From Streptococcus macacae NCTC 11558 (GTDB taxonomy: Bacteria; Bacillota; Bacilli; Lactobacillales; Streptococcaceae), in assembly GCF_000187995.2 (NCBI RefSeq), contig NZ_AEUW02000001.1, forward strand, positions 186,001 through 250,000: a stretch of DNA of 64,000 bases, in the 5' to 3' direction. Both the position numbers and the translations under genes were made by a program. The notes under the pieces were generated by a model that made no database searches, was not told where the DNA came from, and saw only the letters and a list, made by a program, of their open reading frames with translations. Positions 1-64,000 of the stretch are shown piece after piece (position 1 is the first letter of the stretch; every line of letters starts with the position of its first letter).

Positions 1-249
1 CATCAAGCCTTGGTAGCACCTTATCGCATTACTTTAATCAACAAAAATGTTCCTAATATTGTAGCTAGGATTTCGACAGCGGTTTCTGACCTAGGCATTA
101 ATATTGACAATATTCTTAATCGCTCAAAAGGTGACTATGCATATACTCTTCTTGATCTTGATGAATCAGATGAGGCCAAGATTGATGCCTTGGTAGAAAA
201 ATTTCAGGCGAGCGATAATATTATCCGAGTTCGCTTGATTAAGAAATAG
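1..249 (+). CDS. serA: D-3-phosphoglycerate dehydrogenase, C-terminal ACT domain (5' end outside window)
   Basis: The first 82 codons are open from base 1, so the gene enters from upstream. The visible part is an ACT-type regulatory domain: hydrophobic strand, the segment NIVARISTAVSDLGINIDNI, then a strand ending in IIRVRLIKK. This layout is typical of the serine-binding end of SerA, which oxidises 3-phosphoglycerate in the first step of serine synthesis. The catalytic and NAD-binding domains are not visible, so the assignment rests on the ACT domain and on the neighbours, which follow serA in S. mutans as I remember it. Another ACT-ended enzyme cannot be excluded. Confidence 0.75.
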   Translation, partial: HQALVAPYRITLINKNVPNIVARISTAVSDLGINIDNILNRSKGDYAYTLLDLDESDEAKIDALVEKFQASDNIIRVRLIKK

Positions 250-332
250 TGCAGTAAAGCTGTTAGTTCCATTATAAGATAAGTAATGCTGGTCTAATTT
301 CAGCCTTAAAACGAATGGGATCTTAAACAGAT

Positions 333-371
333 AAAAAATGAGTAAAAAAGTTGCTTTTTACTCATTTTTTT
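333..371 (+). terminator. rho-independent terminator after serA
   Basis: A-rich and T-rich arms around the core TGAGTAAAAA/TTTTTACTCA form a strong hairpin with loop AGTTGC, followed by a T tract. It closes the serA transcript before ogt. Confidence 0.8.
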
Positions 372-384
372 ATATGATAGTGGT

Positions 385-862
385 ATGGCATTATATAAAA
401 CACTATACCAAAGTCCTTTAGGGGACATTTCTTAGCGGACTTTGGTTTATGAATCAGAAGTATTTTGAGAAAGGTCTGCATGAGCCGCTTCTTTATCAAG
501 AAAACCCGATTTTGAAACTTGCAGTTAAATGGCTGCAAGCCTACTTTTCTGGAGAAAAACCGTGTTTTTCTGATTTACCTTTAGATCTGTCAGGAACTGC
601 TTTTCAAAAGAAAGTATGGAAAGAGCTGCAGACGATTTCATATGCTCAGACAATGACTTATGGACAAGTGGCTGAAAAGCTAGGAGTAAAATCAGCGCAA
701 GCAATAGGTGGAGCTGTTGCCCGTAATCCAGCAGCCATTGTTGTTCCCTGCCATCGCGTCCTGGGCAGTCAAGGACAGCTGACAGGCTATGCAGGAGGAC
801 TAGAAAAGAAAATAGGGCTATTGAAACATGAAGGTATTAGATTTAATGATTGCCGTCCATAA
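385..862 (+). pseudogene. ogt: methylated-DNA--protein-cysteine methyltransferase, 5' end damaged
   Basis: This is a suicide repair enzyme that moves the methyl group from O6-methylguanine to its own cysteine. The C-terminal half is intact: the wing-helix region, the active site PCHRV (Cys codon 749-751) and the following GYAGGLEKK. The natural N-terminus appears to start at ATG 385 (MALYKTLYQSPLGDIS). That frame stops at 433, and the protein resumes one frame over as LSGLWFMNQKYF at about 431. The family has roughly ten further residues here, so a small out-of-frame deletion is the simplest reading. The ATG at 449 has no Shine-Dalgarno sequence and would lack the first strand. A truncated active product from 449 is possible but unlikely. 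Confidence 0.65.
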
Positions 863-891
863 TAGGACACTAGCAAAGAAAAGGAGAAAGC

Positions 892-1245
892 ATGCTAACT
901 TTTTATGAGTATCCTAAGTGTACAACTTGCCGTCGTGCAAAGAATGATTTAGAGAAACTTGGTTTAGATTTTGAAAGGATTGACATTCAGAAAAAACCTC
1001 CTAAAGCCAAGCAGTTAAGAGAATGGATGGAACATTCTAATTTTACCATCAAAAATTTCTTTAATACCAGCGGCCAGTCTTACCGCAGTCTTAAACTTAA
1101 AGATAAAATCGATCATTTAACCATTGATGAGGCTAGTAATTTACTAGCCAGTGATGGCATGCTGATTAAACGTCCCTTACTTGTTCAAGATGGAAAGTTA
1201 CTGCAAATTGGCTATCGAAAGACTTACGCTGATTTAGACTTATAA
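892..1245 (+). CDS. ArsC/Spx-family protein
   Basis: A 117-residue thioredoxin-fold protein of the arsenate reductase/Spx superfamily. The CxxC motif is at residues 10-13 (PKCTTCRRAK), and the family's RPLLV segment with its preceding arginine lies near residue 95. Length matches Spx/YffB-like members. It is not necessarily a true arsenate reductase or the global regulator Spx: streptococci have separate Spx paralogues, and no RNA polymerase-contact residues can be judged by eye. An AGGAGAAAG ribosome site precedes ATG 892. It sits between ogt and nth with short gaps and is probably co-transcribed with nth. Confidence 0.8.
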   Translation: MLTFYEYPKCTTCRRAKNDLEKLGLDFERIDIQKKPPKAKQLREWMEHSNFTIKNFFNTSGQSYRSLKLKDKIDHLTIDEASNLLASDGMLIKRPLLVQDGKLLQIGYRKTYADLDL

Positions 1246-1255
1246 AGGGGAGATT

Positions 1256-1879
1256 ATGGTTTTATCAAAAAAACGTGCGCGCAAGGTTATTGAAGAAATT
1301 ATTGCTCTTTTTCCAGATGCACAGCCATCTTTAAATTTTAAAAACCATTTTGAACTTTTAGTGGCTGTTGTTTTATCCGCCCAAACAACAGATGCAGCTG
1401 TTAATAAGGCGACTCCTGCCTTGTTTGCAGCTTTTCCGACTCCTGAAAAGATGGCTAAGGCCAGTGAAGCAGAGATAGCTTCCTACATTTCAAAGTTGGG
1501 ACTGTACCGCAATAAAGCTAAATTTTTAAAAAAATGTGCCAACCAATTATTGGAGAATTTTGGAGGCCAGGTACCTCAAACACGAAAAGAATTAGAGAGT
1601 CTATCAGGTGTTGGCCGTAAAACAGCCAATGTGGTTATGAGTGTTGGATTTGGTCTGCCTGCTTTTGCAGTAGATACTCATGTTGAGCGTATTTGTAAAC
1701 ATCACAATATTGTTAAAAAATCTGCAACACCTTTAGAAGTTGAAAAGCGTGTAATGGAGGTTCTTCCTAAAGAAGAATGGCTGCCTGCTCACCAAGCTAT
1801 GATCAATTTTGGCCGCTCTATCTGTCATCCGCAAAATCCAGAATGTCATGACTATCCGCAACTTTATCAGTTTGATTAA
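1256..1879 (+). CDS. nth: endonuclease III (DNA glycosylase/AP lyase)
   Basis: Removes oxidised pyrimidines and cleaves abasic sites in base excision repair. The helix-hairpin-helix LSGVGRKTANVV carries the catalytic lysine (Lys122), and VDTHVERI supplies the aspartate (Asp140). The C-terminal iron-sulfur loop is incomplete: two cysteines remain (ICHPQNPEC), but the third is replaced by Tyr in HDYPQLYQFD and the fourth is absent. This variant therefore probably lacks a 4Fe-4S cluster; I recall the same in other streptococci. GGGGAG precedes ATG 1256. It follows the ArsC/Spx-like gene by 10 bases. Confidence 0.92.
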   Translation: MVLSKKRARKVIEEIIALFPDAQPSLNFKNHFELLVAVVLSAQTTDAAVNKATPALFAAFPTPEKMAKASEAEIASYISKLGLYRNKAKFLKKCANQLLENFGGQVPQTRKELESLSGVGRKTANVVMSVGFGLPAFAVDTHVERICKHHNIVKKSATPLEVEKRVMEVLPKEEWLPAHQAMINFGRSICHPQNPECHDYPQLYQFD

Positions 1880-1902
1880 AGATAAAGGAGGAAGGAGAAA
1901 GT

Positions 1903-1958
1903 AAAAAGAAGAGGATAAAATAGACTTTGCAGAAATTTATTTTATCCCTTTCTCTTTT
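1903..1958. terminator. bidirectional terminator between nth and exoA
   Basis: Inverted arms around GGATAAAAT/ATTTTATCC, with A-rich flank on the left and T-rich on the right, lie between two convergent genes. It can serve both strands. Confidence 0.7.
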
Positions 1959-1961
1959 ATA

Positions 1962-2792
1962 TTAAGATAAGTCAATCTCTAAAAGAATTGGCGTATGATC
2001 TTGACGTGAGCCTGAATCAATCATTTCAGATTTGAGAATCTTATCTGCTAAACGATTGCTGGTTAACCAGTAATCAATCCTCCAGCCGGAATTATTAATC
2101 TTGCTGGTCTTGCTGCGCTGAGCCCACCAGCTGTATACTTCAGGGATATCACCATGGATGTAGCGGAAGGTATCTGTAAACCCTTTATCTAAAAGATTGG
2201 TGAACCCTTGGCGTTCTTCATCTGTAAAACCTGGAGAACGGCGGTTTGAGGAAGGATGAGCAAGATCAATTTCTTTATGGGCAACGTTATAGTCACCAGT
2301 TGCTAGAACAGGTTTTTGTTTATCCAGATTCTCAAGATAATCCGCATACTTTTTATCCCAAATTTGCCGATCATCAAGGCGTTTAAGTCCGTCACCTGCA
2401 TTAGGTGTATAGACCTGAGTAACGAAAAATTTATCAAATTCAAGGGTTATAATACGCCCTTCAGCATCCATAGTTGTAGGGGCATTAATTTCAGGACAAG
2501 TGATCATAGGATTTAAATTTGATTTATAGAGGAACATAGTACCAGCATAACCTTTGCGAGCTGGCTCGACAGAAGAACGCCAGGTACTCTTATAATTTGG
2601 AAAGTAGCTTTCTAAAATAGTAAGATGTTTTTTGGTTGGGCCATTAGCCGATAACTTTGTTTCTTGAATGGCGATAATATCAGCATTTTCAGTAACCAAG
2701 GTTTCGATAACCGCGCGTGATAAGAGTGCGCGGGCAGAATCACTTGTAAGTGCTGCATTAAGAGAGTCAATATTCCATGAGATAAGTTTCAT
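1962..2792 (-). CDS. exoA: exodeoxyribonuclease III family AP endonuclease
   Basis: Mg-dependent endonuclease/exonuclease/phosphatase-fold enzyme that cuts 5' of abasic sites and has 3'-5' exonuclease activity. Visible motifs in order: MKLISWNIDSLN (metal-binding Asn), IIAIQETKL (catalytic Glu), the TGDYNVAHKEID block, and the final SRQDHTPILLE with the catalytic His. The start is the ATG at 2792, preceded by AAGGA with six bases between. The open frame runs two codons further to a TTG that overlaps this ribosome site. At 276 residues it has the normal ExoA length. It faces nth, so both repair genes converge on one terminator. Confidence 0.92.
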   Translation of the reverse strand: MKLISWNIDSLNAALTSDSARALLSRAVIETLVTENADIIAIQETKLSANGPTKKHLTILESYFPNYKSTWRSSVEPARKGYAGTMFLYKSNLNPMITCPEINAPTTMDAEGRIITLEFDKFFVTQVYTPNAGDGLKRLDDRQIWDKKYADYLENLDKQKPVLATGDYNVAHKEIDLAHPSSNRRSPGFTDEERQGFTNLLDKGFTDTFRYIHGDIPEVYSWWAQRSKTSKINNSGWRIDYWLTSNRLADKILKSEMIDSGSRQDHTPILLEIDLS

Positions 2793-2865
2793 AATCAATC
2801 CTTTTTGTTTTTTATCGTTATTATATCAAAAAATGAAGTAAGGTGCGATTGTAAGCTTATTTAAC

Positions 2866-2913
2866 CACGATAAACGCACAAAAACATTCAGAGAAACTTT
2901 TCATGCGTTTGTC
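2866..2913. repeat. short palindromic repeat related to the 63.3-kb MITE-like element
   Basis: CACGATAAACGCA at 2866-2878 faces TGCGTTTGTC at 2904-2913, with an A-rich middle that includes ATTCAGAGAAACTTTTCA. The arms match the terminal repeats of the element at 63342-63585 (GACAAACGCATGAAGAAAA), so this looks like an internally deleted copy. It lies in the metG promoter region. Confidence 0.5.
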
Positions 2914-3004
2914 ATGTAAGGGTGCAGTTCAGTGTGCACGGTTCCTGCTTTTTTGTTATAATAAAGTGTTATCAATAAAAGGTTTCATTAGCCTGGAGGG
3001 AAAA

Positions 3005-5014
3005 ATGACAAATAAAAAACCATTCTACATTACAACGCCGATTTATTATCCATCTGGTAAGCTCCATATCGGATCAGCCTATACAACGATTGCCTGTGAT
3101 GTTCTAGCACGCTACAAACGTATGATGAACTACGACGTTTTCTATTTAACAGGGCTTGATGAGCATGGGCAAAAGATTCAGTCTAAAGCAGAAGAAGCTG
3201 GGATTACGCCTCAGGAGTATGTAGATGATATGGCTGTTGGTGTAAAAGAATTATGGAAATTACTGGATATCTCATATGATAAATTTATCCGTACAACTGA
3301 TGATTATCATGAAGAGGTGGTTGCTGCCGTTTTTGAAAGACTGCTGGAGCAAGATGATATTTATTTGGGTGAATATGCGGGCTGGTATTCCGTTTCTGAT
3401 GAAGAATTTTTTACAGAAAGTCAGTTAGAGGAAATCTTTCGGGATGAAAATGGCAAAGTCATTGGTGGTATTGCACCGTCCGGTCACGAAGTTGAATGGG
3501 TTTCTGAGGAATCTTATTTTCTTCGATTAGGTAAATATGCTGATAAATTGCTTGATTTTTTCCGTACTCATCCTGACTTTATCCAGCCAGATGGCCGGAT
3601 GAACGAAATCATTAAAAACTTTATTGAGCCAGGTTTGGAGGATTTGGCTGTTAGCCGTACTTCCTTTACTTGGGGTGTTAAGGTACCATCAGATCCTAAA
3701 CATGTTGTTTATGTTTGGATTGATGCCCTGCTCAACTATGCAACAGCTCTTGGTTATGGCCAAAAAAATCATGCTAATTTTGATAAATTTTGGCAGGGAA
3801 CCGTTTATCATATGGTGGGGAAAGATATTCTTCGTTTTCATTCCATTTACTGGCCCATCATGCTTATGATGCTGGATATGAAACTGCCTGACCGCCTTAT
3901 TGCCCATGGCTGGTTTGTCATGAAAGATGGAAAAATGTCTAAATCCAAAGGGAATGTCGTATATCCGGAAATGTTAGTTGAACGCTATGGACTTGATGCT
4001 CTGCGCTATTATCTCATGCGGTCTTTACCAGTAGGTTCTGATGGAACCTTTACTCCTGAAGATTATGTTGGCCGTATCAATTACGAGCTAGCAAATGATC
4101 TAGGTAACTTGCTTAACCGTACAGTTGCTATGATTAATAAGTATTTTGCAGGTAATATTCCTGCTTACGCTGAGAATGTTACTGATTTTGATGCTGATTT
4201 GGCAGCAACCGTGGCTGAGAATTTGACAGAATATCATAAGCAAATGGATGCTGTAGATTATCCACGTGCTCTTGAAGCCGTTTGGAATATCATTTCTCGT
4301 ACCAACAAATATATTGATGAAACAAGTCCTTGGGTTCTCGCTAAAGAAGAGACTGATCGTGATCACTTAGCTGCTGTCATGGCTCATTTAGCGGCTAGTT
4401 TGCGTGTGGTAGCTCATCTCATTCAGCCATTTATGATGACAACTTCTAATGCTATCATGGAACAGCTCGGTTTGGCTGGTCAATTTGACCTTGAAAATCT
4501 CAAGCTGTCAGGACTTCCAGCAGGTGTGAAGGTTGCAGCTAAAGGTACCCCGATCTTTCCACGTCTAGATATGAATGATGAAATCGCCTATATCAAAGAA
4601 CAAATGGGTGACAGCGCTGCTGTTGCTCAGGCAGATAAAAAAGAATGGGATCCAAATGCAGTTGAGCTCAAAAACGAAAAGAAAGCCATTAAATTTGAAG
4701 ATTTTGACAAGGTGGAAATTCGTGTAGCAGAGGTCAAAGAAGTGACTAAAGTTAAAGGTTCTGATAAGCTTCTCCAGTTCCGCTTAGATGCAGGTGATGG
4801 CAATGACCGCCAAATTCTTTCTGGAATTGCTAAATTCTATCCTAATGAACAGGAATTAGTCGGCCAAAAACTGCAAATTATAGCTAACCTCAAGCCGCGT
4901 AAGATGATGGGCTTGGTTAGCCAGGGCATGATTCTCTCTGCCGAACATGCTGATGGCAGACTTACAGTTTTGACAGTTGATGCAGCAGTCCCTAACGGCA
5001 GTCAGATTGGCTAG
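3005..5014 (+). CDS. metG: methionyl-tRNA synthetase
   Basis: Charges tRNA-Met and initiator tRNA. Class I features are clear: the HIGH-type signature LHIGSAY near residue 20, the connective-peptide insert (no zinc cysteine knuckle seen), and KMSKS in [12 protein letters not shown] near residue 310. A C-terminal EMAP/Arc1p-type tRNA-binding domain starts at [15 protein letters not shown] near residue 565 and supports dimerisation. The protein is 669 residues. The open frame extends 34 codons upstream, but GGAGGG immediately before ATG 3005 and family alignment set the start there. It stands alone, with a strong terminator downstream. Confidence 0.96.
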
Positions 5015-5197
5015 AAGACAGAATAAGTGAGACACAAGTGAATGGTTTATGCTTGATTTGATGATTGATAACTTGTGCTAAGTTACATATGAAGGTGTAA
5101 AGACGGCATTTATTTATGCTCTGCATTTTAAAATATTAAAACAAAATGAGCAACCAATATCTATTAGCTGGATTGGTATCATTAGATTAAAAAACGA

Positions 5198-5259
5198 ATA
5201 AATAAAGAGAGTGGATAAAAACGGTAGTAAAAAGCCGATTATCACACTCTTTTATTTAT
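5198..5259. terminator. bidirectional terminator between metG and the GH32 gene
   Basis: Arms of about 20 bases, ATAAATAAAGAGAGTGGATA facing TTATCACACTCTTTTATTTA, are nearly perfect and A/T-tract flanked. The rest of 5015-5330 shows nothing else I recognise. Confidence 0.8.
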
Positions 5260-5330
5260 GCTTAGCTAAAGACTAAGAGGCTAATATTTGGGTTAAATGT
5301 TTTAATGCTGTCATATAAACAAACCAAAGT

Positions 5331-7070
5331 TTAATGCATGTCTGCTATTTCAATATCAACTTGATTAGCATTTGTAGGGTCTTCAGTAAAAATCTTGAAG
5401 TCTTGTTTGTCTGATGAATTGAAACGTGCTACAGTATAAGACTGTCCATTTGGGAAAAGGAATTCAATACTATTTTTATCTGTTACTACCTTGATGTTAA
5501 TCTTATGCTGATTGGCTAAGCCACTGTCAGCTAGATAACCATTTCCATTGCCTAAAAGGCCATTATAGTAGTAATCAAAGCCTTTTTGTCCATCTATACC
5601 GTTCTTTAACTCTTCTGCAGTTTGTTTAACGTTATAGAGGCCATTGGTAGGATCGTAGTTAAAGCGGACATAGTCAGCTCCTTGCCAGATATCGAAATAA
5701 ATACGCCCCTTATAATTTCCTTTGCTATTAGAGAAAGTTAAGTTGTAGTATTGGTTAGCTGGCTGATCAGGAATGTCATATAGGCCATAGACATTGCCGT
5801 TGGTATCTTGACGATCAACCCATTCTTTGCCTTTTTCTGATTTAGGATTATTTTTATTAATACCTTTGTAGTTCTTTTTATTGCTTAAGGATGCTTCAGG
5901 GATTTTAAATGTCTGACTAATAGTCATATTGTTTTGAAGTTTTAGTTCCCGAGCACTTGAGTAAGAACCTAAGCGGCGAGCGTGGGGACTAGTGGCTTTT
6001 TGATCTGAGTGGACTCCGTTGGTGGAGTAGTTCCAATTACCGACCCAGCCAAAGGAAATTAGAGAAGCACTGGCGTGATCAATATGGTCACTCCCTGTAA
6101 AATTAGCCCCATAATAATCAGACCCCTGATCTAAACGTTTAACGTCTGTTTCAGCAACAAATAAGCCATTACTGTCTAGATGGCCGACAGTGTAGTAAGT
6201 TCCCGTTGTTTCTCCTTTTGAAGCGTCTTTAGCCCCAAAGAAAAGCACTTGTTTTGTTTGTCCATTGGGCATTTTCATTGTTTTGATGACAGGACATTCA
6301 ACAGGAGCATTTCCTTCCCAAGAACGCCCTCGAAAGAAGGTGCTGCTGCGTATTTTTGACTCGTCCTGATTATCAGCTTTAGACCAAGAAATACCGTTTT
6401 CAGATTGGTAAACACCAATATCAGAGCCTTCGGCTACATACATAATCAGTTTATTATTCCAATAAAAAACATAAGAATCTCGAAAATCAGTATGTTTTCC
6501 AGCTACCGTATGAGGGGAATTGATATCAGCTACTGGTTTGCCGTCATTTAAAACATGCTTAAAAGTTTTGCCGTTATCAGAAGAATAAGCAGCATAAATA
6601 TTTTGTTTTTGATCACTCTTGCGCAAACCTGTGAAGAAACTTACTTTAGCTCCTTTTGGAACTCCCTCTATATTTCCTGTATTGGTAACAATAGATCCTG
6701 TCCAAGCAGAGGCCCAACCTTCTTTGTCATCACCGCCTTTAGCTGCTAATGCACTGCTTTGTTCTGTATAATGAACAAAATCAGAAGTAGTTGTATGATA
6801 CCAGTCTTGACCTTGATGGCCAAAAGGGTTAGTTGCACCATCTGCTGAATGCAGAAAGTAGATATCATAGTAATGGCCTTCTTCATTCCAAGAAATTGTT
6901 TGTAAATCATTTGACCAGCCATGGGCAGTAGTTAAATGTGCTTTTTGAACATGCTCATCTGATGTCAGTGTTTCTGCTCTGCTAAACGGCTTGAATGTTG
7001 AAAAAGCGGTGCAGGCCAATAATGCAGCACCTGCAACAGCAATAGTCTTATTAAAACGACTCGTTTTCAT
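5331..7070 (-). CDS. secreted GH32 fructan (levan) hydrolase
   Basis: A 579-residue exported five-bladed beta-propeller glycoside hydrolase of family 32. The Lys/Arg-rich start and hydrophobic run of residues 1-32 form a signal peptide. Putative catalytic residues are Asp55 in HGWSNDLQ (nucleophile), Arg197-Asp198 in DFRDSY (transition-state Asp; Ser replaces the usual Pro of RDP) and Glu258 in VECPV (acid/base). A C-terminal beta-sandwich occupies roughly residues 370-579. There is no LPxTG anchor, so the enzyme should be released. It is divergent from the fructosyltransferase gene next door, recalling the sacB-levB pairing of Bacillus. Levan hydrolysis to short oligosaccharides is the best guess, but exact product specificity is unknown. 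AAGGAG precedes ATG 7070. Confidence 0.8.
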   Translation of the reverse strand: MKTSRFNKTIAVAGAALLACTAFSTFKPFSRAETLTSDEHVQKAHLTTAHGWSNDLQTISWNEEGHYYDIYFLHSADGATNPFGHQGQDWYHTTTSDFVHYTEQSSALAAKGGDDKEGWASAWTGSIVTNTGNIEGVPKGAKVSFFTGLRKSDQKQNIYAAYSSDNGKTFKHVLNDGKPVADINSPHTVAGKHTDFRDSYVFYWNNKLIMYVAEGSDIGVYQSENGISWSKADNQDESKIRSSTFFRGRSWEGNAPVECPVIKTMKMPNGQTKQVLFFGAKDASKGETTGTYYTVGHLDSNGLFVAETDVKRLDQGSDYYGANFTGSDHIDHASASLISFGWVGNWNYSTNGVHSDQKATSPHARRLGSYSSARELKLQNNMTISQTFKIPEASLSNKKNYKGINKNNPKSEKGKEWVDRQDTNGNVYGLYDIPDQPANQYYNLTFSNSKGNYKGRIYFDIWQGADYVRFNYDPTNGLYNVKQTAEELKNGIDGQKGFDYYYNGLLGNGNGYLADSGLANQHKINIKVVTDKNSIEFLFPNGQSYTVARFNSSDKQDFKIFTEDPTNANQVDIEIADMH

Positions 7071-7427
7071 AATTATTCTCCTTAATGATATGATTCTTTT
7101 TTAGATTAAAGATTCATTAGATATTGTTTGTTTGCTTGGTTGCAATTCTCTTTTTTATTCCTCTTAACAGTAATCATACACAAGCTAGTTTACATTATTG
7201 TTACAATATCAAGAAAAGCCTAGGTCTATTTTTAGAATCTGAAACATAGGAAAAAACCTCTAATCAATAAATGCAGAGTAATAGTTTTGAAATTTTATAG
7301 AAATACTAATGAAATGTAAATTAAAATTAAAACGCTATCAGTAAGCATTTTTCTATTTTTTCTCATTTGTTTTTAAAAAAAAGCTATGCTAAAATTATAA
7401 AAATCACTAAAAAGAAAGGATAATATT
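7071..7427. promoter_or_regulatory. divergent control region between GH32 and fructosyltransferase genes
   Basis: 357 bases without a gene, AT-rich, holding the promoters of two sucrose/fructan genes. For the rightward gene I see TTGTTT (7367-7372), a 17-base spacer and the extended -10 TGCTAAAAT (box 7390-7395). The leftward promoter is not obvious. A shared regulator is plausible but no operator is recognised. Confidence 0.5.
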
Positions 7428-10031
7428 ATGACAGTTCGCAAAAAAATGCATAAATCAAAGAAAAAATGGGTTGTCGTCAGTGTTGTGACAACAGCTCTAG
7501 CAATTGGTGCCCAAGGCATGGAGGTATCGGCTAAGGCTGAGGAAACTTCCGGCAATGAGACTTCAGCAGCTAAACAACTAGAAGCGCCAGCCAGCCAGAC
7601 TCAAACAGCCGCAGCAGAAACAAGTTCAGCTGCTAATAGCACTGAAAATGCAACAGTTCCATCACAAACAGAAGGAGTAAAGGACAATCAGTCTGCTGGA
7701 CAAACAGTGCCTACTGAACAGGCTGCAGCTCAGACAGAAAAAACTGAAAATAGTTCTAATGTGAAGGCTCCTAGTCAGACAGAGGCAGAAACAACAAATA
7801 AAACTACCCATCAAGCAGCATCTCCAGTAAGCGAGAATACTACAAAAACAACAGCCAATAGTTCTGAAAATACTGGAAAAACGACATTAAAGAATGCTTC
7901 AACAGAAATTACAGGAAAATCTGTATCTGATTCTTCAAGTAAAGGATCAAATGAGACTCAGACAAGTAAACCTGCAACGCCTTCGGGAAAGGATGATAAA
8001 GTTACAGAATCAACCTATAATCCTAAAACAGGCCTGACTGAATCTGCTTATCAAATTGCTCAAGAAGCAGGGCTTGATATTAGTAAGTTAACGGCTGTTC
8101 AAAAACAAGCTCTTAATCGGATGAAGATGAATCAAGAGTCTCAGTCAGGTACGCAAATGACTTATAAACAGTTTCAGGATATCGCTGATGTGTTAGTCAA
8201 ACAAGATCCTCGTTACGCTATTCCTTATTTTAAGGCAGATGCTATTCGAAATATGCCAGCAGCGACAACCAGAGATGCCCAAACAGGCCAAGTAGCTGAT
8301 CTTGATGTCTGGGATTCTTGGCCGGTACAAGATGTCAAAACAGGAGAAGTTGTGAATTGGAATGGCTATCAGCTGGTTGTTGCTATGATGGGAGTTCCTA
8401 ATACAAATGACAATCATATCTATCTCCTTTATAATAAGTACGGGGATAATGATTTAAAACATTGGAAAAATGCTGGGTCTATATTTGGCTATAATCAAAA
8501 TGCGCTTACTCAGCAATGGTCCGGTTCTGCAACTGTTAATGACGACGGCACCCTTCAGCTTTACTATACAAAAGTAGATACAAGTGATAATAATAGTAAT
8601 AATCAAAAACTAGCTTCTGCCACTTTAAAACTTTCTTTTGATGATGAAAATGTGCATATTGATTCGGTTGAAAATGATAAAGTGCTGACACCTAATGGTG
8701 GTGACGGTTATTATTATCAAAGCTATAAACAGTGGCGTTCCACCTATACTGGTGCTGATAATATTGCTATGCGTGACCCACATGTCATTGAGGATGATAA
8801 AGGAGATCGTTACTTGGTTTTTGAAGCTAGCACAGGCAGTCAAAACTATCAAGGCGAAGATCAAATTTACAACTGGAAAAATTATGGCGGTGACGCAGCT
8901 TACAATGTTAAAAGTTTATTTAGATTTCTAGAAGATTCTGATATGTATGAAAGGGCTAGTATTTCAAATGCTGCGATTGGTATTTTGAAACTTACAGGTG
9001 ATGTCAAATCTCCAGAAGTAGCTGAATACTATACGCCGCTTATCAGCTCACCAATGGTTAGTGATGAAATTGAACGTCCTAATGTTGTTAAATTGGGTGA
9101 TAAATATTATCTTTTTGCAGCATCACGCCTTAATCACGGAAGCAATAATGATGCTTGGCACCATGCTAATGATATTGTAGGGGATAATGTTGTTATGCTA
9201 GGCTATGTTTCAGATAAACTTACAGGCGGCTATAAACCTTTAAATAATAACGGAGCTGTTTTAACAGCTTCAGTTCCTGCTGACTGGCGGACAGCAACCT
9301 ATTCTTATTATGCAGTCCCAGTTGCAGGTTCTAAGGATAAGGTTTTGATCACAGCTTATATGACTAACCGCAATGAAGTGGCTGGTAAAGGTAAAAACAG
9401 TACTTGGGCACCTAGCTTTTTGCTGCAGATACTGCCTGATAATACAACGAAAGTTCTCGCTAAAATGACTCAGCAGGGAGATTGGATTTGGGATGAATCC
9501 AGTGAAACACAAGATACTGTTGGTACTTTAGATACTGCTCATTTACCTGGTGAAAACGACGGTTATATTGATTGGAATGTTATTGGCGGCTATGGTTTGA
9601 AACCGCATACTCCTGATTCAGGCCAAGACCAAAATCCTACTGACAATAAGAAGCAAGATAATATTATAACAATTAATTATAACTTTAATTTTTCCGGCAG
9701 CTCTGTCCTGACTAAGCAGGATATCAAAGACTTTATTAAATGGCTTGCTCCTTATCTGACAGGTGATGTCAATAATAACAATAATAACAATAATCTAAAT
9801 GTCAAAGACAATACCGTTACCATTAATATCAATTATAATGTAGCTAATAAATCGCAAGATGAAACAAAGTCTAAAAAGGATATCAGTCAAGAAAAGAAAG
9901 AATCTAAACTCAATACTATTGATTCTAATCATGCGCAGAAAGCTTCTGTAAATCCTCTTTTAGCTCCTTTCGCTCTTGGTTTGACACTTGTATCCGGCTG
10001 GTTTGGCTTTAAAAAATTTAAGAAAGACTAG
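7428..10031 (+). CDS. ftf: fructosyltransferase (levansucrase/inulosucrase), GH68
   Basis: Extracellular enzyme that splits sucrose and polymerises fructose into levan or inulin. Order: signal peptide (residues about 1-34, [17 protein letters not shown] then Ala-x-Ala), a long Ser/Thr/Glu-rich spacer to about residue 190, then the GH68 propeller. Catalytic residues by motif are Asp296 in VWDSWP, Asp450 in MRDPH and Glu549 in DEIERPN. After the propeller comes a linker with unusual strand-like repeats ([17 protein letters not shown]) and an Asn run. It ends in a hydrophobic stretch plus a KKFKKD tail without LPxTG, so attachment may be through the membrane segment only. At 867 residues it is longer than the S. 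mutans enzyme as I recall it. AAAGGA precedes ATG 7428. Confidence 0.93.
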
Positions 10032-10059
10032 GTTTACCATTATCCATTAATACGTTAAT

Positions 10060-10102
10060 ACACTCCAATGTTAGATTTTATATTTAACTTGGAGTGTTTT
10101 TT
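10060..10102 (+). terminator. terminator after ftf
   Basis: ACACTCCAA at 10060-10068 pairs with TTGGAGTGT at 10089-10097, followed by a T run. Confidence 0.85.
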
Positions 10103-10225
10103 GTATAAGCTGCTTTTGGGATGAAGTAAATATATTAGCAGGAATAAATACTCTATTTGCTTAATTAGTTTAATCCGTTTGTTTTTCGTGGTACAATAAA
10201 AATGTTAGAACAAAATAAAAACGAT

Positions 10226-10256
10226 CTATCCAAAACAAGTATGTTTTCCTGGATAG
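10226..10256 (+). promoter_or_regulatory. leader hairpin upstream of the Tad2-like gene
   Basis: CTATCC (10226-10231) pairs with GGATAG (10251-10256), and AAAAC (10232-10236) continues with GTTTT (10243-10247), leaving a 3-base bulge. No T tract follows, so it is not a plain terminator. Its role is unknown. A likely extended -10 (TGGTACAATA) lies about 35 bases upstream. Confidence 0.35.
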
Positions 10257-10290
10257 GGCTGTTTGATAATGCAAAGTAAGGGGTAAGTGA

Positions 10291-10527
10291 ATGACATTTG
10301 AAGAGATTTTGCCAGGATTAAAGGCTAAGAAAAAATACGTTCGCATCGGCTGGACAGGCAGTGAAAATTATGTACAGCTTTTTGATACGATTGAAGTAGA
10401 TGGCGAAAAACTTGAAGTAACACCTTATTTTTTGATAAATGTATCAGGTGCAGGGGAAGGCTTCTCTATGTGGAGTCCGACGCCTTGTGATATACTGGCA
10501 ACAGATTGGATGGAAATTGATGACTAA
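10291..10527 (+). CDS. DUF2829 / Tad2-like small protein
   Basis: A 78-residue protein with the hallmarks of the DUF2829 fold: MTFEEILPGLKAKKKYVRIGW at the N-terminus (basic residues before a GW), a central variable loop, then a ... MWSPTPCDILATDWMEI ending with the conserved W-x-P...D-x-L-A-x-DW pattern. In phages this family is called Tad2, which sequesters the cyclic ADP-ribose signal of Thoeris defence. Here it is chromosomal and translationally overlapped by the downstream SDR gene (8 bases), with no phage genes nearby, so a housekeeping or nucleotide-binding role is equally possible. AGGGGTAAGTG precedes ATG 10291. Family assignment is fairly confident; function is not known. Confidence 0.75.
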   Translation: MTFEEILPGLKAKKKYVRIGWTGSENYVQLFDTIEVDGEKLEVTPYFLINVSGAGEGFSMWSPTPCDILATDWMEIDD

Positions 10528-11218
10528 AAAAGTGCTGGTAACAGGAGTGTCCAGCGGCATTGGTTTGGCTCAGGCTAAGATTTTTTTGGAAAATGACTAC
10601 CTTGTTTACGGTGTCGATAAATCTAAAACACCAGATTTAGAAGGGAATTTTTATTTTTTACAGCTGGATCTAAGAGACAGTTTGCAAGAGCTTTTTGACT
10701 GGTGCCCTCAGGTAGATATTCTTTGTAATACAGCTGGAGTTTTAGATGATTACAAACCTCTTTTAGAGCAGACAGAGGACGAAATCAGACAGATATTTGC
10801 TATTAATTATTTCAGTCAGGTGGAAGTGACTCGAAACTATTTGCTTGGTATGCTAAAAAAGCAGTCAGGGACGATTATTAATATGTGCTCTATTGCTTCG
10901 CATTTAGCTGGAGGCGGCGGACATGCTTATACCAGTTCAAAACATGCTTTAGCAGGTTTTACACGGCAATTGGCTTTAGATTATGCAGATCAAGGCATAC
11001 ACGTTTTTGGTATTGCACCAGGTGCAGTAAAAACAGCCATGACTGCTAAAGATTTTGAACCGGAAGGTTTAGCTGCCTGGGTAGCTGATGAGACTCCTAT
11101 TAAGCGTTGGATTGAACCAGAAGAGGTGGCAGATTTGACATTTTATTTATCTTCAGGGAGAACGCAGGCTCTGCAAGGTGATATTATTGAGATAGATGGC
11201 GGTTGGGGGCTGAAATAA
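10520..11218 (+). CDS. short-chain dehydrogenase/reductase (FabG-like)
   Basis: A 232-residue Rossmann-fold oxidoreductase. The cofactor loop TGVSSGIG is at residues 8-15, the NTAG motif follows, the catalytic Ser is in CSIASH, and the YxxxK pair is in AYTSSKHAL. The C-terminal QGDIIEIDGGWGLK is typical of FabG-like SDRs. The start is ATG 10520 inside the end of the preceding gene; the longer open frame to 10439 overlaps that gene in another frame and is not needed. The substrate cannot be told. It is likely co-transcribed with the Tad2-like gene; an assignment as FabG proper is unlikely because the fab cluster is elsewhere. Confidence 0.85.
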   Translation: MTKKVLVTGVSSGIGLAQAKIFLENDYLVYGVDKSKTPDLEGNFYFLQLDLRDSLQELFDWCPQVDILCNTAGVLDDYKPLLEQTEDEIRQIFAINYFSQVEVTRNYLLGMLKKQSGTIINMCSIASHLAGGGGHAYTSSKHALAGFTRQLALDYADQGIHVFGIAPGAVKTAMTAKDFEPEGLAAWVADETPIKRWIEPEEVADLTFYLSSGRTQALQGDIIEIDGGWGLK

Positions 11219-11347
11219 AAAGAAAATGTAAGAAGGTTGAAAGCTTACTGCTTAGTGCAAAAACTCCCTTTTATGAGATTAAAAAGCTGGTAAGTTTATT
11301 GATAAACTAATCAGTTTTATTTATACTTTTTTGAGCCATTTCCTTAT

Positions 11348-11376
11348 TTAACAACTTATTAGAAAAATGTTATAAT
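11348..11376 (+). promoter_or_regulatory. promoter of the glmU operon
   Basis: TTAACA at 11348-11353, a 17-base spacer and TATAAT at 11371-11376 preceded by TGT (extended -10). This is a near-consensus vegetative promoter about 45 bases before glmU. Confidence 0.75.
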
Positions 11377-11409
11377 GAAATGAACATTTTGTTGTCTATT
11401 ATTTTATAG

Positions 11410-12804
<1,395 letters not shown>

Positions 12805-12812
12805 GAGTTACT

Positions 12813-13364
12813 ATGGAATTTGAAGAAAAAACAATCAAGCGTCAGGATATTTTTAAAGGTAAAATATTTCAAGTGGCAGTTGATGACGTTACCTTGCCAA
12901 ATGGTCTGGGAGAAGCTAAACGTGAGCTTGTTTTTCATGGCGGTGCAGTGTCTGTTTTAGCCGTGACTCCTGAAAACAAACTGCTTATTGTAAAGCAGTA
13001 TCGAAAGGCCATTGAAAAAATTTCTTATGAAATTCCAGCAGGAAAGCTAGAAGTTGGAGAAAGCGGCAGTGAAAAAGAGGCTGCTTTGCGCGAACTGGAG
13101 GAAGAAACAGCTTATACAGGGGATTTAGAGCCTATTTTTGAATTTTATACTGCTATTGGTTTTTGCAATGAAAAGATTAAATTGTATGTTGCAACGAACT
13201 TAAAAAAGGTGGCTCATCCTCGCCCGCAAGACGATGATGAGGTTATTGAACTGTTTGAATTGACCTATAATGAGTGTATGGATTTGGTGGCATCAGGTGC
13301 TATTGAAGACGCAAAAACTTTGATTGCTCTTCAGTATTTTGCTCTGCATTTTAAGGATAAATAA
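12813..13364 (+). CDS. Nudix hydrolase (ADP-ribose pyrophosphatase type)
   Basis: 183 residues. The Nudix box is complete: GKLEVGESGSEKEAALRELEEETAY, matching G-x5-E-x7-REUxEEx-x-U at about residues 77-101. The preceding strand ILIVKQYRKAIEK... EIPAGK fits the ADP-ribose pyrophosphatase (NudF) subgroup, which hydrolyses ADP-ribose to AMP and ribose 5-phosphate. The gene starts 8 bases after glmU with GGAGTT as ribosome site and is in the same operon. Activity on other nucleoside diphosphate sugars cannot be excluded. Confidence 0.88.
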   Translation: MEFEEKTIKRQDIFKGKIFQVAVDDVTLPNGLGEAKRELVFHGGAVSVLAVTPENKLLIVKQYRKAIEKISYEIPAGKLEVGESGSEKEAALRELEEETAYTGDLEPIFEFYTAIGFCNEKIKLYVATNLKKVAHPRPQDDDEVIELFELTYNECMDLVASGAIEDAKTLIALQYFALHFKDK

Positions 13365-13375
13365 AGGAAATTATT

Positions 13376-13702
13376 ATGAGTAAACCGCTTTTGACAGATG
13401 AAATGATTGCGCGTGCTAATCGTGGTGAAAAATTAGATGACTATCATAAAGGAATCTTTGACAGCGAAGAGACGATTGTCATTTCAACGGATCATTACAA
13501 ATCTGACTGGAAACAGGAAGAAGATAGAAACTTTAGGCCAGATTTTGATGTTTCTGATGATTATGATTACGATGAACCTATGGTTAAAAGCCGACGTATT
13601 GAAAATGCTAAGCGCGGAGAATTTCGAACGAAACTTAATTGGATTTTGCTAGGAATTGCTTTGTTATTAGCGATTTTAATATATGCAGTTTTTAAATTAT
13701 GA
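13376..13702 (+). CDS. macP: MacP-like activator of class A PBP2a
   Basis: A 108-residue bitopic membrane protein: acidic cytoplasmic N-terminus beginning MSKPLLTDEMIARANRGEK, then one C-terminal membrane helix (WILLGIALLLAILIYAVF). Sequence start, size and the glmU-nudix-macP-mtnN order match pneumococcal MacP, which is phosphorylated by StkP and activates the aPBP PBP2a. The segment DSEETIVIST around residues 27-36 holds candidate Thr/Ser targets. Identification is by family resemblance and synteny. Ribosome site AAGGAAA precedes ATG 13376. Confidence 0.8.
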   Translation: MSKPLLTDEMIARANRGEKLDDYHKGIFDSEETIVISTDHYKSDWKQEEDRNFRPDFDVSDDYDYDEPMVKSRRIENAKRGEFRTKLNWILLGIALLLAILIYAVFKL

Positions 13703-13718
13703 ATGAAAAGGAAAAGAA

Positions 13719-14411
13719 ATGAAAATTGGAATTATTGCCGCTATGGAAGAAGAGCTAAAACTTCTTCTGGAACATTTAGAAAATAAGGAAGAAACAATAC
13801 GTTTAGGGCGTTCTTACTACAGCGGCAACTTGGGGAAACACCAAGTTGTTTTGGTCCAAAGCGGTGTTGGCAAGGTGATGAGTGCTATGAGTGTAGCTGT
13901 ACTTGTCGATTATTTTGAAGTTGATGCTTTGATCAATACAGGTTCAGCAGGAGCTTTGGCGTCTGATTTAGCTGTTGGTGATGTAGTTGTTGCAGACCGT
14001 TTAGCATATCATGATGTTGATTTAACTGCTTTTGATTATGCATTTGGACAAATGTCTGGACAGCCGCTTTATTTTGAATCTGATCCGATTTTTGTGAAAA
14101 CTTTTACTGAGGTTTTGAAAAAACATCATATTAACAGTCGAATCGGTCTGATTACAACGAGTGATTCCTTTATGGCCGGTAAAGAAGGAAGGGATTTTGT
14201 TAAAGAAAGGTTTCCTCAGGTTCAGGCTGTTGAGATGGAAGGAGCTGCTGTCGCTCAGGCTTCTCTAGCAGCTGACCGTCCTTTTATTGTTGTTCGTGCT
14301 ATGAGTGATACAGCTGCTCATGATGCTAATCTGACTTTTGATGAATTTATTATTCAAGCAGGAAAACAGTCAGCTCAAGTTCTTTTAGATTTTTTAGAAG
14401 AACTTGACTGA
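13719..14411 (+). CDS. mtnN: 5'-methylthioadenosine/S-adenosylhomocysteine nucleosidase
   Basis: Cleaves adenine from SAH and MTA, recycling the methyl cycle and feeding LuxS. Motifs: MKIGIIAAMEEELKLLLEH start (catalytic Glu near residue 11), SGVGKVMSAMS, the NTGSAGAL ribose-binding block, EMEGAAVAQ (Met/Glu contacting ribose, about residue 172) and RAMSDTA with the catalytic Asp. The 230-residue length is standard. It is the last gene of the glmU operon, followed by a terminator. Confidence 0.95.
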   Translation: MKIGIIAAMEEELKLLLEHLENKEETIRLGRSYYSGNLGKHQVVLVQSGVGKVMSAMSVAVLVDYFEVDALINTGSAGALASDLAVGDVVVADRLAYHDVDLTAFDYAFGQMSGQPLYFESDPIFVKTFTEVLKKHHINSRIGLITTSDSFMAGKEGRDFVKERFPQVQAVEMEGAAVAQASLAADRPFIVVRAMSDTAAHDANLTFDEFIIQAGKQSAQVLLDFLEELD

Positions 14412-14431
14412 AAAGATGACTTGATGCACAC

Positions 14432-14483
14432 AAAAAAAGCCTATCTGTCAGCTCTTTAAGTGAAGCTGCTAGATAGGCTTTTT
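14432..14483. terminator. bidirectional terminator after mtnN
   Basis: AAAAAGCCTATCT and AGATAGGCTTTTT form a long hairpin between convergent mtnN and the cyclophilin gene. Confidence 0.85.
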
Positions 14484-14564
14484 ACTATGGCTGCTCTTTC
14501 TATTTTCAGGGCTTGCCATTCATTAATGTTGAGAGTATTTCATTTAAAACTTTTGATAAAGCTA

Positions 14565-15332
14565 TTATTTAAACTTGCCATTTTTAATGATGGTAATATG
14601 CTTGATGATAACTTTTTCTTGAGGCTTACCTTTATTATCAACTTTAACCTTAGAAATGTCATCAATAATATTCATACCTTTGATAACCTGTCCAAAGATA
14701 GTATATTGCCGATCGCCGCTTGGATACCCTCCCTTTTTATAAGCATTAATAATTTTTTGGGGATATAGTTTGGGATTTAATTGTTTAGAGACATTTTTAT
14801 GATTTTGGACAATGTAAAACTGACTGCCATTTGTATTTTTACCTCTGTTGGCCATCCCTAGAGCACCTCGTAAATTATAAAGTTTATTGGAAATCTCATT
14901 GGCAAAGCCTTGTCCGGAATCTTTTCTCTTATCTTTTCCCTTCCAGATAGACTCTCCGCCGCTCCCGTCTCCTTTAGGATCTCCGCCTTGGATCATAAAA
15001 TCAGCTATAACACGATGGAAAGTCAGGTTATTGTAATAGCCATTTTTAGCATGTGTGAGGAAATTTTCTACAGCTAAAGGTGCATATTTTGGGAAAAGTT
15101 TAAGAGTAATATCTCCTTTGGAAGTTGCTATTTTAACCTTTGCTTCATCTTTAGCTACCTTATTGGATAATTGGGGAAAATGCGATTTGTTTAGCTTTTT
15201 TAAAGTATCTTCAGCCTTCTTTTGGGCAATGCGGGCATCAACGTATTTATCACCTTTGACAGCACGATCAATAGTATCACAGCCAGCTAAAAAAATAAGT
15301 GCCACGATTATAATACTTAAATATTTTTTCAT
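14565..15332 (-). CDS. peptidyl-prolyl cis-trans isomerase, cyclophilin-type lipoprotein
   Basis: A 255-residue surface foldase. The start MKKYLSIIIVALIFLAGCDT is a lipoprotein signal with lipobox LAGC, so the mature protein is tethered at Cys after cleavage. The cyclophilin domain runs from about residue 65: VKIATSKGDITLKL, FHRVIADFMIQGGDPKGDGSGG (catalytic Arg and Gln), and ALGMANRGKNTNGSQFYI. This would help fold exported proteins outside the membrane. ATG 15332 follows AAGGAG by five bases; the GTG just upstream is too close. The reader should not confuse it with PrsA, which is parvulin-type. Confidence 0.92.
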   Translation of the reverse strand: MKKYLSIIIVALIFLAGCDTIDRAVKGDKYVDARIAQKKAEDTLKKLNKSHFPQLSNKVAKDEAKVKIATSKGDITLKLFPKYAPLAVENFLTHAKNGYYNNLTFHRVIADFMIQGGDPKGDGSGGESIWKGKDKRKDSGQGFANEISNKLYNLRGALGMANRGKNTNGSQFYIVQNHKNVSKQLNPKLYPQKIINAYKKGGYPSGDRQYTIFGQVIKGMNIIDDISKVKVDNKGKPQEKVIIKHITIIKNGKFK

Positions 15333-15417
15333 CACTTCTCCTTAAATATTAAAAGTTATATTTATTGTATCATAAAATTAAGGGAAGTAAGTCCTTTTCT
15401 CAAATAATAGAAAAATG

Positions 15418-15431
15418 ATATAATAAAAATA
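15418..15431 (+). promoter_or_regulatory. extended -10 directly before ftsK (possible leaderless mRNA)
   Basis: TGATATAAT (box 15419-15424) lies six bases before ATG 15431. A transcript starting about seven bases after the box would begin at or next to the start codon, and no Shine-Dalgarno sequence is present. Confidence 0.5.
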
Positions 15432-17791
15432 TGGCTAAGACAAAGAGTAAACGAAAGGGACGGACAACCCGCCGTCCAACAAAAGCAGAGCAAGAAAGAC
15501 AAAAAGCAATAAAGCGCATGATAATAGCTTTTATCACAGCCTTTATTCTCTTTTTTGCGATTTTTAAATTAGGGCGTGTTGGTATAACAGTTTATAACTT
15601 TATTCGCTTATTTGTTGGCAGTTTAGCTTATCCTGCTATCTTTGCGGTTCTTATTTATCTTTTTGGGACAAAATGGCTTAGAAAATTTGAAGGTTTAGTC
15701 GGTGGTTTTGTTGTTACAATGATCGGTTTACTGTTAGAATGGCAAGCCTATCTTTTTTCCTTAGCTACTATGAAAAATCAAAATGTCCTAAAAGGTACTC
15801 TGCAGGTTGTTTTTAGTGATCTCGTAAATGTGCGTGTTGCCAATTTTGCTGGCGGAGGGATCTTAGGAGCTCTGATCTATATGCCGGTTGCTTTTCTCTT
15901 TTCAAATATAGGTTCTTTTTTAATTGGGGCTCTGTTCATTATTCTTGGTTTCTTTTTGATGAGTCCTTGGAATGTCTATGATGTTATGAATTTCTTTAAA
16001 AGAGCCTACAGTAAATTACAAACCAAACATCAAGAACGCCGTGAAAAGCGCTTTGCAGAGAAAGAAGAAAGACGCTTAGCAAATCAGGATGCTCTTCAAA
16101 AAGAAAATGCTAATGCTGCCTATAATGCCGCTATCGATCTCGAGACAGGCGAAGTTCTAGATCAGGCGCAAACGATTGATTTAGATGATATTCCAGACAG
16201 TCGCCATAAAGAACCTGAAATTATTGGCTACCAAGCAGAGCCAGACCTTTATGAGGTTTCAAAAGAAGCAGAAACTTTGGAAGAAAAAAATAAAAATAAT
16301 CAAGCACCAGCAGACCAAGAGAATGAACTTGATGAACCACTGGTGATGGATTTTGCACCGAAAGAAAATTTGCATTATAAGCTTCCAAGCATAGATCTCT
16401 TTGCAAAAGATAAACCCAAAAATCAAAACAAAGAAAAAAAATTAGTACGTGAAAATATTAAAATACTGGAAGAAACGTTTGCTAGTTTTGGAATTAAAGC
16501 TAATGTTGAGCGGGCTGAAATAGGACCTTCTGTTACGAAATATGAAGTTAAGCCGGCTGTAGGTGTACGTGTCAACCGCATCTCCAATTTGGCGGATGAT
16601 CTGGCTTTAGCTTTAGCTGCTAAAGATGTTCGGATTGAAGCACCTATACCTGGTAAATCTTTAGTTGGGATTGAAGTTCCAAATTCGGAAATTGCTACGG
16701 TTACTTTTCGTGAACTTTGGGAACAAGCTAAAACATCACCGGATAATCTTTTGGAAGTTCCTTTAGGAAAAGCTGTGAATGGCTCTGTACGCTCCTTTAA
16801 TTTAGCCAGAATGCCGCATATTCTTGTAGCAGGATCAACTGGTTCAGGAAAGTCTGTTGCTGTTAATGGTATTATTGCCAGTATACTCATGAAAGCTCGA
16901 CCAGATCAGGTTAAGTTTATGATGATTGATCCTAAAATGGTTGAATTATCTGTCTATAATGATATTCCTCATTTGCTGATCCCTGTTGTAACGAATCCTC
17001 GTAAGGCTAGTAAAGCTTTACAAAAAGTTGTTGATGAAATGGAAAGACGCTATGAGCTTTTTAGCCAGTTTGGCGTTCGAAATATTGCGGGTTATAATGC
17101 TAAGGTTGAGGCATTTAATCGTCAATCTGAGACAAAGCAGATTTCTTTGCCCCTATTAGTTGTTATTGTTGATGAGTTAGCTGATTTGATGATGGTTGCT
17201 AGCAAGGAAGTAGAAGATGCTATTATTCGCTTGGGGCAAAAGGCGCGAGCAGCAGGAATTCATATGATTTTGGCAACACAAAGACCGTCAGTTGATGTCA
17301 TCTCGGGACTGATTAAGGCTAATGTCCCATCCCGTATTGCCTTTGCTGTCTCCAGTGGTACAGACAGTCGGACAATTTTAGATGAAAATGGGGCAGAAAA
17401 GCTGTTAGGACGCGGTGACATGCTTTTTAAACCAATTGATGAAAATCATCCCGTACGCCTACAAGGCTCTTTCATCTCTGATGATGATGTGGAACGTATC
17501 GTTTCCTTTATTAAAGAACAGGCTGAGGCTGATTATGATGACAGCTTTGATCCTGGTGAAGTAGCTGAAACTGAAGGTGCTGCCAATGAGGAATCTGCAG
17601 AAGGCGATCCTCTTTTTGAAGAAGCTAAAGCTCTGGTGTTAGAAACACAAAAGGCTAGCGCTTCAATGCTGCAGCGCCGCTTGTCGGTAGGCTTTAATCG
17701 TGCAACCCGATTGATGGATGAATTAGAAGAAGCAGGCGTCATTGGTCCTGCTGAAGGTACTAAGCCGCGTAAAGTTTTACAAAACAATTAA
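15431..17791 (+). CDS. ftsK: DNA translocase FtsK/SpoIIIE
   Basis: Septal ATPase that pumps DNA and clears the closing septum of chromosome. A basic N-terminus (residues 1-30) is followed by about four membrane helices (about 30-190), an acidic linker (about 200-330), then the motor. The motor has Walker [15 protein letters not shown] near residue 467 and Walker [16 protein letters not shown]. The C-terminal winged-helix gamma domain covers about 715-786 ([29 protein letters not shown] split over the DNA-reading helix). The 786-residue length fits streptococcal FtsK. The basic start agrees with the family although no ribosome site precedes it. Confidence 0.95.
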
Positions 17792-17798
17792 TAAAAAC

Positions 17799-17860
17799 AA
17801 AGGAGTAAACATAAAGGCCGATTTTTATAAATAGGAGCCTTTATGTCTACTCCTTTATTA
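17799..17860. terminator. terminator after ftsK
   Basis: A 20-base arm beginning AAAGGAGTAAACATAAAGGC pairs with GCCTTTATGTCTACTCCTTT; strong symmetric hairpin. Confidence 0.85.
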
Positions 17861-17907
17861 CTTTATTAAATAGTATACTAGCTTTAGTCAAGATATAAAT
17901 CACTTGC

Positions 17908-17945
17908 TGTGAGCGCTTACAAATAATTACGATTTATGCTATAAT
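17908..17945 (+). promoter_or_regulatory. cre-overlapped promoter of the acetoin reductase gene
   Basis: TGTGAGCGCTTACA at 17908-17921 matches the CcpA operator TGWAANCGNTNWCA at all but one defined position. It overlaps a -35 TTACAA (17917-17922) that stands 17 bases before the extended -10 TGCTATAAT (box 17940-17945). This geometry predicts repression by CcpA, whose gene is at 52.4 kb. Confidence 0.7.
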
Positions 17946-17977
17946 GATCATAACGATAAGCAGAAAGGATGATTAAA

Positions 17978-18766
17978 ATGGCTGAAAAAAATCGAGTTGC
18001 TGTTGTTACTGGCGGCGGCCGCGGTATTGGTAAAGGAATTGTTGCACAATTATGTGCGGATGGTTATGCAGTAGTTGTTGCTGATGTAGATGCTAATATT
18101 GCTAAAGCTACTGCTGATGAAATGCTGTCCAAAGGTTTTAAAGCAGTGAGTGTTGAAGGAGATGTTGCTAAAAGAGAAGATCACGATCGTTTTGTTCAAA
18201 CTGCTGTTGACCATTTTGGACGTTTGGATACTTATATCAATAATGCTGGTATTGCCCAGATAAAAACATTACAAGAAGAAACTACTGAAGATTTAGAACG
18301 CATTTATGGTATCAATGTATTTGGGACTTTATATGGCATTCAGGCTGCAACAGCTCAATTTCGGAAACAAGATGATGGCGATAAGGTTCGTAAAATCATT
18401 AATGCCTCTAGTATTGCTGGTCATGTTGCCTTTGATCTATTGGGAGCTTATTCCTCAACTAAATTTGCTGTTCGTGGACTGACACAGGCTGCAGCGAAAG
18501 AACTAGGTAAAGAACATATTACGGTAAATGCTTATTGTCCTGGTATTGTTGGTACAGATATGTGGGATCTAATTGATGAAAAAATGGTTGAAGTCAAGGG
18601 AGGTCAAAAAGGACAATACCTTAAGCAGTATTCTCAGCTGATAACTTTAGGACGTGTGCAGACACCTGCAGATGTCGCTAATTATGTTTCCTATCTAGCC
18701 TCTGCGAAATCTGATTATATGACGGGACAGGCTGTGCAAATTGATGGCGGTATCCAATTTATATAA
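17978..18766 (+). CDS. butA: acetoin/diacetyl reductase (meso-2,3-butanediol dehydrogenase type SDR)
   Basis: A 262-residue classical SDR: cofactor motif TGGGRGIGKG at residues 11-20, DVDANIAK acidic residue favouring NAD(H), NNAG, catalytic Ser in ASSIAGH, YSSTK for Tyr/Lys, and YCPGIVGTDMWD. This last block and overall length fit diacetyl/acetoin reductases, which reduce acetoin to 2,3-butanediol. ATG 17978 follows AGAAAGG by nine bases; the ATG at 17969 lies in the ribosome site. Monocistronic, between two terminators, with a cre-bearing promoter. Specificity among polyol dehydrogenases is inferred. Confidence 0.82.
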   Translation: MAEKNRVAVVTGGGRGIGKGIVAQLCADGYAVVVADVDANIAKATADEMLSKGFKAVSVEGDVAKREDHDRFVQTAVDHFGRLDTYINNAGIAQIKTLQEETTEDLERIYGINVFGTLYGIQAATAQFRKQDDGDKVRKIINASSIAGHVAFDLLGAYSSTKFAVRGLTQAAAKELGKEHITVNAYCPGIVGTDMWDLIDEKMVEVKGGQKGQYLKQYSQLITLGRVQTPADVANYVSYLASAKSDYMTGQAVQIDGGIQFI

Positions 18767-18771
18767 GAAAT

Positions 18772-18824
18772 AAAAAAGCTAACTGTAAGGCAAAAAGACA
18801 GCTGCGCACAAGTTAGCTTTTTTT
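18772..18824. terminator. bidirectional terminator after butA
   Basis: AAAAAAGCTAACT and AGTTAGCTTTTTTT arms between convergent genes. Confidence 0.8.
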
Positions 18825-18850
18825 GGTTAACAGAGAATTTTCATGATACA

Positions 18851-19201
18851 TTATATAAGAAAAATAGCAATAACAGTGGCTAAGTAGAAAAAGAAGGTCA
18901 AAATGAAACCTGCTCTCCAAAAGAATTTGATGAATTTCTTTAGAGAGAAAGCTTTTCTTTTTTGTAGTTGCCTAATAGCTAAAACTAATGATAAGACAGA
19001 CATAGCAGCTAAATAATGCGGTAAAAAACTATGGGTATAGAATTTAGCAGAAACTAAAACAATTTCTGCTGCAAAAAGTGGCAAGGCAATATCAGCTAAA
19101 TTAAGTCTGAAACGTCTAAGATTAAAGGTTGCTACAATAATATAAGAAAAAACTAAAGTCAGAAAAATAAAGGCAAGAGCCATTAGCTTATACATAATCA
19201 T
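18851..19201 (-). CDS. DUF3397 family membrane protein
   Basis: A 116-residue protein with four predicted membrane helices (about residues 5-24, 37-53, 62-78 and 93-115) and a basic cytoplasmic loop RQLQKRKAFSLKK. Pattern and size fit DUF3397, a streptococcal/bacillar family without known function. It lies between butA and rplK, divergent from rplK, as I recall for S. mutans. ATG 19201 or the ATG two codons later could be the start; no clear ribosome site distinguishes them. Confidence 0.7.
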   Translation of the reverse strand: MIMYKLMALAFIFLTLVFSYIIVATFNLRRFRLNLADIALPLFAAEIVLVSAKFYTHSFLPHYLAAMSVLSLVLAIRQLQKRKAFSLKKFIKFFWRAGFILTFFFYLATVIAIFLI

Positions 19202-19337
19202 ACATTCATTTTATAATGATTTTGAAAGAAAGTAAACTTTAAGAAACAAATTTACTAGAAAATAAAATGAAACATGACGAAATCTCTTGTATTTTCCTAA
19301 AGATAGTGTATAATGAATGAGTATGCATAAAGCATGC

Positions 19338-19379
19338 TTGTGGGAGGCAAAAATCTTTTAATTGCCGAGAGAACCACAA
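19338..19379 (+). ncRNA. structured leader of rplK (candidate L1-type autoregulatory element)
   Basis: TTGTGG (19338-19343) pairs with CCACAA (19374-19379). Inside it, GGCAA (19346-19350) pairs with TTGCC (19362-19366), leaving asymmetric GA/GAGAGAA loops. Directly after is the rplK ribosome site. Ribosomal protein L1 represses its own operon by binding such elements in other bacteria; assignment here is by position and shape only. Confidence 0.5.
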
Positions 19380-19396
19380 TAGGAGGATTTTATATC

Positions 19397-19822
19397 ATGG
19401 CTAAAAAAGTCGAAAATATTGTAAAACTTCAAATTCCTGCTGGTAAAGCAACACCAGCTCCGCCAGTTGGACCAGCACTTGGTCAAGCAGGGATCAACAT
19501 CATGGGATTCGCTAAAGAATTCAATGCTCGTACAGCTGATCAAGCAGGTATGATTATTCCAGTTGTTATCTCAGTTTATGAAGACAAGTCATTTGATTTC
19601 GTAACAAAAACACCGCCAGCTGCTGTTCTTTTGAAAGAAGCTGCAGGTGTTGATAAAGGTTCCGGTGAACCAAACAAAACTAAAGTTGCTTCAGTGACAC
19701 GTGCACAAGTACAAGAAATTGCTGAAACAAAAATGCCAGATTTGAACGCTGCAAACATTGAGTCTGCAATGCGTATGATTGAAGGTACTGCTCGTTCTAT
19801 GGGATTCACTGTTACGGATTAA
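19397..19822 (+). CDS. rplK: 50S ribosomal protein L11
   Basis: L11 binds the GTPase centre of 23S rRNA and is needed for RelA activation. The 141-residue protein begins [20 protein letters not shown] and contains the proline-rich [17 protein letters not shown] motif and the C-terminal RNA-binding domain ending [12 protein letters not shown]. The open frame extends 21 codons upstream, but AGGAGG before ATG 19397 and family length decide the start. It is followed by rplA after a 105-base gap. Confidence 0.97.
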
Positions 19823-19927
19823 CAGCAAAAAATCCTATTTACCCGCAATACTTGATCATAGGTGACGAGTGACGTGGGAGATTTTAAAATCAAATCGATA
19901 TGACCACATTACAAGGAGAAGATAAAA
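19823..19927 (+). promoter_or_regulatory. rplK-rplA intercistronic region, possible second L1 target
   Basis: The stretch includes GTGACGAGTGACGTGGGAG near 19861-19880, which resembles the GTGGGAG element of the rplK leader. AAGGAG precedes rplA. A role in translational feedback is inference. Confidence 0.35.
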
Positions 19928-20617
19928 ATGGCTAAAAAAAGCAAACAATTACGTGCTGCTCTTGAAAAGATTGACAGTACTAAAGCCTACAGCCTTGAAG
20001 AAGCTGTAGCACTCGCAAAAGAAACAAATTTCGCAAAATTTGATGCAACCGTTGAAGTTGCTTATAACTTGAATATTGACGTTAAAAAAGCTGACCAGCA
20101 GATCCGTGGCGCTATGGTCTTGCCAAATGGTTCTGGTAAGACACAGCGTGTCCTTGTTTTTGCTCGCGGTGAAAAGGCTGAGGAAGCAAAAGCTGCTGGA
20201 GCTGATTTTGTTGGGGAAGATGATCTCGTTCAAAAGATTAATGGCGGTTGGTTAGACTTTGATGTTGTTATTGCAACACCTGATATGATGGCTATTGTTG
20301 GGCGCCTCGGACGTGTCCTTGGACCTCGTAACCTGATGCCAAATCCTAAAACTGGTACAGTAACGATGGATGTAGCCAAAGCAGTAGAAGAATCTAAAGG
20401 CGGTAAAATTACTTACCGTGCAGATAAAGCTGGTAATGTACAGGCGATCATTGGTAAAGTTTCATTTGACACTGATCAATTAGTTGAGAACTTTAAAGCC
20501 TTTAATGATGTTATTGCTAAAGCAAAACCTGCTACCGCAAAAGGAACTTATATTGCTAACCTTGCTCTTACAACAACGCAAGGGCCTGGTATCAAAGTAG
20601 ATCCAAATTCATTATAG
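19928..20617 (+). CDS. rplA: 50S ribosomal protein L1
   Basis: 229 residues, matching L1, which forms the mobile stalk at the E site and acts as a translational repressor of rplK-rplA. Recognisable blocks: [17 protein letters not shown] start, [12 protein letters not shown], and the signature [16 protein letters not shown] (about residues 128-145). AAGGAG precedes ATG 19928. Terminated by the hairpin at 20624-20656. Confidence 0.97.
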
Positions 20618-20623
20618 TTAGAG

Positions 20624-20656
20624 ACGCTCAGACGAAAATCTGAGCGTTATTTTTTT
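20624..20656 (+). terminator. terminator after rplA
   Basis: ACGCTCAGA/TCTGAGCGT hairpin followed by a T run. Confidence 0.9.
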
Positions 20657-20689
20657 GTCAACTTAATAGTGGGTGACGAAAAGCTATAC

Positions 20690-20955
20690 CTGGAGAGAAC
20701 CCGCTTAGTTCTCTCTTTTTGATGTTCAAGATTAAGAAAATGCGTTTCTTGAAGTTAGGGAAATTGCGATAGCCAAATCCTTGGTGCTTGATATCTTTGA
20801 TAAATTTATTAATTGCTTCGAGTTTGGCGTTTGAGCGGTCTCATTCTAAAGCGTTTGCCATGTATGGCTTGTATTTTTCAAAGGTCTTAAAAACCGTCTG
20901 GAATAGCGGATTAGCAGTATCTTTGTGGTCATTAATCCGTTCGAAGAAAAGCTGG
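20690..20955 (-). mobile_element. ISL3-family transposase remnant (C-terminal end)
   Basis: Read on the minus strand, 20945 to 20700 encodes DISQLFFERINDHKDTANPL, then FKTFEKYKPYMANALE, an in-frame TGA, then DRSNAKLEAINKFIKDIKHQ and GFGYRNFPNFKKRIF. The SNAKLEAIN and FGYRNF blocks are typical of the C-terminus of ISL3-group (IS1167-like) transposases. The N-terminal two thirds are missing and the remainder carries a stop, so it is inactive. It abuts the bacteriocin fragment to its right. Confidence 0.75.
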
Positions 20956-21179
20956 CTGATATCAACGGTGGTGATACTTATAAGTGTGTTGCCGGTACTG
21001 CGGGTACTGCAATATGTGGCGGTGTTGTAGGTGCTGGAGTAGGCGGTGCAATTGGTGCTGCTGCGACTTCTCCCGTTGCGGAAGGTCTTGGACTTGGTCC
21101 CCTTGTTGGCGCAGCTATTGGTTGGGATATTGGTGTTATCGGAGGAGGCCTTAAGGGTTACGCAGATTATTGTCGTTAG
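20925..21179 (+). pseudogene. class II (Blp-type) bacteriocin gene, leader replaced by IS remnant
   Basis: From about 20967 the frame reads GGDTYKCVAGTAGTAICGG, then a glycine/alanine-rich hydrophobic body (VVGAGVGGAIGAAATSP, LVGAAIGWDIGVIGGGLKG) ending YADYCR. GxxxG-rich composition and the Gly-Gly start fit double-glycine-leader peptides of the Blp/mutacin group. Codons before the GG (GTG 20925 to about 20963) are antisense of the transposase fragment, so the original leader and promoter are gone. A chimeric 84-residue product is formally open but unlikely to be made or exported. Confidence 0.65.
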
Positions 21180-21255
21180 TCATCTCTCCTTTTTGGAGTT
21201 GTTCTATTTATATTTTCAAGTCATTAAGTTTGAATCACTCATACCTAAAATGAAT

Positions 21256-21391
21256 ATTTTAAAAGGGTTTGTTATGAGGATATCAACGATTGAATACTTG
21301 ATGTAATGAATATGGGATGCTGACTACTGTAGCAGGTGGTGGCGTTATTGGAGCCCCCATTATGCTGTTCCTAGCTATTATGACCTAGTAG
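21256..21391 (+). pseudogene. degenerate second bacteriocin-like peptide
   Basis: Downstream of the first bacteriocin fragment, a broken frame reads EYGMLTTVAGGGVIGAPIM then LFLAIMT before a stop, with another short start region at about 21251. The glycine-rich hydrophobic stretch suggests the partner peptide of a two-peptide bacteriocin, but stops interrupt it. This is weak evidence based on composition and position only. Confidence 0.3.
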
Positions 21392-21479
21392 GCAGTGCGA
21401 TGGTTAGGTTAGCAATATCACTGATATCATTAGAAATGCTATCGCTCATTACTATTGACTTCATTATTAATTAAGTTTA

Positions 21480-21660
21480 GCTGGTCTTTTTTCTGCTTGA
21501 TGCGAAAAAAAGCCAGCTTTTCATCGGAAAATTACAAGTAATAAAATAACACCTCTAATTGGTTTTTGAATCAGTCTGAGGTATTATTTCTAGGCTCTAT
21601 AATTTCTGTAGTGGGTAAAACCACCGCAGAGATTATAGGGCTTTTTTAAAGGAAAAGATA
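21480..21660. repeat. tandem hairpins before pyrH, possible IS end or terminators
   Basis: Three inverted repeats occur in succession: AGCTGG(T)CTTTTTT / AAAAAAAGCCAGCT near 21480-21520, ACACCTC / GAGGTAT near 21549-21586, and CTATAATTTCTG(T)AGTGGG facing CCACC(G)CAGAGATTATAG at about 21597-21640, ending in GGGCTTTTTT. The last may be a mobile-element terminus in this decayed zone or the final terminator before pyrH. Confidence 0.4.
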
Positions 21661-21718
21661 CTATAAATTTTATAAGAAGTATGATAAAATATTAGAGATA
21701 ATGTAAGGAGTAAGTATA

Positions 21719-22450
21719 ATGGTAAATCCCAAATATAATCGTGTGTTGGTTAAGCTATCTGGTGAAGCCTTAGCTGGAGAAAAAGGAATTGGTATTGATA
21801 TTCCTACCGTCCAGACAATCGCCCAAGAGATCAAGGAAGTTCATGATTCGGGTGTTGAAATTGCTCTGGTTATTGGCGGAGGTAATCTTTGGAGAGGTGA
21901 ACCTGCATCAGAAGCCGGTATGGATCGTGTTCAAGCTGATTATACTGGGATGTTGGGTACAGTTATGAATGCTCTTGTGATGGCAGATGCACTTCAGCAT
22001 GTTGGTATTGATACGCGTGTTCAAACAGCGATCGCCATGCAGCAGGTGGCTGAGCCTTATATTCGAGGTCGGGCACTGCGGCATCTGGAAAAGGGACGTA
22101 TTGTTATTTTTGCGGCAGGTGTTGGTTCTCCTTACTTTTCGACAGATACGACTTCAGCCCTTAGGGCTGCTGAAATTGCAGCTGATGCTATTTTGATGGC
22201 TAAAAATGGGGTAGATGGCGTGTATAATGATGACCCGCGTAAAAATGCGGATGCTATTAAGTTTAATGAGCTGACCCATATGGAGGTACTAAAGCGCGGT
22301 CTTAAAATTATGGACTCCACTGCTAGCTCGCTGTCAATGGACAATGACATTGACCTAGTTGTTTTCAATCTTAATGAATCGGGTAATATTAAGCGTGTTA
22401 TTTTTGGTGAACAGATTGGGACAACAGTTACAAATAAAATTTCGAAATAA
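21719..22450 (+). CDS. pyrH: UMP kinase
   Basis: Hexameric bacterial UMP kinase making UDP. Motifs of the amino-acid-kinase fold: [12 protein letters not shown] (residues 9-20), IGGGNLWRG near residue 55, and the block [15 protein letters not shown] (about 140-155). The 243-residue length is standard. GTAAGGAG precedes ATG 21719. It is followed by frr 14 bases on, the usual pyrH-frr pair. Confidence 0.97.
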
Positions 22451-22464
22451 TAAGGAGAATAAAA

Positions 22465-23022
22465 ATGGCTAATGCTATTATAGAAAAAGCTAAGGAACGT
22501 TTTGAACAGTCACACCAGTCTCTTGGACGTGAATTTGCCAGTATTCGTGCGGGTCGTGCTAATGCTGCTTTATTAGATCGTATTGAAGTAGAATACTATG
22601 GTGTTTTAACTCCATTGAATCAATTAGCTTCTATTTCAGTTCCAGAAGCACGTGTTCTTTTAATATCACCATTTGATAAATCATCATTAAAGGATATTGA
22701 ACATGCTATTAATGCTTCTGATCTTGGAATCAATCCAGCAAATGATGGTTCTGTAATCCGCCTTGTCATTCCTGCTTTGACAGAAGAGACACGCCGTGAT
22801 TTAGCTAAAGAGGTTAAAAAAGTTGGTGAGAGTGCTAAGGTAGCTATTCGCAACATTCGCCGTGATGCAATGGATGAGGCTAAAAAAGCAGAAAAAGCTA
22901 AGGAGATGACAGAAGATGAGCTGAAATCTCTTGAAAAAGATATCCAAAAAATTACTGATGAAGCAGTTAAGCATATTGATGATATGACTACTAATAAAGA
23001 AAAAGAATTACTTGACGTGTAG
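22465..23022 (+). CDS. frr: ribosome recycling factor
   Basis: Splits post-termination ribosomes together with EF-G. A 185-residue L-shaped protein with the conserved start [28 protein letters not shown] and the C-terminal coiled helices ([20 protein letters not shown]). AAGGAG precedes ATG 22465. A terminator follows at 23034. Confidence 0.97.
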
Positions 23023-23033
23023 CAGTGAGATAA

Positions 23034-23067
23034 AACCCAGCTGGCAAAAGCTAGCTGGGTTCGTTTT
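23034..23067 (+). terminator. terminator after frr
   Basis: AACCCAGCT and AGCTGGGTT arms with a T-rich tail. Confidence 0.85.
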
Positions 23068-23285
23068 CAATTGATCAGCTAAAATAAAAAAGATCTGCTG
23101 TTTACTAGTTAAAAACTATTTCAGAAACATCCCTTAAGAAGCAAAGAGCGGCAGAAAGTACGATAAAATGGCTAATAGCCATTATAAGCTATATTAGCAG
23201 CATTTGCCTCTTTCCATAAATCTTTGAAGAAATGAAGTTAACTAAACATACAGCATATAAAGCAGGAGCAAATGAAGGAGTAAGC

Positions 23286-24143
23286 ATGAAGAATCAATTA
23301 TTGGCAACAGTCCTTACTGGAATGGTGACTGACGAAAACAAAGAATTTTATTTTGTCCAAAAAGATGGCTTTACTTTTGCTGTAGACAAGGCTGAAGGAC
23401 AGCACAAAATTGGTGATATGATCAAAGGTTTTGTTTATCTTGATAAGCAGCAGAAAGCACGTTTAACCACTATTGAGATAAGAGCAACACGTCAAACTTA
23501 CGGCTGGGGGATTGTGACAGAGGTGAGAAGGGATTTGGGTGTTTTCCTAGATATAGGTCTGCCGGATAAACAAGTGGCTGTATCCTTGGATAATTTACCA
23601 AATTTAAGAGAACTATGGCCTAAAAAGGGCGATAAACTTTATGTTCATCTTGACATAGACAGAAAAGACCGTATGTGGGCAGTACCAGCTGCACCTGAAG
23701 TTTTTCAAAAAATAGCTGGACGAGCTTATAATAATATGCAAAATCAAACTTGGCCGGCCATTGTTTATCGTTTGAAAATGTCAGGAACTTTTGTTTATCT
23801 TCCTGAGAATAATATGCTTGGTTTTATCCACCCTAGTGAGCGTTATACAGAGCCGCGTTTAGGAGAAGTTTTGGATGCACGCGTTATTGGTTTTCGTGAA
23901 GTGGATCATACTCTTAATCTTTCTCTTAAACCACGTTCTTTTGAGATGTTGGAGAATGACGGAGAGATGATTTTAACCTATCTTAAGAGCAATGGCGGTT
24001 TTATGACTCTTAATGATAAATCTTCCCCTGCAGATATTAAGGCAGTCTTTGGTATCTCTAAAGGTCAGTTTAAAAAGGCGCTTGGCGGCTTGATGAAGGC
24101 TAAAAAAATTAAGCAGGATATGAACGGAACAGAATTACGATAA
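23286..24143 (+). CDS. cvfB: CvfB-like S1-domain RNA-binding protein
   Basis: A 285-residue protein with three S1-like OB folds (about residues 1-60, 65-130 and 145-215) and a C-terminal winged helix (about 220-285; ADIKAVFGISKGQFKKALGGLMKAKKI). This architecture is that of CvfB/YitL, which influences virulence-gene expression in Gram-positive cocci by binding RNA. The open frame continues 18 codons upstream, but GGAG six bases before ATG 23286 and family length favour this start. It is in its own transcription unit after frr. Confidence 0.85.
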   Translation: MKNQLLATVLTGMVTDENKEFYFVQKDGFTFAVDKAEGQHKIGDMIKGFVYLDKQQKARLTTIEIRATRQTYGWGIVTEVRRDLGVFLDIGLPDKQVAVSLDNLPNLRELWPKKGDKLYVHLDIDRKDRMWAVPAAPEVFQKIAGRAYNNMQNQTWPAIVYRLKMSGTFVYLPENNMLGFIHPSERYTEPRLGEVLDARVIGFREVDHTLNLSLKPRSFEMLENDGEMILTYLKSNGGFMTLNDKSSPADIKAVFGISKGQFKKALGGLMKAKKIKQDMNGTELR

Positions 24144-24413
24144 TGAAGTTATGAAAAGGGTAAATTTATTTCCTTTTGTTTTGCTGATCCTTATTTTTAA
24201 AAGGCAGCTTTCTATTTTTTTAAAACGTGGCCTTATCTGTGAGGAAATAATTGATTAAAATATAATGAAACTTTTTTAATTTTAATGTTATTTTATGTAA
24301 GTAAATTGTAAGTATCATCTGCTGGACTGTTTAAGTTATATTTCCCAAAGGAAATCTAGATGATACAAAACTGTAATATAAGGTTTGACCGGCATTTTAT
24401 AAGCTTTTAAAGC

Positions 24414-24506
24414 TTGACATTAACAGTAGAATACGTAAAATGATAGGTAAGAGCTGTGCTTATTATGCGATTCCGGATAGCATCTAGCAAGCTCTTACTT
24501 ATTTTT
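24414..24506 (+). ncRNA. candidate small RNA or attenuator upstream of PepSY gene
   Basis: TTGACA (24414-24419), a 16-base spacer and TAAAAT (24436-24441) form a good promoter. Its predicted start falls at the foot of a long hairpin: GTAAGAGCT (24447-24455) pairs with AGCTCTTAC (24490-24498), TGCT (24457-24460) with AGCA (24486-24489), ATGC (24465-24468) with GCAT (24480-24483). TTATTTTT follows. The product would be a terminated RNA of about 60 nt, or a conditional terminator for the gene 70 bases on. No known family recognised. Confidence 0.55.
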
Positions 24507-24539
24507 AATCATTAAAATTTTTTAAGAATTTTAATGATT
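24507..24539 (+). repeat. AT-rich perfect hairpin in the PepSY gene leader
   Basis: AATCATTAAAATT (24507-24519) faces AATTTTAATGATT (24527-24539), 13 of 13 complementary. It directly follows the terminator-like hairpin and precedes the ribosome site, so it may be a second regulatory fold or an operator. Confidence 0.5.
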
Positions 24540-24575
24540 TTTGAGTCATCTCAACTAAAAGGAGACGTCATCGGT

Positions 24576-25109
24576 ATGAAATTAAGTCAAAAAGTATCCC
24601 TTGTATTAGCTGCTTCTTTAGGACTAGCTGCAGCTGCTCTTGCTGCTAGCCCTTCGGTATCAGCAGATCAAGCTATTAATGCTGAGCAAGCAAAAACAAT
24701 TGCTTTGAATGATGCTGGTCTTAGTGCAGGGCAGATTCATTCTATCAAAGTGCACAGTGATTCTGATAATGATAAGCCTGTCTTTGAAGTAGAATTCAGC
24801 AGTAATGATTCAGATTACGATTATACCATTGATGCGGCTACTGGTTTTATCACTGAAAAAGATACTGATAGCCACAGCAATGTCAATGGCTCCCAAAAAG
24901 GACTGGCTAAAATTTCTGCAAATGAAGCTAAAAATAAGGCTCTAAAAGACGCAGGTTTGAACGAGAGTCGGGTCTCGTCTTTAAAAGTAGAAGCTGATTC
25001 TGACAATGATGTGCCTACTTATAAGATTGAATTCAAATATGGTAAAAGAGAATATCGTTATGTCCTTAACGCTCTTAATGGAACAATTACGGCTAAAGAA
25101 ACCAATTAG
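24576..25109 (+). CDS. secreted protein with two PepSY domains
   Basis: A 177-residue exported protein. The signal peptide MKLSQKVSLVLAASLG... ends at SVSADQ. Two PepSY repeats follow: INAEQAKTIALNDAGLSAGQI with its strand VEFSSNDSDYDYTID, and ISANEAKNKALKDAGLNESRV with IEFKYGKREYRYVLN. Each has the domain's helix then beta-hairpin ending in acidic D-G/N-T-G. PepSY domains are thought to inhibit or chaperone secreted proteases and often belong to envelope-stress regulons. The start is ATG 24576 after AAAGGAGA; the upstream frame runs through the leader hairpin. The unusual leader suggests conditional expression. Confidence 0.85.
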   Translation: MKLSQKVSLVLAASLGLAAAALAASPSVSADQAINAEQAKTIALNDAGLSAGQIHSIKVHSDSDNDKPVFEVEFSSNDSDYDYTIDAATGFITEKDTDSHSNVNGSQKGLAKISANEAKNKALKDAGLNESRVSSLKVEADSDNDVPTYKIEFKYGKREYRYVLNALNGTITAKETN

Positions 25110-25148
25110 TCTCTTTGATATAATTTTTTGATAAAATAAGATAAGACA

Positions 25149-25178
25149 AGCCAAGCTGCATTTTCAGCTTGGTTTTTT
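25149..25178 (+). terminator. terminator after PepSY gene
   Basis: CCAAGCTG pairs with CAGCTTGG, then six T. Confidence 0.85.
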
Positions 25179-25340
25179 ATTGCTTGATTTAAGTGTAAAG
25201 AAGGCAAACCAAACAAGCTTTCGTCTTTTACTGCTAAGAGTTAGGTATTTAGTTAATGCTGGCTGAATTTGCTGGCTTTTTTGCTATTAGAATACTCAAT
25301 TTTTTGTTATAATATAAAAAAATAAATAAGGAGTCCTAAT

Positions 25341-25850
25341 ATGCAGCGCTCTATCTTTGCAGGAGGCTGTTTTTGGTGCATGGTCCAGCCTTTTGAAGAA
25401 AAAGAAGGGATTGTTTCTGTCCGTTCAGGCTATACTGGCGGTTATCTTCCCAATCCCACTTATGAAGAGGTCTGTTCTCATAAAACAGGACACACAGAAG
25501 CAGTTGAAATTATCTTTGATGAAAATGACATTTCCTATGCTGATTTAGTCGCTATTTATTGGACTCAGACAGATCCAACGGATGCGTTTGGCCAGTTTGC
25601 AGACCGCGGGGATAATTATCGACCAGTCATTTTTTATGAGAATGATGAGCAAAAGCAGATAGCAGAAAATTCAAAAAGACAGTTGCAAGAGTCTGGCCGT
25701 TTTGATAGTCCTATTGTGACTAAGATTGAACCAGTGTAGCCTTTTTATCCAGCAGAAGATTACCATCAAGCATTTTATCGCAAAAATCCAGAGCGCTATG
25801 CTTTAAGCAGTGCTCTTAGGCATGCCTTTTTAAAGGAGAAGTGGCAATGA
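25341..25850 (+). pseudogene. msrA: peptide methionine sulfoxide reductase A, interrupted by TAG
   Basis: Repairs methionine-S-sulfoxide. The frame opens [20 protein letters not shown] with the catalytic Cys in GCFWC and contains YTGG and GHTEAVE. Codon 133 is TAG (25737-25739), after which the same frame continues [20 protein letters not shown] to TGA 25848-25850. With one sense codon there the product would be 169 residues, the usual MsrA length. The truncated form lacks the conserved FYPAEDYHQ segment that helps form the active site, so it is probably inactive. AAGGAG precedes the start. The stop overlaps the start of the next gene, showing the original operon arrangement. Confidence 0.85.
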
Positions 25851-26062
25851 GAAAATCTTTTTACACTTGGCTGATGGCGCAGCGCAATGCAAAAAGCCAT
25901 GAACCTGCAGCCCTTTTAGCAGAGTTAGCTTTTGAAGATACAGCTTTTCCCAAACACACGGATGATTTTGAAAAAGTGAGCCGTTATTTGGAAGATGAAG
26001 CGTCTTTTTCCTTTAATCTCAGTGAATTTGATAAGATTTGGGAAGATTATTTGGCACATTAA
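25847..26062 (+). CDS. YozE/UPF0346 family protein
   Basis: A 71-residue acidic protein beginning [19 protein letters not shown] and containing [18 protein letters not shown], then [18 protein letters not shown]. This is the UPF0346 (YozE) family, a SAM-like helical fold of unknown function in Firmicutes. ATG 25847 overlaps the msrA stop as ATGA, so translation was coupled to msrA; AAAGGAG lies just upstream. An upstream GTG in frame is less likely. Confidence 0.88.
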
Positions 26063-26129
26063 AGTCACGCGTTTAGCGTGATTTTTTGATATAATGAAGG
26101 GAATATAAAGGTGAAAAAAGGAGCAAAAT

Positions 26130-27098
26130 TTGCAAAATTATTCTGTTGAAATTAACTTAAAGCATCCAGATGATATGATGAATCTTTTTGGTTCCAATGA
26201 GCGGCATTTAAAATTAATTGAAGAGAATCTTGCTGTGACCATTCATGCTCGAACAGAGCGCGTTCAAATTTTAGGTGAGACTGAGGATCTAGTTGAGCTA
26301 GCAGGTCTGACCATCAAAGCTCTGTTAGTCTTGGTTGAGCGAGGTATGATTATCAATACTTCTGATGTTGTAACTGCGCTTTCCATGGCACAAAATGGCA
26401 GTATTGATAAGTTTGTGGCACTTTATGAAGAAGAAATCATTAAAGATTCTTACGGTAAGCCCATTCGTGTCAAGACTCTTGGACAAAAAGTCTATGTCGA
26501 CAGTGTAAAGAGTCATGATATTGTATTTGGCATTGGTCCTGCAGGGACGGGGAAAACCTTTTTAGCGGTGACCTTAGCTATCACTGCTCTCAAACGCGGA
26601 CAGGTCAAACGCATTATTCTAACACGGCCTGCTGTAGAAGCTGGAGAAAGCTTAGGGTTTTTGCCTGGGGATTTAAAAGAAAAGGTTGATCCTTACTTAC
26701 GTCCTGTTTATGATGCTCTCTATCGTATTTTAGGAAAGGAACAAACCGTTCGTTTGATGGAGAGAGAAATTGTGGAAATTGCTCCCTTAGCCTATATGCG
26801 CGGCCGTACCTTGGATGATGCCTTTGTCATCTTAGATGAAGCACAAAATACGACCATTATGCAAATGAAAATGTTTTTAACCCGGCTTGGTTTTAATTCT
26901 AAAATGATTATCAATGGTGATATTAGTCAGATTGATCTGCCTCAACATGTGACATCAGGATTAGTAGATGCTTCTGAAAAATTATCAGCGATTAAACAGA
27001 TTGATTTTGTTTATTTTTCAGCTAAAGATGTTGTACGTCATCCTGTAGTGGCTGAAATTATTAATGCTTATGAAACAGACATTAATAAAGATAGATAA
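26130..27098 (+). CDS. phoH: PhoH-like ATPase (TTG start)
   Basis: A 322-residue protein of the PhoH family: N-terminal KH-like region (residues 1-110) and a P-loop ATPase/helicase-like domain with GPAGTGKTFLAVTLA near residue 135, RPAVEAGESLGFLPGDL, and Walker B FVILDEAQNTT. Members are linked to RNA metabolism and in many Firmicutes lie upstream of ybeY; here the adhesin gene sits between them. Start is TTG 26130, supported by AAAGGAG eight bases before and by family alignment. Confidence 0.92.
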   Translation: MQNYSVEINLKHPDDMMNLFGSNERHLKLIEENLAVTIHARTERVQILGETEDLVELAGLTIKALLVLVERGMIINTSDVVTALSMAQNGSIDKFVALYEEEIIKDSYGKPIRVKTLGQKVYVDSVKSHDIVFGIGPAGTGKTFLAVTLAITALKRGQVKRIILTRPAVEAGESLGFLPGDLKEKVDPYLRPVYDALYRILGKEQTVRLMEREIVEIAPLAYMRGRTLDDAFVILDEAQNTTIMQMKMFLTRLGFNSKMIINGDISQIDLPQHVTSGLVDASEKLSAIKQIDFVYFSAKDVVRHPVVAEIINAYETDINKDR

Positions 27099-27184
27099 AC
27101 AAAATTCTTGAATAATTATGGTATAAAAGTGTATAATAAAAATAGTTATTTTATATATCGAATTATTTGGGAGTTAAAACAAGA

Positions 27185-30100
27185 ATGGAAAGAAAAAAAT
27201 TAATAGCATTAGGTTTAACAGGAGGTGCCTTTACTTTAGCAAGTATTTCAGGAGCTAGCGTTTTTGCAGATGAAACGGCTAATGCAGCAACAAACTTAAC
27301 AGAGGCTCAGCCAGCGCCAACCGCGCAAGCTGCTGATGGACTTGCAAAGGCTGGTCAAGTTGATGGAGGAATCTCTGTAGAAACGGATAAAACAGCTTTG
27401 GCTGACTCTGTTAAGGCTGCGCAAGATGCGGGTGTTACTGTTGTTAAAGAAGCAGACACTGATGCTGGTAAAACAACTTCTGCTAATGAAACGGCTCAAA
27501 AACAAGAAGAGATAGCCAAAGATTATCAAGCACAGGCAGAAACTATTAAAAAAGCAACTGATGATTATACGGCAGCTAAAGCAAAACATGAAGAAACGGT
27601 TAAAAATAATCAAGCTGACTATGATAAGAAAAAATCGGCTTATGATGCTGCTAAGGCTCAGTACGATAAAGATAAGGCGCAATATGATCAAGATCTGACT
27701 GCTTATCATAAAGATAAAGCTCAGTATGATCAGGATTTAGCGGCTTACAATAGAGCTAAGACTCAGTATGATCAAGATATTATTACCTATAAGGCTGCTA
27801 AGGCTAAATATGATCAGGATCTAGCGGTTTATAAGACAGCTAAGGCTAAATATGATCAGGATCTAGCGGTTTATAAGACGGCTAAGGCTAAATATGATCA
27901 GGATCTAGCGGCCTATACGATTGCTAAAAACAAATATGACCAAGATTTAGCGGCTTACACGATTGCTAAAAATAAATATGATCAGGACTTAGCAGCTTAC
28001 AATAGAGCTAAGGCCCAGTACGATAAGGACAAAGCACAGTACGATCAGGACTTAGCAGCTTACAATACAGCCAAGGCCCAGTACGATAAGGATAAAGCGC
28101 AGTACGATCAGGACTTAGCAGCTTACAATAGAGCTAAGGCTCAGTACGATCAGGACAAAGCGCAGTACGATCAGGATTTGGCGGCTTACAATATGGCTAA
28201 AGCCCAGTATGATCAGGAGCTTATCGCTTATGAAGCTGCAAAAAGCAAATATGACCAAGATCTCATTGCTTATGAAAAGGCATTGAAAGAAGCGCAAGCA
28301 AAGCGAAATGAGGATGGTTACCTTGTCAAACCTGCGGCACAGACTCTGCTTTATAAAACGGAACCAAATGCTGTTTTAACTTTAGATCCATCTGCTAAAG
28401 CCTACAGTAAAGATGAACTGAACAGGGCTGTTCAATCGTGGGGAATCAGCGGAGATGCTTTGGACAAATACAACCTTTTGATGAGCTGGCGCAGCAATGA
28501 TACAAAAGTTCTTCTTAAAAAAGATGTTCCTTTAAAAGTGACCTATACCAATCTTCAAAATTCAACTTTTGAAGGGAAAAAGATTTCTAAAGTTGTCTAT
28601 ACCTACACATTGAAAGAAACTCCAGTTAATGCTGGGGAATTACCTGCTTTCTTGGTTAAGGATCCGACAGAGACAATTTGGTTTCCTGATTTTAATGGTC
28701 AAGTCCGTATTAATTTAGCCGCTCAGTTTTATGATGAAGATGGACAATTATTAGATGTTACTGATTCTTTAGTCAGTTTTGCTTCCTTGAATTCAACGAC
28801 TAATTCATCAGAATTTGTGACTAATTTTAATGGAGAATATATCCAAATTTCTGGTTCTTCTATTACACCGCATGCAGATGGAAGTGCGCGCGCAGATGGT
28901 TCAAACGAAAACAAAGCAGATGGCTCTCGCTTCTCGCAAGATGAGTGGGATGGTTCTAATAGTCCTAATAAGTGGTATGGTGCTATTGTTGGCCAGGCAA
29001 AAGGAAATGAAGTTTCTTTTGATATCGGCTCAAATAATCGCGGTCTTGTTTGGTTTGCCTTTGATTCAGACATTAAGGCAGTAGGCGTTCCTCTTAAACC
29101 TGTAGCGCCAACGGCGCCGACCGAGCCTGTAGCGCCAACGGCACCGACAGAACCCGTAGCGCCGACGGCGCCGACAGAGCCTGTAGCCCCGACGGCGCCA
29201 ACTGAGCCTGAGGCACCAACGGCACCGACAGAACCCGTAGCACCAACGGCACCGACCGAGCCTGAGGCTCCAACCGCGCCGACAGAGCCTGTAGCGCCAA
29301 CGGCACCGACAGAACCCGTGGCACCAACGGCGCCAACTGAGCCTGTAGCGCCAATCGAACCTCTGGCTCCAGAAAGAGCAGTAGATCCAGAACCGCCAGT
29401 TGCTCCTACTGTTCATTATCATTACAGTGTTTTATATGAACAGCCTCCTGTTAAAAAGACAGTGATGAATACTGACGGTGCTGATCTTGATAAAGCCCTT
29501 GTCAATAAAGGCAGTGTGGTTACATTTACATTGACAGCAGATAGCCTGCCTGCCCATCGCCAGCTCACAAAACAATTTCAGATAAGAGATTCCCTGCCTT
29601 CAGGCTATCAGCTAGATTTGACAGCTACTAAAGAAGCTAATAAAGGTTTTGATGTTGCTTATAATAGTGTTAGCCATACGGTTATTTTTACAGCTGGTGA
29701 TCAGATTTTGGCACAGTTAAACGCTGATCTAAGCAGCAGTGTAACTCCAGCTGCTCCTGTTCTTATTGGGATCGTCACTAATGATCGAGCGGTTTATGTC
29801 AATAATTTTCATTTAAATGTTAATAATACTTATTCCATCTATTCGCAGCCCGTTCGAGTCAGTACTCCGCAGGATCCAGTCAAGCCTATTAAGCACAACA
29901 CTAATAAAGACGGCCTTATCATTGACGGCCAGACTGTGACAGCAGGATCGGTTAACTACTATCGTCTGCTCTGGGATTTAGATCAGTATAAAGGTATAAA
30001 AGCCAGCAAAGATGAGATTGCTAAAGGTTTCTACTATGTGGATGATTTCCCCGAAGAGGCTCTGACTGTTAATGAAAAAGATATTCGTTTAATTGACAGC

Positions 30101-30646
30101 AAAGGGCAAGCAGTGCAGGGTGTAACTAGTCATATTTATCAAAGCCTTTCCCAAGCACCCGCAGAAGTCCAGAACTTTTTAAGGGCTGCAGGAATTAGCC
30201 CTAAAGGGGCTTTCCAGGTCTTTATTCCTAAAGATATGGAAACTTTTTATCAAACTTATGTGCTAACTGGAAATTCTATTACCATCATTGATCCCATGAC
30301 AGTCAAGATGGAAATGGGGCAAACAGGAGGACAATTTGAAAACAGGGCTTATCAGATCGACTTTGGCAATGGCTATGCGACAGATGTTGTCGTTAATAAT
30401 GTGCCTAAGCCAGATCCTAAGCAGCCGAATCCTTCAGATCCCAAACAAGTAAAACCAAAGAACCCTCTTCCAACTTCAGCTGTTTCGCACAATAAGACTG
30501 CTTATAGACCTATACAAGCATCAGTTTCCACGCCTAGTCTTCCAAAGACCGGAGAAAAAGACAATCTGATCTTGACTGTAGCGGGTGTTGTCACAATGGT
30601 GACTGCTGGATTTGGTTTTATTAGACTGACGAAAAAAGAAAACTAA
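27185..30646 (+). CDS. antigen I/II-type LPxTG surface adhesin, short form
   Basis: A 1153-residue wall-anchored protein. Order: signal peptide (1 to about 31, ending SVFADE); a helical alanine-rich stalk (about 142-370) made of heptad-based 14- and 21-residue units around YDQDLAAY; a GbpC/V-type glucan-lectin head (about 380-635, WGISGDALDKYNLLMSWRS ... KVVYTYTL); nine 9-residue proline repeats of VAPTAPTEP type (about 636-715); C-terminal domains C1 (from YEQPPVKKTVMN) and C2 (from IKHNTNKDGLIIDG to NNVPKPDP); then LPKTG at 1119 and a membrane tail. Compared with SpaP of S. mutans the third C domain is absent and the stalk repeat is different. It should bind salivary agglutinin or glucan. 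ATG 27185 follows GGGAG. Confidence 0.92.
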   Translation: MERKKLIALGLTGGAFTLASISGASVFADETANAATNLTEAQPAPTAQAADGLAKAGQVDGGISVETDKTALADSVKAAQDAGVTVVKEADTDAGKTTSANETAQKQEEIAKDYQAQAETIKKATDDYTAAKAKHEETVKNNQADYDKKKSAYDAAKAQYDKDKAQYDQDLTAYHKDKAQYDQDLAAYNRAKTQYDQDIITYKAAKAKYDQDLAVYKTAKAKYDQDLAVYKTAKAKYDQDLAAYTIAKNKYDQDLAAYTIAKNKYDQDLAAYNRAKAQYDKDKAQYDQDLAAYNTAKAQYDKDKAQYDQDLAAYNRAKAQYDQDKAQYDQDLAAYNMAKAQYDQELIAYEAAKSKYDQDLIAYEKALKEAQAKRNEDGYLVKPAAQTLLYKTEPNAVLTLDPSAKAYSKDELNRAVQSWGISGDALDKYNLLMSWRSNDTKVLLKKDVPLKVTYTNLQNSTFEGKKISKVVYTYTLKETPVNAGELPAFLVKDPTETIWFPDFNGQVRINLAAQFYDEDGQLLDVTDSLVSFASLNSTTNSSEFVTNFNGEYIQISGSSITPHADGSARADGSNENKADGSRFSQDEWDGSNSPNKWYGAIVGQAKGNEVSFDIGSNNRGLVWFAFDSDIKAVGVPLKPVAPTAPTEPVAPTAPTEPVAPTAPTEPVAPTAPTEPEAPTAPTEPVAPTAPTEPEAPTAPTEPVAPTAPTEPVAPTAPTEPVAPIEPLAPERAVDPEPPVAPTVHYHYSVLYEQPPVKKTVMNTDGADLDKALVNKGSVVTFTLTADSLPAHRQLTKQFQIRDSLPSGYQLDLTATKEANKGFDVAYNSVSHTVIFTAGDQILAQLNADLSSSVTPAAPVLIGIVTNDRAVYVNNFHLNVNNTYSIYSQPVRVSTPQDPVKPIKHNTNKDGLIIDGQTVTAGSVNYYRLLWDLDQYKGIKASKDEIAKGFYYVDDFPEEALTVNEKDIRLIDSKGQAVQGVTSHIYQSLSQAPAEVQNFLRAAGISPKGAFQVFIPKDMETFYQTYVLTGNSITIIDPMTVKMEMGQTGGQFENRAYQIDFGNGYATDVVVNNVPKPDPKQPNPSDPKQVKPKNPLPTSAVSHNKTAYRPIQASVSTPSLPKTGEKDNLILTVAGVVTMVTAGFGFIRLTKKEN
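27607..28290 (+). repeat. heptad-based stalk repeats within the adhesin gene
   Basis: About fifteen near-identical 42- or 63-base units encode YDQDLAAYxxAKAx or the longer form with YDKDKAQ. Spacing in multiples of seven residues predicts a long coiled helix. High nucleotide similarity makes length variation by recombination likely. Confidence 0.8.
29094..29352 (+). repeat. 27-base proline-rich repeats within the adhesin gene
   Basis: Nine units encode VAPTAPTEP or EAPTAPTEP, then a degenerate VAPIEP. They form the polyproline segment that pairs with the helical stalk in antigen I/II proteins. Confidence 0.85.
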
Positions 30647-30726
30647 CCCTTAATGAAAAGTAAACTTAAAAAGCCTGTTTTGAGCAAGCAGTGACTTTAG
30701 AAGTTTACTTTTTTTATGCTATACTT

Positions 30727-30828
30727 TATACTCAATGAAACTTAAAAAGCATACGAGGAAGCTAGCCACACTTGGCCTACGGCAAGGTGACGCTGACCTA
30801 GTCTTTCAGAGATTTTTGAAGCGTATTA
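30727..30828 (+). repeat. RUP-like element, copy A
   Basis: Begins TATACTCAATGAAACTTAAA, has ACGGCAAGGTGACGCTGACC in the middle and ends TTTTTGAAGCGTAT. The ends are inverted (ATAC...GTAT). It resembles, from memory, the roughly 107-base pneumococcal RUP elements mobilised by IS630-type transposases. The 30647-30982 gap otherwise holds a hairpin ending in TTTTTTTATG (30668-30717). Confidence 0.6.
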
Positions 30829-30982
30829 GCATGAAAATGCTGGCATTGTAAGGGTATAAATGCTTTGTAAAATAATGGATTCATTATTATATGAGAAATC
30901 AAAAAGAAGAGGTATTAAAGTCAGTAGGAAAGCATTTTATGTGATATAATAAAAGCAGTATTAATTTTGAAAGAAGAAGTCC

Positions 30983-31477
30983 ATGTACATTGAAATGATT
31001 GACGAAACAGCTACTGTTTCTGAAGAAATGAAAAAACAGACTTTAGAGATTTTAAATTTTGCTGCCCAAAAGATTCATAAGGATGACAAAGAGATGGCCA
31101 TCACTTTTGTGACTAATGAACGCAGCCATGAGCTCAATCTGAAATATCGCAACACTGATCGCCCCACTGATGTGATCAGTCTGGAGTATAAGCCAGAAGT
31201 TTCTCTTTCTTTTGATGAGCAAGAGTTAGAAGATGAGCCAGAATTAGCTGAGGTGTTAGCCGAGTTTGACAGTTATATCGGTGAACTTTTTATTTCTGTT
31301 GATAAGGCAAGGGAGCAGGCAAAAGAATACGGTCACAGCTTTGAGCGGGAAATGGGATTTCTTGCTGTTCATGGTTTCTTGCATATTAATGGTTATGACC
31401 ATTACAGCCCTGAAGAAGCAAAGGAAATGTTTAGCCTACAGGAAGAGATATTGAGAGCATATGGACTTAAGAGATAA
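30983..31477 (+). CDS. ybeY: endoribonuclease YbeY (rRNA maturation)
   Basis: A 164-residue zinc metalloenzyme for rRNA 3' processing and ribosome quality control. The zinc motif H-G-x-L-H-x-x-G-Y-D-H is present as [12 protein letters not shown] (about residues 132-143), and the [11 protein letters not shown] block is typical. GAAGAAG precedes ATG 30983. Its 3' end overlaps dgkA by 17 bases, the standard ybeY-dgkA-era order. Confidence 0.95.
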
Positions 31478-31868
31478 TAGACAAAGCCCTAAAAAATGGA
31501 AAAACCGGACACTGACAGCTAGCTTAGAATTTGCCTTGACAGGGATTATAACGGCCTTTAAAGAAGAGCGCAATATGAAAAAACATGCGGTATCAGCTTT
31601 TTTGGCTGTTTTAGCAGGTTTGATTTTTAAAGTATCGATGATTGAGTGGCTTTTTCTTTTGCTGAGTATTTTCTTAGTTGTCACGTTTGAAATTATTAAT
31701 TCTGCTATTGAAAATGTCGTTGACTTAGCCAGTGACTATCACTTTTCAATGCTGGCGAAAAATGCTAAGGATATGGCTGCTGGAGCGGTTTTAATGATTT
31801 CAGGTTTTGCAGCTTTAACGGGTTTCATTATTTTTGTGCCAAAGATATGGCAGTTGCTTTTTCATTAG
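31461..31868 (+). CDS. dgkA: undecaprenol/diacylglycerol kinase
   Basis: A 135-residue integral membrane kinase with three helices. The signature [15 protein letters not shown] is at about residues 75-90, and an amphipathic N-terminus ends in [18 protein letters not shown]. In Gram-positives DgkA phosphorylates undecaprenol for wall precursor recycling; in S. mutans it is linked to acid tolerance. Start ATG 31461 lies inside ybeY with GAGAG upstream, so translation is coupled. Confidence 0.93.
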
Positions 31869-31883
31869 TATATAGGAGGTTTT

Positions 31884-32783
31884 ATGTCATTTAAATCAGG
31901 ATTTGTTGCTATTTTAGGACGTCCAAATGTTGGGAAGTCTACTTTTTTAAATCATGTTATGGGCCAAAAAATAGCCATCATGAGCGATAAGGTACAGACG
32001 ACGCGCAATAAAATTATGGGGATTTACACGACAGACCAGGAGCAGATTGTCTTTATTGATACACCGGGAATTCATAAGCCAAAGACTGCTTTGGGTGATT
32101 TTATGGTAGAGTCTGCCTATAGTACTTTGCGTGAGGTGGATACGGTCCTCTTTATGATATCTGCTGATGAAGCTCGTGGTAAGGGAGATGACATGATCAT
32201 GGAGCGCTTAAAAGCAGCTAAGGTTCCTGTCATCTTGGTGGTTAATAAGATTGACAAGGTGCATCCTGATCAGCTGCTGAGTCAGATTGATGATTACCGC
32301 AAGCAGATGGACTTTAAGGAAGTTGTGCCGATTTCTGCTCTTCAAGGCAATAATGTTTCGCATCTGGTTGATATTTTAAGTGAAAATTTAGAGGAAGGCT
32401 TCCAGTACTTCCCAGCTGACCAGATTACCGACCACCCTGAGCGTTTTTTGGTTTCTGAGATGATTCGGGAAAAGGTTTTATTGCTGACACGTGAAGAAAT
32501 TCCGCATTCGGTGGCAGTGGTTATTGACAGTATGAAGCGGGATGAGGAGACTGACAAGATTCATATCCGCGCTACCATTATGGTGGAAAGAGACAGTCAA
32601 AAGGGCATTATCATTGGCAAAGGCGGCTCTATGCTCAAGAAAATTGGCTCCATGGCTAGGCGGGATATTGAACTCATGCTAGGTGATAAGGTCTTTCTTG
32701 AAACTTGGGTTAAAGTCAAGAAAAACTGGCGGGACAAAAAGCTGGACTTGGCAGATTTTGGATATAACAAAAAGGAATATTAG
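31884..32783 (+). CDS. era: GTPase Era
   Basis: Ribosome assembly GTPase binding the 3' end of 16S rRNA. G1 [13 protein letters not shown] (residues 11-23), G3 DTPGIHKP, G4 NKIDK, then a C-terminal KH domain ([14 protein letters not shown] near residue 240). The 299-residue length is standard. AGGAGG precedes ATG 31884. A terminator follows at 32920. Confidence 0.97.
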
Positions 32784-32799
32784 AGACTAGAGAGAAACT

Positions 32800-32895
32800 C
32801 CAGTAGCTGCTGATTTTGAAACAGATAAGAAATTGAATACTAAAGAGTATGTCAGCCAAACTCTGCCTCATGCTGAAAGAAAATTTTACAAATAG
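32800..32895 (+). pseudogene. possible 3' gene remnant between era and the DinB-like gene
   Basis: An open stretch reads PVAADFETDKKLNTKEYVSQ, then TLPHAERKFYK and TAG, with coding-like composition but no start codon or ribosome site. I do not recognise it. It may be the tail of a lost gene or chance. Confidence 0.2.
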
Positions 32896-32919
32896 CTTTG
32901 TCATGGGGCATTCATACTA

Positions 32920-32950
32920 AAAAGCTGAGTTATAAGCTCAGCTTTCTTTG
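32920..32950 (+). terminator. terminator after era
   Basis: AAAGCTGAG and CTCAGCTTT arms with loop TTATAAG-like centre, then T-rich bases. Confidence 0.8.
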
Positions 32951-32968
32951 ACAGAAGGAGGACTTGTG

Positions 32969-33493
32969 ATGACTTATTTAGAAATGCTGATAGATAGCCT
33001 CAATCGTGCGCGGGAACGTTTCTTGCGGATGCTGGATGGTGTGACTGTGGAAGAAGCTAATGCTTTTCCGCAAGCGGATAAAGCCCCGCAAATCAAATCG
33101 TTAACTTGGCTGACTTGGCATACAGCGCGTGAGTTGGATTTGCAGATTGCTGCGCTAGCAGAAACGGAGTCTGTATGGAAGCGTCAAGATTTTGCCTTGC
33201 GGTTTCCTTTTAAGTTAGCTGATCAAGAAGATGGATGGAATCATACTTTAGAGCAAGCTCAAAAGATTGTCACTAAAGATTTGGATAGCTTGACAGACTA
33301 TCTCAATGCGGCCTCAAGCTTTGTGATTGATTATCTTCACTCACTTAATGAGGCAAATTTAGATGAGATTGTAGATGACTCTTGGACACCAGCTGTGACA
33401 CGCGGCGTACGCTTAGTATCTATCATTGATGATGCTGCTATGCATTCGGGTCAAGCCGTTTATGCACGCCGCTTGCTGGGATTGAAGGATTAG
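32969..33493 (+). CDS. DinB-like four-helix protein
   Basis: A 174-residue protein of the DinB/YfiT-like putative metalloenzyme superfamily. Potential metal-binding histidines occur at the canonical places: TWLTWHTARELDLQIA near residue 49 and DDAAMHSGQAVYARR near residue 158. The family includes thiol-dependent transferases and many uncharacterised proteins. AAGGAGG precedes ATG 32969; the frame extends seven codons further through the ribosome site. No partner genes indicate a substrate. Confidence 0.8.
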   Translation: MTYLEMLIDSLNRARERFLRMLDGVTVEEANAFPQADKAPQIKSLTWLTWHTARELDLQIAALAETESVWKRQDFALRFPFKLADQEDGWNHTLEQAQKIVTKDLDSLTDYLNAASSFVIDYLHSLNEANLDEIVDDSWTPAVTRGVRLVSIIDDAAMHSGQAVYARRLLGLKD

Positions 33494-33537
33494 TTTTTTT
33501 GAGAATGATAGAAGCTGTAAAAGAATAAGGAGTAAAG

Positions 33538-34359
33538 ATGCCAGAATTACCAGAAGTTGAAACGGTTAGGCGCGGCTTGGAGCGTTTAATTGCCGGCAAA
33601 AAAATTGAATCGGCAGATGTGCGTGTGCCTAAGATGGTTAAAACAGGTGCAGAAGATTTTCAGCTGGATATTTTGGGTCAGACTTTTGAGAGTATTGGCC
33701 GCCGCGGCAAATACCTCATTTTTGATTTGGGGAGGCAGGTTTTGATTTCCCATCTGCGTATGGAAGGTAAATACCTACTTTTTAAAGATGAGCCACCTGT
33801 CAATAAGCATTTTCATCTTTTCTTTGGTTTGGATGATGGTTCTACTTTAGTTTATCAAGATGTACGTAAATTTGGGACGTTTGAATTGCTGGAAAAATCA
33901 CAGCTTGAGGATTATTTTACCCAGAAAAAGATTGGACCTGAACCAAATGAAAGGGACTTTAAATTAAAGCCTTTTGAAAAAGGACTGGCAAAATCGCATA
34001 AGGCCATCAAAACGATTCTCTTGGACCAGCATTTGGTGGCTGGTCTTGGCAATATCTATGTGGATGAAGTGCTCTGGGCGGCAAAAATTCATCCGGAACG
34101 GCTGTCCAATCAATTGAAAAAATCAGAAATCAAACGAATTCACGATGAAACCATTGACATTTTACAGTTAGCTATCAAAAAAGGCGGTTCAACCATTCGT
34201 ACTTACCGCAATGCTCTTGGTGAGGACGGAACCATGCAGAATTTCTTACAAGTTTATGCAAAGACAGATGAACCTTGTGCCCGTTGTGCCACACCGATTG
34301 AGAAAATTAAAGTAGGAGGAAGAGGGACGCATTTCTGCCCGTCCTGCCAAAAACGATGA
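33538..34359 (+). CDS. mutM: formamidopyrimidine-DNA glycosylase
   Basis: Removes 8-oxoguanine and Fapy lesions. Starts [14 protein letters not shown] with the catalytic Pro and Glu at positions 2-3 of the mature protein, has the H2TH region [17 protein letters not shown], and ends in a zinc finger [24 protein letters not shown]. The 273-residue length is normal. AAGGAG precedes the start. The coaE start overlaps its stop. Confidence 0.96.
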
Positions 34360-34949
34360 CAAAGATTATTGGACTTACAGGCGGTATTGCTTCTGGCAAA
34401 TCAACAGTCACAAATTATCTCAGGCAAAAGGGCTATCAGGTCATTGATGCGGATCAGGTGGTTCATGACTTACAGGCTAAAGGCGGTAAACTCTATCAAG
34501 CATTGGTCAGCTGGCTAGGGTCTGCTATCTTGAACGAAGCTGGCGAGCTTGATCGTCCTAAACTGTCTCAGCTCATTTTTTCCAGCCAAGAGTATTTAGC
34601 GAAATCTTCCCAGCTGCAAAATGCTATTATTCGGCAAGAACTAGCCGATCGACGCGGGCAGCTGGCTAAGACTGAAGAGATTTTCTTTATGGATATTCCG
34701 CTCTTATTTGAGCAGGATTATGCAGACTGGTTTGACGAGGTTTGGCTGGTTTATGTGAATCCAGAGACACAGGTAGAACGGCTGAAACAGCGCAATGGCT
34801 ATTCACAAGAAGAAGCCAAGCAGCGCCTTGCCAGTCAGATGTCTTTGAGCCAAAAGTGTCAGCTGGCAGACAAAGTCATTGACAATAGCGGAGACCTCAA
34901 GCAGCTGCAGGCGCAGATTGAGCAGCAGCTGAAAGGATTAGAAGGCTAG
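34356..34949 (+). CDS. coaE: dephospho-CoA kinase
   Basis: Last step of coenzyme A synthesis. P-loop [13 protein letters not shown] at residues 6-18, [11 protein letters not shown], and the lid region with [15 protein letters not shown]. The 197-residue length is standard. ATG overlaps the mutM stop (ATGA), the usual mutM-coaE pair. Confidence 0.95.
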
Positions 34950-35053
34950 ACTATGCGAACAGCTAATTTAATGACAGCTATGCTTTGGCCAATCGTGATA
35001 ATTGAAGTGAGATAAAAAAGAAAAATTATAAGAGAAAGGAAGAGGAAGACAAA

Positions 35054-35539
35054 ATGACTATTAGCATCAAATCTTACCAGTCTCACTATAAAGAGGCAAT
35101 CCTGTCCCTGTCAATTGAAAGCTGGGCAGCGGTTTTTCCAAAAATGCGCTCTGCTGTTCCAGATTTTGTCTATGACAATTTTTATCCCCAAGGCTGGGAA
35201 TCCCGCCAAACAGCAGATTTGTCGCAGGTCTTGGATGGAAAAAGCAATCAGATCCTGCTGGCCTTTTCAGATGATGAATTAGCAGGCTGGATTGCTTATC
35301 ACATACATCCAGAGGATAAGATGGGCGAAATTTATGTTTTAGCCGTTGCACCAAAACATCAAGGCAAGGGTGTCGCCACAAAATTGATGGAAGATGCCTG
35401 TCAGAAAATTACTCAAGCCGGCATGAAGATGGTCATGGTGGAAACCGGCGGCGATCCTGGACACTTGCCCGCCCGCAAAACCTATGAGGCTTTTGGTTTT
35501 AAAACCTGGCCGGTCGCACGGTATTTTAAAAAACTGTGA
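35054..35539 (+). CDS. GNAT family N-acetyltransferase
   Basis: A 161-residue GNAT fold. The acetyl-CoA binding motif A is IYVLAVAPKHQGKGVATKLME (R/Q-x-x-G-x-G/A as QGKGVA), preceded by GWIAYHIHPEDKMGE and followed by the beta-bulge MVMVETGGDPGHLPARKTYEAFGF. The substrate cannot be deduced. Ribosome site AAAGGAAGAGG. It stands between coaE and a decayed region, ending in a terminator. Confidence 0.85.
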   Translation: MTISIKSYQSHYKEAILSLSIESWAAVFPKMRSAVPDFVYDNFYPQGWESRQTADLSQVLDGKSNQILLAFSDDELAGWIAYHIHPEDKMGEIYVLAVAPKHQGKGVATKLMEDACQKITQAGMKMVMVETGGDPGHLPARKTYEAFGFKTWPVARYFKKL

Positions 35540-35545
35540 AATGAA

Positions 35546-35577
35546 AAGAGCGCCATTCAAAAAGAAGGGCGCTTTGT
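35546..35577 (+). terminator. terminator after the GNAT gene
   Basis: AAGAGCGCC and GGGCGCTTT arms. Confidence 0.8.
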
Positions 35578-35657
35578 TATGCGGCTTTTAGTTAAGCAGG
35601 GCTGTCAGGGTGATTGCTCAACTAAATAGAGCCTGTTTAAGCAGCAGTCCATTGGTG

Positions 35658-35960
35658 CTAAAGCACCTCATGAACAGTGCAGAGGGAAATTTCAGGCTGA
35701 CTAAAGTCAACAGAAATTCTCCCAACTGCTGCGTCTTGCAATAGCTCAGAAAAATCAAACCAGATCAAGGACTTTTGTACGTAATCTTCACGATTGCACT
35801 CTTTTTCTGTGAGTGAGTGCGCAGCAATTATGGCTGTCTGTCCCAATCTCAGATAGACGGTCGGCCATGATTTTTTGCTATATTTGAGAAATGAGAGAGG
35901 TGAGGCTGTTATAGTCTTAAAACGCTGAATTATTCTATGCAGGAAATTTTTGATAACAAA
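35658..35960 (-). pseudogene. decayed coding remnant, family unknown
   Basis: On the minus strand a frame of about 100 codons is open without a start: FLHRIIQRFKTITASPLSFL, KYSKKSWPTVYLRLGQTAII, AAHSLTEKECNREDY, then WFDFSELLQDAAVGRISVDF and stop at 35658. A TTG inside gives 62 residues. Composition looks protein-like and no competing gene is on the other strand in 35578-36050. I do not recognise the family. It may be the C-terminal part of a lost gene. Confidence 0.3.
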
Positions 35961-36050
35961 AAGTCAGTATCTTATTTCTCATTTTCTCATCATAGGCTGA
36001 CTTATGGTCTGATATTATGCTATAATAATCAAAGTTAAACAGGAAAGAAG

Positions 36051-37278
36051 ATGAAGACCTATATCTGAGCAGCCTATTTCAGAGATTAATTGGAAGCAGA
36101 ATTTACGTGTCGCTTGGCTTGGTAATTTTTTTACGGGAGCCAGTTTTTCGCTGGTCATGCCGTTTATGGCACTCTATATTGAAGACCTGGGCGAATCAGG
36201 TTCCTTGGTTGAGTGGTATGCGGGTTTGGCGGTTGCTATCTCAGCTTTGGCTTCGGCTTTGGTTTCCCCTATTTGGGGCCGCTTAGCCGATAGGTACGGC
36301 CGAAAACCAATGATGGTCAGAGCAAGCCTTGTCATGACCTTTACAATGGGAGGAATAGCCTTTGTTCCCAATGTGTATTGGCTATTATTTCTAAGGCTGA
36401 TGAATGGCTTGTTTTCTGGCTATGTGCCTAATGCAACAGCGCTGATCGCTAGTCAGGTACCAAGGAATAAATCAGGCTATGCTCTTGGAACTTTAGCGAC
36501 TGGCTTGACAGCAGGTACCTTGATAGGGCCGCTTTTAGGAGGCAGTTTAGCGCAATGGCTGGGCATGCGTCAGGTCTTTGTTTTTGTCGGCTTTATTTTA
36601 TTGATTTGCTGCCTCATGACCATTTTTATGATTCGAGAGGATTTTGAACCGGTTGAAAAGGCTGATATGGTTTCGACTCGGACGCTGCTTAGAGAGATAC
36701 CTCATAAATCTATTTTAGCAGGTCTTTTTGTGACCAGCTTGATTATTCAGATTTCAGCTCAATCCATCGCTCCGATTTTGTCTCTTTACATTCGTCATCT
36801 GGGTGAGAGGGAAAATATCCTCTTTGTGTCAGGGCTTATTGTGTCTGCTATGGGGATTTCCAGTATGCTATCCAGTCCTCATTTGGGTCGGCTGGGTGAT
36901 GCCATAGGCAACCACCGTCTTTTAGTTCTGGCTCTTTTTTACAGCTTCATTATGTATCTGCTCTGCGGATTTGCACAGACTCCTCTGCAGCTTGGTAGTT
37001 TGCGCTTTCTTTATGGTTTTGGTGTCGGTGCTCTTATGCCGAGTGTCAATTCTCTTTTGACAAAGCTGACGCCTAAGGAAGGGATTAGCCGAATTTTTAG
37101 TTTTAATCAAAGTTTCAGCTATTTTGGACAGGTTGCAGGGCCTTTTGTTGGCTCTGCTGTAGCAACTGGGTTGGGCTATCGCTGGACCTTTTTTGTGACC
37201 GCAGGCATCGTCTTTATCAATTTTACCTGGTCAGTTATTATCTTTAGAAAATACTTAGGAGCAAAAGAAATCACGTGA
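36051..37278 (+). pseudogene. pmrA: PmrA-type multidrug MFS efflux transporter, frameshifted at the start
   Basis: Twelve-helix major facilitator. The MFS loop 2-3 signature is GRLADRYGRKPMM. Homology starts well before ATG 36157: SEINWKQNLRVAWLGNFFTG is encoded from 36079 in the same frame, matching the pneumococcal PmrA start as I recall it. That frame has no usable start codon. ATG 36051, preceded by AGGAAAG, is one base out of frame and stops after MKTYI; removal of one base in the TATAT stretch (36060-36065) would join them. Starting at 36157 would cost most of helix 1. So the gene is probably inactive, unless the indel is a sequencing error. Confidence 0.7.
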
Positions 37279-37421
37279 GAGTAAAAATTAACCTCAAATG
37301 CAGCCAATGCGGCTCTATCAATTATCTGACCAGCAAGAATCAGAAAAACCATCCTGAAAAAATACAGGTACTTAAATATTGCCCTAAGGAGAGAAAAGTC
37401 ACCTTGCATGTTGAATCTTAA
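37275..37421 (+). CDS. rpmG: 50S ribosomal protein L33 (GTG start)
   Basis: A 48-residue basic protein reading [20 protein letters not shown], then [20 protein letters not shown] and KVTLHVES. The CxxC at residues 9-12 and the later KYCP fit the zinc-type L33. The GTG overlaps the pmrA stop; no ATG is available. secG follows 48 bases on, as in other streptococci. Confidence 0.85.
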
Positions 37422-37469
37422 TATGAAATATGTTAGAATGGCTAAGACAATAGTGGAGGAAGTAAGGAA

Positions 37470-37706
37470 ATGTATAACTTTTTAGTGACGATATTACTCG
37501 TTTTGTCAGGTATTTTGGTTATTGCTATTTTTATGCAGCCGCAAAAAAATCCTAGCAGCAATGTCTTTGATAATAGTGGTTCGGAAGCTTTGTTTGAACG
37601 TTCAAAAGCTCGAGGCTTTGAAGCCTTTATGCAGCGCTTCACAGCAATTTTAGTCTTCTTTTGGCTGGCTATTGCTTTAGCGCTTGCTGTATTATCAAGT
37701 AAATAA
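37470..37706 (+). CDS. secG: protein translocase subunit SecG
   Basis: A 78-residue protein with two membrane helices (residues 3-22 and 54-75) and the SecG middle loop MQPQKNPSSNVFDNSGSEALFERSKARGFE. It assists SecYE-SecA export. GGAGGAAG precedes ATG 37470. It sits just upstream of rnr, the common secG-rnr-smpB order. Confidence 0.93.
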   Translation: MYNFLVTILLVLSGILVIAIFMQPQKNPSSNVFDNSGSEALFERSKARGFEAFMQRFTAILVFFWLAIALALAVLSSK

Positions 37707-37761
37707 AAAGTGAGCTTGACATTGTCTGGCTTATTTTTTTTGAAAAGGTCAAGGAAAGAAA

Positions 37762-40098
37762 ATGAAAGAAAAAATTATAACTTATTTAAAAGAGAAGGGA
37801 AAATCAAGTGTTGATGATTTAGCCAGCAGTTTAAATATGGCTGGCGCTAAAAAATTTCCTTCTCTGATCAAGGAGATTTCCAAGCTTGAAAGCAGGGGGC
37901 AGCTGCGTTTTGAGCAAGATGGAACGCTCTCGCTTAGAAAGAAAAAGGAAGAAAAAGAGCAGATTACTGTCACAGGTATTTTTCGCGCCAATAAAGCAGG
38001 TTTTGGCTTTGTCAGTGTTGATGAGGCAGAAGAAGATCTTTTCGTAGGACGCAGTGATACAGGCTATGCCGTGGATGGTGATACTGTTGAACTTGTTATA
38101 AAAAAAGTAGCTAACCGTCTAAAAGGAACAGCAGCAGAAGCACAAGTTGTTAAGATTGTAGAGCACAGTTTAAAAACAGTTGTCGGCCGTTTTGTTTTAG
38201 ATGATGAAAAGCCTCCTTATATTGGCTATATTAAGAGTAAAAATCAAAAAATCAGCCAGAAAATTTATATCAAAAAAGAGCCTATTGTTTTAGATGGGAC
38301 TGAAATGATAAAGGCGGTTATCGAAAAGTATCCAAGGCGCCATCATGATTATTTTGTAGCTAGTGTAGAAGATATTATCGGCCACCAGGATGATGATGGA
38401 ATAGATGTTTTAGAAGTACTGGAGTCTATGGATATTGCTTCTGCTTTTCCAGAAGACGTTATGGCAGAAGCTCAGCAAGTGCCAGATAAGCTTAGTGATA
38501 AAGATTTGATAGGCCGAGTGGACTTGCGTAAAGAGCTTACTTTTACGATTGATGGGGCAGATGCTAAAGATTTAGATGATGCGGTTCATATCAAATTGTT
38601 AGCAAATGGCAATTTTGAACTCGGTGTTCATATTGCTGATGTTTCCTACTATGTCAAAGAAGGCTCAGCCTTGGACCGTGAGGCTTTGGCTAGAGGAACC
38701 AGCGTTTATGTGACTGACCGTGTGGTTCCTATGCTGCCAGAACGCCTGTCCAATGGCATCTGCTCTCTCAATCCAAATCTTGAGCGTCTGACACAGTCTG
38801 CTATTATGGAGATTGACAAACAGGGCCGCGTGCTCCATTATCAAATAAGGCAGACAGTTATCAAGACAGCCTTTCGTATGACTTACAATGATGTTAATGC
38901 TATTATTGCAGGTGACAAGGAGCTGACAGAGAAATACAGCGAAATTGTACCATCTATTCATGAGATGGCGGTCTTGCACAAGATTTTAGAAAAGATGCGT
39001 GAAAAACGAGGAGCCCTTAACTTTGACACTTCAGAAGCCAAAATTTTGGTTAATGACAAGGGTTTTCCACTGGATATTGTGCTGCGTCAGCGTGGAATTG
39101 CTGAGCGGATGATTGAGTCTTTTATGCTGGCAGCTAATGAATGTGTGGCTGAGCACTTTGCAAAGAAAGCTCTTCCTTTTATTTATCGGATTCATGAAGA
39201 ACCTAAGGCTGAAAAGTTACAGCAATTTATGGACTATGCTAGTATTTTTGGCGTCTCTATCCAGGGGACGGCCCATAAAATCAGCCAAACAGCTCTGCAA
39301 GAGTTTATGAAAAAAATGGAAGGGCAGCCAGGGAGCGATGTCCTTTCTATGATGCTGCTGCGTTCTATGCAACAGGCGCGTTATTCTGAACACAATCACG
39401 GCCATTATGGTTTGGCAGCGCCGTACTATACGCATTTTACCAGCCCCATCCGCCGCTATCCCGATCTTTTGGTTCACCGCTTGGTGCGTGAATACGACAG
39501 GCCAACTGATGAAAAGGTAGACCATTTTGCTCAAATCATCCCTGAAATTGCCAATCAAGCCAGCAGTTTAGAACGCCGTGCTATTGATGCTGAGCGCACC
39601 GTTGAGGCCATGAAAAAAGCAGAATACATGGAAGAATATGTGGGACAAGAGTTTACAGGGGTCATCTCCAGTGTTGTCAAATTTGGCCTCTTTGTGGAGC
39701 TGCCCAATACCATCGAAGGCCTCATTCATGTGACGACCTTACCAGAATTTTATCAGTTCAATGAGCGCACTTTAAGTTTGCAGGGTGAAAAATCAGGTAA
39801 GGTTTTCCGTGTTGGTCAGTCCATCAAAGTAAGGGTAGTTAAGGCAGATAAGGAGACAGGAGATATTGACTTTGGCTATCTGCCAAGCGATTTTGATGTC
39901 ATTGAAAAGCTCACAAACGCTAAAAAAGATAAACCGCGGCACTCACGTCACAATAGCGGCAGCAAAGTAAAAACTAGTAAACGCAGCAAGCAGTCAGCTC
40001 TTTCACAAAAGAAGAAAAAGAAGCCTTTTTATAAGGAGGCAATGAAAAAAGGAGGTAAGCATGGCAAAGGGTCAAGGAAGCGTCGTCGCTCAAAATAA
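37762..40098 (+). CDS. rnr: ribonuclease R
   Basis: Processive 3'-5' exoribonuclease for structured RNA and tmRNA-linked decay. N-terminal winged helix (1-60), cold-shock domains (about 70-220), RNB catalytic domain with [17 protein letters not shown] (metal-binding aspartates near residues 270-280) and a C-terminal S1 domain ([20 protein letters not shown], about 630-710), then a Lys/Arg-rich tail. 778 residues. The tail overlaps the smpB start by 38 bases, coupling the two trans-translation partners. Confidence 0.96.
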
Positions 40099-40528
40099 AA
40101 AGGCTAGACATGATTACGAGATTTTAGAAACTTATGAAGCGGGCATTGTGCTGACAGGAACTGAGATAAAGAGTGTCAGAGCTGCTCGTATCCAGCTAAA
40201 AGATGGCTATGCTCAAATTAAGAACGGGGAAGCTTGGCTGATTAATGTTCATATTTCACCTTTTGAGCAAGGTAATATCTGGAATCAGGATCCTGATCGT
40301 ACCCGCAAGCTCCTTCTTAAAAAGAGGGAAATTGCAAAATTGGAGAATGCACTCAAAGGAACAGGAATGACCCTTGTTCCGCTTAGAGTCTATCTTAATA
40401 ATGGTTTTGCCAAGGTTCTTATCGGACTTGCCAAAGGGAAACATGATTATGACAAACGCGAAACGATCAAGCGCCGTGAGCAAGATCGAGACATTAAACG
40501 GCAAATAAAAGAGTTTAATAGGAGATAA
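40061..40528 (+). CDS. smpB: SsrA-binding protein SmpB
   Basis: Brings tmRNA to stalled ribosomes. A 155-residue beta barrel: [39 protein letters not shown] and the C-terminal tail [27 protein letters not shown] precedes ATG 40061 within the rnr 3' end. Followed by a terminator. Confidence 0.97.
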
Positions 40529-40532
40529 ATAG

Positions 40533-40563
40533 AAAAAAGCTGGGCAGATGTCCAGCTTTTTAT
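40533..40563. terminator. terminator between smpB and gloA
   Basis: AAAAAGCTGG and CCAGCTTTTT hairpin between convergent genes. Confidence 0.85.
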
Positions 40564-40575
40564 GGTGTTATGATT

Positions 40576-40968
40576 TTATTTTTCCTGAAATTGGCTGAGA
40601 CGGATGACTTCGATCTTATAGCCATCAGGATCTGTGATGAAGTAGTACATTTTTGGCTTGCCTGGCAGACCTGATAGGTCAGTCACAGTATAGCCAGATT
40701 CCTTATGGGCTTGGTGAGTGGCTTCTAGGTCCTCAACGCCTACAGCGATATGTCCGTAACCATTGCCGAGGTCGTAAGCTTTATGATCATAATTGTAGGT
40801 TAATTCCAGCTCATAGTCAGGATCATCTTCTAATTGCAGATAAATCAGAGTAAATTTATAGTCGGGAAAGTCATTGCGGCGAACTTCTTTAAAGCCGAGC
40901 GCTTCTTGATAGAATTTAAGTGAGGCATCTAAGTCTTTCACACGGATACAGGTATGTAAAAATTTCAT
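40576..40968 (-). CDS. gloA: lactoylglutathione lyase (glyoxalase I family)
   Basis: A 130-residue VOC-fold enzyme detoxifying methylglyoxal. FLHTCIRVKDLDASLKFYQE supplies the first metal His, LELTYNYDHKAYDLGNGYGHIAVGV the Glu/His, and FITDPDGYKIEVI the last Glu. Length fits GloA. AAGGAAA precedes ATG 40968. It is followed on the minus strand direction from the nitroreductase gene, so both are likely one unit (33-base gap). Confidence 0.92.
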   Translation of the reverse strand: MKFLHTCIRVKDLDASLKFYQEALGFKEVRRNDFPDYKFTLIYLQLEDDPDYELELTYNYDHKAYDLGNGYGHIAVGVEDLEATHQAHKESGYTVTDLSGLPGKPKMYYFITDPDGYKIEVIRLSQFQEK

Positions 40969-41001
40969 TGGAATTTCCTTTCTTTTGAAAATAAGAGAGT
41001 T

Positions 41002-41667
41002 TTAATAGCGCCAAGTGACAACATCTGGACGGGGTTTGCGGCTGCGTGGATGTTTGGGGTTGTGCAAACGATAGCCAAAGGAGATCATACTGGCAATCCC
41101 TTCTGTTTCAGGATCAATAACATTAAATTCGGCTAAAATCTGGTTAACCTTATCGTAATGAAATCCTTCAATTGGGCAGGAGTCAATGCCAATCAAACTA
41201 GCAGCAGTGATCATATTAGCCATGGCAATGTAGGTTTGCTTAGCTGCCCAATCAAAGAGCTCGCGGCCGCTCTTTAATTTCAAATGTTCTTTCTGGAAAA
41301 GTTGGTAGAGTTCTAAACGATTGTCCAAGTCTTTCTTATCTGTTAGTCCTCGGCGGATCAAGCTCTGGCGAACATTTTCAGAATCATAGCCAACATCTTT
41401 TTTAGCAATGACAAGAACAAAATGGCTAGCTGTTTCCAACTGATTTTGGGCACCCCAAGAAACTGCTTTTAGTTCCTTTTTGATTATTTCATTTTCTAAA
41501 ACGATAAAACGCCAAGGCTCAAGTCCGATAGAAGAAGGACTGAGCCAGGCACAGTCAAGGATGAAGTCCATGTCTTCTTTTGGGATCTTTTGATCACTAT
41601 AAACACGGATTGCAGCACGGTTATCAAAAGCCTGACGGACTTGCTTTTTAATATCTTCTTTAGTCAT
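41002..41667 (-). CDS. NAD(P)H-dependent nitroreductase (NfsB-like flavoprotein)
   Basis: A 221-residue FMN enzyme of the nitroreductase fold. FDNRAAIRVYSDQKIPKEDM holds the Arg/Ser phosphate contacts of FMN, LSPSSIGLEPWRFIVLE matches the SP-S-x-x-x-QPW segment, and IDSCPIEGFHYDKVNQIL is typical. Physiological substrate unknown; quinones, nitroaromatics or peroxide-linked reduction are family activities. AAGGAG precedes ATG 41667. Upstream of gloA in one transcription unit. Confidence 0.88.
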   Translation of the reverse strand: MTKEDIKKQVRQAFDNRAAIRVYSDQKIPKEDMDFILDCAWLSPSSIGLEPWRFIVLENEIIKKELKAVSWGAQNQLETASHFVLVIAKKDVGYDSENVRQSLIRRGLTDKKDLDNRLELYQLFQKEHLKLKSGRELFDWAAKQTYIAMANMITAASLIGIDSCPIEGFHYDKVNQILAEFNVIDPETEGIASMISFGYRLHNPKHPRSRKPRPDVVTWRY

Positions 41668-41894
41668 AGTGAAATGCTCCTTATTTTGATAAACTTATCA
41701 TATCATAATTTTCAGTAAAGATGAAAATTTCCCTAGTCTTTAAGAAAATGTTAACGTGAAGCCAAAATCCTTTCTGAGACTTTCCTTGGCTGATACGGAT
41801 TCCATACCTAAGATTTAAGTCTAAGGTCTCAAATCTATATGGGCAGAATTTCAAAACCTATTTGTATCGAAAAAACATTTTTGTTTTCAATCTG

Positions 41895-41955
41895 AAATTT
41901 CCTTATTCCTTAAGGAAATTTTTTCTATTTTAATTTTGAAATCGTTTGCTAAAAT
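41895..41955 (+). promoter_or_regulatory. bgl promoter with cre and a palindromic operator
   Basis: AAATTTCCTT (41895-41904) and AAGGAAATTT (41912-41921) are perfect inverted arms, a candidate CelR site. TGAAATCGTTTGCT (41937-41950) is a 12-of-14 cre match that overlaps the extended -10 TGCTAAAAT (box 41950-41955). Both sites predict induction by beta-glucosides and repression by glucose. Confidence 0.55.
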
Positions 41956-41979
41956 AGAAGTAGAAAACTAAGGAGGTAG

Positions 41980-43416
<1,437 letters not shown>

Positions 43417-43478
43417 GATAGGTGATTAAATGACTGCTTTGCTGTAATCGAAAAAAGTATTTATCCTAGATAATAGTA

Positions 43479-43506
43479 AGTACTCCAAATCCTTGGAGTA
43501 CTTTTT
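43479..43506 (+). terminator. terminator after bgl
   Basis: AAGTACTCCAA and TTGGAGTACTT arms, then T. Confidence 0.85.
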
Positions 43507-43538
43507 GCTATGGCTATTGGCTGTTTCAATCTATATTT

Positions 43539-43606
43539 TTCCGTATCAATACGGCAAGATAGGAAATTGTCTTTGAAAGCGAATACAGTTATACTTAAAC
43601 TATAAA
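43539..43606 (+). promoter_or_regulatory. celB promoter region with cre and palindrome
   Basis: CCGTATCAATACGG at about 43540-43553 is a 6-6 inverted repeat. TGAAAGCGAATACA (43574-43587) matches the cre consensus at all but one defined base. A -10-like TATAAA is at 43601-43606. CelR and CcpA control is inferred. Confidence 0.5.
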
Positions 43607-43626
43607 AATATTAGGAGGAAATAAAT

Positions 43627-43941
43627 ATGCCTAAAGCTTTAATTATTTGTGCAGGAGGAATGTCTTCATCGCTTATTGCTAAAAAAACGGCTGCTTTATT
43701 AAATGATCAAGGATTTGAAATTGAAATGAATGCTGTGGGTGTGCCAGAAGGAGGGAAAAAAATTGCTAATGCAGAATATGATCTCTATTTGATTAGTCCA
43801 CAAACAAAAATGCATTACAAACAATTTGAAGATGCTGCTCAAAAGGTCGGCAAACCAATTGTGCAAATTCCGCCGCAAGCCTATGTTCCAATTCCCATGG
43901 GAATTGAAAAGATGGCTAAATTAGTTAAAGAGAATCTTTAA
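43627..43941 (+). CDS. celB: PTS cellobiose-type EIIB
   Basis: A 104-residue lactose/cellobiose-family IIB protein. The phosphocysteine is Cys8 in ALIICAGGMSSSLIAKK, with the phosphate loop immediately after. It passes phosphate from EIIA (45969 gene) to the sugar entering through EIIC (46831 gene). TAGGAGG precedes ATG 43627. First gene of the cel operon; name follows the S. mutans order celB-celR-celC-celX-celD as remembered. Confidence 0.9.
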   Translation: MPKALIICAGGMSSSLIAKKTAALLNDQGFEIEMNAVGVPEGGKKIANAEYDLYLISPQTKMHYKQFEDAAQKVGKPIVQIPPQAYVPIPMGIEKMAKLVKENL

Positions 43942-43978
43942 AAGAAAGTACAGTTATTCTAAGAATAAAGGAGAGATA

Positions 43979-45961
43979 ATGATGCTAAGCCAAAAGGAAA
44001 AATTAATTGTCCATTATTTATCTCAGCATCGAGACAGGTTTGTGACGAGTAAAGAATTGGCTAAGCATTTGTCCTGTTCGGATCGAACCGTTCGAGCTTA
44101 TATCAAGTCCTTTATGGCTTATTCCTCAAAAGAAACAGGAGTGGAGCTGGTTGCTAAGCAAGGATATGGCTATCGTCTTCAGCTCATTGATGAACAGATA
44201 TATTTCCGGTTTATATCTGAAAATAATTTAGATCAGATCAAGGAAACGATTGATATTAATGATAGGCACAACTATATTTTAAATCAACTTATTTTTGAAC
44301 AAAATAAGGTTTTCTTTGATGATTTGATGGATCAGCTTTATGTTAGTCGCTCAACACTTTCTTCTGATTTTAAGAAAATCCGAAAAGAGCTCTTACAATA
44401 TGATTTGACTGTTGAGAGCAGGGCTAATAAAGGCGTCTTTGTTAAGGGAAGTGAACACGATAAAAGACGCTTTATTATGGACTATTTTTTCAGCGGCCAT
44501 TTTCTTAAAAATCTCCATCAGTATGTAGGAGATGACTTTTTTAAACTTCCGATTAGTTTTGAAGAGCTGACGATCATCGTTCTTGATGAATGCCGCAGCG
44601 AGCAGTTACAATTGTCTGATTTTATGATTCAAAATCTGATCGTTCACATTGCCTTAGCTATTAAGCGTATTAAAGACGGTTTTGAACTTTCGCCAATAGC
44701 TATTGATTATCAAAAATTTCAAAAAGAAATTAGAGTCTCAAAACGTATTTTGAACAGGATTCAAAAGCGTATGAATATCGTTTTCCCACAGGAGGAAGGC
44801 CAATACATTGCCTTGCATTTGATTACAAATAGTATTGATAGTCAAAAAGAAGAAAACAAAAATACAGAAACACCTATCCGATATGATTTAATGAAGGCTC
44901 TTAGGCAAATAGATGAATATTATCATTATCATTTTGCAGATGACTTCATTTTGATTGAAGGTTTACTGGTACATCTGGAAGTCTTAGAAAAGCGTCTGAA
45001 AATGAACGTTCATCTTAATAACCCTCTTTTAGAAGAAATAAAAGAACAATACAGTGACATCTTTCATTTGACTAAAGACTTACTGGCAAAATTAGAAGGC
45101 TTTTCCCAAATGACTCTATCAGATGACGAAATTGCTTACATGACGCTGCACTTGATGGCTGCTTTGGAGAGGTATAAGGAAAAAAATAAGCTAAATGTTT
45201 TGGTGATCTGTGCTACTGGCTATGGCAGTGCTCAAATGTTAAAAGAACGGATTGAAAATGAATTGAGTCCTTATCTCAATATTGTTGATTTAATTGGTTA
45301 TTATGATATTAATGATGATAAATTACAGGGTATTGACCTTATTATCTCTTCCATTGATTTGTCACATTTAGTCTTTACAATCCCTGTTTTGACAGTTAGC
45401 GTCTTTTTAAAAGATGACGAGGTTGCTCAAATCAAAGAAAAAATAAGGACACTTCATCCGTCGCTGCAAAAAAAGGTTCGGTCTAATAGCGATTTAACAT
45501 TGGAACAGGTTTTTGATCATTATTTTTCAGAAAAGTACTTTCAAATTTTTGACCAGATCAGCAAAGAGGAGCTTTTGGAGAAGATGGCAGCTTGTCTTAA
45601 TGACAGAGGAAAGGCTGATTATACTAGTTCTATGCTTGATTTAATACGTCAAAGAGAAGAAATGAGCACTGTTCTTTTTAATGACTTCATTGCTGTACCT
45701 CATCCGCTTAAGGCAATTGATAAGATGCATAAGATTGGTATAGCCATTATGAAGAAAGGCTTGTATTGGGAAGATAAATTTAAGTCGATTCGGTTAGTCT
45801 TTTTGGTGTCACCATCAATTTGTGAGAATGAAGGCTTGCCTTTAATCATCAAAAGGATTGTTGACTTAACAGACCAAAAAGAGCTGCAGGAGCAATTAAT
45901 CAAAAGTAACTCTTTTGCAGAGTTTAAGCGAATTTTTCTATCAGGACAGAAGAAAGGATAG
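43979..45961 (+). CDS. celR: PRD-containing transcriptional activator of the cellobiose operon
   Basis: A 660-residue LicR/ManR-type regulator. N-terminal HTH domains (about 5-75, including SKELAKHLSCSDRTVRAYI, and a second at about 95-160), two PTS regulation domains (about 170-280 and 295-400; histidines in VHIALAIKRI and YMTLHLMAALERY), an EIIB-like domain (LVICATGYGSAQMLKERI near 410) and a C-terminal EIIA-like domain (DFIAVPHPLKA). Phosphorylation of the PRDs by HPr and the cellobiose EIIs would set activity. GGAGAG precedes ATG 43979 and ATG 43982. Located inside the operon it controls. Confidence 0.9.
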   Translation: MMLSQKEKLIVHYLSQHRDRFVTSKELAKHLSCSDRTVRAYIKSFMAYSSKETGVELVAKQGYGYRLQLIDEQIYFRFISENNLDQIKETIDINDRHNYILNQLIFEQNKVFFDDLMDQLYVSRSTLSSDFKKIRKELLQYDLTVESRANKGVFVKGSEHDKRRFIMDYFFSGHFLKNLHQYVGDDFFKLPISFEELTIIVLDECRSEQLQLSDFMIQNLIVHIALAIKRIKDGFELSPIAIDYQKFQKEIRVSKRILNRIQKRMNIVFPQEEGQYIALHLITNSIDSQKEENKNTETPIRYDLMKALRQIDEYYHYHFADDFILIEGLLVHLEVLEKRLKMNVHLNNPLLEEIKEQYSDIFHLTKDLLAKLEGFSQMTLSDDEIAYMTLHLMAALERYKEKNKLNVLVICATGYGSAQMLKERIENELSPYLNIVDLIGYYDINDDKLQGIDLIISSIDLSHLVFTIPVLTVSVFLKDDEVAQIKEKIRTLHPSLQKKVRSNSDLTLEQVFDHYFSEKYFQIFDQISKEELLEKMAACLNDRGKADYTSSMLDLIRQREEMSTVLFNDFIAVPHPLKAIDKMHKIGIAIMKKGLYWEDKFKSIRLVFLVSPSICENEGLPLIIKRIVDLTDQKELQEQLIKSNSFAEFKRIFLSGQKKG

Positions 45962-45968
45962 CGGTTTT

Positions 45969-46301
45969 ATGAAAAAAGAGGATTTGCAGCTAGCAGCATT
46001 TGAAATTATTTTAAACTCTGGCAATGCAAGGACGCTTGTTCACGAAGCTTTTAATGCTATGCGTGACAAAAACAATCAGTTAGCTAAACAAAAGCTGCAG
46101 GAAGCAAATGATGAACTGCTTAAAGCTCATCAGGCACAAACAGATCTGTTACAAGAATATGCTAATGGGACAGAGATTGAAATGGAGATTATCATGGTTC
46201 ATGCCCAAGATCATTTGATGACGACAATGACACTGCGCGAAGTCGCTATTGAGATGCTGACCTTATATCAAAAAGTTAATGAGAAGGGAATATCGTCATG
46301 A
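45969..46301 (+). CDS. celC: PTS cellobiose-type EIIA
   Basis: A 110-residue helical lactose-family IIA. The phosphorylated His is His78 in MVHAQDHLM, and the N-terminal segment FEIILNSGNARTLVHEAF is characteristic. The open frame runs back into celR to 45915, but GAAAGGA before ATG 45969 and family length fix the start. It overlaps the next gene by 4 bases. Confidence 0.92.
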   Translation: MKKEDLQLAAFEIILNSGNARTLVHEAFNAMRDKNNQLAKQKLQEANDELLKAHQAQTDLLQEYANGTEIEMEIIMVHAQDHLMTTMTLREVAIEMLTLYQKVNEKGISS

Positions 46302-46816
46302 TGCAGCAAGGATATAAAAAATCAACAAAAGCAGCCCATCAAGAATGGAAACAAGAATTAAGTTTGAAAAACAGTTTATTTTCTCGCTATCTGCTTTTTA
46401 GATACAGTTTAGCTTTGTTTTTCTTTACTAATCTTTACTGGCTGCTTCCTTTTATTTATAAGCCAAGCATTTACTTTATTTTGCCAGTGAGTATGTTAGT
46501 TTTAATTGTGTTAGCCTGTGCTGAGCAATTTCAGCTTTATGGTGCTAAAGACGTTTGCCTTGAAAGAACAAAACGTGCTCTGCAAGCTCAAATCTTTGTG
46601 GTGCTTTTAGTGCTAGTCATCAGTGTTTTTCCAAAGCAATTGCCTCTGCTTGTTCCTTTCTTTTCGAATCAGCTGTCGGCACATTTATTTTTGGTATTGC
46701 TGCAATTTATCGGTTTATCTATCTCTTGCTATAATCTCAAACGTATTGGGGAAATTAAAAGGAATGCAGATAAATTTTACGACCGTTTTCATAAACATAT
46801 TGCAAAATATAGTTAA
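46298..46816 (+). CDS. membrane protein of the cel operon, function unknown
   Basis: A 172-residue protein with a basic N-terminus (KKSTKAAHQEWKQELSLKNS) and about four membrane helices (about residues 32-52, 58-78, 98-118 and 124-145). I do not recognise a family; a gene of this size is present between celC and celD in S. mutans as I recall it, without PTS motifs. Start overlaps celC (ATGATG). A role in sugar uptake is inferred from position only. Confidence 0.75.
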   Translation: MMQQGYKKSTKAAHQEWKQELSLKNSLFSRYLLFRYSLALFFFTNLYWLLPFIYKPSIYFILPVSMLVLIVLACAEQFQLYGAKDVCLERTKRALQAQIFVVLLVLVISVFPKQLPLLVPFFSNQLSAHLFLVLLQFIGLSISCYNLKRIGEIKRNADKFYDRFHKHIAKYS

Positions 46817-46830
46817 GGGAGGGCAGTTTT

Positions 46831-48195
46831 ATGGATGAACAAAAAGGAGTATTTGCTTTCTTAGATAAATATTTAATGGGTCCGATGAGTGTTATTGCAC
46901 AATATAGAATTGTGCGTGCTATTATGGCAGCAGGAGTCGCCTCAGTTCCTTTCACAATTGTCGGTTCAATGTTTTTGGTGTTTAATGTTTTACCAGATTC
47001 ATTTAGTTTTTGGCCAATTATAAGAGATATTTATGAGGCTTCCTTTTATAAATTTTCCAATCTTTATATGTTGGCTTATTATGTGACCATGGGTTCTTTA
47101 TCTCTTTATTTTGTATTAACAATGGGATATGAATTAACCAAGATTTATGCGGATGAAGAAGATCTGAATCTTAATCCTTTAAATGGTGCCATGCTTTCAC
47201 TATTTGCCTTTCTGATGACGGTACCGCAGCTTATCTTTAAAGGCGGCTCTATGGAGGTCGTTAGTCATTTAAAGAAGGGGAATCTTGTATTAGATGGTTG
47301 GGCTATTGCAGATGGTGCTATTACGCGTTTTGGAACAGCAGGAATTTTTACTGCTATTATTATGGCAATTTTGACCGTTATGCTGTATCGTCTATGTGTT
47401 AAGCGCAACTGGGTTATTAAAATGCCAGAGGCTGTCCCAGAAGGTGTTGCTCGTGGTTTTACCGCCTTAATACCAGGTTTTGTGATTGCCTTTGTTGTTT
47501 TATTCATCAACGGTGTCTTTGTCGTATTAGGAACAGATATTTTTCAAGTTATTGCAGCACCATTTGGCTTTGTCAGAAACTTAACAGACACTTGGTTAGG
47601 CATTATGATCATTTATCTCTTAACACAAGCATTGTGGAGTGTTGGTATCCATGGGGCCAATACTATCTTTGCCCCTTTTGTTAACCCGATTGCTCTGGCC
47701 AATATGGCAGCCAATGCTAAAGGAGCTCATTATATTGTGGCTGGTGAGTGGTCTAATATGTTTGTTATTGCTGGTGGCTCTGGTGCTACACTGGGACTTT
47801 GTATCTGGTTAGCAACCCGTGCTAAATCAGAACAGCTAAGTGCTATCGGCAAAGCTTCCGTTGTTCCTGCTATTTTCAATATTAATGAACCTCTTATTTT
47901 TGGAATTCCTATTATTTATAATCCTTCCCTCATTATTCCCTTTATTCTAGCACCTATGACATCAGCAACCCTTTATTACCTTGCTATGAAGTTAGAGTTG
48001 ATTAAGGCCGTTTTTGCTCAGGTTGCTTGGCCAACACCTGTTGGTATCGGAGCCTTTACAGGAACAGGAGATTGGAGAGCGATTATTTTAGCTTTCATTT
48101 GCGTTTTAGCTGCCTTTCTTGTTTATTATCCTTTTATAAGAAATTACGATAGAAGGTTGTTAAAAGAAGAACAAGAAGCTCTAGCAGCTGATTAG
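46831..48195 (+). CDS. celD: PTS cellobiose-type EIIC permease
   Basis: A 454-residue lactose/cellobiose-family IIC with about ten membrane segments. The conserved pieces WSVGIHGANTIFAPFVNPI and the substrate-site region FNINEPLIFGIPIIYNP (about residues 348-365) are clear. It moves cellobiose-type disaccharides with phosphorylation by CelB. GGGAGG precedes ATG 46831. Last gene of the operon, followed by a strong terminator. Confidence 0.95.
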   Translation: MDEQKGVFAFLDKYLMGPMSVIAQYRIVRAIMAAGVASVPFTIVGSMFLVFNVLPDSFSFWPIIRDIYEASFYKFSNLYMLAYYVTMGSLSLYFVLTMGYELTKIYADEEDLNLNPLNGAMLSLFAFLMTVPQLIFKGGSMEVVSHLKKGNLVLDGWAIADGAITRFGTAGIFTAIIMAILTVMLYRLCVKRNWVIKMPEAVPEGVARGFTALIPGFVIAFVVLFINGVFVVLGTDIFQVIAAPFGFVRNLTDTWLGIMIIYLLTQALWSVGIHGANTIFAPFVNPIALANMAANAKGAHYIVAGEWSNMFVIAGGSGATLGLCIWLATRAKSEQLSAIGKASVVPAIFNINEPLIFGIPIIYNPSLIIPFILAPMTSATLYYLAMKLELIKAVFAQVAWPTPVGIGAFTGTGDWRAIILAFICVLAAFLVYYPFIRNYDRRLLKEEQEALAAD

Positions 48196-48240
48196 ATTAA
48201 AGGATTGTTCTCTTAATCCATAATGAACTAGTCTTTCTAA

Positions 48241-48309
48241 GGAATATTAAAAGCATCTCGCAAATTGGATAGAAAATCCAGGTGTGGGATGCTTTTAATA
48301 TTCCTTTTT
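48241..48309 (+). terminator. terminator after celD
   Basis: Perfect 17-base arms GGAATATTAAAAGCATC (48241-48257) and GATGCTTTTAATATTCC (48288-48304), then T. Confidence 0.92.
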
Positions 48310-48485
48310 GGTTTTGCTTTCGTTAGGAAAAAGAAAAAGTTAACGAGAGTGCTATGGCTAAAGGCCTTTTTATTTTGCACTCGTTTGTTTAATAAATGAA
48401 AAAGCTGCACTTCTAAGTAAGATGACGGACTTTGCTTTTTTTGTTATAATCTAGGGATTGGATGTATACCATTTGGAGGAAATAC

Positions 48486-50045
48486 ATGAAAAAATTATGG
48501 CGTATCGTGTATAGTCGAACTTTTTTAGTAGTTCTGTCGATTTTAGTGGCGGTTGGGGTTATTATTGCCGCTGTTTCTTTTACAGCTAATGCTATTCCAG
48601 CTGTTTGGCTGGCTCTAGAATTATTTTCAATAGTTGTTGCGGTTTCCATTGTCAATCGTCCCATGAATGCGGCTTTTAAGTTGACTTGGATTGTCTTTGT
48701 TCTAGCTATTCCTGTTTTTGGAGCCCTGTTTTATTATATTTTACAGTCAAATTTAGAAGTTATCCTCTATCGGAGGCGGTTTGAATATCAAGCTAAGGCC
48801 TTGCACGATTATATTTGTGAACATGATGTGTATGGTCACAAGGCTCAAGACGTTTTAGCTCAAAAAGATAAAGAGCAGCTGAAATTAGCTCATTATATGG
48901 AAGATTATGTTGGCTATCCTTTGCATGTCAATACAGATGGTCAGTATTTTCCATCTGGTGAGGCTATGTTTAAAACTTTGGTTGAAGAATTAAAAAAGGC
49001 ACAGCGCTATATTTTCATGGAATATTTTATTGTGGACTTTGGCTACATGTGGGATACCATTTTGGAGATATTAAAAGAGAAGGCAGCTCAAGGAGTAGAA
49101 GTACGCTTTATGTATGATGGGATGAATTCCCTAACACTTTTGCCCTACAGCTATTACAAAACATTACGTCAATATGGTATTCAAGCAAAAGTCTTCTCGC
49201 AGATCATTCCAGCCCTTTCAACTGTGCAAAATAATCGAGATCATCGCAAGATTACAGTTATTGATGGTCAAGTTGCTTTTACAGGCGGCGTCAATCTTGC
49301 TGATGAATACATTAATCAGATTAAGCGCTTTGGCTACTGGAAAGATGCAGCCATTATGATTAAAGGAGAGGCAGTTGCTAATTTTACCTTAATGTTTTTG
49401 CAAATGTGGAATTTTGATACCAAAGAAGAAAACGATGATTTTCTCTACCTGCAAGAGCATATGGCCAATCAAAAGGATACCATTCAGACAGATTCGGTCT
49501 TTTTGGCCTATGGTGAAAACCCTTTTGATGGTGAAGAAGTCGCACGAAGAGTCTACCTAGATATGATTCAGTCTGCTAGAGAGTCCATTGATATTATGAC
49601 TCCTTACCTTGTTTTAGATGATGAAACCATTGATAATTTGACTTATGCAGCTAAACGCGGTGTGCAAGTCCGTTTATTATTGCCAGGTATTTATGATAAG
49701 CAGTCAGCTTACTTAGCCTCTCGAACTGATTTTGATCTTTACCTCAAAGCAGGGATTGCCATCTATGAGTATACGCCTGGTTTTGTCCATGCCAAAGTTA
49801 TGTTAGTTGATGGCAAAAGAGCAACTGTTGGTTCTGTCAATATGGATTTTCGCAGTCTCTACCTCAATTTTGAATGCGGCCTTTATATCTACGGTCATAA
49901 GCAGATCCTTGCGGATATTGCCGAAGATTTTGAAGAATGTTTGGCACAGTCAAAACAGGTTACCTTAGAAGAATTTCAAACAACTTATCCTTTGTATAAA
50001 CGCATTATAGGCTGCTGCATGAAAATATTATCCCCCTTAATGTAG
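48486..50045 (+). CDS. cls: cardiolipin synthase
   Basis: Joins two phosphatidylglycerols to cardiolipin at the membrane. Two N-terminal helices (about residues 8-30 and 55-75), then two phospholipase D motifs: HRKITVIDGQVAFTGG near residue 255 and HAKVMLVDGKRATVGS near residue 435, each with H-x-K-x4-D. 519 residues. GGAGG precedes ATG 48486; the frame extends eight codons upstream. It is followed by a CDP-lipid synthase-like gene, which suggests a local phospholipid theme. Confidence 0.94.
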   Translation: MKKLWRIVYSRTFLVVLSILVAVGVIIAAVSFTANAIPAVWLALELFSIVVAVSIVNRPMNAAFKLTWIVFVLAIPVFGALFYYILQSNLEVILYRRRFEYQAKALHDYICEHDVYGHKAQDVLAQKDKEQLKLAHYMEDYVGYPLHVNTDGQYFPSGEAMFKTLVEELKKAQRYIFMEYFIVDFGYMWDTILEILKEKAAQGVEVRFMYDGMNSLTLLPYSYYKTLRQYGIQAKVFSQIIPALSTVQNNRDHRKITVIDGQVAFTGGVNLADEYINQIKRFGYWKDAAIMIKGEAVANFTLMFLQMWNFDTKEENDDFLYLQEHMANQKDTIQTDSVFLAYGENPFDGEEVARRVYLDMIQSARESIDIMTPYLVLDDETIDNLTYAAKRGVQVRLLLPGIYDKQSAYLASRTDFDLYLKAGIAIYEYTPGFVHAKVMLVDGKRATVGSVNMDFRSLYLNFECGLYIYGHKQILADIAEDFEECLAQSKQVTLEEFQTTYPLYKRIIGCCMKILSPLM

Positions 50046-50201
50046 AGAGAGCAGGGAGTTAAAGTGTAAAAATGCACCGCCGTTTCTTTTTAATAGTTTG
50101 TTTTTTAAAAGCGTATTTTTTCAATGCGGCAGAAATAGTTTGAGATGCATTTTTTCTTCATTTTTCAGTATGTCATCATCACTCCTTCTTTGAGTTTGTG
50201 C

Positions 50202-50236
50202 TATAATAAGTTTAGAGTAAATGAGGAGAAGGCTTT
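50202..50236 (+). promoter_or_regulatory. promoter and TTG start of the CarS-like gene
   Basis: TGCTATAAT with box 50202-50207 gives a predicted start near 50214. AGGAG at 50224-50228 then points to TTG 50236. An ATG at 50221 overlaps the ribosome site and would leave only about seven bases of leader. Confidence 0.45.
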
Positions 50237-50862
50237 TGAAGACCATTGTGATGATGTATGTAACTCTGCTGCCTGTTTTTGCAGCCGGAGCTGCTAATAG
50301 AATTTTTTGTCAATTAGATATTTTAAAGTGGGCTTATTTGCCGATTGACGGCGGGATGAAGACCTCCAGCGGAAAACCTATTTTAGGAGATCATAAGACC
50401 TGGAAGGGTTTTTGGGGGATGATTGTACTGACGGCTGTTTTTCAGGTTTTTTGGGGATTTATTTTAAATCTTATCCCTAATTTCCTATCTTTATCGTTGG
50501 TAGCTAGTTATCATAATGATTTTTTCTTCAATCTTTTTTTTGGTTTTTTATTAGGCTGTGCCTCTGCCCTTTTTGAATTGCCAAATAGTTTTATCAAGCG
50601 ACGGTTTAATATTCCTGCCGGACAGTTAGCTCAAGGAAATAAAAAGTGGATTTTTCTCTGTTTAGATCAAATTGCTCCTTTTCTTGGTTCTGTCGCTGTT
50701 ATCGCTCTTTTTAATCGCATGACTTTTTCCTACTATATCATTTACGTCCTTTTAGGCGGAGCGACTGCCTTTCTTATAAACTGTCTGTTGCTGTTTTTAG
50801 AAACAAAGCGTAAAAAAACAGGCCCTAATATAGCCCTATTTACAGCTAAAAGAAGAAAGTAA
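50236..50862 (+). CDS. CDP-archaeol synthase-like (CarS family) membrane protein
   Basis: A 208-residue protein with about five membrane helices. The segment ANRIF near the N-terminus, then LPIDGGMKTSSGKPILGDHKTWKG, matches the pattern A-N-(x)-x...D-G...G-x-x-L-G-D-H-K-T-W-(R/K)-G of CarS/DUF46, the CDP-alcohol-forming family of archaea with bacterial homologues. FELPNSFIKRRFNIPAGQ is a second conserved block. In bacteria this may be an alternative CTP:phosphatidate or polyprenyl-phosphate cytidylyltransferase; streptococci already have CdsA, so the substrate is uncertain. Position after cls supports a lipid role. Confidence 0.75.
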   Translation: MKTIVMMYVTLLPVFAAGAANRIFCQLDILKWAYLPIDGGMKTSSGKPILGDHKTWKGFWGMIVLTAVFQVFWGFILNLIPNFLSLSLVASYHNDFFFNLFFGFLLGCASALFELPNSFIKRRFNIPAGQLAQGNKKWIFLCLDQIAPFLGSVAVIALFNRMTFSYYIIYVLLGGATAFLINCLLLFLETKRKKTGPNIALFTAKRRK

Positions 50863-50866
50863 ACAT

Positions 50867-50926
50867 TAAAAGAGCGGGAGAAACCCTATTATGATTACAA
50901 TCATTGGGCTTTCTCCCACTCTTTTT
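50867..50926 (+). terminator. terminator after the CarS-like gene
   Basis: AAAGAGCGGGAGAAACCC and GGGCTTTCTCCCACTCTTTT arms. Confidence 0.85.
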
Positions 50927-50931
50927 GATTT

Positions 50932-51039
50932 TATATTCCGCGAAAATCACATTCAAACGTTGTCAGCTTCGCCTTGCCGTACCCCAGTACAGCCTGCAGC
51001 TCCCTTCCTAGTTTGCTTTTTGATTTTCATTGAGTATTA
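50932..51039 (-). repeat. RUP-like element, copy B
   Basis: Read on the minus strand it begins AATACTCAATGAAAATCAAA, has TACGGCAAGGCGAAGCTGAC and ends TTTTCGCGGAATATA. Same family as copies A and C. Confidence 0.6.
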
Positions 51040-51166
51040 GGCCTATTTATGGCAGTTTTAGCTCAAAGAGTCTTATTAAAATCGGTATAATGATAAAGGA
51101 AAAAGGCTGGGCAGCACAGCATTTTCTGCCTGCCTATTGCCTTAATATTATGATGCAAGGAGTTAT

Positions 51167-52243
51167 TTAAAAATAAAGCAATTCTTTTGAGGTTTTAGTA
51201 AAGGTCTGAAAACCCTGTTTGGTCACATGGCCGCAATCCTCAATACGAACGCCTACTTTTTCAGGAATATAAATCCCAGGTTCAACCGAAAAGCACATTC
51301 CTTCTTCAAGGACAATGTCATTTGTTGCTGTAATAGAAGGGAACTCATGGACACTCATACCAATACCATGCCCTAGCCGATGATTGAAATAGTCACCATA
51401 GCCAGCTTTTTCAATAACAGAGCGAGCTGCTGCATCAACCTGAGCAGCTGTAACGCCTGGCTTAATAAAATTAAGTGCAGTCAATTGAGCTTCTAAGCAT
51501 AAGCTATAGATATCTTTTTTGAACTGACTGGGCTGGCCAAGAGCAACAGTACGGGTCATATCACTCGTATAGCCTAGAGTCTGAACCCCTAAATCAAAGA
51601 GAAGAAGGCTGTTGTTCTCAAGCCGTTTAGTTGAAGGAAGGCCATGAGGATCAGCAGCTTTTTTTCCTGTCAGAACTAAGGTATCAAAGCTCATTTTATC
51701 GACACCTTGCTTGCGCATCTCAAATTCAATTTGTGCTATAATATCCGTTTCAGTAGTATCAAGTGAAATATGGTCAAAACCAATTTGAACAGCCTTATCT
51801 GCTAAATTTCCTGCAGCGGTTAACTTTTGAATTTCATCAGGAGATTTAATCAAGCGCATACGGTCTAAAAAGGGGGTTAAATCCGTAAACTGTCCCGACA
51901 GCAGGGACTTTAGTCCCTGGTATTTGCTGATATTTAGATGATCATATTCAAGAGCGATTTTAGAAAAGTCAGTTTTTGACAGTATGGTTTTAAGTTTAGC
52001 CCAGGGATTTTCAGAATCACTATAGCCGACAATGGGCAAAGAAAGGAAATTTTTTGCTCTTGCAACTTCCAATTCTGGTAAAAATAATAAGCTTTCTTCT
52101 TGGAAAAGAAAAAGCAGCATAAGACGTTCATGGGGGTCACTGTAAAATTCAGTTAAATAGCTAATGGAGATAGGATCTGAAAGGACAGCAGCTTCTATTT
52201 CTGCTCGTTCAAGTTTTTGCTTAAGCTGTGTTATTTTTGACAT
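51167..52243 (-). CDS. pepQ: Xaa-Pro dipeptidase
   Basis: A 358-residue M24 metallopeptidase cleaving X-Pro dipeptides. Metal ligands by motif: Asp in LLFDLGV and TSDMTRT (about residues 216-229), His in HRLGHGIGMSVHE (about 288-300), Glu in CFSVEPGIY and Glu in VRIEDCGHV. N-terminal creatinase-type domain covers 1-125. It is divergent from ccpA, the conserved pepQ-ccpA arrangement of lactic acid bacteria. Confidence 0.94.
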   Translation of the reverse strand: MSKITQLKQKLERAEIEAAVLSDPISISYLTEFYSDPHERLMLLFLFQEESLLFLPELEVARAKNFLSLPIVGYSDSENPWAKLKTILSKTDFSKIALEYDHLNISKYQGLKSLLSGQFTDLTPFLDRMRLIKSPDEIQKLTAAGNLADKAVQIGFDHISLDTTETDIIAQIEFEMRKQGVDKMSFDTLVLTGKKAADPHGLPSTKRLENNSLLLFDLGVQTLGYTSDMTRTVALGQPSQFKKDIYSLCLEAQLTALNFIKPGVTAAQVDAAARSVIEKAGYGDYFNHRLGHGIGMSVHEFPSITATNDIVLEEGMCFSVEPGIYIPEKVGVRIEDCGHVTKQGFQTFTKTSKELLYF

Positions 52244-52335
52244 ATCAAAACCTTCTTTCTTTTCTTTATTTTTTCAAAAAAGAGAAGAAAAATCAAGTTT
52301 CTTAGTCTTTTTTCATTAATCCTAACCGTTTTGCT

Positions 52336-52349
52336 TGAAAGTGTTTTCA
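52336..52349. promoter_or_regulatory. cre site between pepQ and ccpA
   Basis: TGAAAGTGTTTTCA matches TGWAANCGNTNWCA at all but one defined base and lies in the divergent promoter region, consistent with CcpA control of itself and pepQ. Confidence 0.65.
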
Positions 52350-52406
52350 AAACGTGTTAAAATAATTATGTAAGCGTAATTTTCAAAATAGAAGGGATGA
52401 TACAGG

Positions 52407-53411
52407 ATGAATACAGATGACACGATTACGATATATGATGTTGCCCGTGAAGCAGGTGTGTCTATGGCGACTGTCAGCCGTGTTGTAAATGGAAATAAAA
52501 ATGTCAAAGAAAATACTCGCAAAAAGGTTTTAGAAGTCATTGAGCGCCTTGATTACAGACCAAATGCTGTAGCGCGCGGTCTCGCCAGCAAAAAAACGAC
52601 AACAGTCGGTGTTGTCATTCCCAACATTGCCAATGCTTATTTCTCCATCTTAGCTAAAGGAATTGATGATATTGCAACAATGTACAAATATAATATCGTT
52701 TTAGCATCCAGCGATGAAGATGACGACAGAGAAATCAATGTCATTAATACCTTGTTTGCAAAACAGGTGGATGGTATTATATTTATGGGGCATCATTTAA
52801 CAGAGAAAATCCGAGCAGAGTTTTCTCGGGCACGTACCCCGATTGTTTTAGCAGGGACGGTAGATCTGGATCACCAGCTGCCCAGTGTTAACATTGATTA
52901 CAGTAAGGCAACGCAAGATGCTGTTGATATTTTGGCAAGGAATAACAGCAAAATTGCCTTTGTATCAGGACCGTTAATAGATGCCATCAATGGTAAAGTG
53001 CGTTTGAACGGTTATAAAAACAGTTTGAAAAATAATAATTTGCCCTTTAAAGAAGGCCTTGTTTTTGAAGCACAGTATAAATATCAAGAAGGCTATAATC
53101 TTGCCCAGCGTGTGATGAATTCAGGTGCGACGGCAGCTTATGTCACAGAAGATGAATTGGCAGCAGGTCTTTTAAATGGTTTATTTGAGGCAGGTAAAAA
53201 AATTCCCGAAGACTTTGAAATTATTACCAGCAATGATTCAACGATTGCCCTTTACACACGTCCTAATATGACCTCTATCAGCCAGCCTATTTATGATTTA
53301 GGAGCTGTTGCTATGCGCATGCTGACAAAAATCATGAATAAGGAAGAATTGGATGAAAAAGAAATTATTTTGAATCATAATATTAAAGACAGGGGAACAA
53401 CAAAACCATAG
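52407..53411 (+). CDS. ccpA: catabolite control protein A
   Basis: LacI/GalR regulator binding cre sites with HPr(Ser-P). HTH TIYDVAREAGVSMATVSRVV at residues 7-26, hinge VARGLASKKTTTVGVV, and the periplasmic-binding-type core with MRMLTKIMNKEELDEKEIIL for HPr contact. The 334-residue length is standard. Several candidate cre sites are visible in this window (butA, bgl, celB, ccpA). A terminator at 53416-53451 separates it from the amylase gene. Confidence 0.96.
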   Translation: MNTDDTITIYDVAREAGVSMATVSRVVNGNKNVKENTRKKVLEVIERLDYRPNAVARGLASKKTTTVGVVIPNIANAYFSILAKGIDDIATMYKYNIVLASSDEDDDREINVINTLFAKQVDGIIFMGHHLTEKIRAEFSRARTPIVLAGTVDLDHQLPSVNIDYSKATQDAVDILARNNSKIAFVSGPLIDAINGKVRLNGYKNSLKNNNLPFKEGLVFEAQYKYQEGYNLAQRVMNSGATAAYVTEDELAAGLLNGLFEAGKKIPEDFEIITSNDSTIALYTRPNMTSISQPIYDLGAVAMRMLTKIMNKEELDEKEIILNHNIKDRGTTKP

Positions 53412-53415
53412 TAAC

Positions 53416-53451
53416 TTAAAAAGTCTGGAAGTCTTATTTCTGGGCTTTTTG
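53416..53451 (+). terminator. terminator after ccpA
   Basis: AAAAAGTCT and GGGCTTTTT arms with G-T pairs. Confidence 0.65.
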
Positions 53452-53467
53452 CTTAAAGGAGTTCAAA

Positions 53468-54937
53468 ATGACAAATGAAACAATGATGCAGTATTTTGAA
53501 TGGTATTTGCCTGATGATGGTAAACATTGGCAGCATTTAGCTGAAGATGCAGAACATTTAAAAGCTATTGGCATAACAAAGGTATGGCTTCCGCCTGCTT
53601 TTAAAGGAACGAGTTCAAATGACGTTGGTTATGGCGTTTATGATCTTTTTGATCTTGGTGAGTTTGAGCAAAACGGAACCGTTCGGACTAAGTATGGGAC
53701 AAAAGCAGATTATCTAAGAGCTATTGCTTCTCTGAAGGAAAAAGATATAGTGCCTATTTCAGATATTGTTCTTAACCATAAGGCTAACGCTGATGCTAAG
53801 GAAAGATTTGCCGTTGTAAAAGTTAAACCAGATAATCGTTCAGAAACCATTTCAGAACCTTATGAGATAGAGGCTTGGACCCAGTTCAATTTTCCTGGAC
53901 GGCAGGACAAATACAGTGATTTCAAATGGCATTGGTACCATTTCACTGGGGTGGATTATGACGCCTTACATGATGAAACGGGCATTTATATGATCTTGGG
54001 CGATAATAAAGGCTGGGCGGATTCAGAAAACATTGATCAAGAACTCGGCAATTATGACTACCTTATGTATGATGATATTGATTTTAGGCATCCAGAAGTT
54101 CAGGAGCATCTAAAATATTGGGCTGATTGGTTTTTGAAAACAAGCGGTGTTGGCGGCTTTCGCTTAGATGCAGTCAAGCATATTGATAAGGTCTTTATGA
54201 AAGATTTTATCCGCTATGTTCGCGAAAATCTCAAGGAAGATCTTTATGTTTTTGGTGAATATTGGAAAGACAGCAATAGTGACATTGTTCAGTATCTTGA
54301 AGCAACAGATCTGCAATTTGATTTAATTGATGTGATGCTGCATATGAATTTTTTTGAAGCGGGAGAAAAGGGAAGTGATTTTGATCTTTCAACTATTTTA
54401 GAGGATAGCCTCATGAAAAGCCACCCAGACTTTACCGTGACTTTTGTAGATAACCATGATTCACAAAGAGGGCAGGCACTAGAGTCAACAGTAGCAGAGT
54501 GGTTTAAACCTTTAGCTTACGGTTTGATTCTCTTACGTCAAGAAGGCACTCCCTGTATCTTTTTTGGTGATTATTACGGGATTTCCGGAGAATTCGCGCA
54601 AACAGGCTTTCAAGACATTTTAGATAAGCTTCTCTATATCCGGAAATATCATGTTTATGGTCCACAGGAAGATTATTTTGACCATCCTGACTGCATTGGC
54701 TGGACCTGTCTGGGTGATGAAAAGCATCCAGATGGTCTGGCCGTTGTCATGACAAATGGTGAGGCCAGCAGTAAGCGGCTAAATATGGGAGAGCTTAATC
54801 GCAATAAAGTGTTTGTGGACTATCTTAACAATTGTCCTCAAGAGGTCGTATTAGATGAAGCAGGCTGGGGAGAATTTCCTGTTCAGGCTGCTTCTATATC
54901 AGCTTGGGTTAATAAAGAAACTCATTTGTCAAGCTAG
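53468..54937 (+). CDS. amy: intracellular alpha-amylase, GH13
   Basis: A 489-residue enzyme without signal peptide. Region I is DIVLNHKA, region II GFRLDAVKHID (nucleophile Asp near residue 234), region III FGEYWK (acid/base Glu near 264), region IV VDNHDSQ (Asp near 331). The N-terminus NETMMQYFEWYLP is typical of the GH13_5 cytoplasmic/bacillar group. It degrades internal glycogen-like polymers or maltodextrins. AAAGGAG precedes ATG 53468; it follows ccpA directly, as in other streptococci. Confidence 0.93.
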   Translation: MTNETMMQYFEWYLPDDGKHWQHLAEDAEHLKAIGITKVWLPPAFKGTSSNDVGYGVYDLFDLGEFEQNGTVRTKYGTKADYLRAIASLKEKDIVPISDIVLNHKANADAKERFAVVKVKPDNRSETISEPYEIEAWTQFNFPGRQDKYSDFKWHWYHFTGVDYDALHDETGIYMILGDNKGWADSENIDQELGNYDYLMYDDIDFRHPEVQEHLKYWADWFLKTSGVGGFRLDAVKHIDKVFMKDFIRYVRENLKEDLYVFGEYWKDSNSDIVQYLEATDLQFDLIDVMLHMNFFEAGEKGSDFDLSTILEDSLMKSHPDFTVTFVDNHDSQRGQALESTVAEWFKPLAYGLILLRQEGTPCIFFGDYYGISGEFAQTGFQDILDKLLYIRKYHVYGPQEDYFDHPDCIGWTCLGDEKHPDGLAVVMTNGEASSKRLNMGELNRNKVFVDYLNNCPQEVVLDEAGWGEFPVQAASISAWVNKETHLSS

Positions 54938-54987
54938 TCTGCACTGCTTTTGCTTGACAGCAGTCATTGGCATCTTAGCTGATTTAA

Positions 54988-55004
54988 TGCTATAATTGAT
55001 GACA
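54988..55004 (+). promoter_or_regulatory. extended -10 directly before glycosyltransferase gene (possible leaderless mRNA)
   Basis: TGCTATAAT (box 54991-54996) lies seven bases before ATG 55004 and no Shine-Dalgarno sequence is visible, the same arrangement as ftsK. Confidence 0.45.
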
Positions 55005-56002
55005 TGAAAGTTTTATTGTATTTGGAGGCTGAACAGTATCTAAAGAAATCAGGTATTGGACGGGCCATCAAACATCAAGAACGGGCTTTGACTCTGGCAG
55101 GGATTGATTATACCACTGATCCAAAGGAAAATTATGATTTAGTTCATATTAATACTTATGGCTTTAAAAGCTGGCGGCTTTTGAATCATGCCAAGAAGGC
55201 TGGTACAAAGGTTATTATGCATGGCCACTCAACGGAAGAAGATTTCAGAAATTCTTTTATTGGTTCAAATTTCCTTGCTCCTTTTTTTAGGCGCTATCTC
55301 TGTCATTTTTATAAAAAAGCAGATGCGATTATTACTCCCACAGCTTATTCAAAGCGCTTAATTGAAAGATATGGGATTACAAATCCTATCTATCCTGTTT
55401 CAAATGGTATTGATTTGGAACGCTATATTCCTAATAAGGCTAAAGAAAAAGCTTTTAGAGATTATTTTCAGCTGTCAGAAGATGAAAAAGTTGTCATTTG
55501 TGCAGGCCTTTATTTTAAACGCAAAGGAATAAAGGATTTTGTAAAAGTTGCTCAAAAAATGCCCCATGTTCGCTTTATTTGGTTTGGAGAAACAAATAAA
55601 TGGGTTATTCCGCATGATGTCAGGCTTATAGTTTCTAAAAAACATCCTGCTAATGTTACTTTTGCAGGCTATATTAAAGGCGATATTTTTGAAGGGGCAA
55701 TGAGCGGAGCCAGCGCTTTCTTTTTCCCTAGTCTAGAAGAAACCGAAGGAATTGTTGTTTTAGAAGCTCTAGCTAGCCATCAGCATGTGATCTTAAGAGA
55801 TATTCCGGTTTATGAAGGTTGGATTACAGATGAAGCAGTTGAGCTGGCTACAACGGTTAATGGCTTTGTAGAGGCTATTGAGAAGGTTTTGGACGGTCAC
55901 AGTCAAAAGAAAGAAATAGGCTATAAGGTTGCACAAAGCCGCAATATTGACAAAGTAGCTCATGAATTGAGTCAGGTTTATCAAAAAGTAATGGAGGGAT
56001 AA
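55004..56002 (+). CDS. GT4 glycosyltransferase, CpoA-like glycolipid synthase
   Basis: A 332-residue GT-B enzyme of family 4. The C-terminal nucleotide-sugar motif FFPSLEETEGIVVLEALAS (E-x7-E, about residues 245-263) is clear. The pair with the next gene mirrors the pneumococcal cpoA / MGlcDAG synthase pair, in which CpoA adds the second sugar to monoglucosyldiacylglycerol, the lipid anchor of lipoteichoic acid. The specific sugar is not predictable. The gene ends one base before the next start. Confidence 0.85.
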   Translation: MKVLLYLEAEQYLKKSGIGRAIKHQERALTLAGIDYTTDPKENYDLVHINTYGFKSWRLLNHAKKAGTKVIMHGHSTEEDFRNSFIGSNFLAPFFRRYLCHFYKKADAIITPTAYSKRLIERYGITNPIYPVSNGIDLERYIPNKAKEKAFRDYFQLSEDEKVVICAGLYFKRKGIKDFVKVAQKMPHVRFIWFGETNKWVIPHDVRLIVSKKHPANVTFAGYIKGDIFEGAMSGASAFFFPSLEETEGIVVLEALASHQHVILRDIPVYEGWITDEAVELATTVNGFVEAIEKVLDGHSQKKEIGYKVAQSRNIDKVAHELSQVYQKVMEG

Positions 56003-56003
56003 G

Positions 56004-57338
56004 ATGCATGTAGGACTTTTTACGGACACTTATTTACCGCAGGTTTCAGGTGTTGCAACGAGTACTCAGACCTTAAAAGATGAGCTGGAAAAGCAAGGAC
56101 ATGAAGTCTATATATTTACGACCACTGATAAGCATGTAGGCCGTTATGAAGATCCAACTATCATTCGTCTCCCTAGTGTTCCCTTTATTTCTTTTACTGA
56201 CCGTCGTGTTGTCTACCGCGGACTTTTTGAATCCTATAAAATTGCAAAGACTTATCAGTTAGATATCATTCACACTCAAACAGAGTTTGGTCTTGGCATG
56301 CTTGGAAAAATGGTAGGAAAAGCCTTACGAATACCTGTTATCCATACTTACCATACACAGTATGAGGACTATGTTCGCTATATTGCTAATGGAAAAATTA
56401 TTCGGCCCAATATGGTTAAGTATATTATTCGCAGTTATCTTTATGATTTAGATGGTGTTATCTGTCCTAGCCGCATTGCCTTAAATTTATTAGAAGGGTA
56501 TTCGGTGAAGATACCTAAGAGAATTATTCCAACAGGAATTTATTTGGAGAATTATGTGCGGCCGGATATTACTGTAGCTGACAGTTTGGCTCTGCGAAAA
56601 TCTCTGGCGATTGAAGCAGATGAAACCATGCTGCTTAGCTTGTCACGGATTTCTTATGAAAAAAATATCCAAGCTGTTATTGCTTATATGCCATCTATTT
56701 TAGCTAAGAATAGCAAAGTAAAATTAGTAGTAGTTGGTGATGGTCCTTATTTGGAAGAGTTAAAAAAACAAGCAAGAGCATTAAATATTGCTGACCATAT
56801 CATCTTTACAGGTATGGTTAATCATGATCAGACAGCTCTTTATTATAAGGCATCGGATTTCTTTATCAGTGCCTCAACCAGTGAAACGCAAGGGCTGACT
56901 TATATTGAGAGTCTGGCCAGCGGCAGACCGATCATTGCTCAGTCCAACCCTTATTTAGATGATTTAATTACAAATAAGATGTTTGGGACACTTTATCAAA
57001 GGGAGTCTGACCTTGCTGATGCTGTTTTAGAGGCTATTGAATTAACACCTAAAAAAGAGGAAAAGCTGTGGCAGGAAAAACTGTACGAAATTTCAGCCCA
57101 GCATTTTGGCAAGTCAGTTTTTGCTTTTTATTTAGATACGATTATCTCTAAAAAAGCTAAAAAGAAAGAAAAACTATCACTGACTGTAGAAGGCAATCGA
57201 GCAGACACCTCTATTAAACTTGTAAAGTCCACTATTAAGCTGCCAGCTACCGTCTTTAAAAAAACAGCTCAAACTTCTGTAAAGGTTGTTAAAGCTCCTG
57301 CTCGGATTGTTAATGCTATTCGTGACTTTTTAGACTAA
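56004..57338 (+). CDS. GT4 glycosyltransferase, 1,2-diacylglycerol 3-glucosyltransferase-like
   Basis: A 444-residue GT-B enzyme starting MHVGLFTDTYLPQVSGVATS, the typical acceptor-side loop of diacylglycerol glucosyltransferases, with GDGPYLEELKK and the donor motif FFISASTSETQGLTYIESLAS (about residues 290-310). A basic C-terminal tail (KKAKKKEKLS ... RIVNAIRDFLD) can bind membrane. It should form the first glycolipid for lipoteichoic acid anchoring. AGGGATAAG precedes ATG 56004; co-transcribed with the preceding GT. Confidence 0.88.
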   Translation: MHVGLFTDTYLPQVSGVATSTQTLKDELEKQGHEVYIFTTTDKHVGRYEDPTIIRLPSVPFISFTDRRVVYRGLFESYKIAKTYQLDIIHTQTEFGLGMLGKMVGKALRIPVIHTYHTQYEDYVRYIANGKIIRPNMVKYIIRSYLYDLDGVICPSRIALNLLEGYSVKIPKRIIPTGIYLENYVRPDITVADSLALRKSLAIEADETMLLSLSRISYEKNIQAVIAYMPSILAKNSKVKLVVVGDGPYLEELKKQARALNIADHIIFTGMVNHDQTALYYKASDFFISASTSETQGLTYIESLASGRPIIAQSNPYLDDLITNKMFGTLYQRESDLADAVLEAIELTPKKEEKLWQEKLYEISAQHFGKSVFAFYLDTIISKKAKKKEKLSLTVEGNRADTSIKLVKSTIKLPATVFKKTAQTSVKVVKAPARIVNAIRDFLD

Positions 57339-57376
57339 AAAGGCTGGTCTGCCCTTTTCGTCAGGATTTTTCAGAC

Positions 57377-57404
57377 TTGAAAAGTTTAAAAATCCTGTTA
57401 TAAT
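57377..57404 (+). promoter_or_regulatory. promoter of the thrS T-box leader
   Basis: TTGAAA (57377-57382), a 16-base spacer and extended -10 TGTTATAAT (box 57399-57404); predicted start near 57411. Confidence 0.6.
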
Positions 57405-57410
57405 TATCTT

Positions 57411-57618
57411 TGAAGACATGTTAAGTGTGCAAGGCTTTAAAGAGAGCGCTTGGCAGCTGAAAAAGCGTAAGCCTGTCATTTTAATACTACTTCCTTGTTT
57501 TTATGCAAACATAAAACGGTAGCTGCGTTATAGCTAAAACTGAGGTGTAGGGCTTTTTGCTGTACATGAATGAAGGTGGAACCACGTTGCGACGTCCTTT
57601 TTGGAGTCGTGATTTTTT
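57411..57618 (+). ncRNA. T-box riboswitch for thrS
   Basis: The T-box AATGAAGGTGGAACCACG occupies 57569-57586 and is followed by a terminator hairpin: GCGAC-G-TCC (57589-57597, bulged G) pairs with GGAGTCGT (57603-57610), then a T-rich run. The upstream 150 bases form the stem I region. ACT at 57539-57541 is a candidate threonine specifier codon. Uncharged tRNA-Thr would stabilise the antiterminator. The regulated gene lies unusually far away, with a RUP-like element in between. Confidence 0.88.
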
Positions 57619-57652
57619 ATTTATAAAGGCCATATGAGTGATGATCTGTTTT

Positions 57653-57763
57653 AATACCCTTCGAAAAATCTCTTCAAACTAGGTCAGCTTCATCTTGCCT
57701 GCCCTACCTTAGCACTGCCTGTATCTAACTTCCTAATTTGCTTTTTGATTTTCATTGCGTATA
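57653..57763 (-). repeat. RUP-like element, copy C, between T-box and thrS
   Basis: On the minus strand it begins TATACGCAATGAAAATCAAA and ends TTTTTCGAAGGGTATT. Same family as copies A and B. The remaining bases up to 57880 hold no further recognised signal except AAAGGAG before thrS. Confidence 0.6.
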
Positions 57764-57880
57764 AAGTAAATAGCCTTGTTAACTTTTCAAGGAAACAACG
57801 TTTGTCAGTTTTTTGCTAGCCCGGTTGCTATGATAAAAATGAATCATTTAGTTTTAAATGAGTAATAAAGGAGAAAATAT

Positions 57881-59830
57881 ATGATTAAAATCACTTTTCC
57901 AGATGGTGCTGTACGAGAATTTGAATCTGGAGTTACAACCTTTGAGATCGCAGATAGTATTAGCAAGTCTCTTGCTAAGAAAGCTTTAGCCGGTAAATTT
58001 AATGGGAAACTCATTGATACCACACGTGCTATCACGCAAGACGGCAGTATTGAAATTGTGACACCTGACCATGACGATGCCCTGCCAATTCTTCGTCATT
58101 CAGCAGCTCATCTTTTTGCCCAAGCTGCCCGCCGTCTCTTCCCAGACATTCACTTAGGTGTCGGTCCAGCCATCCAAGATGGCTTTTACTATGATACGGA
58201 CAATCAAGCAGGGCAAATTTCTAATGAAGATCTTCCCCGCATTGAGGAAGAAATGAAGAAAATTGTTAAGGAGAACCTTCCATCAATTCGTGAAGAAGTT
58301 ACTAAGGATGAAGCCCGTGAAATCTTCAAAAACGATCCTTACAAACTCGAATTGATTGAAGAGCATTCAGAGGACGAAGGCGGTCTAACAATTTACCGCC
58401 AAGGTGAATATGTCGACCTTTGCCGCGGGCCGCATGTGCCATCAACTGGCCGTATCCAAGTCTTTCACTTGCTCAATGTAGCAGGGGCTTACTGGCGCGG
58501 AGACAGTGATAATGCTATGATGCAGCGTATCTATGGTACTGCTTGGTTTGATAAGAAAGACCTCAAGGCTTATCTCAAACGTCTTGAAGAAGCCAAAGAA
58601 CGCGATCACCGCAAGCTCGGAAAAGAACTTGATCTTTTTATGATTTCGCAAGAAGTCGGACAAGGCCTGCCATTTTGGCTGCCAGATGGAGCAACCATTC
58701 GCCGTATCATTGAGCGTTACATCACTGATAAAGAAGTAGCTTCAGGCTATCAGCACGTTTATACTCCGCCAATTGCTTCTGTGGATCTCTACAAAACTTC
58801 AGGTCACTGGGAACATTACCGTGAAGATATGTTTCCAACTATGGATATGGGAGATGGTGAAGCATTTGTGCTGCGTCCCATGAATTGTCCTCATCATATT
58901 GAAGTTTATAAGAATCATGTACATTCTTATCGTGAATTGCCCATCCGCATAGCAGAGCTTGGCATGATGCACCGTTATGAAAAATCAGGTGCCCTGTCAG
59001 GACTTCAGCGTGTACGTGAAATGACCTTGAATGATGGACACACTTTTGTTGCTCTTGATCAAGTGAAAGAGGAGTTCAAGCGGACGCTTCAATTAATTAT
59101 TGATGTTTACCAAGACTTTAACTTGACAGATTACAGTTTTCGTTTGTCTTACCGGGATCCTAACGATACCCATAAATATTTTGATGATGATGACATGTGG
59201 GAAAAATCTCAAACTATGCTCAAAGCTGCTATGGATGATATGGGACTTGATTACTATGAAGCAGAAGGTGAGGCAGCCTTTTACGGACCCAAATTGGACA
59301 TCCAAGTGAAAACTGCTCTTGGTAATGATGAGACCTTATCAACCATTCAATTGGACTTTTTGCTGCCCGAACGTTTTGAGTTGACTTATGTTGGTGCTGA
59401 TGGTGAAGAACACCGTCCTGTCATGATTCACCGCGGGATTGTTTCAACCATGGAACGTTTTACTGCTTATCTTATTGAAACTTATAAAGGTGCTTTTCCG
59501 ACTTGGCTGGCTCCTCATCAAGTTACCGTTATTCCAATCTCAAACGAAGCTCACATTGATTATGCTTGGGAGGTAGCTAAGGAACTGCGCAACCGTGGTA
59601 TTCGTGTAGATGTGGATGACCGTAATGAAAAAATGCAGTACAAAATTCGCCAAAGCCAAACCAAGAAGATCCCTTACCAACTTATTGTTGGTGATAAGGA
59701 AATGGAAGATGGCACGGTCAATGTTCGCCGCTATGGCAGCAAACAAACGCATACCGAAACTATGGCAGAATTTACCAAAAATATCCTTCAAGATATTGAA
59801 CGTAAATCTAGACCAACTGATGCTGAATAA
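57881..59830 (+). CDS. thrS: threonyl-tRNA synthetase
   Basis: A 649-residue class II synthetase: TGS domain (1-62), editing domain with [15 protein letters not shown] and [12 protein letters not shown], catalytic core with zinc/active-site motifs ([26 protein letters not shown] as motif 2, [12 protein letters not shown] as motif 3), and anticodon-binding domain from about 545. The C-terminus is [21 protein letters not shown] second, different version of this end lies at 61975-62037, beyond the retron. AAAGGAG precedes ATG 57881. Controlled by the T-box upstream. Confidence 0.97.
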
Positions 59831-59836
59831 GAAAAG

Positions 59837-59862
59837 AAAGAAGTCCATGTGGGCTTCTTTTT
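59837..59862 (+). terminator. terminator after thrS (first copy)
   Basis: AAGAAG...CTTCTTTTT hairpin around TCCATGTGGG. The same sequence with small changes recurs at 62043-62069. Confidence 0.7.
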
Positions 59863-59877
59863 GATGTGATTTTGTGC

Positions 59878-59883
59878 TATAGT
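59878..59883 (+). promoter_or_regulatory. extended -10 of the retron RNA
   Basis: TGCTATAGT with box TATAGT at 59878-59883. Its predicted start is 59890-59891, exactly where the a1 arm begins. Confidence 0.5.
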
Positions 59884-59889
59884 TACACT

Positions 59890-60030
59890 AACGTATAACT
59901 AGAATTTATTGTTTGTGTATCCGTAAACAATGATAAAGTGAACTGGGCGGCTAGTTTGATTTATTGCACCGGCTGAGAAATCGCTTTTATCAACGCTCGA
60001 CAAGTCTCGCATAATGAGTAGTTATATGTT
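59890..60030 (+). ncRNA. candidate retron msr-msd RNA
   Basis: AACGTATAACTA at 59890-59901 is complementary to TAGTTATATGTT at 60019-60030 (12 pairs, one G-U), giving the a1/a2 helix that joins both ends. After a1 comes G59902, a candidate branch guanosine. A first stem-loop follows, TTATTGTTT (59906-59914) with AAACAATGA (59925-59933), then a second, AACTGG (59941-59946) with CTAGTT (59951-59956). The msd part (about 59957-60018) has a weaker imperfect stem, GAGA/TCTC and TCG/CGA between 59975 and 60008. Size and layout, and position just before the RT, fit retron RNAs. Confidence 0.7.
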
Positions 60031-60056
60031 TTTTATTGCACATTCAGGAGAAAAAT

Positions 60057-60992
60057 GTGATTTTCAAAGAAATAAAAGATCTTAATCATTTATCCAGTAG
60101 ATTGGGAATTGATAGAAATATATTAAATAATTTGTTAAAACAAAAGTATCGTGAAAAGCTTTATGATGTTTATAATATTCCTAAAAAAGACGGTTCAGAT
60201 AGACAAATTTGTGCCCCTAAGGAACCATTAAAGAGTGTTCAAAAAAAGATTGCAGAGCTTTTATGGCAAGAACAATTATGGATAAATCATGAAAAAGAAG
60301 AGAAATATATAAAAGATAAGAAAATGTTAAGAGAGGAAAATTTTCGTACACAAACGTTTTCTGAGGCTATTGAAGATATGAATAGTGGCTACAAACTGAC
60401 CTTAGAGACCAAAAAATATTATAGATTTCAAAACGATATCATCCAAGCTTTTGAAAAGGGTAAGAGTATTCTTACGAATGCCCAAGTTCACAGAAATAAA
60501 AAGTATATTGTTAGTATAGATTTAAAAGATTTTTTTGATAGTTTTACATTTTATCGTGTCAAAGAATACTTTGAAAAGAATAGGGATTTTCAACTATCTA
60601 AAGAAATTGCAATGACTTTAGCTAACCTTGTTTGCTATAAATCTAAATTACCCCAAGGAGCTCCTAGTTCGCCAATTCTAACGAATATGATTGGAAGAAT
60701 TTTAGATTCTCGTATTTTAAAAATTTGTAAAAAATACCGTCTAAAATATACTAGATATGCAGACGATATGACTTTTTCAACAAATGATGATGTAATCATA
60801 AAAAAATTGGATGATTTTTTATCTGATCTTAATAGTATTATTGACAATGCTAGCTTTAAGATTAACGAAAAGAAAACAAGAGTAAGTTATTGGAATTCTA
60901 GGCAATTAGTAACAGGATTGGTAGTTAATAAGAGAGTTAATACTCCAAGAGAATATTATAAAGCAACTAACTGGACGTTTTGCATTCATTAA
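60057..60992 (+). CDS. retron reverse transcriptase (N-terminal part of a split RT-TOPRIM protein)
   Basis: 311 residues as it stands. RT features in order: IPKKDGSDRQICAPKEPLKS (RT1), KSILTNAQVHRNKKYIVSID with the retron NAxxH box, catalytic Asp in SIDLKDFFDSF (motif A), LPQGAPSSPILTN, YTRYADDMTFS (motif C, YADD) and RQLVTGLVVNKRV with the retron VTG box. It copies msd into msDNA using the upstream RNA. The start is GTG 60057, with AGGAG six bases before; a TTG at 60036 lies upstream of the ribosome site. The frame ends early at REYYKATNWTFCIH; continuation RFAFINQVERFNAE is in the next frame. Very AT-rich compared with thrS, which suggests transfer. Confidence 0.88.
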   Translation: MIFKEIKDLNHLSSRLGIDRNILNNLLKQKYREKLYDVYNIPKKDGSDRQICAPKEPLKSVQKKIAELLWQEQLWINHEKEEKYIKDKKMLREENFRTQTFSEAIEDMNSGYKLTLETKKYYRFQNDIIQAFEKGKSILTNAQVHRNKKYIVSIDLKDFFDSFTFYRVKEYFEKNRDFQLSKEIAMTLANLVCYKSKLPQGAPSSPILTNMIGRILDSRILKICKKYRLKYTRYADDMTFSTNDDVIIKKLDDFLSDLNSIIDNASFKINEKKTRVSYWNSRQLVTGLVVNKRVNTPREYYKATNWTFCIH

Positions 60993-61941
60993 TCAAGTAG
61001 AACGATTTAATGCTGAGTGCATGAATTTAGAACAGACAGAATTTTCAGCAAAGGGAAAGACTTTTCAACGTTTTTTATTTTATAAAAATTTTTATGGTGC
61101 TGAAAAACCAGTACTTATTACCGAAGGTAAAACGGATATACGTTATATAAGAGCTGCTTTAAAAAAATTACATAATAAATATCCTAGTCTTATTACTCTT
61201 GAAGAAGGCGGAACGGCCAAGTATAAACTTACTTTTTTTAAAAAGTCAGACATAACTGAACAATATTTAGATTTGAATAAACATGGAGGCTCTATATTTG
61301 AAAAAGTTTGGAATCTTTATCACGATAATCAGATTTTTAGAAAGAAAAATTTTAATAACATCTATGATTATTTCCAAAGAATTGGCTCAAGATACAAGTC
61401 CCCTGTTATCATGATCTTTGATAACGAACTGGACGTGGAAGGTAGTCCTATCCAACAATTTATTAATAAATTTGGCTCAAATGCTAAAATAATATTTGAT
61501 ACAGAATATGAAGAAAATATTCATTTAAAGCGTCAGGAATTAAAGCAAGCAGGAAAAACTAGGCAACAAATAGATTCTGAAATAAAAAAGTTTCAAAAAG
61601 ATTTTACTGAAGATAAAAAAACTCAACTTAAAACAAAACTTAGAAAAAATGAATGTATCCATTTAAAGGACAATCTTTATTTAATGTTAATCCCGTTAAT
61701 AAAACCTGAACAAAGTAAATCTGATATAGAAGCTTTACTATTGCCAGAAGATATTGAAAAAATAAATCAAAAATTTGGAAAACAGTTTAATCCTTCTGAA
61801 AGGGAATTTATTGAAAAAGATAATTATAGTAAGGATAAATTATCAAAGCAGATAATGTATAGTTATCAAAATATTTCCTTTGAAAATTTTAAAAAATTGT
61901 TTGAGAATATAGAAAAAATTATTAATCATAATATTACATAG
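60970..61941 (+). pseudogene. TOPRIM-domain C-terminal part of the retron RT, out of frame
   Basis: From 60970 the frame reads TGRFAFINQVERFNAECMNL without a stop, so it is the direct continuation of the RT. An ATG at 61021 gives 306 residues but has no clear ribosome site. The TOPRIM fold is marked by VLITEGKTDIRYIRAAL (Glu at 61123-61125) and VIMIFDNELDVEG (Asp at 61420-61422). The rest is Lys/Glu-rich helix. In RT-TOPRIM retrons (Ec67/Eco2 type, type I-C in the Mestre scheme as I recall) this domain is the likely toxic effector. With the indel repaired the fusion would have about 627 residues. Separate translation from 61021 cannot be excluded. Confidence 0.75.
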
Positions 61942-61974
61942 AGTTACAAATAATCCAAAGAAAAAATAAGTTTA

Positions 61975-62069
61975 GAGTCGGCAGAAAGCATCTTGGCCGA
62001 TATCGCCCGTAAATCAAAGCCAGCTGATGCTGAATAGGTAAAAGAAGAAGTCCATGTGGCTTCTTTTTT
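61975..62069 (+). repeat. second, diverged copy of the thrS 3' end and terminator
   Basis: 61975-62037 encodes ESAESILADIARKSKPADAE and TAG, aligning over its full length to the last 20 residues of thrS (12 identical). The following AAAGAAGAAGTCCATGTGGC then CTTCTTTTTT repeats the thrS terminator. There is no upstream coding part, so it is the leftover or donated end of a thrS gene that now flanks the retron. Confidence 0.85.
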
Positions 62070-62173
62070 GCTACGATTCTTAACAAAAAATTCTTATTTT
62101 GCCAGCGAAACTTGCTTGAAAGTGGGATAAGAATTCCCTATAATGTAATTAATTTAAAAAAGGTAGGAAAAGT

Positions 62174-62587
62174 ATGATAAGTGAAACGATTCTTCTATTG
62201 AGAAAAAAGTTAGGTTATTCCCAGGAAAAATTAGCTGAAAAGGTAGGCGTATCTCGTCAGACCCTTAGTAAATGGGAACTGGGGGAAAGCTTACCGGATA
62301 TTGTCTCTTCAAACCATTTGGCAGAGATTTTTGGTATCAGCTTGGATGAGCTGGTTAACGGAGATGAATCTCCTTTTGCAGGCAAAGCCAAAGAGGGTAA
62401 ATATATCTTTGGAACAGTAACGGTTGGTGAAAAGGGACAAATCGTCATTCCTGCACAGGCAAGGAAACTATTTGATATCAAAAAGGGCGATAACCTTATG
62501 GTTTTGGGGGATATCAATCAAGGCTTAGCCTTATTGGACAGCGATTTCTTTGTTCAAGCTTTTGAAGAAATGGGGATACTAAAATGA
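62174..62587 (+). CDS. XRE-family HTH plus AbrB-like DNA-binding protein
   Basis: 137 residues with two DNA-binding modules: an N-terminal XRE helix-turn-helix (SQEKLAEKVGVSRQTLSKWELG, about residues 17-38) and a C-terminal SpoVT/AbrB swapped-hairpin domain (GTVTVGEKGQIVIPAQARKLFDIKKGDNLMVLGD, about residues 79-112). The combination usually represses a short operon that includes the adjacent membrane protein. GTAGGAAAAG precedes ATG 62174; it overlaps the next gene by 4 bases. Not evidently part of the retron. Confidence 0.88.
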   Translation: MISETILLLRKKLGYSQEKLAEKVGVSRQTLSKWELGESLPDIVSSNHLAEIFGISLDELVNGDESPFAGKAKEGKYIFGTVTVGEKGQIVIPAQARKLFDIKKGDNLMVLGDINQGLALLDSDFFVQAFEEMGILK

Positions 62588-63003
62588 AAAAATTAACAGT
62601 CTTTGGGATTGGCTTTACCTTGTTAATGTTTTTTCTGAATCTGATTGGCTGCTATGATTTTGTCATGGTAATAACGCGCAATCAGGCTTATTTTGTAGAA
62701 CATTATACCTCAGCTATTGAGGCTTATTTTACCAACTATCCTCTCTTCTTTTTGATATTATGGATAAGCAATTTATTGGGTGGGATATTGACTCCAATTT
62801 TCTATCTTTTCAAAAAGAAATCAGCTCTTATTTTAGCTGGACTAGCCTTTTGGACAGATGCCATACTAATACTATTGACCAGTCTTTTTAGGAATCGTAT
62901 TCAGCTTTTTGGTTGGCAATTCGTTTTTGATTTGCTCATTTTAGGCTTGTTTGGTGTCTATTATATGTATTTGCGGAACCTTGTGAAGGGTAATACTCTT
63001 TGA
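62584..63003 (+). CDS. four-helix membrane protein paired with the XRE-AbrB regulator
   Basis: A 139-residue protein with helices at about residues 5-25, 52-77, 82-103 and 110-130, no catalytic motif seen. Its start overlaps the regulator stop (ATGA). The family is not recognised; similar regulator-membrane pairs are common in streptococci with unknown roles. Confidence 0.7.
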   Translation: MKKLTVFGIGFTLLMFFLNLIGCYDFVMVITRNQAYFVEHYTSAIEAYFTNYPLFFLILWISNLLGGILTPIFYLFKKKSALILAGLAFWTDAILILLTSLFRNRIQLFGWQFVFDLLILGLFGVYYMYLRNLVKGNTL

Positions 63004-63271
63004 AAATCAAAACGATACGTCGTTGACTTCAGCTTGCCGTACTTTTTGAGGAAAGGCAAGCTTTCCTTATTACCATAACCTCAAAAGCTCCCCCGGACCT
63101 TTTGAGCTACCTGCGGCTCGTCGCGACGCGAGGAGGTGAAATCAATATTATTTCACCAACGAGCTAGTAAGGTCTTTAGCCAGCTTCATAGAGCTTGGCG
63201 TAGAAAATCTAGCATTAGCGGATTTTCTTAAGACGTTGCCTAGTCTAGATTGATTTTCTTTGAGTATAAAC
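62994..63271. repeat. longer RUP-related element, copy D, with inverted ends
   Basis: TACTCTTTGAAAATCAAA at the left end faces TTGATTTTCTTTGAGTATA at the right end. The interior has CTTCAGCTTGCCGTAC, as in the RUP-like copies, plus extra sequence with CTACCTGCGGCTCGTCGCGA. Its left end covers the stop of the membrane protein gene. Confidence 0.5.
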
Positions 63272-63333
63272 ATTAATAGAAGAGGCTGAATGTAATTCAT
63301 CTCAGTCTCTTTTTATAGCTCCATAAAACCACT

Positions 63334-63593
63334 GCTCGTAACACGACAAACGCATGAAGAAAATCATCTATTGAAAATGATTTGAAAATATCAAAAGAGC
63401 TATTTTATACAATTTTAAATGTAAACTGACGGTAGTTTTGTCAGAAATTCACTTTTTCAAACCTCAAATTAGACTATGAAATTTATGTTTACTGTGAATA
63501 ATAGCCTAATTTTTCACTGTTTCAGAATCTAATTCATGCATTTCTAAAATATTCTGAAAAATTTTTCTTCATGCGTTTGTCCTGTGCTCGTAA
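63334..63593. repeat. MITE-like element with terminal inverted repeats and 8-base direct repeats
   Basis: GACAAACGCATGAAGAAAA (63345-63363) is the exact inverse complement of TTTTCTTCATGCGTTTGTC (63563-63581). GCTCGTAA flanks the element at 63334-63341 and 63586-63593, like a target-site duplication. The interior, about 200 bases, is non-coding and AT-rich. A shorter relative lies at 2866-2913. Confidence 0.7.
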
Positions 63594-63656
63594 TGATTCT
63601 CTTGACAATTCTTACCTAAAATGATAAGTTTAGTTTGTAATGAACTAAAGGAACTA

Positions 63657-64000
63657 ATGATGGAAGAAACAAAATTAAGAGAGATTGAAAAAATCACCAA
63701 TATCTTCATGCAGCTGGATTATGCACGTACACCTTCCAGTATTTTGGCTTTTTTAATGCTGGAAGAAGAAGACAGTGTTACTTTTAACAAGATTATTGAT
63801 CAGCTTGGTCTATCAAAAGCTAGCACCAGCACAGGTCTTCGTTTTCTGGAGGACAAAGGGATAATTAGCTATCACAGTCGCTTGAATTCACGAGAACGTT
63901 TTATTCACCTTAATCCTATGGGGATTGTAACTTGGTTAACTTCTAGGATGTCTGTCATTGAAGAAATGAAGAATCTGTTTACTGAACTAGCTGATTATCA
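63657..64000 (+). CDS. GbsR/MarR-like winged-helix regulator (3' end outside window)
   Basis: The visible 114 residues begin MMEETKLREIEKITNIFMQL and contain a winged helix: YARTPSSILAFLMLEEEDSV, TFNKIIDQLGLSKASTSTGL (recognition helix) and RFLEDKGIISYHSRLNSRER. The order and the STGLRFLE recognition helix fit GbsR/MarR-type repressors, which often control a neighbouring transporter. AAGGA precedes the tandem ATGs at 63657/63660. The ligand and target are outside the window. Confidence 0.75.
   Translation, partial: MMEETKLREIEKITNIFMQLDYARTPSSILAFLMLEEEDSVTFNKIIDQLGLSKASTSTGLRFLEDKGIISYHSRLNSRERFIHLNPMGIVTWLTSRMSVIEEMKNLFTELADY

What the first reader, a model, noticed from the sequence alone, without database searches (positions are those of the whole stretch)
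59878..61941. RT-TOPRIM retron at the end of thrS in a streptococcus
Directly visible: promoter, RNA with pairing ends, RBS-GTG start, and an RT with NAxxH (NAQVH), YADD and VTG boxes. A TOPRIM continuation (ITEGKTD and FDNELD) follows. Established knowledge: retrons make msDNA and many act as abortive anti-phage systems; RT-TOPRIM fusions are known from Ec67/Eco2. Inference: this is a Gram-positive member of that type, possibly undescribed, with the RT fused to its effector.
Basis: partly seen in the sequence, partly recalled or inferred. Interest (0 to 1): 0.92.

Follow-up and report, generated by a model that had tools for sequence, protein, structure and literature searches.

The report
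Broken Eco2-type retron behind thrS
Right behind the essential gene thrS, this streptococcus carries a retron (an RNA gene plus a DNA-copying enzyme with a nuclease part) of an already known, likely anti-phage family, but its protein gene is split into two reading frames, so this copy probably no longer works.

Summary
At 59890-60030 there is a retron RNA gene with 12-bp pairing ends, followed by an RT (60057-60992) and a Toprim part (61021-61941). PADLOC and NCBIfam place both in the type I-C / Ec67 (Eco2) RT-Toprim family; group II intron models score far worse. The RNA covaries, and a model built from 17 streptococcal copies also finds it upstream of RTs in 16 of 33 loci not used to build it. 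But this copy is not a fused, working gene: RT and Toprim lie in different frames, and the thumb region after the VTG box is 74 nt shorter than in all 15 relatives measured. A second species carries a more decayed copy at the same place behind thrS. The family is not new in Gram-positives: NCBI annotates it across Firmicutes, and Retron I-C is reported in S. mutans. So this is a degraded, divergent member of a known kind. Less ordinary: the retron sits between two thrS 3' ends (83% over 71 nt), the S. orisasini copy is also flanked by a 59-nt repeat (14 of 16 copies tested have none of note), and 92-93% identical cassettes occur at unrelated sites in different species. How such retrons move is the open question.

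The parts
57881..59830 (+). thrS, threonine--tRNA ligase, intact host gene
   Evidence: TIGR00418 E=1.3e-228
59792..59871 (+). left copy of the thrS 3' end repeat
   Evidence: 80 nt, 78% to 61999-62078; 71 nt at 83%
59835..59862 (+). thrS terminator-like hairpin just upstream of the retron
   Evidence: 2 found in the scanned stretch against 0.6 expected
59875..59883 (+). extended -10 promoter element, by eye
   Evidence: sequence; not listed by the consensus scan
59890..60030 (+). retron msr-msd RNA gene; a1 59890-59901, presumed branch G 59902, msr hairpin 59908-59931, a2 60019-60030
   Evidence: covariation; model R1 hit 91.6 bits, E=9.6e-18 (the window is one of the 17 sequences of the model)
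60047..60051 (+). ribosome binding site
   Evidence: sequence
60057..60992 (+). retron reverse transcriptase part, 311 aa, ends by frame change inside the thumb
61021..61941 (+). Toprim effector part, 306 aa, in another frame than the RT
61999..62078 (+). second, displaced thrS 3' end, contiguous with the downstream genes as behind thrS in related species

Best explanation
Behind thrS lies a type I-C (Ec67/Eco2-family) retron - RNA gene, reverse transcriptase and Toprim parts - whose RT-Toprim gene is split into two frames, so this copy is probably a decayed and non-working remnant of an anti-phage system. In intact relatives the RNA would fold by its a1/a2 ends, the RT would copy the msd part into DNA joined to a G behind a1, and the msDNA would hold the fused protein inactive until a phage factor damages it, after which the Toprim part cuts RNA and stops the infection (model proposed for Eco2, inferred here). 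In this copy a 74-nt shortfall after the VTG box removes a conserved stretch of the RT thumb and changes the frame (shown), so neither msDNA nor a regulated effector is expected (inferred). The element sits between two thrS 3' ends (shown), which points to its arrival, or a later recombination, at the thrS end (inferred).
For: Family: PADLOC RT-Toprim_I-C E=1.5e-112 and 2.8e-60; NCBIfam retron_Ec67_fus E=6.8e-100 and 9.2e-40, against 2.7e-15 for group II intron RT; Toprim piece matches the solved Eco2 protein (9lm3, 9i2f) E=1.4e-17. RNA: 10 pairs with changes on both sides, 0 of 500 shuffles, slid partners far lower; model R1 finds it in 16 of 33 related loci outside its own training set, and the 17 genus genomes with the Toprim each have the RNA, with no further genome of 284 matching. 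Break: the distance from VTG to LxGRF is 44 residues (132 nt) in 15 of 15 relatives and 58 nt in the window (alignment); 14 of the 17 species copies are one open frame, while the window, G121 and G253 are broken. A relative of the same branch, P0244, keeps the missing stretch. The window RNA has the weakest folding z-score of the 17 (-0.86 against -1.74 to -4.99). Eco2 mechanism: PMC12405507.
Against: No experiment. RNA gene, RBS, RT active-site motif and the recognisable Toprim motifs are kept, so the break may be recent, strain-specific or an assembly error; one protein cluster (P0001) with three contigs bears the same RT piece, which speaks against a single-read error but may be one strain. 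A relative from an ENA contig (P0241, 83%) starts at the same methionine as the Toprim piece, which would fit a conserved split as well as parallel decay. The low folding score is weak evidence, since z-scores scatter widely. One of the five covariation measures (further pair types) did not exceed the shuffles (128 of 500). The Eco2 catalytic lysine named in the paper (K562) could not be assigned in the alignments.
Confidence: 0.85

Rival explanations
1. The split is functional: RT and Toprim are now two separately translated proteins of one operon, a two-gene variant of type I-C.
For: The Toprim piece starts with ATG 28 nt after the RT stop and begins at a position equal to about Eco2 residue 340 (extrapolated), close to the N337-S586 Toprim truncation of Eco2, which was toxic when expressed (PMC12405507). 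P0241 (83%, 312 aa) begins at the same Met. The motifs of both parts are kept.
Against: The RT piece lacks a thumb stretch kept in 15 of 15 relatives measured; the ATG has only a weak GAG upstream (by eye); free Eco2 Toprim inhibits E. coli growth, so uncoupled synthesis would be harmful. In S. ferus a further relative is cut down to 174 aa without the EGxTD motif, which looks like decay.
Confidence: 0.07
2. A +1 ribosomal frameshift joins the two parts into a fused protein.
For: The Toprim frame is open upstream of the RT stop for about 65 nt.
Against: No slippery site seen by eye; 14 of 17 species copies need none; the fused product would still lack the conserved thumb stretch and have a shorter linker (52 residues from LxGRF to EGxTD against 88-120 in 15 relatives).
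Confidence: 0.03
3. The break is a sequencing or assembly error and the retron is intact in the cell.
For: Frame breaks in single genomes are often errors (general knowledge).
Against: The difference is 74 nt, not one base in a homopolymer; the same RT piece stands for three contigs, and the same Toprim start is in a 27-kb contig (P0242).
Confidence: 0.05

Closest known systems
Retron-Eco2 (Ec67), E. coli, type I-C
   Same: RT then Toprim in the same order; RNA with a1/a2 ends and a short msr hairpin; Toprim E374, D378, D460 and E515 have counterparts in the alignment.
   Different: One 586-residue protein in Eco2; here two frames, thumb stretch missing. The DxD reads DNE here and in the streptococcal relatives, S513 aligns with D, and K562 could not be assigned. 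The window has a few dozen extra residues in the Toprim part and an extra segment before the RT core, as some relatives do.
NCBIfam NF038237 'retron Ec67 family RNA-directed DNA polymerase/endonuclease' in Streptococcus (S. sanguinis, S. orisasini, S. mutans, S. gordonii, S. oralis)
   Same: Homologous RT, Toprim and RNA gene; the 10 intact relatives given to (of 14) pass the 450-bit cut-off.
   Different: The two window pieces score 335 and 137 bits, each below the cut-off; the full-length RTs compared are about 44-54% identical and the nearest Toprim over most of its length about 31%.
G253 remnant behind thrS (same genus, unnamed species)
   Same: Same place behind thrS; RNA and RT start 83% identical over 464 nt, more than thrS itself (75.6%).
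   Different: RT match ends after about 97 residues, IS-like ends in the promoter region (by eye), Toprim tail on another contig.

Membership tests
Retron (RT class) | RT with NAxxH and VTG boxes, closest to retron RTs | tested here: met
   Motifs read directly (that they define retron RTs is recalled); best families
Retron | msr-msd RNA upstream with pairing a1/a2 ends and branch G | tested here: met
   a1/a2 and msr hairpin covary; model hit. The branch G is presumed by position only.
Retron | makes msDNA | not testable with these tools
   needs nucleic acid from the strain
Retron type I-C (RT-Toprim) | RT and Toprim in one polypeptide | tested here: not met
   two frames, 74 nt short at the junction; met in 14 of 17 species copies
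Retron type I-C (RT-Toprim) | Toprim homologous to Eco2 with EGxTD and acidic DxD-like motif | tested here: met
   the motif is DNE, as in streptococcal relatives; catalytic lysine not assigned
Retron type I-C (RT-Toprim) | anti-phage activity by RNA cleavage | not testable with these tools
   reported for Eco2 (PMC12405507)
Group II intron / Abi RT | RT scores best with these classes | tested here: not met
   group II RT 2.7e-15 against 6.8e-100 for Ec67; no Abi or UG model among the 25 best PADLOC families shown of 46
Diversity-generating retroelement RT | RT groups with DGR RTs | not tested
   no DGR model was among the families listed; no tree was built

The most novel reading that the evidence does not exclude
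Type I-C retrons of streptococci spread as bare cassettes, from the extended -10 promoter of the RNA gene to the last codons of RT-Toprim, that land just behind the 3' ends of transcription units and duplicate that 3' end, as gene-end integration does, although they carry no recombinase of their own; the thrS copy is caught with both ends still visible.
Probability: 0.15. Interest if true: 0.65.

Novelty: new member of a known kind. Interest (0 to 1): 0.35.

Why it matters
As a retron it adds a divergent, decayed streptococcal branch to a family with a solved Eco2 structure, and the covariance model made here links the RNA of the Streptococcus copies to RNAs upstream of RTs in bacilli, clostridia, proteobacteria and a cyanobacterium. 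The wider point is mobility: I found no account of how retrons get from place to place in what I searched and read. Two species with a retron at the same thrS end, duplicated host 3' ends around 2 of 16 copies tested, and 92-93% identical cassettes at unrelated loci make that question testable by comparative genomics.

Tried and rejected
Rfam found no known RNA family at the locus (three hits far below their gathering scores), so a model was built instead. A first RNA alignment (A5) had wrong coordinates for the G253 row; it was dropped and redone (A6). A first measure of the junction counted from an optional Q before LxGRF and missed L055; it was redone, and the figures here are those. Full-length close relatives: none among the best 120 (listed of 6864) is closer than about half identical to the window RT; the close relatives found (P0002, P0241, P0243, P0244, P0245) are all shorter than a full gene, but searches with the pieces list only proteins up to about 540 aa, so intact close copies may exist unseen. 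Whole-thrS import was considered: thrS is 80.7% identical to G176, in line with the rest of the matched window (65-84%), so no sign of a foreign thrS. Only the stretch just behind the retron is unusually close to G176 (85-93%), so the displaced thrS end may have come with a later recombination rather than with the retron; left open. A promoter with a -35 was not found. Flanking repeats were absent or chance-level in 14 of 16 copies tested (G253 not tested), which limits the mobility reading.

Full report
What is there. The window lies in a 1.92 Mb single-contig Streptococcus genome (genus from the relatives, species not established). thrS (57881-59830) ends with a terminator-like hairpin (59835-59862). 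Six bases after an extended -10 element (59875-59883, by eye) starts an RNA gene, 59890-60030, whose ends pair over 12 bp. An RBS and a GTG start (60057) open a 311-residue reverse transcriptase with NAQVH, YADD and VTG. A 306-residue Toprim part follows (61021-61941) in another frame, and 57 nt after it begins a second copy of the thrS 3' end (61999-62078).

Family. Both parts match PADLOC RT-Toprim_I-C best (1.5e-112 and 2.8e-60) and NCBIfam retron_Ec67_fus (6.8e-100 and 9.2e-40); each piece alone stays below the 450-bit NCBI cut-off. The Toprim piece aligns with the solved Eco2 protein, with counterparts of E374, D378, D460 and E515 kept, D462 replaced by E as in streptococcal relatives, and S513 by D; the lysine K562 named in the Eco2 paper could not be assigned. 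Group II intron and Abi placements are not supported; DGR was not tested by a tree.

The RNA. Seventeen RNAs (window, the G253 remnant, 15 relatives) were aligned. For the a1/a2 helix and the msr hairpin, 84.5% of cells pair, 10 of 21 pairs have changes on both sides, and 0 of 500 shuffles reach these; one measure, further pair types, does not exceed the shuffles (128 of 500). Relatedness can inflate such counts, but partners slid by 1-3 columns fall to 26-57% paired. A covariance model from these 17 finds one significant place in the 64-kb window, the RNA gene (E=9.6e-18; the only other hit has E=0.89). It matches 21 of 38 related loci tried (of 160 fetched), each match lying upstream of the RT match; five of the 21 (L137, L140, L143, L146, L188) are streptococci whose RNA is in the model, so 16 of 33 independent loci match, from bacilli and clostridia to proteobacteria and a cyanobacterium, the weakest at E=0.002; 17 of the 38 gave none. 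In the genus it matches 17 of 284 genomes, which are the 17 that supplied the model; what this search adds is that none of the other 267 has one, under stricter filters. The Toprim search gave the same 17 of 284; the RT search gave 22 of 284, the 5 extra hits being only 27-39% identical.

The break. In 15 of 15 relatives the distance from VTG to LxGRF is 44 residues (132 nt); in the window it is 58 nt, 74 nt less and not a multiple of three. The lost stretch is thumb sequence that is recognisable as far as Eco2 and is present in P0244 of the same branch. The linker from LxGRF to EGxTD is also shorter (52 residues against 88-120). Of 17 species copies, 14 are one open frame; the window, G121 (L051, two ORFs) and G253 are broken. 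The window branch is divergent: the full-length RTs compared are about 44-54% identical, and the nearest Toprim about 31% over most of its length. Its closest relatives are short: P0002 (S. suis, 86%, 712-bp contig), P0243 (S. suis, partial), P0245 (S. ferus, 174 aa), P0241 and P0244 (ENA contigs of 2-3 kb). The window RNA has the weakest folding z-score of the 17, a weak hint that the msd is decaying as well.

How it would work when intact. Eco2 forms a trimer of msDNA and RT-Toprim that is self-inhibited; the Toprim part is an RNase, Toprim truncations inhibit growth, and escaper phages carry mutations in DenB, which is thought to degrade msDNA (PMC12405507: abstract, first part of the Results, and the Toprim and DenB sections). 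By homology the intact streptococcal copies likely work the same way; nothing here tests it.

The place. Behind thrS in G134 and G176 the downstream genes follow directly, so the retron lies inside what is elsewhere one intergenic space, with the thrS 3' end on both sides (71 nt, 83%). G253 has a retron remnant behind thrS too, 83% identical over 464 nt although thrS is only 75.6% identical, with IS-like ends in its promoter region and its Toprim tail on another contig. In the window, the matched parts from 61984 to about 64542 are 85-93% identical to G176 while the other matched parts are 65-84%, so a later recombination has probably touched this side. Elsewhere in the genus seven copies sit between rnmV and ksgA (rnmV named by model in three of them, ksgA in one; the rest by likeness) and five between a CynX-like transporter (in the one tested, below the model's cut-off) and an unnamed 197-residue gene. 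The cassettes of L048 (first site) and of L049 and L051 (second site) are 92% and 93% identical; the similarity starts at the RNA or about 20 nt before it and ends 15-18 nt before the end of the gene, with no other same-strand similarity over 60 nt in 1.5 kb on either side. Flanking direct repeats stand out in 2 of 16 copies: the window and L050 of S. orisasini (59 nt, 93%, beside an unnamed transcript-like repeat found in 3 of 78 genomes; its fold is not better than shuffles, z -1.14).

Known or new. RT-Toprim fusions are named across Firmicutes by NCBI, and Retron I-C is among the systems found in S. mutans isolates (PMC12964521, two passages). No paper in the held library has both 'retron' and 'thrS' as whole words. 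Verdict: a degraded, divergent member of a known kind; the mobility pattern is the part worth following.

Noticed in passing
window 59792-59871 and 61999-62078: Two thrS 3' ends flank the retron. In some searches and 68 other genomes with two matches show split hits, terminator-like pieces or a second thrS-like place elsewhere (G097, G219), not this arrangement.
   Followed up: partly
window 61984 to about 64542 (G000:C1 to 250542): A patch behind the retron is 85-93% identical to G176, other matched parts 65-84%: a likely recombination import whose left edge abuts the retron.
   Followed up: partly
L048, L049, L051: 92-93% identical retron cassettes at two unrelated chromosomal sites in different species, with sharp edges.
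   Followed up: partly
L050:5379-5437 and 7768-7826: S. orisasini retron flanked by 59-nt direct repeats; the neighbourhood looks like a defence island with AbiP2, an ATPase with a DUF3800 protein, and a type I restriction gene.
   Followed up: partly
L058 between 4863 and 5027, and L059 about 5451-5582: G253: IS-like ends in the retron promoter region and beside the separated Toprim tail; the retron seems to have been torn apart by IS copies (by eye).
   Followed up: no
window 62174-62587: Cro/CI-type HTH protein with an AbrB/MazE-like C-terminal domain, followed by a small hydrophobic-looking protein without a family above cut-off.
   Followed up: no
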